From the IMG/VR virus record IMGVR_UViG_3300048507_000357, positions 1 to 38,131 of that record: a stretch of 38,131 nucleotides of DNA; one strand, 5' to 3'. Each line of letters opens with the position of its first letter. Within the stretch, counting starts at the first letter, position 1. The stretch is from a virus. The notes under the pieces were generated by a model. The model had not been told where the DNA came from, did not search any database, and saw only the letters and a list, made by a program, of their open reading frames with translations. Both the position numbers and the translations under genes were made by a program. Below, piece by piece: positions 1 through 38,131 of this stretch.

Positions 1-1
1 A

Positions 2-3000
2 GTATTGTCAGTCTCCGATCTTACTAATCTTGTAGATTTGAATACAGTAAAAGATTTTGATATTGGTAGAGAAAAGACTATTGACGTAGGTGGCAATTTA
101 GTATCTAATGAAATTTTATTCAATCTACCATTCTTAGCACAATACCAAGAATTTATTGGCAATAGAGTATTGACAATCGATGATTTTAGTGATCAATTTA
201 ATGGAGTAACTAGAAATTTCCCAATATCTACTAAAGGAGACTCAGTATTCCAGATAGAATTTGACGGTTCCAGTAATGCGGTAGTCTCACCTGGAGAAGG
301 TACAATTAATCTCAATAATCACTTTTTTGTGAGTGGTGAGGTTGTCGAATATGTTCCTCCAGGAAATGATCCAGCAAATTCTATTACTATCACTCCAACA
401 GATTTTGGACCAGGTATTGGAACAACTTCATTACTTCCTTCTAGAATTACAATAATTAAACAGGACAATCAAAAGGTCAGAGTTGCTATTTCCGCAACAA
501 ATGCACTCTTGTTTAATCCCATCGGTGTCGGATTAACTGGAGTTGGTATTGGTTCAACTCACATATTCAGATCTCTCGAACCAAATAATAGACTTTTAGT
601 TACAATCAATGGGACAATTCAATCTCCAATGGTTGGAACTGCTTACACTATAGCATTGTCTTCTAGTGTTGGTATTGGAACTACGTCATTAAACGTTGTT
701 GGAGTTACATCAATATTTGGTGGCGATCTCTTAAGAATTGAAGATGAGGTTCTATTAGTTGCAGGTGTTGATGCGTCAACAAATGAATTGACTGTAAGAA
801 GAGGGTGGATGGGTACTACACCAGGATCTCACTCTTCAAATACTGTTATAACAAAACAAATTGGTAATTATAATATCGTTCAAAACGATCTTCACTTTAG
901 TGAAGGACCTTGGGGAGAGTTGCCAGTTGGATTTGGAACAACAGCGATTTCTGCAAATGAAATTGATTATACGGGTCTAACTACAAGTTCTAGATTTAGT
1001 GGAAGAATATTCCTCAGATCTGCACTTAATCAAGGATTTACAACAGTATTTACCGATGCATATGATAATAATTATGTTTATGACGATATATCAAATCAAT
1101 TCAATGGTATCAATACTTCCTTCTATCTAAAGTATGATGGTAATGATATCAATAATCTTACTGCTTCAAATACAATTCTATTGATTGATGATATATTCCA
1201 AGGACCTCAGAGACTTGGTAATGTTGTTACAAATATTGAAGGTGACTATAAACTAGAAGCAGGTGGCGGGCAATTACTACTTGGATTTAATGGTAATTCA
1301 AATGATCCAGAAACTACTGGTGATATTAATGTCAATCAAATTCCCAAAGGTGGTGTTATTGTTGATGTTGGATCATTAAATGGATATGGAATTCAACCAT
1401 TAGTTGGTGCAGGAGCAACTGCTCTTATGTCATCCAGCGGAACAGTTGATACAATATCTATTGGTAATAGTGGATCTGGATACCGTTCTGGTTTACAAAC
1501 AGTATCTGTAGGAATACAAACCAGAAGTCTTGTAGGAACCAATATTAATCCTATTGGTATTGCAACTGTATCTGACGGACACATTATTGGAGTTGCAATC
1601 ACAAGCACTAAGATATTCTATGCTCCTAGAGAGATAAGCAATATTGGTTACAGTTCAATCAGTGGTATAACTACCGTAACTACATCTACGACTCATAATT
1701 TGAGTCTTGGAGATGAAGTTGTTGTTGTTGGTGCAGCATTTACATGCGACTATTATCCACCAGTTGATGTAACAAATGCTCTTTATGATACTACTTCTGG
1801 TATCATGACAGTTACTACTGGAGTGTCTACGTTCACGGTAGATAGTTTTATTTACGACAATATTAGTGGAATTGCTACGTTAACTACGGCAGAACCAATG
1901 AAGATTGTTCCGATGACTGCTATCGGAAGAAGATTTAGTCTTGCAGGGTTGGCACTTACTTGTGTTGGATATGGCAATACATACTCAATATATGACTTCC
2001 AATATGATAATATAACTGGTTTAGCAACAGTATTTACTAATGCAAATCACGAATTGTCTATAAATGACGACTTTAAGATGAGAGAACTCATCTTTAGCTG
2101 TAACGTTGGAGGTCCTACGGGATATGGTCAAACATTTACTATCACACAGTTCCAGTATGACAATGTTACTGGCATTTCTACAGTTACTACTTCTAGTCCC
2201 ATTACTGGTATTATAGGAATTAGTAGTGATATTAGACTTGATAATCTACAATTCTCTTGCCCTGGTGGGTCTGGAATTACAACTACAATCTTTCCAGATG
2301 GTACTCAAGGTAATACATTTACAGTAACAAACATAATTGCATCAGACAAGTTTGAATTAAATGTTGGAATATCGACTATTTCACATACATATATTGAAAA
2401 TGATGCTGGTCAGGTCACTGCAGGACTTACTACAACCAAATTCCCAGATGGATCGCAAGGATACTTCTTTAATGTCAATTCTGTCGGAACAACAACTTCA
2501 TTTACTGTAAATGTTGGGGTATCTTCCATATCTCATGCATACGTATCGGGTGGCGTAGTTCAGACTGGAATTACTACCAACATATTCCCAGGAAATCAGC
2601 AAAATTCACCATTAGGTGATACCTTTAGCATATTAACCGCACCTAACTGGTACACTCTTACATTTGATGTTGGAATATCAACTATTCCACATACTTATGT
2701 GGATGGTGGGTTATTAACTTTCGGACATAAACTAAAAGTTGGTACTGATGTTGCTCTAACAGGACTTGCATTTACATGTTCTTATGATGGTGGTGTTGGT
2801 ATCTTAACTCATCCAAGATCTACAGATCCCATTTATTGTGGTACACAAGTAACTAAGATTAATAGTGTAAATGAATTTGAAATTAATGCAGGAGTAAGTA
2901 CAGCGGAATCCTTCTATACCTCGGGTGGTATTGTTGAGGAAATTATAATTGCTCCCAGACAAGTTAACAATTCTCCGACAGGATCAGATCCTGCGGCAAG

Positions 3001-5896
3001 TGGAACTAGTATTATTAAAGTTATTGACGATTATTCATTCATCATAAATTCTGGACCTTCTCCATATACCCATTTTTATAAGAGATGTGGTGAACTTAGG
3101 CAGGATTTTAATGTAGTAATCGACGAACCACTAGGATATTATAATGTACCTTTGATATATTCGGAAGGAGTTGTTGGTCTTGGAACAGGTGCAACTGTCG
3201 ATTTAGTTCCAGGTTTAGATTCAACAGTATCTAGTTTTGAAGTAAATAATTTTGGTTACGGATACCAACCAGGAGAATCTCTAACTGTTTCTATTGGTGG
3301 AACAGTTGGAATTCCAACATTTACTACAAAAACATCCAATGCAATTCTTCCTGTTGTTGCTGGTGGTGATTATCCACATACATTCGTAGGTGCAGAAGAA
3401 GGAAGCGTAAATGTAACTGGTATTGGAACAACTACTCCAACTACAGCAACTTATTCTGGTTCTACTGGAGAACTTGTTCTGACTATTCCAGGTCACTCAT
3501 ACACAACGTCAAACACTGTTGGTATTGGAACAAGTACGATTGCATTTACTTGTGGCAGTGATGGTAATCAAACTATACTTTATTACCCAAAACCAACAGA
3601 TCCAATTGCAGGTATTGTAACTGGCATTACGACTACTACAACAAATACAATCACTTTATTTGTTGGTATTAGTACTCTTGTTAAGTATCCAGTTCATGAT
3701 GCAACATATGATCCCGCATCAGGTCTCTCTGTTCTCACTATTGGAACTCACAATCTAACAACTGCAAATAGTATTAGACTTGCTAATGAGTCACTTCTTT
3801 TCAAGTGCTCCTTAGATGGATATAAGAGAATAGAAGCATATCCAAGACCATTTAAAGATAGAGTATATGGAAATTCTGTAGGAATTGCATCATATACTTC
3901 GGATACTATTACTATACTTGCTGGACCTTCTGTTGAAAGTCAAAGATATCAGCATGAATTTGTTGGGGTCGGTTCTTATGTTCAGTTTGAGTTGAATATT
4001 GAAAGAACGTTCAACTCAAAGTTCTCTGGATGGAATGTTGGTGAATTTATTGTTCTTGATAAAATTGATCCATTCTTTAATGGACAGAGAAGATTATTTC
4101 CATTGTCAGTTAATAATGAAAGTATATCATTCTTTGCAAGATCAAATTCTGGTATCAATTTGGAATCAAATCTTCTAGTTTTTGTAAATGATATTCTGCA
4201 AACTCCTGGAGAAGGTTATCAATTCACTGGTGGTAGCACAATCAGATTTACAGAAGCACCAAAAGGTGGAGTTGCTGGATTTAGTACTACAGGTGATAAA
4301 GCAAAAATCTTTATGTACACTGGAACTGAATCTATTGACGTTAGAACAGTAGAAGTTCTTCCTAGTGTTGAAGTTGGTGACGAAGTTCAACTCTATAGTA
4401 ACCAAAATACTTCCTTCACAGAGGAACCTAGATTGGTTATGGATATTAAAGCTGCTGATAAAGTTATCACTAATAACTATGCAGGTCAAGGTGTTACACT
4501 CGACGAATTATTTGAGAGACCACTAACTTGGACCAAGCAGACTGTTGACAAATTTATTGATAATGAATTTGTTGGTAAGGATAGAGTATATTATGAACCA
4601 GTTATAAATCCAACAGCAAATATAATTAGTCCAATCGGAGTAGGAACATCAATTGTTTATCTTACCAGTATTAGACCACTTTTTGATAATCCATATGAAG
4701 GTATTGGTACAAAAGAAAAGACTGTTGTTGAAATATTCTCGCAAGACGTTGTTGCTCCTGGAACTGCAAAAGCTGTTATTGGGTCCGCAGGTTCAGTTAC
4801 TAATGTTTTAGTCGAAAATATTGGTTATGGATATACTTCTGCTCCAGATATTAGTATTGGTATTCCATATGAAGGAACTCGTGCAACAGCAGGTGCTCAG
4901 ATTGGAGTTGCTGGAACCATTACACAGATTAATGTAAATATTGGAGGAACAGGATATATTAAGGGTCCTCTAAATTCCATGACACTTGCACAGCAAGGAA
5001 GTGGATTCCCTAAAATTGATTCTCTTACGAATAAATTTGAAAACGCCAGACTAAAATCAGAAACTGGAGTTGGTAGGCAAGCAACTGCTGATATTTTAAT
5101 TGATACATTTAACTTTGCTGTTGCCTCAGTAGTTGTTAAGGATCAAGGTTCTAACTATCAAGTTGGAGATACTCTATTCGTAGATACTTATGACAATGTT
5201 GGATTGGGAACTTCTTCTAGAGGATTTGCATTATCATCTCCAATTAAATTTACTGTTGCATCTATCGAAGCACCAGAAGTACTCGTTGCTCCTCCAAAAA
5301 GAGGTTCTGAAGAATGTTTGTTCGTAACATATCAAGGTGACTATGGGTTGATTGTTGGCGTTGGTACTACCACTATAGGCGCTGGAACAAGTCTTGGCGT
5401 TGCTTTAGACCTATTCATACCCATGGATAATGAATTGAGAAAATCTTTAAATATACCCCTAACAGGAATATCTACAGGAGATTTATTTACAATACTTGGT
5501 ACAAGTTTTGTTGGTTCCGCACAAACATCTCTCAGTGCAGATGGAACGGTATTAGGAATATCTACAGTTAATGCAGACATGATTGTTGAATGTATTGATT
5601 GGTATACTAAGCAATCTGTAGTTCCAGCAGGAATAAATGGATTGGGAACAACGGTAGGATTTGGTACAACAGTGACTACTGTTGTAGTATCCTTTGAAAG
5701 TGCTGGTACAAACAATGTTGTTGGATTAGCTACCACTGCATTTTACGGAGAATATAGTTTTGGAAAACTTGGACTTCCAGTCAGAGTCAAGCAAAAATCT
5801 TTTCCAACAGTTCATGGAACTTCTCTTGCGGGTGTTTCCACAAACCCAATTATAAGGAGAAAAAATCCTCTGAAATATCTTGGTTACATTAGCTGA
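2..5896 (+). CDS. Large repeat-rich virion protein in the gp7 position, 5'-truncated
   Basis: The reading frame is open to the window edge; the first in-frame start-like codon is a TTG at base 5, so the true start is probably upstream and at least 1963 residues are present. It lies directly before gp8, where T4-like cyanophages carry a very large baseplate or tail-periphery protein. Short beta-type repeats dominate: copies of 'VGIGTT', a block of type 'TGxxTVTT..H.L....FTC' (Cys codons near 1747, 2099, 2260, 2776, 3552, 3809), 'GISTISHTY' blocks (about 2365, 2516, 2670) and 'GxGY' modules (about 1470, 3255, 4825, 4945). The last 50 residues are not repetitive and may anchor the protein to the baseplate. 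Virion structural role is likely; equivalence to T4 gp7 rests on position only. Confidence 0.75.
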   Translation, partial: VLSVSDLTNLVDLNTVKDFDIGREKTIDVGGNLVSNEILFNLPFLAQYQEFIGNRVLTIDDFSDQFNGVTRNFPISTKGDSVFQIEFDGSSNAVVSPGEGTINLNNHFFVSGEVVEYVPPGNDPANSITITPTDFGPGIGTTSLLPSRITIIKQDNQKVRVAISATNALLFNPIGVGLTGVGIGSTHIFRSLEPNNRLLVTINGTIQSPMVGTAYTIALSSSVGIGTTSLNVVGVTSIFGGDLLRIEDEVLLVAGVDASTNELTVRRGWMGTTPGSHSSNTVITKQIGNYNIVQNDLHFSEGPWGELPVGFGTTAISANEIDYTGLTTSSRFSGRIFLRSALNQGFTTVFTDAYDNNYVYDDISNQFNGINTSFYLKYDGNDINNLTASNTILLIDDIFQGPQRLGNVVTNIEGDYKLEAGGGQLLLGFNGNSNDPETTGDINVNQIPKGGVIVDVGSLNGYGIQPLVGAGATALMSSSGTVDTISIGNSGSGYRSGLQTVSVGIQTRSLVGTNINPIGIATVSDGHIIGVAITSTKIFYAPREISNIGYSSISGITTVTTSTTHNLSLGDEVVVVGAAFTCDYYPPVDVTNALYDTTSGIMTVTTGVSTFTVDSFIYDNISGIATLTTAEPMKIVPMTAIGRRFSLAGLALTCVGYGNTYSIYDFQYDNITGLATVFTNANHELSINDDFKMRELIFSCNVGGPTGYGQTFTITQFQYDNVTGISTVTTSSPITGIIGISSDIRLDNLQFSCPGGSGITTTIFPDGTQGNTFTVTNIIASDKFELNVGISTISHTYIENDAGQVTAGLTTTKFPDGSQGYFFNVNSVGTTTSFTVNVGVSSISHAYVSGGVVQTGITTNIFPGNQQNSPLGDTFSILTAPNWYTLTFDVGISTIPHTYVDGGLLTFGHKLKVGTDVALTGLAFTCSYDGGVGILTHPRSTDPIYCGTQVTKINSVNEFEINAGVSTAESFYTSGGIVEEIIIAPRQVNNSPTGSDPAASGTSIIKVIDDYSFIINSGPSPYTHFYKRCGELRQDFNVVIDEPLGYYNVPLIYSEGVVGLGTGATVDLVPGLDSTVSSFEVNNFGYGYQPGESLTVSIGGTVGIPTFTTKTSNAILPVVAGGDYPHTFVGAEEGSVNVTGIGTTTPTTATYSGSTGELVLTIPGHSYTTSNTVGIGTSTIAFTCGSDGNQTILYYPKPTDPIAGIVTGITTTTTNTITLFVGISTLVKYPVHDATYDPASGLSVLTIGTHNLTTANSIRLANESLLFKCSLDGYKRIEAYPRPFKDRVYGNSVGIASYTSDTITILAGPSVESQRYQHEFVGVGSYVQFELNIERTFNSKFSGWNVGEFIVLDKIDPFFNGQRRLFPLSVNNESISFFARSNSGINLESNLLVFVNDILQTPGEGYQFTGGSTIRFTEAPKGGVAGFSTTGDKAKIFMYTGTESIDVRTVEVLPSVEVGDEVQLYSNQNTSFTEEPRLVMDIKAADKVITNNYAGQGVTLDELFERPLTWTKQTVDKFIDNEFVGKDRVYYEPVINPTANIISPIGVGTSIVYLTSIRPLFDNPYEGIGTKEKTVVEIFSQDVVAPGTAKAVIGSAGSVTNVLVENIGYGYTSAPDISIGIPYEGTRATAGAQIGVAGTITQINVNIGGTGYIKGPLNSMTLAQQGSGFPKIDSLTNKFENARLKSETGVGRQATADILIDTFNFAVASVVVKDQGSNYQVGDTLFVDTYDNVGLGTSSRGFALSSPIKFTVASIEAPEVLVAPPKRGSEECLFVTYQGDYGLIVGVGTTTIGAGTSLGVALDLFIPMDNELRKSLNIPLTGISTGDLFTILGTSFVGSAQTSLSADGTVLGISTVNADMIVECIDWYTKQSVVPAGINGLGTTVGFGTTVTTVVVSFESAGTNNVVGLATTAFYGEYSFGKLGLPVRVKQKSFPTVHGTSLAGVSTNPIIRRKNPLKYLGYIS

Positions 5897-5902
5897 TAAA
5901 TA
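5895..5902 (+). promoter_or_regulatory. T4-type late promoter (GATAAATA) before gp8
   Basis: GATAAATA overlaps the TGA of the upstream gene and lies 27 bases before the gp8 ATG. It matches the T4 late -10 box TATAAATA at seven of eight positions. The same box recurs in most other gaps of this window. Confidence 0.5.
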
Positions 5903-5929
5903 AGTACATAGAAAAAGGTTGTCTATCAA

Positions 5930-7513
5930 ATGGCTGCAATTATAACTGACGTATTGAGGGTCAATAACGCCAGAAACTTTATTGATAAGGTTAGGGATCC
6001 CAATAAGTCCTACTATACCTTTATTGGTTTGCCCAATGCCACTGAGGTGCAGGCAAGTTGGAATACTGCACCACCATCCCCTAGAGATTGTCTTGACGAT
6101 GACAATGGATATTGGGATAACATGATTGCCTTAAAAAAAATTGGGACAGATGATGTTAGACCTGTTGTAAGAAAGGTTGAATGGGCATCTGCTACCATTT
6201 ATGATATGTATCGGCATGATGTAAATAGGAATAATTTATCTAGACCATCAAATAAAACTAGTTTATATGCTTCAAACTATTTTATTGTAAATAGTGAGTT
6301 TAGAGTTTATATTTGTTTGAATAATGGTATAGATCCAGAAAACCCAAGTGGCAGACCTTCACTGGACGAACCAAAATTTACAGACTTAGAACCTAGAGCA
6401 GCTGGAACCAGTGGTGATGGTTACATTTGGAAATATCTTTTTACTATTAGTCCAAGTGATGTTATTAAATTTGATTCTCTCAACTTTATTCCACTTCCTG
6501 TAGATTGGTTAACTAATAATGATTATAGAAGTGTTAGAAGTAACGCTACCACTAGTGGACAATTAAAAATAATAACGATTACTAATAGAGGTTATCTTGT
6601 TGGTCCCCCAAACACCACATACTCTAGAGTTCCAATTCGTGGAGACGGATCTGGAGCAGAATGTACAATTGTTGTTAATAATGATTCTAGAGTAGAATCT
6701 GTAACTATATCTAATGGTGGATCTGGGTATACTTTTGGAAGTATTGACTTAATTGGTGGTAGTGTGCCAACAGGATCTACTACTCCATTATTTGATGTCA
6801 TTATTCCACCTCAAGGTGGTCATGGTGCAGATATCTATAAAGAACTTGGATCAACAAATGTTTTGATCTATTCTAGAATTGAGAATAATGACCAAAACCC
6901 CGACTTTGTTACTGGAACCAATATTGCAAGAATAGGTATAGTTGAAGATCCTCTTGGATATTCTTCAAATACTTTAATTAGTGACGATAGAGTTAGTGCT
7001 TTATATGGTGTTGTTCTGAAAGGTCTATCACCGAATCAAGACGATTTTAAAACAACATCTTTTGAACCAAATGATTTTATTCAACAAACTATTGGTACTG
7101 GTTCTACTGCTTTGGGTAGAGTTGTAACATATGATGCAGAAACTGGTGTTTTGCGTTACTGGCAAGATAGATCTTTAGTTGGATTCAATACTGATGGAAC
7201 TCAAAGATTAAATCCAGAGTTTGGACTGAATTTAAACTTATTCACATCATCACCCACCACAGGTGGTGATCTCAAAATTACTGGTGGTTCAAAAGAATTA
7301 TACATAGATGAGGGATTTGGAACCGATACAAATCCAGGTATTAGTACCGTCATAAATAATAAGACATACTACTTGGGTCAAACATTTATTGCTGGTGTAG
7401 CGAACCCAGAGGTCTCAAAGTACACTGGCAATATCATATATGTTGACAATAGACCTTCCATTCTTAGGTCGGTAAATCAAAGAGAAGATATCAAAGTTAT
7501 TTTGCAATTTTAA
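5930..7513 (+). CDS. gp8: Baseplate wedge protein gp8
   Basis: This 527-residue protein matches T4-like gp8 in its N-terminal half (start MAAIITDVLRVNNARNFID; later 'GDGYIWKYLFTISPSD', about residues 158-173). T4 gp8 is 334 residues, so this one is longer. The extra length lies in the middle and C-terminal part, where a 'GGSGY' module (about residues 258-276) and a 'GTGSTALGRVVTYD' segment (about 386-400) occur. gp8 is a dimeric wedge component that contacts gp7, gp10 and gp6 in T4. A late-promoter box sits 27 bases upstream, and a weak AAAGG lies about 15 bases before the ATG. The next gene starts 6 bases after the stop. Confidence 0.86.
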   Translation: MAAIITDVLRVNNARNFIDKVRDPNKSYYTFIGLPNATEVQASWNTAPPSPRDCLDDDNGYWDNMIALKKIGTDDVRPVVRKVEWASATIYDMYRHDVNRNNLSRPSNKTSLYASNYFIVNSEFRVYICLNNGIDPENPSGRPSLDEPKFTDLEPRAAGTSGDGYIWKYLFTISPSDVIKFDSLNFIPLPVDWLTNNDYRSVRSNATTSGQLKIITITNRGYLVGPPNTTYSRVPIRGDGSGAECTIVVNNDSRVESVTISNGGSGYTFGSIDLIGGSVPTGSTTPLFDVIIPPQGGHGADIYKELGSTNVLIYSRIENNDQNPDFVTGTNIARIGIVEDPLGYSSNTLISDDRVSALYGVVLKGLSPNQDDFKTTSFEPNDFIQQTIGTGSTALGRVVTYDAETGVLRYWQDRSLVGFNTDGTQRLNPEFGLNLNLFTSSPTTGGDLKITGGSKELYIDEGFGTDTNPGISTVINNKTYYLGQTFIAGVANPEVSKYTGNIIYVDNRPSILRSVNQREDIKVILQF

Positions 7514-7519
7514 AGGATT

Positions 7520-10500
7520 ATGCCACAAGAAACTAATCTCAACGTATCTCCTTATTTTGACGACTTTGATCGAAATAAAAACTATTATAAGGTACTATTT
7601 AAACCTGGACTACCAGTTCAGGCAAGAGAATTAACGTCTTTACAGTCAATATTACAGGATCAAGTAGAACAAATTGGAACACACCTCTTTAAAGAGGGTT
7701 CCATGGTAATTCCTGGACAGATCAATTATAACAATGAGTTATTGTCTGTTGAAGTTGAAGAAGAATACCTTGGAATTAATATTTACAGTATTATAGACGA
7801 TCTACTGAATACCAACATTAGAGGTGCAAACTCTAATGTTACCGCAAGAATTCTTTATTATGTGGAAGGGGATGCATCAGAAAGAAACTATGTAACTCTG
7901 TTTGTAAATTACACGAACACAGGTGCTGAAGGAAAGCAAGTATTTGACGATGACGAAGTTCTTCTTTTAGAAGATAGTTTTATTGGCCAAGAGATAAATC
8001 TTCAAGCAGGTCAAGGAATTGCTAAAACAGCATCAGTAGATGCAACATCTATTGGATCAGCTATTTTCTTATCTGATGGCGTTTATTACTTAAGAGGAAC
8101 CTTTGTTAATGTTCCTGGACAAACACTGATTTTAGATGCTCATGAGAGTAATCCTTCATACAGGGTAGGTTTAGAAATATATGAAGAATTTATATCTTCT
8201 GGCCAAGACCCATCTTTAACAGATAATGCAAAAGGATTTAACAATTATGCTGCACCAGGTGCTGATAGATTAAAAATTACTGCAGTTTTAGAAAAAAAAG
8301 ATCTCGATTCTAGAAAGAATGAGAATTTTGTTGAATTAATGGTCATTAGAAATGGCAATGTTCAACATATTGAAGATAAAATTAAGTATAATGAATTAGC
8401 AGAAGAACTTGCTAGAAGAACTTATGATCAATCTGGAAATTTCTATGTAAAACCATTCTCAATTCACCCAAGAGAATCTTTAAACGATAATAAAGGAAAT
8501 AATGGAGTCTTTAATAAAGACCAATTAACTTATAATAGTAATATTCCTAGTGATGATTTAGGAACTTATAAAATTTCTCCAGGTAAAGCATTTATTCGTG
8601 GTTTTGAAGTAGAATCTGGAACCGTACATTATCTAGATTTTAATAAGACTAGATCGACAAAATCTTTATCCGAACAAGGAATAAATTATTTTACTGGACC
8701 AACATTAACTCTTAATAGAGTTGTTGGAGCACCCAGACTCGGATTTAGTACAACTTCAAATATAAGTCTAAGAGATGCCAGAATTGGTGACGCTTCAACT
8801 ATAGTTTCTGGTAAAGAAATTGGTGTTGCTAGAGTATATGACTATGCTTTAGAATCTGGTTCATATTCTAGTGTAGCACCTAATATTAATGAGTGGGATA
8901 TCTCACTATATGACATTCAACCATACACTGAGATGGTATTGAATCAAGCATCCACTCTTAGTGTTCCAACATTTATTCAAGGAAAGTCTAGTGGAGCAAC
9001 TGGACACTTAAGATTTGATACTACAACTGGAATTGTAACGGCATACAATACTAAAGGTATATTTTTAAAAGGTGAGAAGTTAGTATTTAATGGTATCGAT
9101 GATGGCAGAATATCTGCTGCGGTCACTTCCTATAGTATTGCTGATGCAAAGTCAATTTACAGTTCTGTTGGTGCTGGACAGACTTTCAATGCTAACATCA
9201 AGCAATCGAAAAAAATTGAATATCCATCAGTAACAATAACCCCAAAATCAGGTTCCGCACCTGGCATTTCCACAGTAACATCTACAGGGGCAGAGTTTAT
9301 AAATGTTGCAAAACCTGGAGATCTGGTAGAATACACAAATTCTTTATTATCTGGAACTAAGGTAAAGTCATATGCGAGGATTACAGATATTCCTAGTAAT
9401 GATAGTATTGCTATTGTTGGGATCAATACAGTATCACTTCTTAATGACGGCGGTTTGCCAACCGCAAGTATTAGTCCCTCAGACTTTGCAATCCTCGGAT
9501 CTAAGTTCCAATCATCATCAGACAATACTTTATACACTCCTCTGCCAAAAAGTTTCATAGCTTCTGTTGATCTAGATGATGCTCAAATTACAATTAAAAA
9601 AGAATTTGATGTTACTGTAACTGCAAATGCTACAAATAGTATTCAAGCAGGTGATAATGAGACATTCCTCCCATATGACGAAGAACGTTATGTTCTTATT
9701 AATTCAAATGGAGAATTTGAGGAACTTACAGAAGACAAATTCCGATTCGCTAATGGTAATAGAGAACTTAGAATATTTGGAGTTTCTACCTTTGGTCCAG
9801 CAAGACTAATTGGAACCCTCAAAAAGACAAATATTAAAAATAAAGTAAAAAATTCTATTACTACAAATTCAATTATTGTCAATAAGTCAAAATTAGTATC
9901 TTCGGGTATTGGTTCAACAACTTTAGATGATGGATTGGTTCATGGTAATTATGGTTATGGTTTAAGAGTTCAAGATAGGGAAATTTGTCTCCTCGAACCA
10001 GATGCAGTTAAAGTGTATGGTGTCTACGAATCTTCTGACAATTCAGATGCAAAACTTCCTTCATTAACACTGTTTAATCTTAGTGGACCAACTGGATCTG
10101 TAAGTGATTTTGTTATTGGAGAACAGATAACTGGACAGACTAGTGGTGCTATTGCAATATACGTTGAATTAAGTACTTCTCAAGTTGCAAATATTGTATA
10201 CTTAAATGATTTAAAATTTGAAAATAATGAAGATGTAATCACAAGTTCTTCTGGAATAACTGCAAGTATTCAACAACTTGATGATGGTGATGAGAACATT
10301 CTTTCTAGATATAACTTAGATTCTGGTCATAGAGAAACTATTCTTGACTATTCTCGTTTAGTTAGAAAACCAGGAACGAAAGATCCAAGAAGAAGTTTAA
10401 GAGTTGTTTTTGAATCTGCAGAGTATACCGATTCTACAGAAGGAGACATTACAACTATTTCTTCTTATGATCAATTCGATTACTGTGAACTTCCAACACT

Positions 10501-13500
10501 TAAGGAAGGATTAAAACTTACTGATGTATTGGATATTAGACCAAGAGTTAGACCATTTGATTCAAATTCGACTAATGTATCTCCATTTGAATTTGCAGCA
10601 AGAACATTCTCTGATGGTACAAACTCAGCAAAGAATATTTTAGCATCTGATGAGTCAATATTAATTTCGTATTCTTATTATTTACCTAGAATTGATAAAA
10701 TATATTTTAATCCAGATGGAGGATTTCAATTAATTAAAGGTGTTCCTAGTGAAAATCCGTTACCACCACTTCCAATTGAAGATTGTCTAGAAATTGCTAC
10801 GATTGCACTTCCACCATATGTTTGTAATGCAGAAAATCTAGAAGTATCTTTAAAATCTCATAAAAGATATCGAATGCAAGATATCTCTTTACTTGAAGAT
10901 AGAATTAAAACTCTTGAGTATTATACAGCATTATCTCTTCTAGAATCTAAAACTGAATCACTTCAGATTGCAGATGATGCTGGATTGACTAGATTTAAGT
11001 CTGGTATTTTTGTAGATAATTTTACTACTACAAGAAATCAACTCAAGACAACTAAAGTAACCAATTCTATTGATCCAGTTAACTTTGAAATGAGACCAAC
11101 TCACTTCACAACAGAAGTGGACATGCTTATTGGATCTAGATCACTTATTGGTATTGGTACTACTTCTGCAAATAGTGCAAGTACTGCGGATGTTACTGAT
11201 ATTATTGGATCTGGTTATAGAAGAACAGGTCAACTTATTACTACAGACTATATTGATAGACTGTCTATTCAACAAAACTTTGCAACTAGAGTTGAGAATG
11301 TAACTCCGTATCTTGTTGTAACATATACTGGTAATATTGTACTATTCCCAACGTCTGATATTTGGGTTGATCAAGTAAGATTGGCACCACAGAGAATTGA
11401 AGTTGACGATTACACTCAGACTAGACTTCAACTTGAGTCTTCAGGATATGACGCCCAGACTGGTCTAGGACCCATACGTTGGGGTTCATGGGCAACTACT
11501 TGGACTGGATCTAGTGCTACATCTAGCAGCAGAACCGTACAGACAGGATCCTCCTCTAGAAATACTGGAAGAGCTATTGTAACCACAAATAGCTTCAATA
11601 CAACAACTACAACAACCACTACTAGAACTGGTAACTCTACCAGAGCAGGTAGTAGATTAAGAGTCTCTGAGACAACTGAGACAATTAATGAGGGAGATAG
11701 AGTTGTAAGTAGTGACGTGATTCCGTTTATGCGATCACGTAATATTGAATTTACTGGCAGAAGATTTAAACCAAGAACTAGATTATATGGATTCTTTGAT
11801 GGTACAGATGTAAATCGTTTTATAATTCCAAAATTGATTGAGATTAGAATGATTAGTGGATCGTTCACTTCTGGTCAAATTGTTCAAGGTAGAATGCCAA
11901 GTAGTGTAACTAGTGGCGTTGCAATTCCAACAATTTCATTTAGAGTTGCAAACTCTAATCATAAATATGGACCGATTAGTGCTCCAACTGACATATTTAC
12001 AACAAGTCCATATGATGAGAACTATACAATACCCACACAGTATTCAAGTTCTTCAATTATTCTAAACCTGGACACAAGATCTCTTGCAGAGAGTAATCAA
12101 TCACTTTATCGTGGATGGATTAGGACGGGAATGCGTCTGAGAACCAATACTGGTGAAGCTGAAATAACAAATGTAAGATTAGTTACAGATCAAGTTGGAT
12201 CTATTTTGGGTTCTTTCTTTATTCCTGATCCCAACAGACCATCAAACCCATCTTTTGAAATTGGAACTAAAGTATTCCGTCTTACAAATAATGCCACAAA
12301 TAGTCAAATTGTTGGACTTACCGACACATCTGGCACAGAACCTTACTTTGCTTCTGGAACACTGAATAATGTTCAAGAAACAATTAGATCAACAAGAAAA
12401 GCAAGATTTGATAGAGTCCCAACTCAAGAAACGATTCCTGCGAGAGATGTTAGTGTCACATCAACCTCGGCATCTAGTACTAGTACATCAGTAACACCGC
12501 TACCACCGCCACCGCCGCCACCACCGCCACCACCACCACCACCAAGACCACCAGTGTCTCCTCCTCCAAGGCGTCCACCCAGAGCACGTGTAAGGCGGCC
12601 GTTCGTTTGGCTTGGGCGACGACGACCATCCCCACCACCGAGGCGTCCACCCAGAAGACCGCCCAGAAGACCACCCCCACGCCCACGTAGACCGCCCCCA
12701 AGGCGTCCACCCAGACGTAGAGGTAAGGATCCCCTTGCACAGTCTTTCAGTGTAGCGGAGAATCCAGGACAATTTGTAACAGAGATCGAAGTTTTCTTTA
12801 GAACAAAAGATCCTGTACTTCCTGTTATCATTCAATTAAGACCGATGATTGCAGGTGTACCATCTGAACAGATCTATCCGTTCGGTGAAGTAATTCTCGA
12901 TCCTAAAGATGTTGTCGAATCCTTTGATGCATCTGAGCCAACTACTGTTGTTTTCCCTGCTCCAGTTTATCTCTCGGGTGAAACTGAGCACGCAATCGTT
13001 CTTCTATCAAATTCTAATCAGTATACTGCTTGGATTTCTAGAATGGGTGAGGTTGATGTAAGTACATTACTGCAACCAGAGTCAAGACAAGTTGTTGTTT
13101 CAGCACAACCACATTTAGGTTCTCTGTTTAAATCTCAAAATGGATCTACTTGGAACCCAAGTCAATATGAAGATCTTAAGTTCAACTTATATACTGCACA
13201 ATTTGAAGAGACTGCTACGATTTCTTTCTTCAACCCAGAATTGGGAAGAGGAAATAGTCAAATTGCAAATCTCGTTCAAGATTCTCTAGAGTTTGAATCT
13301 AAGAAGTTGATCATCGACACTAATGATATTATCAATACAAGCGCAATTGTTTTTGGCAATACTATTGTTCAAAAAGAAACTAGTGCTAGTGGAGATTATG
13401 TAGGTGTTGGTGGATCTGCAACTGGAGATTTGTCAATTGTTAATGCTGGTATTGGTTACACACCATCTGACGGTAATCAGTTTACATTCTCAAATGTTGT

Positions 13501-15211
13501 ACTGACATCCTTTAGTGGAAGAGGTAAAAACGCTACCGCTGATATTACAATTGGCGCTGTTGGAGGAACAAATGGAGTTGCTATTGCAGCAACAATTAGT
13601 TCTGGTGGATCTGGTTATCAAGTTGGTGATGTGCTTAGTGTTACTTCTATTGGTAATGATCAACTTGGAAGAAATCTACAACTGTCTCTGGGACAAATAA
13701 CAGGAGCAAATGAACTAATTCTAGACAATGTTCAAGGTGAATTTGAAGTTAATGTTTCAAAACCACTTCAATATGTAAGTCCTTCCACAGGAATTACCAC
13801 AATGGTATCTACTGGTGGAGCAGATATTGCGATCTCCGATTTTGCATTATCTTCACCACGAGAAGATGGATTGCATATCAAGGTTAATCATAAAAACCAT
13901 GGTATGCACGCTACTACTAATATTGTAAGTATTAGTGGGGTAAAACCAGACAGCAAGTCAACAACGATTGCTGCAGAATATACAAATTCTGATTCTGGAG
14001 GAATTAGTGTTGGAAGTACTAGTGGATTTGAATCTTTTGAAAATGTGTCCGTTGGTTCTACAAACCCAGGTTACGCTATTATTGATGATGAAATTGTTTC
14101 GTACACAGGAGTATCTGCGGGTCAGTTAACTGGTATTACTAGAGGTATTGATAATACAAATTCCTTTACATACCCAGTCAATTCCCAAATCTCCAAGTAT
14201 GAGATTGATGGTTTCTCTTTGAGACGTATTAATACTAATCACACTCTGTCAGATGCAATGGGTTCTAGACCTATTACTTTAGACAGTTACCATATTAGAG
14301 TTAATACCTCCACAAATGGAATCAATAGAAGCACTGGAGTTGGATTTGGATGCTTATATGCAAATTCTTCTAAGTCTGCTGGTGGTGAACAAATCTTCGC
14401 GACCCAGAACATTCAATATGAAGCAGTGAGACCAATTGTTCAAACAATGTCTCTACCAGGAACAGATATTAAAGCATCTGTTCGGGGTATTACTGCTACC
14501 AGTGTTGATGGTAATGAAGTCTCATTCGTAGAGACAGAAGACACCCCAATTAATCTAGCAGAAGATACTTATCTACCCGAACCTAGAATAATTGCTTCTA
14601 GAGTCAATGAAGTTGCTAAAAATTCTACGCAACCTGGCAATAAATCAATGGAACTTACGTTTACATTGAATTCTGCTAACGCCAACATCTCGCCAGTTAT
14701 TGACCTTGATAGAGTTGGTATGGTACTTATCTCAAATAGAGTTAACGCACCAATTGCAGATTATATAAATGATTCTAGAACAGCATCACTATCTGAAGAT
14801 CCAACAGCATTTATCTATGCCAACACACCAGTTGAACTTGAAAATGCTGCTACTTCGATAAAGATCTTCCTCTCGGGATATGTAAATACATTTGGAGACG
14901 TTAGAGCATTCTATTCTATCAGCAATACTGCTGATCCAGATCCACTCTACTATCCATTCCCAGGCAATAAGAACTTGGATGTAAATGGCAAGATCATTGA
15001 TTTTGCTAAGTGTGATGGTTCTTCCGACAAGGCAGTTCCAAAAACAGATGTTCTTGCTGCTGATAGTGCTGATTTGATCTACCGAGATTATGAATTTACG
15101 ATGGATAACTTGCCAGAGTTTAAATACTTTACTATTAAATTAGTTGGTACATCAACAAATCAAGCATATCCACCAAGAATCAAAGATCTTAGAGTAATTG
15201 CATTAGCATAA
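7520..15211 (+). CDS. Giant DUF4815-type virion structural protein with Pro/Arg tract
   Basis: The protein has 2563 residues. Residues about 10-70 ('FKPGLPVQARELTSLQSILQ', then an F-K-E-G-S motif) match the start of the DUF4815 family, which in T4-like cyanophages is a large baseplate or tail-fibre-base protein. Residues about 1320-1375 are Ser/Thr rich with an eight-Thr run. Residues 1660-1734 form a Pro/Arg tract that begins with 14 consecutive prolines after PL. A new domain starts at 1735 with 'GKDPLAQSF' and 'FVTEIEVFFRTKDP', a beta domain common in these virion proteins. GxGY modules lie near residues 1974 and 2030. AAAGGA before the ATG is the likely ribosome site. It occupies the place of T4 gp9-gp12, none of which I recognise here. 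Confidence 0.82.
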   Translation: MPQETNLNVSPYFDDFDRNKNYYKVLFKPGLPVQARELTSLQSILQDQVEQIGTHLFKEGSMVIPGQINYNNELLSVEVEEEYLGINIYSIIDDLLNTNIRGANSNVTARILYYVEGDASERNYVTLFVNYTNTGAEGKQVFDDDEVLLLEDSFIGQEINLQAGQGIAKTASVDATSIGSAIFLSDGVYYLRGTFVNVPGQTLILDAHESNPSYRVGLEIYEEFISSGQDPSLTDNAKGFNNYAAPGADRLKITAVLEKKDLDSRKNENFVELMVIRNGNVQHIEDKIKYNELAEELARRTYDQSGNFYVKPFSIHPRESLNDNKGNNGVFNKDQLTYNSNIPSDDLGTYKISPGKAFIRGFEVESGTVHYLDFNKTRSTKSLSEQGINYFTGPTLTLNRVVGAPRLGFSTTSNISLRDARIGDASTIVSGKEIGVARVYDYALESGSYSSVAPNINEWDISLYDIQPYTEMVLNQASTLSVPTFIQGKSSGATGHLRFDTTTGIVTAYNTKGIFLKGEKLVFNGIDDGRISAAVTSYSIADAKSIYSSVGAGQTFNANIKQSKKIEYPSVTITPKSGSAPGISTVTSTGAEFINVAKPGDLVEYTNSLLSGTKVKSYARITDIPSNDSIAIVGINTVSLLNDGGLPTASISPSDFAILGSKFQSSSDNTLYTPLPKSFIASVDLDDAQITIKKEFDVTVTANATNSIQAGDNETFLPYDEERYVLINSNGEFEELTEDKFRFANGNRELRIFGVSTFGPARLIGTLKKTNIKNKVKNSITTNSIIVNKSKLVSSGIGSTTLDDGLVHGNYGYGLRVQDREICLLEPDAVKVYGVYESSDNSDAKLPSLTLFNLSGPTGSVSDFVIGEQITGQTSGAIAIYVELSTSQVANIVYLNDLKFENNEDVITSSSGITASIQQLDDGDENILSRYNLDSGHRETILDYSRLVRKPGTKDPRRSLRVVFESAEYTDSTEGDITTISSYDQFDYCELPTLKEGLKLTDVLDIRPRVRPFDSNSTNVSPFEFAARTFSDGTNSAKNILASDESILISYSYYLPRIDKIYFNPDGGFQLIKGVPSENPLPPLPIEDCLEIATIALPPYVCNAENLEVSLKSHKRYRMQDISLLEDRIKTLEYYTALSLLESKTESLQIADDAGLTRFKSGIFVDNFTTTRNQLKTTKVTNSIDPVNFEMRPTHFTTEVDMLIGSRSLIGIGTTSANSASTADVTDIIGSGYRRTGQLITTDYIDRLSIQQNFATRVENVTPYLVVTYTGNIVLFPTSDIWVDQVRLAPQRIEVDDYTQTRLQLESSGYDAQTGLGPIRWGSWATTWTGSSATSSSRTVQTGSSSRNTGRAIVTTNSFNTTTTTTTTRTGNSTRAGSRLRVSETTETINEGDRVVSSDVIPFMRSRNIEFTGRRFKPRTRLYGFFDGTDVNRFIIPKLIEIRMISGSFTSGQIVQGRMPSSVTSGVAIPTISFRVANSNHKYGPISAPTDIFTTSPYDENYTIPTQYSSSSIILNLDTRSLAESNQSLYRGWIRTGMRLRTNTGEAEITNVRLVTDQVGSILGSFFIPDPNRPSNPSFEIGTKVFRLTNNATNSQIVGLTDTSGTEPYFASGTLNNVQETIRSTRKARFDRVPTQETIPARDVSVTSTSASSTSTSVTPLPPPPPPPPPPPPPPRPPVSPPPRRPPRARVRRPFVWLGRRRPSPPPRRPPRRPPRRPPPRPRRPPPRRPPRRRGKDPLAQSFSVAENPGQFVTEIEVFFRTKDPVLPVIIQLRPMIAGVPSEQIYPFGEVILDPKDVVESFDASEPTTVVFPAPVYLSGETEHAIVLLSNSNQYTAWISRMGEVDVSTLLQPESRQVVVSAQPHLGSLFKSQNGSTWNPSQYEDLKFNLYTAQFEETATISFFNPELGRGNSQIANLVQDSLEFESKKLIIDTNDIINTSAIVFGNTIVQKETSASGDYVGVGGSATGDLSIVNAGIGYTPSDGNQFTFSNVVLTSFSGRGKNATADITIGAVGGTNGVAIAATISSGGSGYQVGDVLSVTSIGNDQLGRNLQLSLGQITGANELILDNVQGEFEVNVSKPLQYVSPSTGITTMVSTGGADIAISDFALSSPREDGLHIKVNHKNHGMHATTNIVSISGVKPDSKSTTIAAEYTNSDSGGISVGSTSGFESFENVSVGSTNPGYAIIDDEIVSYTGVSAGQLTGITRGIDNTNSFTYPVNSQISKYEIDGFSLRRINTNHTLSDAMGSRPITLDSYHIRVNTSTNGINRSTGVGFGCLYANSSKSAGGEQIFATQNIQYEAVRPIVQTMSLPGTDIKASVRGITATSVDGNEVSFVETEDTPINLAEDTYLPEPRIIASRVNEVAKNSTQPGNKSMELTFTLNSANANISPVIDLDRVGMVLISNRVNAPIADYINDSRTASLSEDPTAFIYANTPVELENAATSIKIFLSGYVNTFGDVRAFYSISNTADPDPLYYPFPGNKNLDVNGKIIDFAKCDGSSDKAVPKTDVLAADSADLIYRDYEFTMDNLPEFKYFTIKLVGTSTNQAYPPRIKDLRVIALA
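12497..12721 (+). repeat. GC-rich Pro/Arg codon tract with 15-nt repeats
   Basis: Inside the giant structural gene, 14 CCN codons (12503-12544) are followed by Arg/Pro-rich code. The 15-mer AGGCGTCCACCCAGA occurs exactly three times, at 12569-12583, 12641-12655 and 12701-12715. The spacings are 72 and 60 bases, so frame is kept. The region is far richer in GC than its flanks, which points to local expansion of a low-complexity linker. Confidence 0.9.
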
Positions 15212-15212
15212 T

Positions 15213-15431
15213 ATGGAAAATGAACCTCGTTATTTGAAAGTTGAAGGGCATAGTTATCTCGTAAGGGATACTATGTCCAATGCAATTATCAATAAGAATC
15301 AAACAGAATTTCATCAATATAAAACTTTACGTAAGATAAAGAATGATGAAAAAGATAGACTTAACAAACTTGAAGATGATATCAGTGAAGTTAAAGATCT
15401 TCTAAGACAACTAGTAGACAAGGGTCTGTAA
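15213..15431 (+). CDS. Conserved small hypothetical protein, coiled-coil C-terminus
   Basis: This 72-residue protein starts one base after the stop of the giant structural gene and ends one base before gp13, so it is probably translated by coupling. Residues about 38-70 have heptad-like spacing of I/L ('LNKLEDDISEVKDLLRQL'), which suggests a short coiled coil. The N-terminus ('MENEPRYLKVEGHSYLVRD') does not match a T4 protein I know. Small proteins of this kind are found before gp13 in cyanophages. Its place suggests a neck, tail or assembly role, but function is unknown. Confidence 0.75.
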   Translation: MENEPRYLKVEGHSYLVRDTMSNAIINKNQTEFHQYKTLRKIKNDEKDRLNKLEDDISEVKDLLRQLVDKGL

Positions 15432-15432
15432 A

Positions 15433-16263
15433 ATGGCAACACCAGCATCTCGACAAGGACTAATAGATTATGCTAAAAGGCAGTTGGGTGCTCCTGTCTT
15501 AGAGATTAATGTTGCAGATGAGCAGCTTGATGATATTATTGATGACTCACTTCAATATTTTTATGAACGCCATTTTGATGGAGTGATACAAACATATTTG
15601 AAGTATGAAATAACACAATCCGATATTGATAGGGCACGAGGTGGAGTTGGTATAGCAACAACTTCTGCCACTACTAACATTGCAGGAACTCAGACAACAT
15701 TTGACTTTACCGAGAATAATAATTTTATTCAAGTTCCACCACAAGTTTTAGGTATTAATAAAGTATTTGCCTTTGAAGGATCTAGTGGCATTTCGGGTGG
15801 TATGTTTAATATTAAATATCAATTATTTTTAAATGATGTTTACTTTTGGGGTTCTACTGAACTCTTAACATATTCTATGGTTAAAAGATATCTATCCGAT
15901 ATTGACTTCTTATTAACCACAGAAAAACAAATAAGATTTAATCAGAGACAAGATAGACTTTATATGGATATGGATTGGGGATCTTTAGTTCCTGGTCAAT
16001 TCTTAATTATTGACTGTTACAGACTTCTAGATCCAAATGACTCTCCTAGAGTATGGAGTGATTCTTTTCTTAAGAAGTATGTTACTGCTTCACTTAAGAA
16101 ACAATGGGGTCAAAATCTAATTAAATTTCAAGGAGTCAAACTTCCTGGAGGAACTGAATTAAATGGGAGGCAAATATATGATGATGGTGTTACTGAACTA
16201 AATTCTTTAATGGATAAGATGTCTTCTACATATGAACTTCCACCTTTAGATATGATCGGTTAA
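15433..16263 (+). CDS. gp13: Neck protein gp13
   Basis: The 276-residue protein matches the T4-like gp13 head-completion (neck) family: 'RQGLIDYAKRQLGAPVLEIN' near the start, 'QLDDIIDDSLQYFYERHFDG' at about 31-50, and 'FLKKYVTASLKKQWGQNL' at about 215-232. T4 gp13 is 309 residues. With gp14 it forms the neck ring that seals the filled head and accepts the tail. The ATG follows the previous stop by one base, and gp14 starts four bases after its stop, so the two neck genes are likely translated together. Confidence 0.87.
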   Translation: MATPASRQGLIDYAKRQLGAPVLEINVADEQLDDIIDDSLQYFYERHFDGVIQTYLKYEITQSDIDRARGGVGIATTSATTNIAGTQTTFDFTENNNFIQVPPQVLGINKVFAFEGSSGISGGMFNIKYQLFLNDVYFWGSTELLTYSMVKRYLSDIDFLLTTEKQIRFNQRQDRLYMDMDWGSLVPGQFLIIDCYRLLDPNDSPRVWSDSFLKKYVTASLKKQWGQNLIKFQGVKLPGGTELNGRQIYDDGVTELNSLMDKMSSTYELPPLDMIG

Positions 16264-16267
16264 TACT

Positions 16268-17671
16268 ATGGCGTTAAATCCATTCTTTCTCCATGGTTCT
16301 TCTGGAGAGCAAAATTTAATTCAAGATTTAGTTAACGAGCAACTAAAAATGTTCGGTGTTGAAATTTACTATATTCCAAGAGTATATGTAAATGAAAAGA
16401 CCGTAATGGAAGAGGTGTCTAGATCAGAATTTACAGCAGCAGTTCCATTAGAAGCATATGTAGATACTTACGAAGGTTTTAGTGGAGCAGGAACACTTTT
16501 ATCTAAGTTTGGAGTTCAAGAAATTGACGATCTTACTATAATAATATCCAAAGAAAGATATGAGACTGTTATTGAACAGCAGATAGCAGTAATAGATAAA
16601 ACCAAATTAACATCTAGACCAAAAGAAGGCGATTTAATCTATTTCCCACTTGGAGATAGATTGTTTGAAATTAAATATGTAGAGCATGAAAAACCTTTTT
16701 GGCAATTGCAAAAGAATTATGTTTACGAACTTAGATTAGAACTTTTTGCTTACAACGATGAAGAGATAGATACTGGCATCTCTGAAATAGATGATAATAC
16801 TGTAGATGCTGGATATATTCAAACATTCAATATGGTTGGTGTTGGGTCTACTGCAACAGCAGTAACAACACTTGTTCCAAGTGGTGCAGTAAGGAATATT
16901 ATTGTATCCAGAAGAGGGCATGGATATGAAGAGATACCAAGAGTTGCAATAACATCCGCACCCGATGGTGGTGTAACTGCAGTTGGTATTGCGTCAATGT
17001 TCTATGGAATTATAGACCTTTGCGATCCAAGTCCAGACAATGGAAGGGTTCAAAGAGTACAAATGGAAAATGTTGGAGCAGGGTATACTGTAAAACCAAA
17101 AGTTACCTTCCACTCTCAAACAGGATCTGGAGCATATGCAGTTGCAAATATATCAGACGCTGCAGTTGGAATTATAACAATCACAAGTGGTGGTAGTGGA
17201 TATATTGATATACCAACAGTAACTGTCGTAAAACCAGGTATTGGTAGTACCACTATTGACGCCAAACTAAGAGCTAAAATTAATATCCTTGGTGAATTGA
17301 CAGAATTAATTGTTGATGATGCTGGAGGATATTATGATGGTGTTCCTGAGATAGTTATTTCTGGACCAACACAATCTGTTGGGTATGGAACATATTTAAC
17401 AAACGAAGATGTTGTAGGATCTCAAAGTGGTGCTACAGCAAGAGTTAAATCATGGAATACTTTAACACAAATACTCAAATTAGGGGATATAACAGGTTCT
17501 TTTGTAACTGGAGAATCAATCACGGGTCAGTCAAGTGGAGCTGCATATGCAAATATTGACCTAAATAAATTTAACCTTCCTGAAGATGGGTTTGCACAAA
17601 ACAATACTATTGAAATAGAAGCAGACGCGATTCTTGATTTTAGTGAATCCAATCCATTTGGTAATCCGTAG
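16268..17671 (+). CDS. gp14: Neck protein gp14 with a repeat insertion
   Basis: Residues 1-165 match T4-like gp14 ('MALNPFFLHGSSGEQNLIQD', then 'PRVYVNEKTVMEEVSRSEF'). T4 gp14 has 256 residues; this one has 467. The surplus is about residues 200-425. It holds four Gly-Tyr modules (GHGY 217-220, GAGY 270-273, GSGY 308-311, GGYY 353-356) and two 'SGA' modules (about 377-392 and 412-430). The C-terminus ('ILDFSESNPFGNP') looks like the normal gp14 end, so the repeats appear inserted within the family fold. Such extra domains would project from the neck, possibly as a collar or whisker substitute; that role is inferred. Confidence 0.87.
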   Translation: MALNPFFLHGSSGEQNLIQDLVNEQLKMFGVEIYYIPRVYVNEKTVMEEVSRSEFTAAVPLEAYVDTYEGFSGAGTLLSKFGVQEIDDLTIIISKERYETVIEQQIAVIDKTKLTSRPKEGDLIYFPLGDRLFEIKYVEHEKPFWQLQKNYVYELRLELFAYNDEEIDTGISEIDDNTVDAGYIQTFNMVGVGSTATAVTTLVPSGAVRNIIVSRRGHGYEEIPRVAITSAPDGGVTAVGIASMFYGIIDLCDPSPDNGRVQRVQMENVGAGYTVKPKVTFHSQTGSGAYAVANISDAAVGIITITSGGSGYIDIPTVTVVKPGIGSTTIDAKLRAKINILGELTELIVDDAGGYYDGVPEIVISGPTQSVGYGTYLTNEDVVGSQSGATARVKSWNTLTQILKLGDITGSFVTGESITGQSSGAAYANIDLNKFNLPEDGFAQNNTIEIEADAILDFSESNPFGNP

Positions 17672-17681
17672 GAGATAAACC

Positions 17682-18656
17682 ATGTTTGATCATTTTTACC
17701 ATCAAATTTTTAGAAAAACTGTCATCGCATTTGGCACTCTTTTTAATGGGATGACAATTAAAAGAGATGGTGGAGAGATCATTGAAGTTCCTCTAGCATA
17801 TGGTCCAACTCAAAAGTTTTTAGCAAGATTAGAGCAACAACCAGATTTAAATAAACCAATACAAATAAGTCTACCTAGAATGTCCTTTGAATTTTCTGGG
17901 GTATCATATGATTCTGGTAGAAAATTAGCAGGAACTCAAGCATTTACAACAGCATTAAAATCAGACAAGCGTGAAATACGTAAAATGTTTCACCCAGTTC
18001 CATATAATATGTCATTTGATTTATCAATCATGACATTATTAAATGATGACGCTTTACAGGTTGTAGAACAAATACTTCCATACTTTCAACCAAACTTCAA
18101 TCTTACTATTGATTTGGTAGAATCTATTGGGGAAAAAAGAGATATTCCAATTACTTTAGACTCAGTATCATTTGTCGATAATTACGAAAGTGATTACTCT
18201 TCAAGAAGAGTTCTTTTATATACATTAAAATTTACTGCAAAGACTTATTTGTTCGGTCCAGTACCAGACAACAAAGGAGATATTATTACCAGAGTATCTA
18301 TTGGTGTTGCTGGTGGAGATCCCAGTCCAGACGCAAAAAGAGATCTGGTATACACCAGACCAATTGCAACTAAGGCATATAATAATGACGTTGTTACAAA
18401 TCTCAGCAATAATATTATTGCAGGTGAAGGTTTATTCATAGTTAATGATGCTTCAAATTTACCAGAAAAATCATACATTACTATTGATAACGAAACAATT
18501 TATATCAAAGAGAAAAATAATAATGAACTCATAGTTGCTAGAGGACAATATAGAACCAAAGCAGTAGATCATGTTGGTGGTGCTCCTATTTTTGCAATCA
18601 CTGAAGCAGATAATGATAATGTTGAGTCTGGTGATAATTTTGGATTTGGTGGTTAA
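17682..18656 (+). CDS. gp15: Tail completion / proximal sheath stabiliser gp15
   Basis: The 324-residue product starts 'MFDHFYHQIFRKTVIAFGTLF', typical of T4-like gp15 (272 residues in T4). gp15 forms the terminal hexamer on tube and sheath and docks the tail to the neck. The middle part ('PVPYNMSFDLSIMTLLNDDA', about 107-126) is also family-like. The last 110 residues (from about 215) look less conserved and are an extension. AGGAGAT overlaps the gp14 stop and sits seven bases before the ATG, a good ribosome site that fixes this start. gp16 begins two bases after its stop. Confidence 0.88.
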   Translation: MFDHFYHQIFRKTVIAFGTLFNGMTIKRDGGEIIEVPLAYGPTQKFLARLEQQPDLNKPIQISLPRMSFEFSGVSYDSGRKLAGTQAFTTALKSDKREIRKMFHPVPYNMSFDLSIMTLLNDDALQVVEQILPYFQPNFNLTIDLVESIGEKRDIPITLDSVSFVDNYESDYSSRRVLLYTLKFTAKTYLFGPVPDNKGDIITRVSIGVAGGDPSPDAKRDLVYTRPIATKAYNNDVVTNLSNNIIAGEGLFIVNDASNLPEKSYITIDNETIYIKEKNNNELIVARGQYRTKAVDHVGGAPIFAITEADNDNVESGDNFGFGG

Positions 18657-18658
18657 AA

Positions 18659-19081
18659 ATGAAAGATAAATTTAATGATCTTAATAATACTTTTGATGTT
18701 GAAGCAGAAATTGTAAAACCAGAACCAGAAAAGAAAGAACTAAAAAAACCTTCGGAATCTGAAGACGTAACTAAAGATTATGAATATACGAGAGGTAACC
18801 TCTATTCAATCATTGAGAAGGGACAAGAGGCGTTGGATTGTGCGTTGGAACTTGCTCAAGATGGGGGTCAACCAAGACAGTATGAAGTTGTTGGACAATT
18901 AATCAAAAACGTTGCAGATGCAACAGATAAATTAATTGATTTGCAAAAGAAATTGAAGGATCTGGATGCTGATGAAAAAAGTCCAACAAACGTAACAAAT
19001 AATGCGATGTTTTTTGGATCTACGGCAGAGTTATCTAAAATGCTTAAGGCACAAACTAAAAATATTCAAGAAGATAAATAG
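18659..19081 (+). CDS. gp16: Small terminase subunit gp16
   Basis: The 140-residue protein lies between gp15 and gp17, the gp16 place. The core ('YTRGNLYSIIEKGQEALDCA' at about 41-60, then 'YEVVGQLIKNVADATDKLID') is like T4-like gp16 (164 residues in T4), a coiled-coil oligomer that recognises DNA ends and stimulates the gp17 ATPase. The N-terminus is Lys/Glu rich. Unlike T4, gp16 and gp17 are not adjacent here: three accessory genes lie between them. Its last codons contain the late-promoter box of the next gene. Confidence 0.82.
   Translation: MKDKFNDLNNTFDVEAEIVKPEPEKKELKKPSESEDVTKDYEYTRGNLYSIIEKGQEALDCALELAQDGGQPRQYEVVGQLIKNVADATDKLIDLQKKLKDLDADEKSPTNVTNNAMFFGSTAELSKMLKAQTKNIQEDK
19073..19080 (+). 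promoter_or_regulatory. T4-type late promoter (GATAAATA) at gp16 end
   Basis: GATAAATA overlaps the gp16 stop and lies 22 bases before the ATG of the accessory gene at 19103. It has the same form as the boxes before gp8 and gp20. Confidence 0.5.
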
Positions 19082-19102
19082 AAAAAAAGTATTTTCTAGG
19101 AA

Positions 19103-21172
19103 ATGGCTAGTTTCGATATAAATCCTAAGGCTCATAAAGCTGCAACCAAGCAGAGAAAGATTAGCGCCATGACTAAATCTCCTAATGAGAATGAGGCAAA
19201 AGTTGCTAAAAACAAAATGACTCCTGCTGCTAAAGTGAATGTTCCTAGATTGAGGCAAGGTCAGCAAGAAGAAATTATACCTGGATTAAAGTTAGTTGAT
19301 ATCATTCTTGGTGAAGAGAAGTGTGGCAAAGGCATGTATTATTGCTACACAGATAAGAAGTGTAAAAAAATACCCGATGGTTTAAAGACAACTGCACGTT
19401 TCTCTGGAGGTGGTCGTGAACCAGAAGAAGTTGGTATTGACAAACCAGTAGAAGGTGGAGAAGGCGGAGATAGTGGAGATGGTGGTGGTGGCATGGGAGA
19501 ATCTCTTGCTATTGAAGATGCCTTTGGCAATAAGTTTATGGAAGTTGTTGACTTAATTAAACCAGAAGATATTGTTGAGAAGTGCTGGAAGGGATATAAG
19601 AAAAAGGGTATGAAGACTATGTTTGGTAAGAGATATCCAAACTGTGTCAAAGAAGATGATAAGAACTCAGAAACTTATGTGAAGGGATCCGCACCAGTTA
19701 GAGCCTCTTATGGTGGTAAACCAGAATCTTTTACTAAAGAAAAGTATGTGAAAAAATCTGCTAAGAAAACAGCAGAGAAGACTACAGAAGATTACAAGGG
19801 AATGTATCAGTCCCCATCTCCTACTAATAAAAGAGTATTGAGTCCTGATGAAAAAGCACGTATGTCTCCTGGTCGTCGTGCAATGCAAAAGTCTGATGAT
19901 CTTGAAAGGACCGAACCAGGTTCTAAGAGAGCAAAGGCACAGAAAAAAGCATCAACGCAGATGGCTCGTAACTTCAAATCTGCTAGAGCAACAAAGGAAG
20001 AAGTACAGGTTGACGAAGCAATGAGACTTCCAGCAGAGTATGGTAACTTGTTGGCAGTTGTTGTTATATGGAGAGGTAGATCTCTGATGATCAAAATGTT
20101 CTTTCCTCAGGCAACAATGCCTAAGAAGTCAGAAATTCAGACAGAGATTGAAAAAGTATATCCTGGCGGTAGAGTAACTCAATTCCAAAGAACTTCTTTA
20201 CCTAGTGAGTATTCTCCTCACAATTCACCAATTTTAAAAGTACAGAAGGAATCAAAAGATGAGACCACTATTGGTGGTGGGAATCTAAAGAAACTTACTA
20301 GTAAGGCAGTCAAGAGAGTTGATTCAAATGTTGATGGCACTGTAAACAGCAGTGATATGAAGAGTTCTGACACTGGCGAGTATGTACCTGGACCCGATGG
20401 TAAAAAAGTAAAAGCCAAAGCAAGATTTGAAGAAACCGAGTGTGCTCAAACTGCAAAAGGAACAGACTGTGGGGTTCATGGTAAAAAGTGTTGTCCTGGT
20501 CTTGAAGAAGTAGAAGAGGGGGCAGGAGAAAAGGACGCTTGTTACCATAAGGTCAAGTCTCGTTATTCTGTGTGGCCTTCTGCATATGCATCTGGTGCTT
20601 TAGTTAAATGTCGTAAAAAGGGTGCTAAGAACTGGGGAAGCAAAACTAAAAAGGAAGAAGTGCTGGCAGACATCGCCGCAGAATATTTCTTCAATGAAGA
20701 TATCAATAGTGATGGTGTAGATATACTCATCGAGGAACTGGGTCTTGATCAATTTGTAAGTTTTGTAGAAGGTCTCTCTGCTGATGCATACCTTACTGAA
20801 GAGAGATCGGCAAGACGTGCTAAAAAAGGTGCTAAATCCTATGCACAAGTAAAAGCAGAAATTGATGCTAAAGAAGTATCAAAGAAAAAACCATCTGCAG
20901 AAAAAACAAAGGCAGCAGTAGATACTGCTAAAAAACAACAACCTAAAAGGAGACCTGTACTGGACGCCATTGCCAGACAAGTTATGAAGGGTATGGAGCG
21001 TCATAATGCTGCAATGAAGAATGCAAAAGAGACTGGTAAAGTTATCAAAAAAGCAGGCAAAGTTGCAGGTGCTGTTGCTAAAGGTGCTGGTGAGGGGGTA
21101 AAAACTGCAGGAAAAGCAGCAAAAGTTGGATATAAAATGGCATCTGAGGAGGAAGACCGCCTGGGAAAGTAG
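19103..21172 (+). CDS. Multi-module cyanophage protein, zero-frame product (689 aa)
   Basis: Not a T4 homologue. It reads as a string of short modules: 'GKGMYYCYTDKKCKKIP' (about 75-91), a Gly-rich linker (about 110-130), 'GYKKKGMKTMFGKRYPNCVK' (about 164-183), a segment with 'LLAVVVIWRGRSLMIKMFFP' (about 317-336), an EF-hand-like loop (407-418), a Cys cluster (about 445-470), a 'VWPSAYASGALVKCRKKG' module (about 491-508) and a Lys/Ala-rich tail. Such modules recur in hypothetical proteins of marine T4-like phages. The frame ends at a TAG that directly follows the heptamer GGGAAAG, part of a -1 frameshift cassette. Lys-rich composition and the place between terminase genes suggest a head-related or DNA-associated role, but I cannot assign one. 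Confidence 0.8.
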   Translation: MASFDINPKAHKAATKQRKISAMTKSPNENEAKVAKNKMTPAAKVNVPRLRQGQQEEIIPGLKLVDIILGEEKCGKGMYYCYTDKKCKKIPDGLKTTARFSGGGREPEEVGIDKPVEGGEGGDSGDGGGGMGESLAIEDAFGNKFMEVVDLIKPEDIVEKCWKGYKKKGMKTMFGKRYPNCVKEDDKNSETYVKGSAPVRASYGGKPESFTKEKYVKKSAKKTAEKTTEDYKGMYQSPSPTNKRVLSPDEKARMSPGRRAMQKSDDLERTEPGSKRAKAQKKASTQMARNFKSARATKEEVQVDEAMRLPAEYGNLLAVVVIWRGRSLMIKMFFPQATMPKKSEIQTEIEKVYPGGRVTQFQRTSLPSEYSPHNSPILKVQKESKDETTIGGGNLKKLTSKAVKRVDSNVDGTVNSSDMKSSDTGEYVPGPDGKKVKAKARFEETECAQTAKGTDCGVHGKKCCPGLEEVEEGAGEKDACYHKVKSRYSVWPSAYASGALVKCRKKGAKNWGSKTKKEEVLADIAAEYFFNEDINSDGVDILIEELGLDQFVSFVEGLSADAYLTEERSARRAKKGAKSYAQVKAEIDAKEVSKKKPSAEKTKAAVDTAKKQQPKRRPVLDAIARQVMKGMERHNAAMKNAKETGKVIKKAGKVAGAVAKGAGEGVKTAGKAAKVGYKMASEEEDRLGK

Positions 21173-21196
21173 ATGAAGATTGGCAAAAAGCCAATC
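21147..21196 (+). promoter_or_regulatory. Candidate programmed -1 ribosomal frameshift signal
   Basis: Elements in order: a Shine-Dalgarno-like AGGAGG (21147-21152); 10 bases; the slippery heptamer GGGAAAG (21163-21169) read as G GGA AAG in the zero frame; TAG stop (21170-21172); then a perfect 7-bp stem GATTGGC (21178-21184) and GCCAATC (21190-21196) with an AAAAA loop. The spacer between heptamer and stem is 8 bases. The heptamer is the one used by phage lambda G/GT, and the internal Shine-Dalgarno spacing equals that of E. coli dnaX. After a -1 slip the next codon is GTA at 21169. Confidence 0.8.
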
Positions 21197-21447
21197 GCAA
21201 AGATAAGACTGATGGTTTAAGTCAAAGCACAGTAAATGCTTATAAGAGAGAGAATCCAGGTTCTAAACTTAAGACCGCAGTTACTACTAAACCTTCTAAA
21301 ATTAAGAAGGGATCTAAAGATGCTAAGCGCAGATCTTCATTCTGCTCCAGGATGAAAGGTATGAAGAAGAGACTAACCTCTGCAAAAACTGCAAGAGATC
21401 CAGACTCTAAGATCAACAAAGCATTACGTCGTTGGAATTGCAACTAA
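21169..21447 (+). CDS. -1 frame extension (92 aa) of the multi-module protein
   Basis: In the -1 frame the code runs open from 21148 to a TAA at 21445-21447. The peptide begins VDEDWQKANRKDKTDGLSQ, goes on with 'AYKRENPGSKLKTAV' and 'AKRRSSFCSRMKGMKKRL', and ends 'INKALRRWNCN'. This looks like a conserved basic C-terminal module of cyanophage proteins, which I recall as DUF6321 (not verified). There is no ATG, GTG or TTG in frame before the module's second half, so it can be made only by frameshifting, giving a 781-residue fusion. Its TAA overlaps the ATG of the next gene. The alternative is a one-base indel, natural or from sequencing. Confidence 0.78.
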   Translation, partial: VDEDWQKANRKDKTDGLSQSTVNAYKRENPGSKLKTAVTTKPSKIKKGSKDAKRRSSFCSRMKGMKKRLTSAKTARDPDSKINKALRRWNCN

Positions 21448-21761
21448 TGAAAACATTTGAGGAATTTATTAATGAGTCTAACAAAAGTGGTGATAGTTCT
21501 TTGCGCGACTGGTTTGGCAAGAGTCGTTCTAGTGATGGCAAGCCTGGTTGGGTTCAATTGGGTGGTAAATTTTCAGGAAAACCCTGTGCAAAACAACCAG
21601 GTCAAACAACCAAACCAAAATGTGGTTCTTCAAAAATGAAGCGCAACCTCTCTGATAAAGAAGAGGATAGTGCATTCAGAAGAAAGAATCAACAGGATAG
21701 CAATCCAAACCGTAAAGGTAAAGCAATTAATGTTGCTACAGAGAAAAAAAGGAAAAAATAA
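21447..21761 (+). CDS. Basic protein with capsid-targeting-like N-terminus; putative internal head protein
   Basis: The ATG at 21447 overlaps the TAA of the frameshift extension (TAATG); a TTG at 21432 is in frame but less likely. The 104-residue product starts MKTFEEFINES. T4 internal proteins IPI-IPIII start MKTYQEFIAEA, a capsid-targeting sequence removed by the gp21 protease after Ile-x-Glu; here 'INE' (residues 8-10) would be the cut site. The mature part holds 'SLRDWFGKSRSSDGKPGWVQ' (residues 18-37), two Cys, and a Lys/Arg-rich end ('EKKRKK'), giving a strongly basic protein. This fits a protein packed with DNA and injected, but it is inferred from the N-terminus and charge. The first module recurs in other cyanophage proteins of unknown role. 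Confidence 0.68.
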   Translation: MKTFEEFINESNKSGDSSLRDWFGKSRSSDGKPGWVQLGGKFSGKPCAKQPGQTTKPKCGSSKMKRNLSDKEEDSAFRRKNQQDSNPNRKGKAINVATEKKRKK

Positions 21762-21768
21762 TATCAAC

Positions 21769-21776
21769 CATAAATA
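21769..21776 (+). promoter_or_regulatory. T4-type late promoter (CATAAATA)
   Basis: CATAAATA lies seven bases after the stop of the basic protein gene and 19 bases before the ATG at 21796. Confidence 0.5.
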
Positions 21777-21795
21777 CAAATAAAAGTATAAAAAA

Positions 21796-22053
21796 ATGAA
21801 GATTTTAGGAGATGCCACTGCTCTGGCAACGGGTACAACCAAATTTACGTCAGCGACTGCGGTATGGGTATCAAACACTGCTACCAGTGCGTCTAATGTC
21901 ACTCTTCGCAATGCTGCTGACGATGCCGATCTTGGATCAATAAGTGTTCCTGCATCAAGTGGAGTTCTAATCCATTTAATTGCTGGTCAAGGTTTGAGAG
22001 GTGCAGCAACTATTACTGGTACGCAAGTTGGTGCATCAGAAACTGGAATTTGA
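21796..22053 (+). CDS. Small hypothetical protein, beta-rich, probable virion component
   Basis: An 85-residue protein rich in Ala, Thr, Ser and Gly, with no Cys and few charged residues ('ATALATGTTKFTSATAVWVS', later 'VPASSGVLIHLIAGQGLRGA'). The pattern of alternating small and hydrophobic residues suggests a small beta barrel or decoration protein. It has its own late-promoter box 19 bases upstream and precedes gp17 by 19 bases. Proteins of this size and composition are seen before gp17 in cyanophages. I cannot name a function; a minor capsid or tail surface protein is a guess. Confidence 0.7.
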   Translation: MKILGDATALATGTTKFTSATAVWVSNTATSASNVTLRNAADDADLGSISVPASSGVLIHLIAGQGLRGAATITGTQVGASETGI

Positions 22054-22072
22054 AAATTTAATTGACTAAATT

Positions 22073-23722
22073 ATGTCTGTTGATCATTATCTTGGCAATC
22101 CACTACTAAAAAAAGCAAATACAACTCAAGAATTTTCGCAAGATCAAGTTCTCGAATTTGCACGATGTATCGATGATCCAGTATATTTTGCAGAAAATTA
22201 TATACAGATCGTTACCCTAGATTATGGTCTGAAAAATTTTGAGCCCTATGAGTTTCAAAAGGTTATGTTGGATCGATTCCATCATAATCGATTCAATGTA
22301 TGTAAACTTCCCAGACAATCTGGTAAGTCAACTATTGTTGTATCTTATCTTCTTCATTATGCACTTTTTAATGATAATGTAAATATTGCAATTCTTGCAA
22401 ACAAAGCAGCAACTGCTAGAGATTTGCTTGATCGTCTACAAACTGCATACGAGAACCTTCCTAAGTGGTTACAGCAAGGAGTATTGACATGGAACAAAGC
22501 ATCTCTTGAATTGGAGAATGGGTCGAAGATTATTGCAGCATCTACATCTGCATCTGCAGTTCGTGGTGGATCATACAATATTATCTTCCTTGATGAGTTT
22601 GCATTCGTTGCAAATCATATAGCAGACCAATTCTTTAGTTCAGTATATCCTACAATTTCTTCAGGTCAAAATACTAAAGTTATTATCGTGAGTACACCTC
22701 ACGGTATGAATCACTTTTATAAAATTTGGCACGACGCAGAACGTAGTAAGAACGAATATATTCCAACAGAAGTTCATTGGAGTGATGTACCAGGAAGAGA
22801 TGCCGAGTGGAAAAGGCAAACAATTGCAAACACATCAGAACAACAGTTTAAAGTTGAGTTTGAATGCGAATTTCTTGGATCTGTCGATACTCTAATTGCA
22901 CCAAGTAAACTTAGAACGATGGTATATGAACAACCATCAATAACACACCAAGGATTAGATGTATTTACTGATGTAAAAACTGAGAACAATTATGTAATTA
23001 CAGTTGACGTTGCCAGAGGAGTTGGTGGAGACTATTCTGCATTTACTGTCATTGACATTACATCATTTCCACATCAATTAGTATGCAAATATAAGAATAA
23101 TGAAATCAAACCGATGCTATTTCCAAGCATCATTAAAGAAGTAGCAGATAATTATAATAAAGCGTATGTATTATGTGAAGTAAATGATGTAGGTGATCAA
23201 GTTGCTGCAATCTTAAATTTTGATTTAGAATATGAGAATGTTTTAATGTGTTCTATGAGAGGTAGAGCAGGACAAATTGTTGGGCAAGGATTCTCTGGCA
23301 AAAAGACACAACTTGGTGTCAAGATGTCCAAAACAGTCAAAAAGGTTGGATGTCTAAATCTAAAGACCCTAATTGAAGAGGATAAATTAATCTTCAAAGA
23401 TTATGATGTGATTGCTGAACTTACTACATTTATTCAAAAGCATAACTCATTTGAAGCAGAGGATGGATGTAATGATGACTTAGCAATGTGTCTCGTTATC
23501 TATGCCTGGTTAGTTCAACAAGATTACTTTAAAGAGCTGACGGATCAAGATGTTCGTAAAAGACTTTACGAAGAACAGAAGAATCAATTAGAGCAGGATA
23601 TGTCACCATTTGGTTTTATTGTTGATGGAGTTAATGAAGAATCATCTTTTGTAGACTCTGCAGGGGATAGATGGCATACTGATGCTTATGGTGATATGTC
23701 GTATATGTGGGATTACAATTAA
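22073..23722 (+). CDS. gp17: Terminase large subunit gp17
   Basis: The 549-residue protein is the DNA-packaging motor and nuclease. Walker A is 'LPRQSGKST' (79-87, Lys85), Walker B 'IIFLDEFAF' (170-178, Asp174 and catalytic Glu175), and the coupling motif 'VSTPHG' (206-211). The RNase H-like nuclease follows with Asp312 ('VDVARG'), Glu369 ('CEVND') and Asp468/Asp469 ('CNDDLA'). All catalytic residues are present and no intein is inserted. T4 gp17 is 610 residues. It assembles on the portal (27526-29187) with gp16. No clear late-promoter box precedes it, so it probably shares the transcript that starts upstream of 21796. Confidence 0.97.
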   Translation: MSVDHYLGNPLLKKANTTQEFSQDQVLEFARCIDDPVYFAENYIQIVTLDYGLKNFEPYEFQKVMLDRFHHNRFNVCKLPRQSGKSTIVVSYLLHYALFNDNVNIAILANKAATARDLLDRLQTAYENLPKWLQQGVLTWNKASLELENGSKIIAASTSASAVRGGSYNIIFLDEFAFVANHIADQFFSSVYPTISSGQNTKVIIVSTPHGMNHFYKIWHDAERSKNEYIPTEVHWSDVPGRDAEWKRQTIANTSEQQFKVEFECEFLGSVDTLIAPSKLRTMVYEQPSITHQGLDVFTDVKTENNYVITVDVARGVGGDYSAFTVIDITSFPHQLVCKYKNNEIKPMLFPSIIKEVADNYNKAYVLCEVNDVGDQVAAILNFDLEYENVLMCSMRGRAGQIVGQGFSGKKTQLGVKMSKTVKKVGCLNLKTLIEEDKLIFKDYDVIAELTTFIQKHNSFEAEDGCNDDLAMCLVIYAWLVQQDYFKELTDQDVRKRLYEEQKNQLEQDMSPFGFIVDGVNEESSFVDSAGDRWHTDAYGDMSYMWDYN

Positions 23723-23734
23723 TCTACAATTCAA

Positions 23735-23947
23735 ATGGACTTAGACGGTCAGTTAAAGTTTGGTCATTTATTACTTCATGATAGGAAGTGTCGAATTTGT
23801 GGTGAGAGAAAAAATTTAATAGAGGGTTACTATAGAACTAGAAAGGATAGAGGTATTACACCATCATCTTTTTCTTATGAGTGTAAAGTATGCACTAAAA
23901 AGAGAGTAAATAAGAAATCAAACACTTGGAACTATCCAGATTGGTAG
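23735..23947 (+). CDS. Small zinc-ribbon protein
   Basis: A 70-residue protein with two CxxC pairs (Cys19/Cys22 and Cys50/Cys53) 27 residues apart, as in a zinc ribbon or the metal-binding half of HNH-type proteins; no HNH catalytic motif is visible. Between them lies 'YYRTRKDRG', a basic turn. It starts 12 bases after the gp17 stop and precedes the sheath gene. Similar small CxxC proteins are common in cyanophages between gp17 and gp18. DNA or RNA binding is plausible; function is unknown. Confidence 0.75.
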   Translation: MDLDGQLKFGHLLLHDRKCRICGERKNLIEGYYRTRKDRGITPSSFSYECKVCTKKRVNKKSNTWNYPDW

Positions 23948-23983
23948 TATCACGTCAGTATTCCCCGCGTAAATGCCCTTTTT

Positions 23984-23991
23984 AATAAATA
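23984..23991 (+). promoter_or_regulatory. T4-type late promoter (AATAAATA) before gp18
   Basis: AATAAATA lies in the 82-base gap before the sheath gene, 38 bases before its ATG. A strong ribosome site AAGGAG follows at 24015-24020. I see nothing else in the gap. Confidence 0.55.
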
Positions 23992-24029
23992 TTTTCAGAT
24001 AAACTGAGACTTACAAGGAGACAGAATCC

Positions 24030-26846
24030 ATGGCGACTCCTCAATTATCTCCTGGTGTATTAACTAGAGAGGTTGATTTAACGGTAGGGAGAGCTGAGAA
24101 CGTTCTTGATAATATTGGAGCTATTGCAGGTCCTTTTGAGATTGGACCCGTCAACGAACCAATTACGGTATCCACAGAGCAAGAACTAATCAACAATTTC
24201 GGATTACCGAAAACAGAAGACAACCAGTATGAATACTGGATGAGTGCTTCTTCATACCTCTCCTATGGTGGTGTGTTGAAGGTTGTCCGTACAGATGGAG
24301 ATCTGATCTCAAATGCCAACGTTGGTGTTGGTACATCTGCTCAACTGGATGTCAAAATTAAAAACTTTGATGACTACAATAGTAACTATAGTAGTGCAGC
24401 ATCTGATTGGTATTATGCAGCAAAGAACCCTGGAAGTTGGTCTAATGGACTAAAAGTCTGTATTATTGACGACTTTGCAGATCAAGTGGTTGGTTTTGCA
24501 ACAACAGCAATCTCTGCTCTTGGCGTAAACGTAGGATATGGTATTACTGTTGATATCTCAGGACAAATAATTCCTGGTCTTGGTACAACGCAAGCATTCC
24601 AAGGATATTTAAAGGGAATTGTAACTGGTGTCATTGATGGTGAAACCATTAATACTAGTGCCGTTACTGTTAAGATCCACTCTAGAGTTTCTAGTGGAGG
24701 AACTGAACCTGGTAGGCATGATAGACAAACCTATTCGTCAAATAGCACATACTCTTCATTCCTAAATGGTCAAAGAGTAATGTTCGTTGACCAAAACGGA
24801 GAGGTATCATCTCCAATTGACTCAATCTCTAGCGTTGGTATAACAACATCTACCCCAATAAATGGTCAGCAAGACCAAACATATTCTGGAGTCGGTGGAA
24901 CTACTGGAGGAACAGGATCTCAAGCATCTTTCAATATCACAAGAAATAGCACTGACGGCAACGTTGATGCATCTAAGATTTCTATTGTAAATGCTGGTAT
25001 TGGATACACTGTTGGTGATACAGTATCTATTGGTGGTTCTGCTGTTGGTGGTTTTGATATAAATCAAGGCGCTATTGCAGCAACCAGTGGAATTACAACA
25101 TCCACAACAATTCCTTCAGCATCGAATGGAATTTATCTTTCTGTCGCTGGCGTAAGTACCGTAGGATCTGGCATCTCGTTCAATCTCTACAGAGATTCTA
25201 GTGGTGGTATTGGAACAGTAACTGCAGTCAATACTGGTCTTGCATATGAATTGAATGAAGTAATTACAATTGAAGGTGCTTCTATTGGTGGCACTACACC
25301 AACAGATAATGCTAGTTTAACAGTATCTGAACTCAGAGACGATAAAGTTGTTCTTTCAATCACGTCTAGCAACTCCAGACTTCTTATAGATGGTGTTGAT
25401 GACTGGTATAACTCCCAAACTCTCAAGTTAGATAATTCTGTAATTTACTGGAGAACTATTGCTCCCAAACCAGGAACATCTGGTTTTGTTGAAGAAAGAA
25501 GTGGTGAGAATGATGAGATGCACGTAGTCGTTGTAGACGACTCTGGCAAACTTACAGGAGTAAGAGGAAATATTCTAGAGAAGCATCTGTTCTTATCTAA
25601 AGCAACAGATACAGTATCACAGGTAAATTCCCCACAAAAAATGTGGTATAAGAATTATCTGGCAAACTTCTCCAAGTATATCTACGCGGGTGCAAACCCA
25701 AGTAATGCGAATGACAGCTTCCACAACATCTTCCCATGTTCAACTGTCTTCAGTCAAGATGCTCAGAATCCCAACCTTTATGAAGCAAATGGTGGATCTG
25801 ATCCAACCAACTTCTCTAGTCCTGCGGTCCAATCGCAAATGGTTTGGGATAGATCTGCTAATGGATCAATATTCAGTTCTATCGGAAGACATACCTTTGA
25901 TTTGGGTAAAGGTTTAAATTACACTGCTCAAGGTAATCTCAAATCTGAACTGGGTGATATTGTTACAGCATATCAACTCTTTAATAATAAAGAAGATATT
26001 GCGGTTGATTACTTAATTATGGGTCCTGGTTGTGACTCACAAGGAGATAGTCAAGCAAAAGCAAATAAACTTATATCTATTGCTGATGGAAGAAAGGATT
26101 GTGTTGCAGTAATTGGACCGCATAGGCAGTCCGTTGTTGACTTAACAAATCCAGTAACTCAAACAAATAATTTGATTGAGTTTTTCGGACCTCTAGCATC
26201 CAGCTCTTACGCTGTATTTGATAGTGGATATAAGTATACATATGATAGATTCAACAATCTATTCCGTTATATTCCAACAAATCCAGATATTGCTGGTTTG
26301 ATGACACGCACCAATTTAATTTCTTTCCCATGGTTCTCACCTGCAGGACAGCAAAGAGGTGTTATTAAAAATGCAATTAAACTTGCATTTAATCCAGATA
26401 AGACTCAAAGAGATAGTCTTTATTCAAATAGAATTAACTCTGTAATTAATCAAAGTGGTGCTGGTATCATTCTATTTGGTGACAAAACTGCATTATCATA
26501 TGCATCAGCATTTGATAGGATCAATGTTCGCCGTCTATTCTTGACAGTAGAACAGGCACTGCAAAAAGCAGCAGAAGCTCAATTATTTGAGTTCAACGAT
26601 CAGATTACAAGAACTAACTTTGTAAATATCGTTGAACCCTATCTGCGCGATATTCAATCTAAGCGCGGAATTTATGACTACCTTGTAATTTGCGACGAGA
26701 CCAATAACACACCTGATATTATTGATAACAACGAGTTCAGAGCAGACATCTTCCTGAAGCCTGCTAAGTCAATTAACTACGTCACCTTGACGTTTGTTGC
26801 GACGAGAACTGGTGTCTCGTTTGAAGAAGTCGCTGGTAGAGTTTGA
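24030..26846 (+). CDS. gp18: Tail sheath protein gp18 with enlarged middle region
   Basis: The 938-residue protein is the contractile sheath subunit. The N-terminus ('LSPGVLTREVDLT', then 'GAIAGPFEIGPVNEP') and the C-terminal third ('RGVIKNAIKLAFNPDKTQRD', 'ALQKAAEAQLFEFNDQITR', 'YDYLVICDETNN') are typical of phage sheath proteins. T4 gp18 has 659 residues. The extra length lies in residues about 150-500, which hold 'GIGY' (326-329) and 'GLAY' (about 401-404) modules and Gly/Ser/Thr-rich beta repeats. In T4 the protruding domains sit on the outer sheath surface, so the extra part is likely exposed. AAGGAG nine bases before the ATG and a late-promoter box fit high expression. Confidence 0.95.
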   Translation: MATPQLSPGVLTREVDLTVGRAENVLDNIGAIAGPFEIGPVNEPITVSTEQELINNFGLPKTEDNQYEYWMSASSYLSYGGVLKVVRTDGDLISNANVGVGTSAQLDVKIKNFDDYNSNYSSAASDWYYAAKNPGSWSNGLKVCIIDDFADQVVGFATTAISALGVNVGYGITVDISGQIIPGLGTTQAFQGYLKGIVTGVIDGETINTSAVTVKIHSRVSSGGTEPGRHDRQTYSSNSTYSSFLNGQRVMFVDQNGEVSSPIDSISSVGITTSTPINGQQDQTYSGVGGTTGGTGSQASFNITRNSTDGNVDASKISIVNAGIGYTVGDTVSIGGSAVGGFDINQGAIAATSGITTSTTIPSASNGIYLSVAGVSTVGSGISFNLYRDSSGGIGTVTAVNTGLAYELNEVITIEGASIGGTTPTDNASLTVSELRDDKVVLSITSSNSRLLIDGVDDWYNSQTLKLDNSVIYWRTIAPKPGTSGFVEERSGENDEMHVVVVDDSGKLTGVRGNILEKHLFLSKATDTVSQVNSPQKMWYKNYLANFSKYIYAGANPSNANDSFHNIFPCSTVFSQDAQNPNLYEANGGSDPTNFSSPAVQSQMVWDRSANGSIFSSIGRHTFDLGKGLNYTAQGNLKSELGDIVTAYQLFNNKEDIAVDYLIMGPGCDSQGDSQAKANKLISIADGRKDCVAVIGPHRQSVVDLTNPVTQTNNLIEFFGPLASSSYAVFDSGYKYTYDRFNNLFRYIPTNPDIAGLMTRTNLISFPWFSPAGQQRGVIKNAIKLAFNPDKTQRDSLYSNRINSVINQSGAGIILFGDKTALSYASAFDRINVRRLFLTVEQALQKAAEAQLFEFNDQITRTNFVNIVEPYLRDIQSKRGIYDYLVICDETNNTPDIIDNNEFRADIFLKPAKSINYVTLTFVATRTGVSFEEVAGRV

Positions 26847-26857
26847 TCTACTAACTG

Positions 26858-26865
26858 ATTAAATA
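26858..26865 (+). promoter_or_regulatory. T4-type late promoter (ATTAAATA) before gp19
   Basis: ATTAAATA lies in the 39-base gap between sheath and tube genes, followed by the ribosome site GGAGG at 26871-26875, ten bases before the gp19 ATG. Confidence 0.5.
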
Positions 26866-26885
26866 AACACGGAGGAATTACCCCA

Positions 26886-27485
26886 ATGGCACGCGCTATT
26901 AGAACTATCACCGACTTCAAAGCAAAGCTTCAAGGCGGTGGTGCAAGACCAAATTTATTTGAAGTTACTATCCCAGCATTTCCTGCAAGTGTTGGTGAAT
27001 GGGATGATGATACATTTAACTTTATGTGCAAGAGTGCTGCTTTGCCAGCATCTAATGTTGCACAAATTGAAGTGCCCTTCAGAGGAAGGGTACTGAAGGT
27101 TGCAGGAGACAGAACATTTGATGTATGGACTGTCACTGTAGTCAACGATGAAGACTTCAAACTTAGAACTGCTTTTGAGCAGTGGATGAATCAGATCAGT
27201 AAACTTGATAATGCAACTGGTGCTACAAATCCATCATCCTACATGGTTGATGCATATGTTCATCAGTTAGGTAGAGGTGCTGCTAGGTTCTCTACAGAAA
27301 ATACTGATGCTACATCAAATCTTCCACTGAGAACATACAGATTCTACGATATATTCCCAACTAACATCTCTCAAATCGATCTTTCGTATGAGAGTGGAGA
27401 TACTATCGAAGAGTTTACAGTTGACTTCCAAGTACAATACTGGGCAGCAGCTGGTAATGATCAGACTGGAACGCCTATTGTATAA
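26886..27485 (+). CDS. gp19: Tail tube protein gp19
   Basis: The 199-residue protein forms the tail tube through which DNA passes. The start ('MARAIRTITDFKAKLQGGGA', then 'RPNLFEVTIPAFP') and the core ('FMCKSAALPASNVAQIEVPF' at about 46-65, then 'RTFDVWTVTVVNDEDFKLR') are characteristic of T4-like gp19 (163 residues in T4). It follows the sheath gene as in T4 and has its own promoter box and a GGAGG ribosome site, as expected for an abundant tail protein. A strong hairpin lies inside the gene at 27071-27094. Confidence 0.94.
   Translation: MARAIRTITDFKAKLQGGGARPNLFEVTIPAFPASVGEWDDDTFNFMCKSAALPASNVAQIEVPFRGRVLKVAGDRTFDVWTVTVVNDEDFKLRTAFEQWMNQISKLDNATGATNPSSYMVDAYVHQLGRGAARFSTENTDATSNLPLRTYRFYDIFPTNISQIDLSYESGDTIEEFTVDFQVQYWAAAGNDQTGTPIV
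27071..27094 (+). other. Intragenic hairpin in gp19
   Basis: AGTGCCCTTC (27071-27080) pairs with GAAGGGTACT (27085-27094), ten base pairs with one G-U, closed by an AGAG loop. No T-run follows, so it is not a normal terminator. It codes for 'EVPFRGRVL'. Confidence 0.6.
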
Positions 27486-27489
27486 CCTT

Positions 27490-27497
27490 GATAAATA
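27490..27497 (+). promoter_or_regulatory. T4-type late promoter (GATAAATA) before gp20
   Basis: GATAAATA lies four bases after the gp19 stop and 28 bases before the portal ATG. No strong Shine-Dalgarno is visible in the remaining leader. Confidence 0.55.
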
Positions 27498-27525
27498 GTA
27501 ATAACATTTTTACACTTTAATTATA

Positions 27526-29187
27526 ATGGCTGCCAAGTTATTTGGATTTTCTATTGAAGATGGTGAAAATAAACCGAAAGGTGTGGTTTCCCCCGTTCCT
27601 CAGAATAATGAGGACGGGGTTGATCATTATTTAACTAGTGGTTTTTTTGGATCGTATGTTGATATTGAGGGTGTATATAGATCAGAATATGATCTTGTAA
27701 AAAGATATAGAGAGATGGCACTGCATCCAGAGGTTGATGGTGCGATTGAAGATATTGTCAATGAAGCCATTGTAAGTGATTCTAATGACAGTCCTGTTCA
27801 AATTGAACTGTCAAATTTAAAAGTAAGCGATGGTCTTAAGAAAAAAATTAGAGAAGAATTCAAGTACATTTTAGACATGCTTGACTTTGATAAAAAGTGC
27901 CATGAGATATACAGGAATTGGTATGTTGATGGTAGACTTTATTATCATAAAGTAATTGACATAGATAATCCTACAGAAGGGATTCAAGAACTGAGATATA
28001 TTGACGCATTAAAAATGCGTTTCGTTAGACAAGCAAATAAAAAAAGAAAAGAAGATATTAGATACTTGCCCAGTGGTGAGAAGGATCCAAAAGATACTGG
28101 ATTTCCAGAGATTCAAGAATATTTTGTATATAACCAATCAGCAAGTCAGACTGGAATTATCAATAGCGGACAAAATTCTGCACAAAATGGAATTAAGATG
28201 TCTAAGGACTCTGTTGCATACTGCACTTCAGGTCTTGTTGATAGAAATAAAAATCTTACTCTCTCATATTTACATAAAGCAATTAAGTCACTCAATCAAC
28301 TTCGTATGATTGAAGACTCTCTTGTTATCTATAGATTATCTCGAGCTCCAGAGCGTAGAATTTTCTACATTGATGTTGGCAATTTGCCAAAAATGAAAGC
28401 AGAGCAATATCTGCGTGATGTTATGATGAGATATCGTAACAAACTTGTATACGATTCTAGCACTGGTGAGATTCGTGATGATAAAAAGCATATGAGTATG
28501 CTTGAGGATTTCTGGTTACCTCGTCGTGAAGGTGGTCGTGGTACTGAGATCACAACTCTACCTGGTGGCCAAAATCTTGGTGAACTATCAGATATCAAAT
28601 ACTTCCAAGAAAAACTTTATCGATCATTAAATGTTCCATCTTCTAGAATAGGTGGACAAGAAGGATTCAATCTTGGTCGCTCATCAGAAATTCTTAGAGA
28701 TGAATTAAAATTTACTAAATTTGTTGGTCGTTTGAGAAAAAGATTTTCAAACATGTTTAATGATATCTTAAGAACTCAACTACTTCTCAAGAATATTGTA
28801 TCTCCAGAAGATTGGGAGATCATGTCTGAGCATATTCAATATGATTTCTTATATGACAATCATTTCTCAGAACTAAAAGATGCAGAACTTCTTACCGAAA
28901 GACTGAATATTGCAGCAACTGCAGAACCATATATTGGCAAGTATTATTCTCAAGATTGGGTTCGACGTAAAATCCTCCGCCAAACAGATGAAGAAATTAT
29001 TGAACAGGATTCATTAATTAAACGAGAAATTAGTGCAGGTATCATTCCAGATCCAAATGCACCTATTGATCCAGTAACTGGAGAACCGATGGCATCTGGA
29101 GGAGATGATTTGGGAGCACCAATTCAAGAACCAGATCTTGATGGCGCTAAAGATGGAGGAAGCACGGAAGCACCTGAGATTGTTTGA
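27526..29187 (+). CDS. gp20: Portal vertex protein gp20
   Basis: The 553-residue protein forms the dodecameric portal that nucleates the prohead and holds the packaging motor and neck. Clear family segments are 'YRSEYDLVKRYREMALHPEV' (about 51-70), 'LYYHKVIDIDNPTEGIQELR' (about 142-161), 'YLPSGEKDPKDTG' and 'SSRIGGQEGFNLGRSSEILR' (about 376-395). T4 gp20 is 524 residues. The C-terminal tail is acidic and Gly/Pro rich. The gene is widely used as a cyanomyovirus marker. A bulged hairpin lies at codons 22-32. The next gene starts two bases after its stop. Confidence 0.97.
   Translation: MAAKLFGFSIEDGENKPKGVVSPVPQNNEDGVDHYLTSGFFGSYVDIEGVYRSEYDLVKRYREMALHPEVDGAIEDIVNEAIVSDSNDSPVQIELSNLKVSDGLKKKIREEFKYILDMLDFDKKCHEIYRNWYVDGRLYYHKVIDIDNPTEGIQELRYIDALKMRFVRQANKKRKEDIRYLPSGEKDPKDTGFPEIQEYFVYNQSASQTGIINSGQNSAQNGIKMSKDSVAYCTSGLVDRNKNLTLSYLHKAIKSLNQLRMIEDSLVIYRLSRAPERRIFYIDVGNLPKMKAEQYLRDVMMRYRNKLVYDSSTGEIRDDKKHMSMLEDFWLPRREGGRGTEITTLPGGQNLGELSDIKYFQEKLYRSLNVPSSRIGGQEGFNLGRSSEILRDELKFTKFVGRLRKRFSNMFNDILRTQLLLKNIVSPEDWEIMSEHIQYDFLYDNHFSELKDAELLTERLNIAATAEPYIGKYYSQDWVRRKILRQTDEEIIEQDSLIKREISAGIIPDPNAPIDPVTGEPMASGGDDLGAPIQEPDLDGAKDGGSTEAPEIV
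27591..27619 (+). other. Bulged hairpin near the gp20 start
   Basis: CCCCGT (27591-27596) pairs with ACGGGG (27614-27619), then after a bulged T at 27597, CCTCA (27598-27602) pairs with TGAGG (27609-27613), loop GAATAA. Eleven pairs in all, GC-rich in an AT-rich gene, 65 bases after the start codon. No T-run follows. Confidence 0.6.
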
Positions 29188-29189
29188 TT

Positions 29190-29852
29190 ATGAACAATTA
29201 TCATAGATTTTTAGATATTAGAGAATACATCCCTAATATTGATACTTCTTTGCATCAAACTGATGGTCTCCGATGGCCAGAATTTCATAAAACATTTGAA
29301 TTATCTGAACTAGGCAATGACAAAATAGAACCCTGGTTGAATACCATGGGGTTTACGTCTACTTGGATAGAATTTTTTTATACTCCACCAGGAGATGAAG
29401 GAGTAATACATTCTGATAATGTTTACTATGCAGATTGGGCAAAATTAATTTTTCAATTTGGTGGTGAGGGTAGCACTATGAGATGGTGGACCTCAGATTC
29501 TGTAATGAGAGTAAGCACCAGTGCAGAGCAAGTTTGCTCAATGGATATTCCTGAGAGAAGTGAATATAATGTTGGTGACAGAACAGACGATCATTATCAT
29601 GGTCAAGTCTTAGTAACTAGAGAACAATATGCAAATTTAGAACATGAAGTTGAAGTTGGTTCATGTAGTCTAGTAAATGTTGGTCCTCTGCATAGTTCTT
29701 ACAATCCATCATCGGAATCTAGATTTACATTAACTATTGCGTTAATGGATATGAATACTCAATATGAAAGGAGAATCTTATGGGAAGAAGCATTAGAAGC
29801 ATTCAAACCTTACACAGTTGATTCTTCAATAAACCTTTGCGCCGCAAGATAA
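29190..29852 (+). CDS. 2OG-Fe(II) oxygenase-like protein
   Basis: A TTG six bases upstream is in frame, but the ATG at 29190, two bases after the portal stop, is the better start and gives 220 residues. The sequence shows the iron-binding pattern of 2-oxoglutarate dioxygenases: His74-x-Asp76 ('VIHSDN'), distal His168 ('NVGPLHSSYNPSSESRFTL') and Arg178 ten residues later, the usual 2OG-binding position. 'FFYTPPGDEGV' before HxD is also typical of hydroxylase-like folds. Many cyanophages carry 2OG oxygenases of unknown substrate. The 3' end overlaps the convergent radical SAM gene by 50 bases. It has no T4 counterpart. Family is fairly sure; the substrate is unknown. Confidence 0.72.
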   Translation: MNNYHRFLDIREYIPNIDTSLHQTDGLRWPEFHKTFELSELGNDKIEPWLNTMGFTSTWIEFFYTPPGDEGVIHSDNVYYADWAKLIFQFGGEGSTMRWWTSDSVMRVSTSAEQVCSMDIPERSEYNVGDRTDDHYHGQVLVTREQYANLEHEVEVGSCSLVNVGPLHSSYNPSSESRFTLTIALMDMNTQYERRILWEEALEAFKPYTVDSSINLCAAR

Positions 29853-31569
29853 ACACTGTGTGTGGGTCATTTTTATCAAACTCTTTGAACTCAGTATCTA
29901 CTTCATATTTGCCATCTTCACATTCAATATAATAAGGATATTGAACATCCTCATCAAAAATAAATGCTCTTTGAAGTTTTAAAATATCATCATCAATTGG
30001 AATCAATAGTGTAGCAACTTTATCCAAAATATCAAATATATCTTTTTTATTATTAAACATAAAAGCAAAACTTCCTGCATGTAAAGTATGTCCATGCTTT
30101 CCTTGATCTAAAATTTTGCCAGTTTTCATATAGTGAGATACGGATTTTTCAATCTCCTTGTAATGTTGACCTATAACCCCAGTATCCTTTTTAATAAACT
30201 CAAACAAAGCATCATAGAATATTCTATAATCAACATTTAAATTTTTATAAAAATGCTTTGCGACTAGTTGAGTATATCCAGCAATATGAAATTGAATTAT
30301 TAACCATCCATAAAGGTATGCTTCAATAAGTTCATCATTAGTCATAGTATTGGTCTCTGAAATCAATTCTATGACTTCTTTAATATCATGATCTTCTTTA
30401 CTGAAGGACATGTAATCTTCTGCTTTGATAGTCTTAATTCCATGGACTTCCCTCGACAAAGAACTATTCAGATCAGTATCACCAAACATTTGACAGAACC
30501 AAACATCAATAGAATCATGTTGTCCACACTGAAGAATTTGGGCAAATCCATTTTTCCAAGAGTCTAAAGTTTCTTCTGGTAAACCAAGAATTAGTTCAGT
30601 ATACGTTTTAACTCCATATTTTTTACTCTTCTCAATTTGCTCAGATATCTTATTGATACTCATATTTTTTCTCTTGATCGATTTTAATGTAGGTTCATTC
30701 ATACTCTGAACACTCAAGGTTACACCTCTACTAATATCCCCAAGAATTTGTGCAATTTCAAAGATGACTTCAGTAGAATTCTTTGAATATTGAACATTAA
30801 TTGCTTCTAGTTTACCACGATCTGCTGCACTACGAAAGAGTTTTGCAATTTCAAGGTCTCTCTCTTTAAACATTCCAAAATTTGCATCCGCATTAAATAT
30901 AAATCCAACATTGTTTCTTGCTGCCCAGTTTATATCATCCGTAATTCTTTCTAATCCAAAGTGCTTGACCTTTTGATATGTCATTCCACCCCAGTCACAA
31001 TAAGTGCATCTATGTGGGCACCCTCTGTTGGTCTCTACTGTCATAGACCATAAAACATCTGGATTATCAGATACTATTTTACGAAAGACACCGAGTTGAT
31101 ATGGACTTTGAAAATCCATATCTTCAATTCGATTCTTCCGATATATCCTTTCAAATGGTTCCATAGATATAACTTTTCTGAGTAGATCTAAAAACGCTTC
31201 TTCTCCCTCAGATACAATAATACAGTCAATAAAGTCATACTTTGTAAGTTTTTCTGTCGCTTGTGGTCCACCAAATTCAATGATGCATTCTGGATACTTT
31301 TCTTTTATTAATTTTGCGACATGTAGATTATATTGTTCGTTCCAAATATATGTACTAAACGCACAGACTACGGGATCTTCTAGTCTTGCAACTAATTTTT
31401 CAGGGTCTTCTCGTTTAAATATTAAATCTTTTAAATAAAATCCACTAGCTACATCGTCATATTGCATACAATATGCCCAAAGACATCCAACACTATACGG
31501 TAACCAATACGTGTCTTCATTTCTTACTTCTACCGCATACTGCGGTTGGAACATGTATAAGTTTCTCAT
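29803..31569 (-). CDS. Radical SAM protein with B12-binding-like N-domain
   Basis: The 588-residue protein carries the radical SAM cluster motif Cys184-x3-Cys188-x2-Cys191 ('NRGCPHRCTYCDWGG'). Residues about 55-135 look like the Rossmann-type cobalamin domain found before such cores ('STYIWNEQYNLHVAKLIKEK', 'FGGPQATEKL', 'SEGEEAFLDLL'), but I see no DxHxxG cobalamin-ligand motif. 'LSVQSMNEPTLKSIKRKNMS' (285-304) and 'YTELILGLPEETLDSWKNG' are usual elpFH-type core motifs. The C-terminal 200 residues are not recognised. It is the second gene of a minus-strand pair and overlaps the glycosyltransferase end by 53 bases (38 if Met6 is used). Chemistry could be methylation, rearrangement or peptide modification; the substrate is unknown. 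Confidence 0.85.
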   Translation of the reverse strand: MRNLYMFQPQYAVEVRNEDTYWLPYSVGCLWAYCMQYDDVASGFYLKDLIFKREDPEKLVARLEDPVVCAFSTYIWNEQYNLHVAKLIKEKYPECIIEFGGPQATEKLTKYDFIDCIIVSEGEEAFLDLLRKVISMEPFERIYRKNRIEDMDFQSPYQLGVFRKIVSDNPDVLWSMTVETNRGCPHRCTYCDWGGMTYQKVKHFGLERITDDINWAARNNVGFIFNADANFGMFKERDLEIAKLFRSAADRGKLEAINVQYSKNSTEVIFEIAQILGDISRGVTLSVQSMNEPTLKSIKRKNMSINKISEQIEKSKKYGVKTYTELILGLPEETLDSWKNGFAQILQCGQHDSIDVWFCQMFGDTDLNSSLSREVHGIKTIKAEDYMSFSKEDHDIKEVIELISETNTMTNDELIEAYLYGWLIIQFHIAGYTQLVAKHFYKNLNVDYRIFYDALFEFIKKDTGVIGQHYKEIEKSVSHYMKTGKILDQGKHGHTLHAGSFAFMFNNKKDIFDILDKVATLLIPIDDDILKLQRAFIFDEDVQYPYYIECEDGKYEVDTEFKEFDKNDPHTVFILRRKGLLKNQLCKV

Positions 31570-32473
31570 TTATAGCCAAGTCGTGAAAGTATTTATCATC
31601 CCATCTGGAGATGTCTCTCTCCATCAGAACGTCAGTGTTCTTACTATAGGTAAAAAACTCGTCAAGCGTGAACTTGTCTCTATCATACCACCACCACTCA
31701 TGATATGCTTCATAGCATTTTACAAAACTAAGTTTTGGTTCCCAAGAGCGTTTCCCCAATACTCCAATGTGACTAATACCAGTAAAGTATGGATTCATCG
31801 GTATTAGTGGTAGAGAATAACCACAACCAGATTGATTGATAAAATAATCTGGACCGCCAGAAGTTCCTTTATATCTTAGTCCATCATGAATACCAGAATC
31901 TCTATCAATGTAAATTGCATTGGCAATATTATAATCAAATTTAAACTTACCGTTGGGGTAATGCAGACTAAGAAGTTTTTTTATATAGTCCCTGTTTAAT
32001 AAGCATGGACCCAAAGAATATTCTGATTTTGTGGGATGCAAATAAAAAGGTATTACCCCTGGTGTCTCGAATCCTAACTGCAAACAATCCCACCCAATCG
32101 GAAGACGTTCAATTAATTCACCCCATTCAAAGTGCCAGCGACTAACAAGCGACAAATCATAATCGTCTTCCATCAAGATCATGAATTCATCATTAGTGTT
32201 ATCAATCCATTCTTGGAAGAATAACAATAGACTTGCAGAGACTATGTTTATATAATGAGAAGTATCTTCCGAGTATGTTCCTTCTAAGTCATCCAAATAC
32301 CATTTAAAAAAAGTCCCATCCTTTGGAAATGGTTCCATTGGTATTCTCGTATACTTCAAACCAAGAGTCTGGAACTGACTCTCCATGTATCTTCTACGTT
32401 CAGTTTTATTAGTTACATTAGTATAGTAAATATGTGGAAGATTCATCAAAAAGTCTTTATTGATATTTATCAT
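31517..32473 (-). CDS. Glycosyltransferase, family 25-like (GT-A)
   Basis: The 318-residue product begins with a segment typical of family 25 (LPS-type) glycosyltransferases ('IYYTNVTNKTERRRYMESQF', 15-34), followed by 'FMILMEDDYDLSL' (97-109), where the acidic EDD is the probable metal/nucleotide-sugar site. 'LGPCLLNRDYIKKLLSL' and 'GGPDYFINQSG' are further parts of that fold. Met10 is an alternative start. It leads the minus-strand pair. The late-promoter box of the 54-residue prohead gene on the other strand overlaps its start codon. It may glycosylate a virion or host surface component; this is inference from family. Confidence 0.75.
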   Translation of the reverse strand: MININKDFLMNLPHIYYTNVTNKTERRRYMESQFQTLGLKYTRIPMEPFPKDGTFFKWYLDDLEGTYSEDTSHYINIVSASLLLFFQEWIDNTNDEFMILMEDDYDLSLVSRWHFEWGELIERLPIGWDCLQLGFETPGVIPFYLHPTKSEYSLGPCLLNRDYIKKLLSLHYPNGKFKFDYNIANAIYIDRDSGIHDGLRYKGTSGGPDYFINQSGCGYSLPLIPMNPYFTGISHIGVLGKRSWEPKLSFVKCYEAYHEWWWYDRDKFTLDEFFTYSKNTDVLMERDISRWDDKYFHDLAINEKLIHVPTAVCGRSKK

Positions 32474-32478
32474 AAATA
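32471..32478 (+). promoter_or_regulatory. T4-type late promoter (CATAAATA) in the divergent gap
   Basis: CATAAATA begins on the start codon (minus strand) of the glycosyltransferase gene and lies 24 bases before the plus-strand ATG at 32503. Late transcription of the prohead genes thus starts within the 5' end of the minus-strand unit. Confidence 0.55.
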
Positions 32479-32502
32479 ACTGAACAATCTTCAGTTTATA
32501 AA

Positions 32503-32667
32503 ATGGACGAACTTCTAGATATGATTGTCAGTGATGAATCTTCAGTGAACGTTTCTGATAAGATTAAAGATTTGCTTTACGCCAAATCCTCCGATAAGAT
32601 TCAAAACATCCGACCTGAGGTTACAAATAATATGTTTGACTCTGAGTATGAAGAATCAGAAGAGTAA
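32503..32667 (+). CDS. Small acidic prohead core protein, gp67-like
   Basis: A 54-residue acidic protein (MDELLDMIVSDESS at the start, 'SEYEESEE' at the end). T4 has the small prohead core genes 67 and 68 between 20 and 21; this gene lies just before gp21, has its own late-promoter box and no better-supported overlapping frame. Cyanophages usually carry a small acidic protein here annotated as gp67 or prohead core. Composition and position support that role, but the sequence is too short for a firm homology call. Confidence 0.65.
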   Translation: MDELLDMIVSDESSVNVSDKIKDLLYAKSSDKIQNIRPEVTNNMFDSEYEESEE

Positions 32668-32672
32668 ATGTT

Positions 32673-32688
32673 AATAAATAACTAAATA
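32673..32688 (+). promoter_or_regulatory. Tandem late-promoter boxes before gp21
   Basis: AATAAATA (32673-32680) and CTAAATA (32682-32688) lie side by side in the 37-base gap before gp21, with the ATG 16 bases after the second. Confidence 0.5.
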
Positions 32689-32704
32689 ACCGACTACTGA
32701 GCAG

Positions 32705-33358
32705 ATGAAACTCATCAGAGAAGAGATTGAAAGTGTAGAGGTTCTTACCGAAACCGTAAATGGTAAGAAGAACATGTTTATTAAAGGCGTGTTTCTTCAA
32801 AGTGAAATGGTAAACCGTAATGGTAGAATGTACCCATTCTCAATTATGGAAAGAGAAGTAAAAAGATACTCTAAGGATTATGTTGACAAGGGCAGAGCAC
32901 TTGGAGAACTGGGTCATCCTGATGGTCCAACAGTAAACCTAGATAGAGTATCTCATAAAATAACTGAGTTGAAGCAGCAAGGTAATAACTTTGTTGGTAA
33001 AGCGCAGATTTTGCATACCCCAATGGGTAAGATTGCAGAAGCACTTCTCAAAGATGGTGTAACACTTGGCGTTTCTTCTCGTGGAATTGGGTCTTTAAGA
33101 GATAATACTAAGACAGGTTATAAAGAAGTTGGAGAAGATTTTATGCTTGCAACTGCTGCAGATATTGTAGCAGATCCATCCGCACCCGATGCATTTGTTC
33201 AGGGAATTATGGAAGGCAAAGAGTGGGTTTGGGATGGAGGTATTCTCCGCGAAAGACTCGCACTTCAAGCAAAGCAAAGAATTGAAGAAGCAGTTGTGCA
33301 AAGAAACTTGGAAGAAAGAAAATTAAACCTTTTTGATGACTTTCTTAATTCACTATAG
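32705..33358 (+). CDS. gp21: Prohead core protease gp21
   Basis: The 217-residue protein belongs to the T4 gp21 / herpes-type serine protease family, which matures the prohead by cutting after (I/L)-x-Glu. His71 ('GELGHPDGP') and Ser124/Ser125 ('LGVSSRGIG') are the expected catalytic residues; Asp153 or Asp157 ('AADIVADPSAPDAF') sits where the third residue is expected. T4 gp21 is 212 residues, so this one is complete. Likely substrates in this window are scaffold gp22, capsid gp23 and perhaps the 104-residue protein at 21447. Confidence 0.95.
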   Translation: MKLIREEIESVEVLTETVNGKKNMFIKGVFLQSEMVNRNGRMYPFSIMEREVKRYSKDYVDKGRALGELGHPDGPTVNLDRVSHKITELKQQGNNFVGKAQILHTPMGKIAEALLKDGVTLGVSSRGIGSLRDNTKTGYKEVGEDFMLATAADIVADPSAPDAFVQGIMEGKEWVWDGGILRERLALQAKQRIEEAVVQRNLEERKLNLFDDFLNSL

Positions 33359-33384
33359 TATATATAGTCACAACTACAAAATAT

Positions 33385-33396
33385 ACTAAATAAATA
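33385..33396 (+). promoter_or_regulatory. Overlapping late-promoter boxes before gp22
   Basis: ACTAAATAAATA holds two overlapping matches, ACTAAATA and AATAAATA, in the 76-base gap before gp22, 38 bases before the ATG. GGAGAG at 33423-33428 is the probable ribosome site. Nothing else is seen in the gap. Confidence 0.55.
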
Positions 33397-33434
33397 TAGA
33401 TTAAAATTACTAAAGGTTAATCGGAGAGTCTCAA

Positions 33435-34619
33435 ATGTCTAGTGACACTAACTTACAGGAAATGGAAGCAGGCACAACTCAATCCAAGACCGCTGTCAAT
33501 GCTGGTGCAAAGGCAGCTGATCCCATGCAAAAGCTTGCTCCTGGTGCAGTAGCAGGCGAATCTGGATCATACGAAGATCTTGGAGGTCCCACTCCAGACA
33601 ATTATAAGTCTGATGATGAGTCTGCCAAACTCAAAACCCCTGGCGCAACCCTTAAGCAAGTTAAGGATGTTGTAAACAAAGGAGCTAAAGCTGCTGATGC
33701 CATGAAGGGTATGAAGGAGGAAGAAGAACTCAACTCTGAAGAGGTAATCGAAGAGGACGAGGAAATCACCGCCGAGGCAGAAGAAGTTGTATCCGAAGAG
33801 GAAGCAACGGAAGAGGAAGTTGTATCTGAAGAAGAAACATCTGAAGAAGAAGTTGTCGCTGAGGCAGAAGAAATTGAGGAATTTGATGTCTCTGAAGATG
33901 TCAACGCTCTCCTCGATGGTGAAGAGCTTTCGGAAGAATTCCAAGAGAAAGCACGCACCATTTTTGAAGCAGCACTGAGATCCAAAGTCGAAGTGATCAG
34001 AGAGGGTCTCTCTGCTGCATATGACAAAGCATACGAGGAAAAACTCGTAGAAGAAGTTACCGAGATTAAAACTGCTCTTGAAGAAAGAGTAGATTCATAT
34101 CTTGAGTACGTATCCGAAGAGTGGGTTACTGAAAACAGACTTGCCATTGAAAGTGGTCTTAAGTCTGAAATGACAGAATCCTTCCTCTCTGGTATGAAGA
34201 GTCTTTTTGAAGAACATTATGTATCAATCCCTGAAGAAAAATATGATGTGCTAGAGAGCATGGTAGAAAAACTTGATGAAATGGAGACAAAACTCAACGA
34301 GCAGATCGAAAAGAATATCGTTCTTAACTCCCGTCTTTCTGAGTCGGTTGCAGATGGTATCTTTGATGAAGTAACTGAAGGTCTTGCCCTCAGCCAAAAA
34401 GAGAAGCTCGCTTCACTTACCGAAAGTGTTGAGTTTGAAAGTGCAAAAACATATCGTGAAAAACTGGAGATGCTGAAGGAGTCATACTTCTCAGCAAAGA
34501 AAGCTCCTAAAGCTCAGACCGAAAATCTGTCTGAAGAAGTTGATATTGATGCAGCAGGTAATGTACCTGACTACATGAACAACTATCTCAGGACACTGGG
34601 TGCTGTTAGCAAAAAGTGA
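33435..34619 (+). CDS. gp22: Prohead scaffold (core) protein gp22
   Basis: The 394-residue acidic protein sits between protease and capsid genes like T4 gp22 (269 residues). The N-terminal part has an internal duplication ('VNAGAKAADPMQKL' about 21-34 and 'VNKGAKAADAMKGM' about 81-94). Residues about 97-150 are a Glu-rich tract of repeated 'EEEVVSEE'-like units. The rest is predicted long coiled helix ('LDEMETKLNEQIEKNIVLNS', about 278-297), as expected for a core scaffold that is digested by gp21. 'LQE' at residues 7-9 is a possible protease site. A 45-base leader without a late-promoter box follows before gp23, so both genes probably share a transcript. Confidence 0.9.
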   Translation: MSSDTNLQEMEAGTTQSKTAVNAGAKAADPMQKLAPGAVAGESGSYEDLGGPTPDNYKSDDESAKLKTPGATLKQVKDVVNKGAKAADAMKGMKEEEELNSEEVIEEDEEITAEAEEVVSEEEATEEEVVSEEETSEEEVVAEAEEIEEFDVSEDVNALLDGEELSEEFQEKARTIFEAALRSKVEVIREGLSAAYDKAYEEKLVEEVTEIKTALEERVDSYLEYVSEEWVTENRLAIESGLKSEMTESFLSGMKSLFEEHYVSIPEEKYDVLESMVEKLDEMETKLNEQIEKNIVLNSRLSESVADGIFDEVTEGLALSQKEKLASLTESVEFESAKTYREKLEMLKESYFSAKKAPKAQTENLSEEVDIDAAGNVPDYMNNYLRTLGAVSKK

Positions 34620-34663
34620 AATCTTTATTATTAATCAAACAAAACTAAACTAAGGTAAAGCAA

Positions 34664-36067
34664 ATGTTCCAATCAGAGCATCTGCAGGAAAAGTGGAGTC
34701 CACTTCTCGATTATGATGGTATTGATCCTATCAAGGATAACCACAGAAGAGCAGTAACCGCAGTCCTGTTAGAAAACCAAGAAAAGTTCCTCCGTGAACA
34801 ACAAGCATTCCAAGGCGGAATCCTGAGCGAAACACCAACCAACGCAGGTAATGCTGCTGGTGCTGGTGGTGCGTTCGGCGCAGACGCTGCAGCAGGTGGT
34901 CCTGTTGCTGGTTTCGATCCCGTTCTGATCTCTTTGATCAGACGCGCAATGCCTAACCTGGTCGCATACGACCTTGCAGGCGTACAACCAATGAGTGGTC
35001 CTACTGGACTCATCTTTGCAATGCGCTCCCGCTACACCAATCAGAGCGGAAGCGAAGCACTATTCAACGAAGCAGACACTGCATTCTCTGGTCAGGGCGA
35101 TGGTCTTGACGAGGCAAGCGGATTCTCTGATGGCGTTGCAGGTATGGGTACTACCAGCCAGTCTGGTTCTAACCCTGGTCTCCTGAACCCCGTTGGCACC
35201 GCTAACTCTACTGGCTATAATGTCGGTCAGGGCATGAAGACTGGTGATGCTGAGAACCTGGGCAATGGCACGGGCAATCAGTTCAACGAGATGGCATTCT
35301 CTATCGAGAAAGTTCTTGTTGAAGCCAAGTCAAGAGCACTGAAGGCAGAATACAGCCTTGAGCTTGCACAAGACCTTAAGGCAATCCATGGTCTGAACGC
35401 TGAAGCGGAACTCGCAAACATTCTCTCCACAGAGATTCTTGCTGAGATCAACCGCGAAGTCATCAGAACCATCTATAAGGTTGCTGAGCAAGGCGCTGCT
35501 GCTAACACTGCTACCGCTGGTGTATTTGACCTCGATATCGACTCTAACGGACGTTGGTCTGTTGAGAAGTTCAAAGGTCTTCTCTTCCAAATCGAGCGCG
35601 ATGCTAACGCAATCGCACAAAGAACTCGTAGAGGAAAGGGCAACGTAGTTATGTGCTCCGCTGACGTTGCTTCGGCATTGTCTATGGCTGGCGTACTTGA
35701 CTACACCCCAGCACTCAACGCTAATCTTAACGTTGATGACACTGGTAACACCTTCGCTGGTGTTCTGCTTGGTAAGTATAGAGTCTACATCGATCCTTAT
35801 GCCGCTAACGTTGCTGCTCAGCAGTACTACGTTGTTGGTTACAAGGGTAGCTCACCTTATGACGCAGGTCTCTTCTACTGCCCATACGTACCTCTTCAGA
35901 TGGTTCGTGCAGTTGGCGAGAATACCTTCCAACCCAAAATCGGATTCAAGACCCGTTATGGTCTTGTTGCAAACCCCTTCGCAGAAGGAACCGAGCAAGG
36001 ACTGGGACGCCTCAAGGTCAACCAGAACCGTTACTACAGAAGAGTTCAAATCAAGAACCTTATGTGA
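34664..36067 (+). CDS. gp23: Major capsid protein gp23
   Basis: The 467-residue protein is the T4-like major head protein (521 in T4). 'WSPLLDYDGIDPIKDNHRRA' (11-30), 'RRAMPNLVAYDLAGVQPMSG' and 'GLIFAMRSRY' are strong family marks, as is 'SPYDAGLFYCPYVPLQMVRA' near the end. 'LSE' at residues 54-56 is a good gp21 cut site, giving a mature subunit that starts at Thr57. The gene is clearly richer in GC and in C-ending codons than its neighbours (for example 34840-34940), as often seen in the most highly expressed phage gene. A strong terminator follows 24 bases after the stop. No gp24 vertex gene is seen. Confidence 0.98.
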   Translation: MFQSEHLQEKWSPLLDYDGIDPIKDNHRRAVTAVLLENQEKFLREQQAFQGGILSETPTNAGNAAGAGGAFGADAAAGGPVAGFDPVLISLIRRAMPNLVAYDLAGVQPMSGPTGLIFAMRSRYTNQSGSEALFNEADTAFSGQGDGLDEASGFSDGVAGMGTTSQSGSNPGLLNPVGTANSTGYNVGQGMKTGDAENLGNGTGNQFNEMAFSIEKVLVEAKSRALKAEYSLELAQDLKAIHGLNAEAELANILSTEILAEINREVIRTIYKVAEQGAAANTATAGVFDLDIDSNGRWSVEKFKGLLFQIERDANAIAQRTRRGKGNVVMCSADVASALSMAGVLDYTPALNANLNVDDTGNTFAGVLLGKYRVYIDPYAANVAAQQYYVVGYKGSSPYDAGLFYCPYVPLQMVRAVGENTFQPKIGFKTRYGLVANPFAEGTEQGLGRLKVNQNRYYRRVQIKNLM

Positions 36068-36090
36068 TCCATCGGATTCACAATCTGTTC

Positions 36091-36117
36091 GAGAGACCCG
36101 CAAGGGTCTCTTTTTTT
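36091..36117 (+). terminator. Rho-independent terminator after gp23
   Basis: AGAGACCC (36092-36099) pairs with GGGTCTCT (36104-36111) around a GCAA tetraloop, followed by a T-run to 36117. It is the only clear intrinsic terminator I found and closes the prohead/capsid transcription unit. Confidence 0.92.
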
Positions 36118-36118
36118 G

Positions 36119-36126
36119 TCTAAATA
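36119..36126 (+). promoter_or_regulatory. T4-type late promoter (TCTAAATA) after the terminator
   Basis: TCTAAATA begins one base after the T-run of the gp23 terminator and lies 20 bases before the ATG at 36147, so it likely restarts transcription for the next unit. Confidence 0.5.
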
Positions 36127-36146
36127 TAGATAACTAATTATATACT

Positions 36147-36926
36147 ATGAAACCTCATATAATTACCTTAGGGTGTAGTTGGGCCTTTGGAGAAGGTTCT
36201 GGATATACTGAAGGCATGACTGCAGAAAAATACGAATCAATACAACATGATCCAGAGATTTGTTACAAGAACGGTTGGAGAAAAAATCTAGTAGATCATT
36301 TTGGATTTACTCATACTAATTTGGCAGAGTATGGTAGTGGTAATGATAGACAATTTAGATTAGCAAAAAGATTTTTTTTATCTAAAACATTTCAAAAAAT
36401 AGTTCAGAGTAATCAACAAGTAATTGTTCTTTGGGGAACTACATCATTAAATAGGTATGATGTTTGGTTAAATGCAGAACAACATTATGCAAAAGTACTT
36501 CTTAATAATGTTGAGGAGGATTTGATCAGATTTGGAAATGAACAAGATATTTTTGCGTATGCAATTAAAAAATATTCATATAATGAAACTGCAAGATTGC
36601 ATGAACTTGAAACTAATATTATGCATTGGAACCAATTCTTCCAACTCTTGGGAATTAAAAACTATTGGTATGATACATTATCATCATATGATTACAGAAT
36701 TCGCCCCAAAAACTTTTTTGATCTCGATGTTAGAAATAGATCATTAGTTTCAGTTATTGCAAGAGAACATAAAAAAATAACTAAAACTAAATTATTAATG
36801 CCGATGGACGATTTTATCTATTGTCAAGAAAATGGTGTAGTCAATGAATATAGCCTTCATCCTAAAAAACCATATTATAAAGCGATCAGTAATTATCTGA
36901 TTAAAAAGTTAGAAGGAGTTCTTTAA
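36147..36926 (+). CDS. SGNH-hydrolase-like protein
   Basis: The 259-residue protein shows an SGNH/GDSL-like arrangement: 'ITLGCSWAFGEG' with Ser11 as possible nucleophile, 'EYGSGNDRQ' (61-69, Asn66), 'VLWGTTSLNRYDVW' (94-107) as a central block, and 'SLHPKKPYY' near the end with His238 as possible general base. 'GCSW' in place of 'GDS' is common in phage and marine bacterial relatives. It lies between the gp23 terminator and the gp3-like gene, has its own promoter box and is AT-rich compared with gp23. It has no T4 homologue. An esterase acting on acylated glycan is possible; activity is not proven and it may be a structural derivative. Confidence 0.62.
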   Translation: MKPHIITLGCSWAFGEGSGYTEGMTAEKYESIQHDPEICYKNGWRKNLVDHFGFTHTNLAEYGSGNDRQFRLAKRFFLSKTFQKIVQSNQQVIVLWGTTSLNRYDVWLNAEQHYAKVLLNNVEEDLIRFGNEQDIFAYAIKKYSYNETARLHELETNIMHWNQFFQLLGIKNYWYDTLSSYDYRIRPKNFFDLDVRNRSLVSVIAREHKKITKTKLLMPMDDFIYCQENGVVNEYSLHPKKPYYKAISNYLIKKLEGVL

Positions 36927-36930
36927 AAAA

Positions 36931-37503
36931 ATGGCACTTAGCAGAATAGGAAACGCTTATACAAATCAAATTCAGAATAGAAATTTTTTATCTTCTATTG
37001 GATTTAGATTTACTTTAAATAGAGCAAGAAAAGTTTCATTCTTTGCAAATTCTGCAAATATCCCAGGAATGAATCTTGGTGTTACTGAACAACCATCTTA
37101 TTTAAAAAATATTGATATTCCTGGAGATAAAATTGCATTTAATGATTTTACTTTAAGATTCTTGGTGGATGAGAATCTAGAAAATTATATGCAAATTCAA
37201 AACTGGATGAGAGGTCTTGGATTCCCAGAATCCCAAAAAGAAATTTTTGATCTTCAATCTGATGGCAATAATACTATTGGATATGACAGCGAATCCATGA
37301 ACATTTATTCTGATGGTACACTGCAAGTCGTTAATAGTAACCAAAGAGTTCAGTTTGAAGTCCTCTTCCAGGATATGTTCCCATATAATTTATCAGATTT
37401 AGAATTTGATGCCACTTCGCAGGATACCGAATACTTTACTGCGGAAGTATCTTTCAAGTATACTATCTATAATATACTATCACCAAAAGGCGATCCTTTA
37501 TGA
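36931..37503 (+). CDS. Tail completion / sheath stabiliser gp3-like protein
   Basis: The 190-residue protein ('GFRFTLNRARKVSFFANSAN' about 26-45, 'MRGLGFPESQKEIFDLQSDG' about 92-111, 'DMFPYNLSDLEFD' about 149-161) is a conserved T4-like tail protein. In cyanophages the gene between gp23 and uvsY is normally gp3 (176 residues in T4), which caps the tube end. The pattern also recalls tube-type proteins (gp19 or gp54 fold), so a tube-initiator relative is possible. AAGGAG at 36913-36918 is the ribosome site. Its TGA overlaps the ATG of uvsY (ATGA), so the two are translationally coupled. Confidence 0.65.
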   Translation: MALSRIGNAYTNQIQNRNFLSSIGFRFTLNRARKVSFFANSANIPGMNLGVTEQPSYLKNIDIPGDKIAFNDFTLRFLVDENLENYMQIQNWMRGLGFPESQKEIFDLQSDGNNTIGYDSESMNIYSDGTLQVVNSNQRVQFEVLFQDMFPYNLSDLEFDATSQDTEYFTAEVSFKYTIYNILSPKGDPL

Positions 37504-37937
37504 TATTTGATCTTGAAGAAATCCAGAAGATGTGGGTAAAAGATTCTCATATCGATATGGATAACCTACATGATGAGTCAATTAAAGTCCCAGCATTACA
37601 CGCTAAATACTTTGAGATGTACAATACCGTTGTTCTTCTCAAGAAAAAAGCGGAGCAATCCCGCAAAAATGTCAGACACGAACGATACGAATACTTCTCA
37701 GGTAAAGCGGATCCCGATGTATACCTAGAGAATCCATTTCCCAAAAAAATTAGAGATAAAGATACTCTTCAAAAATATCTCGACGCTGACGATAAATTAT
37801 CACAGATAAGTTTAAAAGTCGAATACTATGAGACTATATTGAACTATCTGGAAAGTATTCTAAAAATGATACAGAATAGAACGTATCAGATTAAGAATGC
37901 TATTGACTTCTTAAAATTCCAGGCAGGATATGGATAA
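37500..37937 (+). CDS. uvsY: Recombination mediator UvsY
   Basis: The 145-residue helical protein matches T4 UvsY (137 residues) in length, place before uvsW and pattern: 'RYEYFSGKADPDVY' (about 62-75) parallels the T4 'DYYSGRGDGDEF' segment, followed by a helix ending 'QIKNAIDFLKFQAGYG' like the T4 'AIKHIQDMRAFEAGK' end. UvsY loads UvsX recombinase on gp32-coated single strands. It overlaps the gp3-like gene by four bases and uvsW by eight, a tight coupled run that joins tail and recombination genes. Confidence 0.87.
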   Translation: MIFDLEEIQKMWVKDSHIDMDNLHDESIKVPALHAKYFEMYNTVVLLKKKAEQSRKNVRHERYEYFSGKADPDVYLENPFPKKIRDKDTLQKYLDADDKLSQISLKVEYYETILNYLESILKMIQNRTYQIKNAIDFLKFQAGYG

Positions 37938-38131
37938 ACAGTATGATGTCGTTATTCAAAAGTCAAATGAAGTATTTTTAAAAATTGAGTGTGAACCACA
38001 TATTCAATATGAATTAAGAGATACTTTTACATTTGAAGTTCCTAATGCAAAATTTATGCCTCAATACAGAGGCAAAAATTGGAATGGAGAAATACATTTA
38101 TTTGATTTAAGATCTAAACAAATTTATGTTG
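37930..38131 (+). CDS. uvsW: RNA-DNA/DNA helicase UvsW, 3'-truncated by the window
   Basis: Only the first 67 residues are present (start MDKQYDVVIQKSNEVFLKIE). The segment with 'FEVPNAKFMPQYRGKNWNGE' matches the N-terminal domain of T4 UvsW ('NPRFRYGNWDGRIRLLDY' in T4). UvsW is a superfamily 2 helicase that unwinds R-loops and branched DNA in late replication and repair. The ATG lies inside the end of uvsY. The helicase motifs lie beyond the window. Confidence 0.86.
   Translation, partial: MDKQYDVVIQKSNEVFLKIECEPHIQYELRDTFTFEVPNAKFMPQYRGKNWNGEIHLFDLRSKQIYV

Follow-up and report, generated by a model that had tools for sequence, protein, structure and literature searches.

The closest described counterpart of the gene analysed here is VrlC, a protein common to cyanomyophages and pelagimyophages, which has been used for their phylogeny, appears to replace gp7 of T4 and is considered to be part of a two-layered baseplate (PMC7029224). 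Despite this phylogenetic use, little is known about what it does. Among solved structures, sequence comparison yielded a single, remote homologue, the DUF4815 protein of the baseplate of Staphylococcus phage phi812 (ORF65; PDB 9euf/9eui/9euj); in the literature searched, neither the structure of this phi812 protein nor polyproline in VrlC was described.

The window, i.e., the whole stretch of 38,131 nucleotides of viral DNA that was analysed (IMG/VR record IMGVR_UViG_3300048507_000357), encodes a homologue of this protein with a length of 2563 aa, matching Pfam DUF4815 with 205.7 bits (cut-off 30) and phrog_358 over residues 1-2563 with 1972 bits. Its gene is located after a gp8 homologue (5930-7513) and before the gp13/gp14 neck genes, with Pfam matches for gp8 and the neck protein, and the homologue in S-SCSM1 is annotated as 'virion protein VrlC', VrlC being the name used in cyanophage isolates. 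Among isolates, the protein was most similar to homologues from phages of Synechococcus and Prochlorococcus (40-46% identity). The terminase of the window was at most 77% identical to those of isolates, and thus no close isolate was found in the collection searched. Full-length homology, the same gene order after gp8 and the presence of the DPLAQSF domain are shared with the VrlC of cyanomyophages and pelagimyophages (T4-like GC 400, phrog_358, DUF4815), while in most of the isolates read a short connector occupies the place where the window has a proline-rich tract. Judging from these sequence comparisons, the product is a baseplate protein of T4-like marine phages; its presence in the virion baseplate is probable by analogy with the solved phi812 homologue and with the proteins discussed in PMC7029224. 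The designation 'virion protein' in an earlier note made from the DNA letters was therefore well chosen, being backed by homology to VrlC/DUF4815, phrog_358 and the phi812 baseplate protein. The coordinates of the features are given in Table 1.

Table 1. Position of the VrlC/DUF4815 gene, its proline-rich tract and the flanking structural elements within the window
Feature	Position	Strand	Basis and remarks
VrlC/DUF4815 baseplate protein gene	7520..15211	+	Pfam DUF4815, phrog_358, gene order, S-SCSM1 naming
Jelly-roll N-terminal strand(s), domain completed after the tract	11201..11272	+	aa 1228-1251, approximate; AlphaFold2, fold matches
Long beta ribbon, outgoing side, predicted	11492..11719	+	aa 1325-1400; AlphaFold2; same elements in a short-connector relative
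Long beta strand, returning side, predicted, ends at the tract	12326..12496	+	aa 1603-1659; AlphaFold2
PLP + poly-Pro run, conserved	12497..12544	+	aa 1660-1675; codons vary synonymously, the amino acids seldom; run usually of 11
Pro/Arg part, hypervariable	12545..12724	+	aa 1676-1735; relatives compared; modelled with low confidence, as disordered
15-mer AGGCGTCCACCCAGA, copy 1	12569..12583	+	absent from the available portion of the L064 tract
15-mer AGGCGTCCACCCAGA, copy 2	12641..12655	+	common to L064
15-mer AGGCGTCCACCCAGA, copy 3	12701..12715	+	common to L064
DPLAQSF jelly-roll domain, main part	12728..13207	+	aa 1737-1896; alignment, phi812 homology, structural match

The tract contains 14 consecutive proline codons (12503-12544, aa 1662-1675), which are followed by the segment RPPVSPPPRRPPRARVRRPFVWLGRRRPSPPPRRPPRRPPRRPPPRPRRPPPRRPPRRRG of 60 residues, mostly Pro and Arg. 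This agrees with the composition given in the earlier note, except that the segment also includes ARVRRPFVWLGRRR, an island of residues other than Pro and Arg. The three exact copies of the 15-mer AGGCGTCCACCCAGA, spaced by 72 and 60 bases, were likewise found as claimed, and the 15-mer was present nowhere else in the 38 kb. The GC content of the tract was 68% against 36.5% for the whole gene. In shuffles of codons between synonymous places, keeping the same protein and codons, a 15-mer reached three copies in 0.02% of trials (p ~2e-4) and the longest exact repeat of the Pro/Arg part (18 nt) was matched in 0.5%, indicating that the DNA repeats are real and go beyond the amino-acid composition. 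The RRPPR units were dispersed rather than tandem. TRF called short arrays, including 5.4 copies of 9 bases in the proline run; the tract nevertheless does not form a tandem array of the slippage type, since the 15-mers are dispersed and the run is mostly constant in length with mixed codons, and on the latter two grounds an origin of the run by slippage was rejected. Most single matches to AGGCGTCCACCCAGA in viral contigs looked like chance hits, being single copies, and among the contigs with a match only L004, L058, L030 and L050 were VrlC relatives by contig name.

In an AlphaFold2 model based on 43 sequences (mean pLDDT 71, pTM 0.43), the tract (aa 1660-1736, mostly with pLDDT <50) was flanked by the long predicted strand (aa 1603-1659) on one side and by a jelly roll on the other. 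The structural alignment of the model to phi812 chains 9eui_Q/9euf_0 gave a Z of about 24. The phi812 protein is homologous to that of the window in several stretches, most strongly in the DPLAQSF domain (phi812 chain residues 792-951), and has the same jelly-roll fold; however, it spans only about 167 residues between the stretches aligned with 1236-1303 and 1737-1903, compared to 434 in the window. Unrelated single domains, for example that of Cwp84 (chain residues 329-497), matched the model over the range 57 to 710. Because such contiguous domains match so wide a range, the jelly roll is predicted to be discontinuous, starting before the stalk and being completed after the tract, as implied by alignment ranges rather than by coordinates. 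The short-connector relative L109 was modelled with the same elements as the window (pTM 0.41). With pTM values of 0.43 and 0.41 the relative placing of the stalk and the jelly roll is uncertain, so that the tract could also lie against the particle instead of projecting from it. Foldseek matches to pore-forming toxins (probability <0.25, rmsd near 50 angstrom) were dismissed as an effect of the long beta strands.

Relatives of the post-tract domain were encoded on 66 viral contigs, and the comparison of the tract itself took in about 80 relatives. The DPLAQSF motif starts just after the tract, and its residues D, P, A, Q, S and F did not vary among the 43 sequences aligned. The joint in front of it was occupied by very different modules depending on the lineage: DUF4214-like modules in distant contigs (exceeding the Pfam cut-off in L100 with 28.6 bits, but not in L101, L105 and L116), poly-Arg in L121 and L122, and a connector of 18-56 residues in most of the isolates read. 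The lengths of the joint segments are approximate, the pattern-matched anchor of the window, like that of a few further rows, falling later than in the rest. All of the closest relatives had PLP with a proline run followed by a Pro-rich part with varying Arg content. At the level of sequence, the joint that directly precedes the DPLAQSF jelly roll is a hotspot for insertions. A spacer of necessary length crossing a gap was rejected as a general need: in relatives 18-56 residues are enough to bridge this joint, hence the length of the tract alone is not required.

At the joint, the VrlC of the isolate Synechococcus phage S-SCSM1 (L137 5029-5322) has an insert of Pro-Arg/Gln/Asn repeats, about 100 residues long and encoded by DNA with overlapping repeat periods of 12-78 bases. 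This insert resembles the tract of the window in its location at the same joint, its Pro/Arg-rich composition and its repeat DNA, but it consists of alternating Pro-Arg/Gln/Asn dipeptides and has no proline run. S-SCSM1 falls outside the proline-run group in the tree, its exact place being weakly supported, and its insert is therefore probably independent.

The net charge of the segment at the joint ranged from -47 to +37 across the relatives. It was positive (+4 to +37) in every member of the proline clade with a readable linker, and basic inserts were also present outside of this clade, in S-SCSM1 (+25), L121 (+12) and L122 (+35), as might be expected if the positive charge served to bind DNA, LPS or acidic surface sugars, thereby aiding adsorption or genome delivery. 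On the other hand, the charge varied about nine-fold within the clade (+4 in L093 and L077, +37 in L067), and the inserts of sister lineages went down to -47. Binding of polyanions is thus possible in the proline clade according to these compositions but would not be a conserved need of the VrlC protein, and as the explanation of the tract it appears unlikely.

The two parts of the tract showed opposite patterns of change. Selection on the proline run was evaluated over the 13 codons from PLP onward in 28 distinct sequences; L064, L075 and L083 were omitted, their contigs ending without a readable start of the run. There were 66 third-position against 7 amino-acid changes, corresponding to 0.54 amino-acid changes per codon in the run compared to 1.72 in the DPLAQSF domain, where 19 of 203 windows of the same size were as conserved as the run. 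Exactly PLP plus 10 prolines (11 prolines after PL) were found in 15 of the 28, and the run of 14 in the window exceeds this usual length by 3. When the domain after the tract was used for a maximum-likelihood tree, the lineages with the run grouped together (27 distinct rows, support 100/99), and a single origin of the run is accordingly the simplest interpretation. By codon comparison, the proline run is under purifying selection at the protein level, and, since selection acts on it, it does something. Conservation of length and residues together with free synonymous change is also what a fixed partner would give, so that the run could be a ligand rather than a rod, docking in a groove of another virion protein and locking a baseplate arm. 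No known polyproline-binding domain was detected among the Pfam-scanned proteins of the window, which counts weakly against it, the fibre and other baseplate genes lying outside the window; docking of this kind is considered improbable.

The run of 14 and four additional PPP sites are of the type that stalls ribosomes (at least three consecutive Pro codons), and the tract splits an apparently discontinuous domain; a stall at the run might allow the first 1660 residues to fold before the jelly roll closes. A few prolines are enough to stall a ribosome, however, and a pause therefore does not explain the conserved run of 11, while bacterial hosts have EF-P and relatives of similar architecture and size manage without the run. 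Even with the stalling of ribosomes by consecutive prolines unless EF-P acts, as stated for example in PMC11611912, a translational pause is very hard to credit as the reason for the tract.

In sharp contrast to the run, the Pro/Arg part changed rapidly. Between the window and L064, its nearest distinct relative (the L064 contig stops 189 bases short of the domain), identity was 0.75 in this part and 0.97 in the adjacent domain, and the lengths differed; the corresponding values for the part after the run and the domain were 0.63 and 0.95 for L072 and L074, and 0.51 and 0.87 for L093 and L097. The changes in length kept the reading frame. By these identities, the Pro/Arg part is hypervariable. 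The suggestion of an expansion with the frame kept was consequently upheld for the Pro/Arg part but not borne out for the proline run, which is conserved, mostly of 11 residues and rich in synonymous change; constancy of the tract among distant relatives, proposed beforehand as an argument against such expansion, was largely observed for the run and not for the Pro/Arg part. The word 'recent' in the note holds only in part, as L064, with downstream DNA 96% identical to that of the window, also carries two of the three copies of the 15-mer; no copy of AGGCGTCCACCCAGA was present in L065/L066. Eight contigs of the clade had an end in the 4 kb upstream of the domain, and for five of them it fell in the last 275 bases (p ~7e-5, from small numbers and contigs possibly not independent), and this clustering fits population variation or repeats.

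Very different inserts, or almost none, at the same place, the rapid turnover and the sufficiency of short connectors in isolates are all compatible with a permissive surface joint, at which GC-rich repeat DNA turns over with little function beyond maintenance of frame and solubility. The strong purifying selection on the proline run and the persistence of the Pro-rich state throughout the clade speak against it, making a merely tolerated insert rather unlikely for the tract as a whole; for the Pro/Arg part, whose function is conjectural, the rapid change would be equally compatible with a segment that is tolerated without being selected.

The near-identical contig L063 differed from the window at 4 of 5196 positions. 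Three of these four differences were synonymous and packed into 5 bases (12589-12593), and the L063 form GCACGAGTGC (window 12584-12593) makes a perfect short hairpin, so that template switching or mixing of strains is possible there. The tip sequence PFVWLGRRR of the window was found elsewhere only in the near-identical contig L004, which is the same contig as L063. Two separate subclades (L079-L081, L085, L086, L089-L092 and L154) had the peptide GLTTTQxAI...EARR midway along the variable part. At this peptide the DNA of L081 and L085 was 85% alike, compared to 77% downstream, albeit over few sites, which hints at a cassette possibly exchanged between lineages. A scan for the GLTTTQ cassette in other genes returned 8 contigs, all of them VrlC (seven loci already known by contig name, the eighth being L154).

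The reading that we favor, with a probability of roughly 50%, is that the tract is a variable basic loop on a stiff proline rod, inserted at a hotspot of the VrlC/DUF4815 baseplate protein and probably serving as an accessory contact surface. Rather than a new system, it seems to be a flexible, variable loop on a protein that is already known. The insertion would lie between the long beta stalk and the re-entry of the chain into the conserved jelly roll. Polyproline-II spacers and proline-rich linkers are expected to adopt a rod-like conformation, and the run of the window, having the composition of polyproline-II spacers in general, would by inference do the same: its approximately 11-14 residues, which selection maintains at the protein level, may adopt a polyproline-II conformation and make up a stiff rod some 35-45 angstrom long that would hold the loop off the baseplate surface. 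The Pro/Arg part would be a disordered, positively charged loop, presumably turned over by in-frame recombination or duplication between the GC-rich repeats, and may provide an exchangeable accessory site that touches either another virion component or the surface of the host. Neither polyanion binding nor translation pausing is needed for this loop-on-rod arrangement. A single insert would thus combine a selected rod with a free-running loop, and the joint offers a concrete place for testing what the baseplate contacts. A practical warning is that the tract part of the VrlC gene is best excluded from phylogenetic alignments.

More speculatively, and doubtful at present, the joint before DPLAQSF might be a general display site of the baseplates of T4-like marine phages, with the rod and its exchangeable tip forming a selected diversity-generating contact element, passed between lineages as cassettes such as the GLTTTQxAI peptide of the two subclades. 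If true, these phages would in effect have another system for contacting the host in addition to their tail fibres.

Several further properties of the locus were recorded. Photosystem genes were looked for as a clue to the host, and none of the psbA/psbD type was present in the window or in 11 longer relatives, all of which are fragments. A tail-fibre island between VrlC and gp14 has been described (PMC7029224); the clade of the window, unlike that arrangement, has no fibre genes between VrlC and gp13, which follows directly after a gap of 219-266 bases (15212-15432 in the window), and a gp13-like gene is located downstream in the relatives as well. The VrlC gene is split in L102-L104, L107 and L108, where a distinct gene begins a few codons before DPLAQSF and is preceded by stop codons in that frame. 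Two minus-strand genes at 29803-32473, one for a radical SAM/B12-binding protein of 588 aa and one for an unknown protein of 318 aa, are located between the portal gp20 and the prohead protease, within a cluster of T4 structural genes that is otherwise on the plus strand. Finally, a scaffold-like protein gene (33435-34619) includes a 33-base tandem repeat of 2.4 copies with a Glu-rich unit at 33779-33856.
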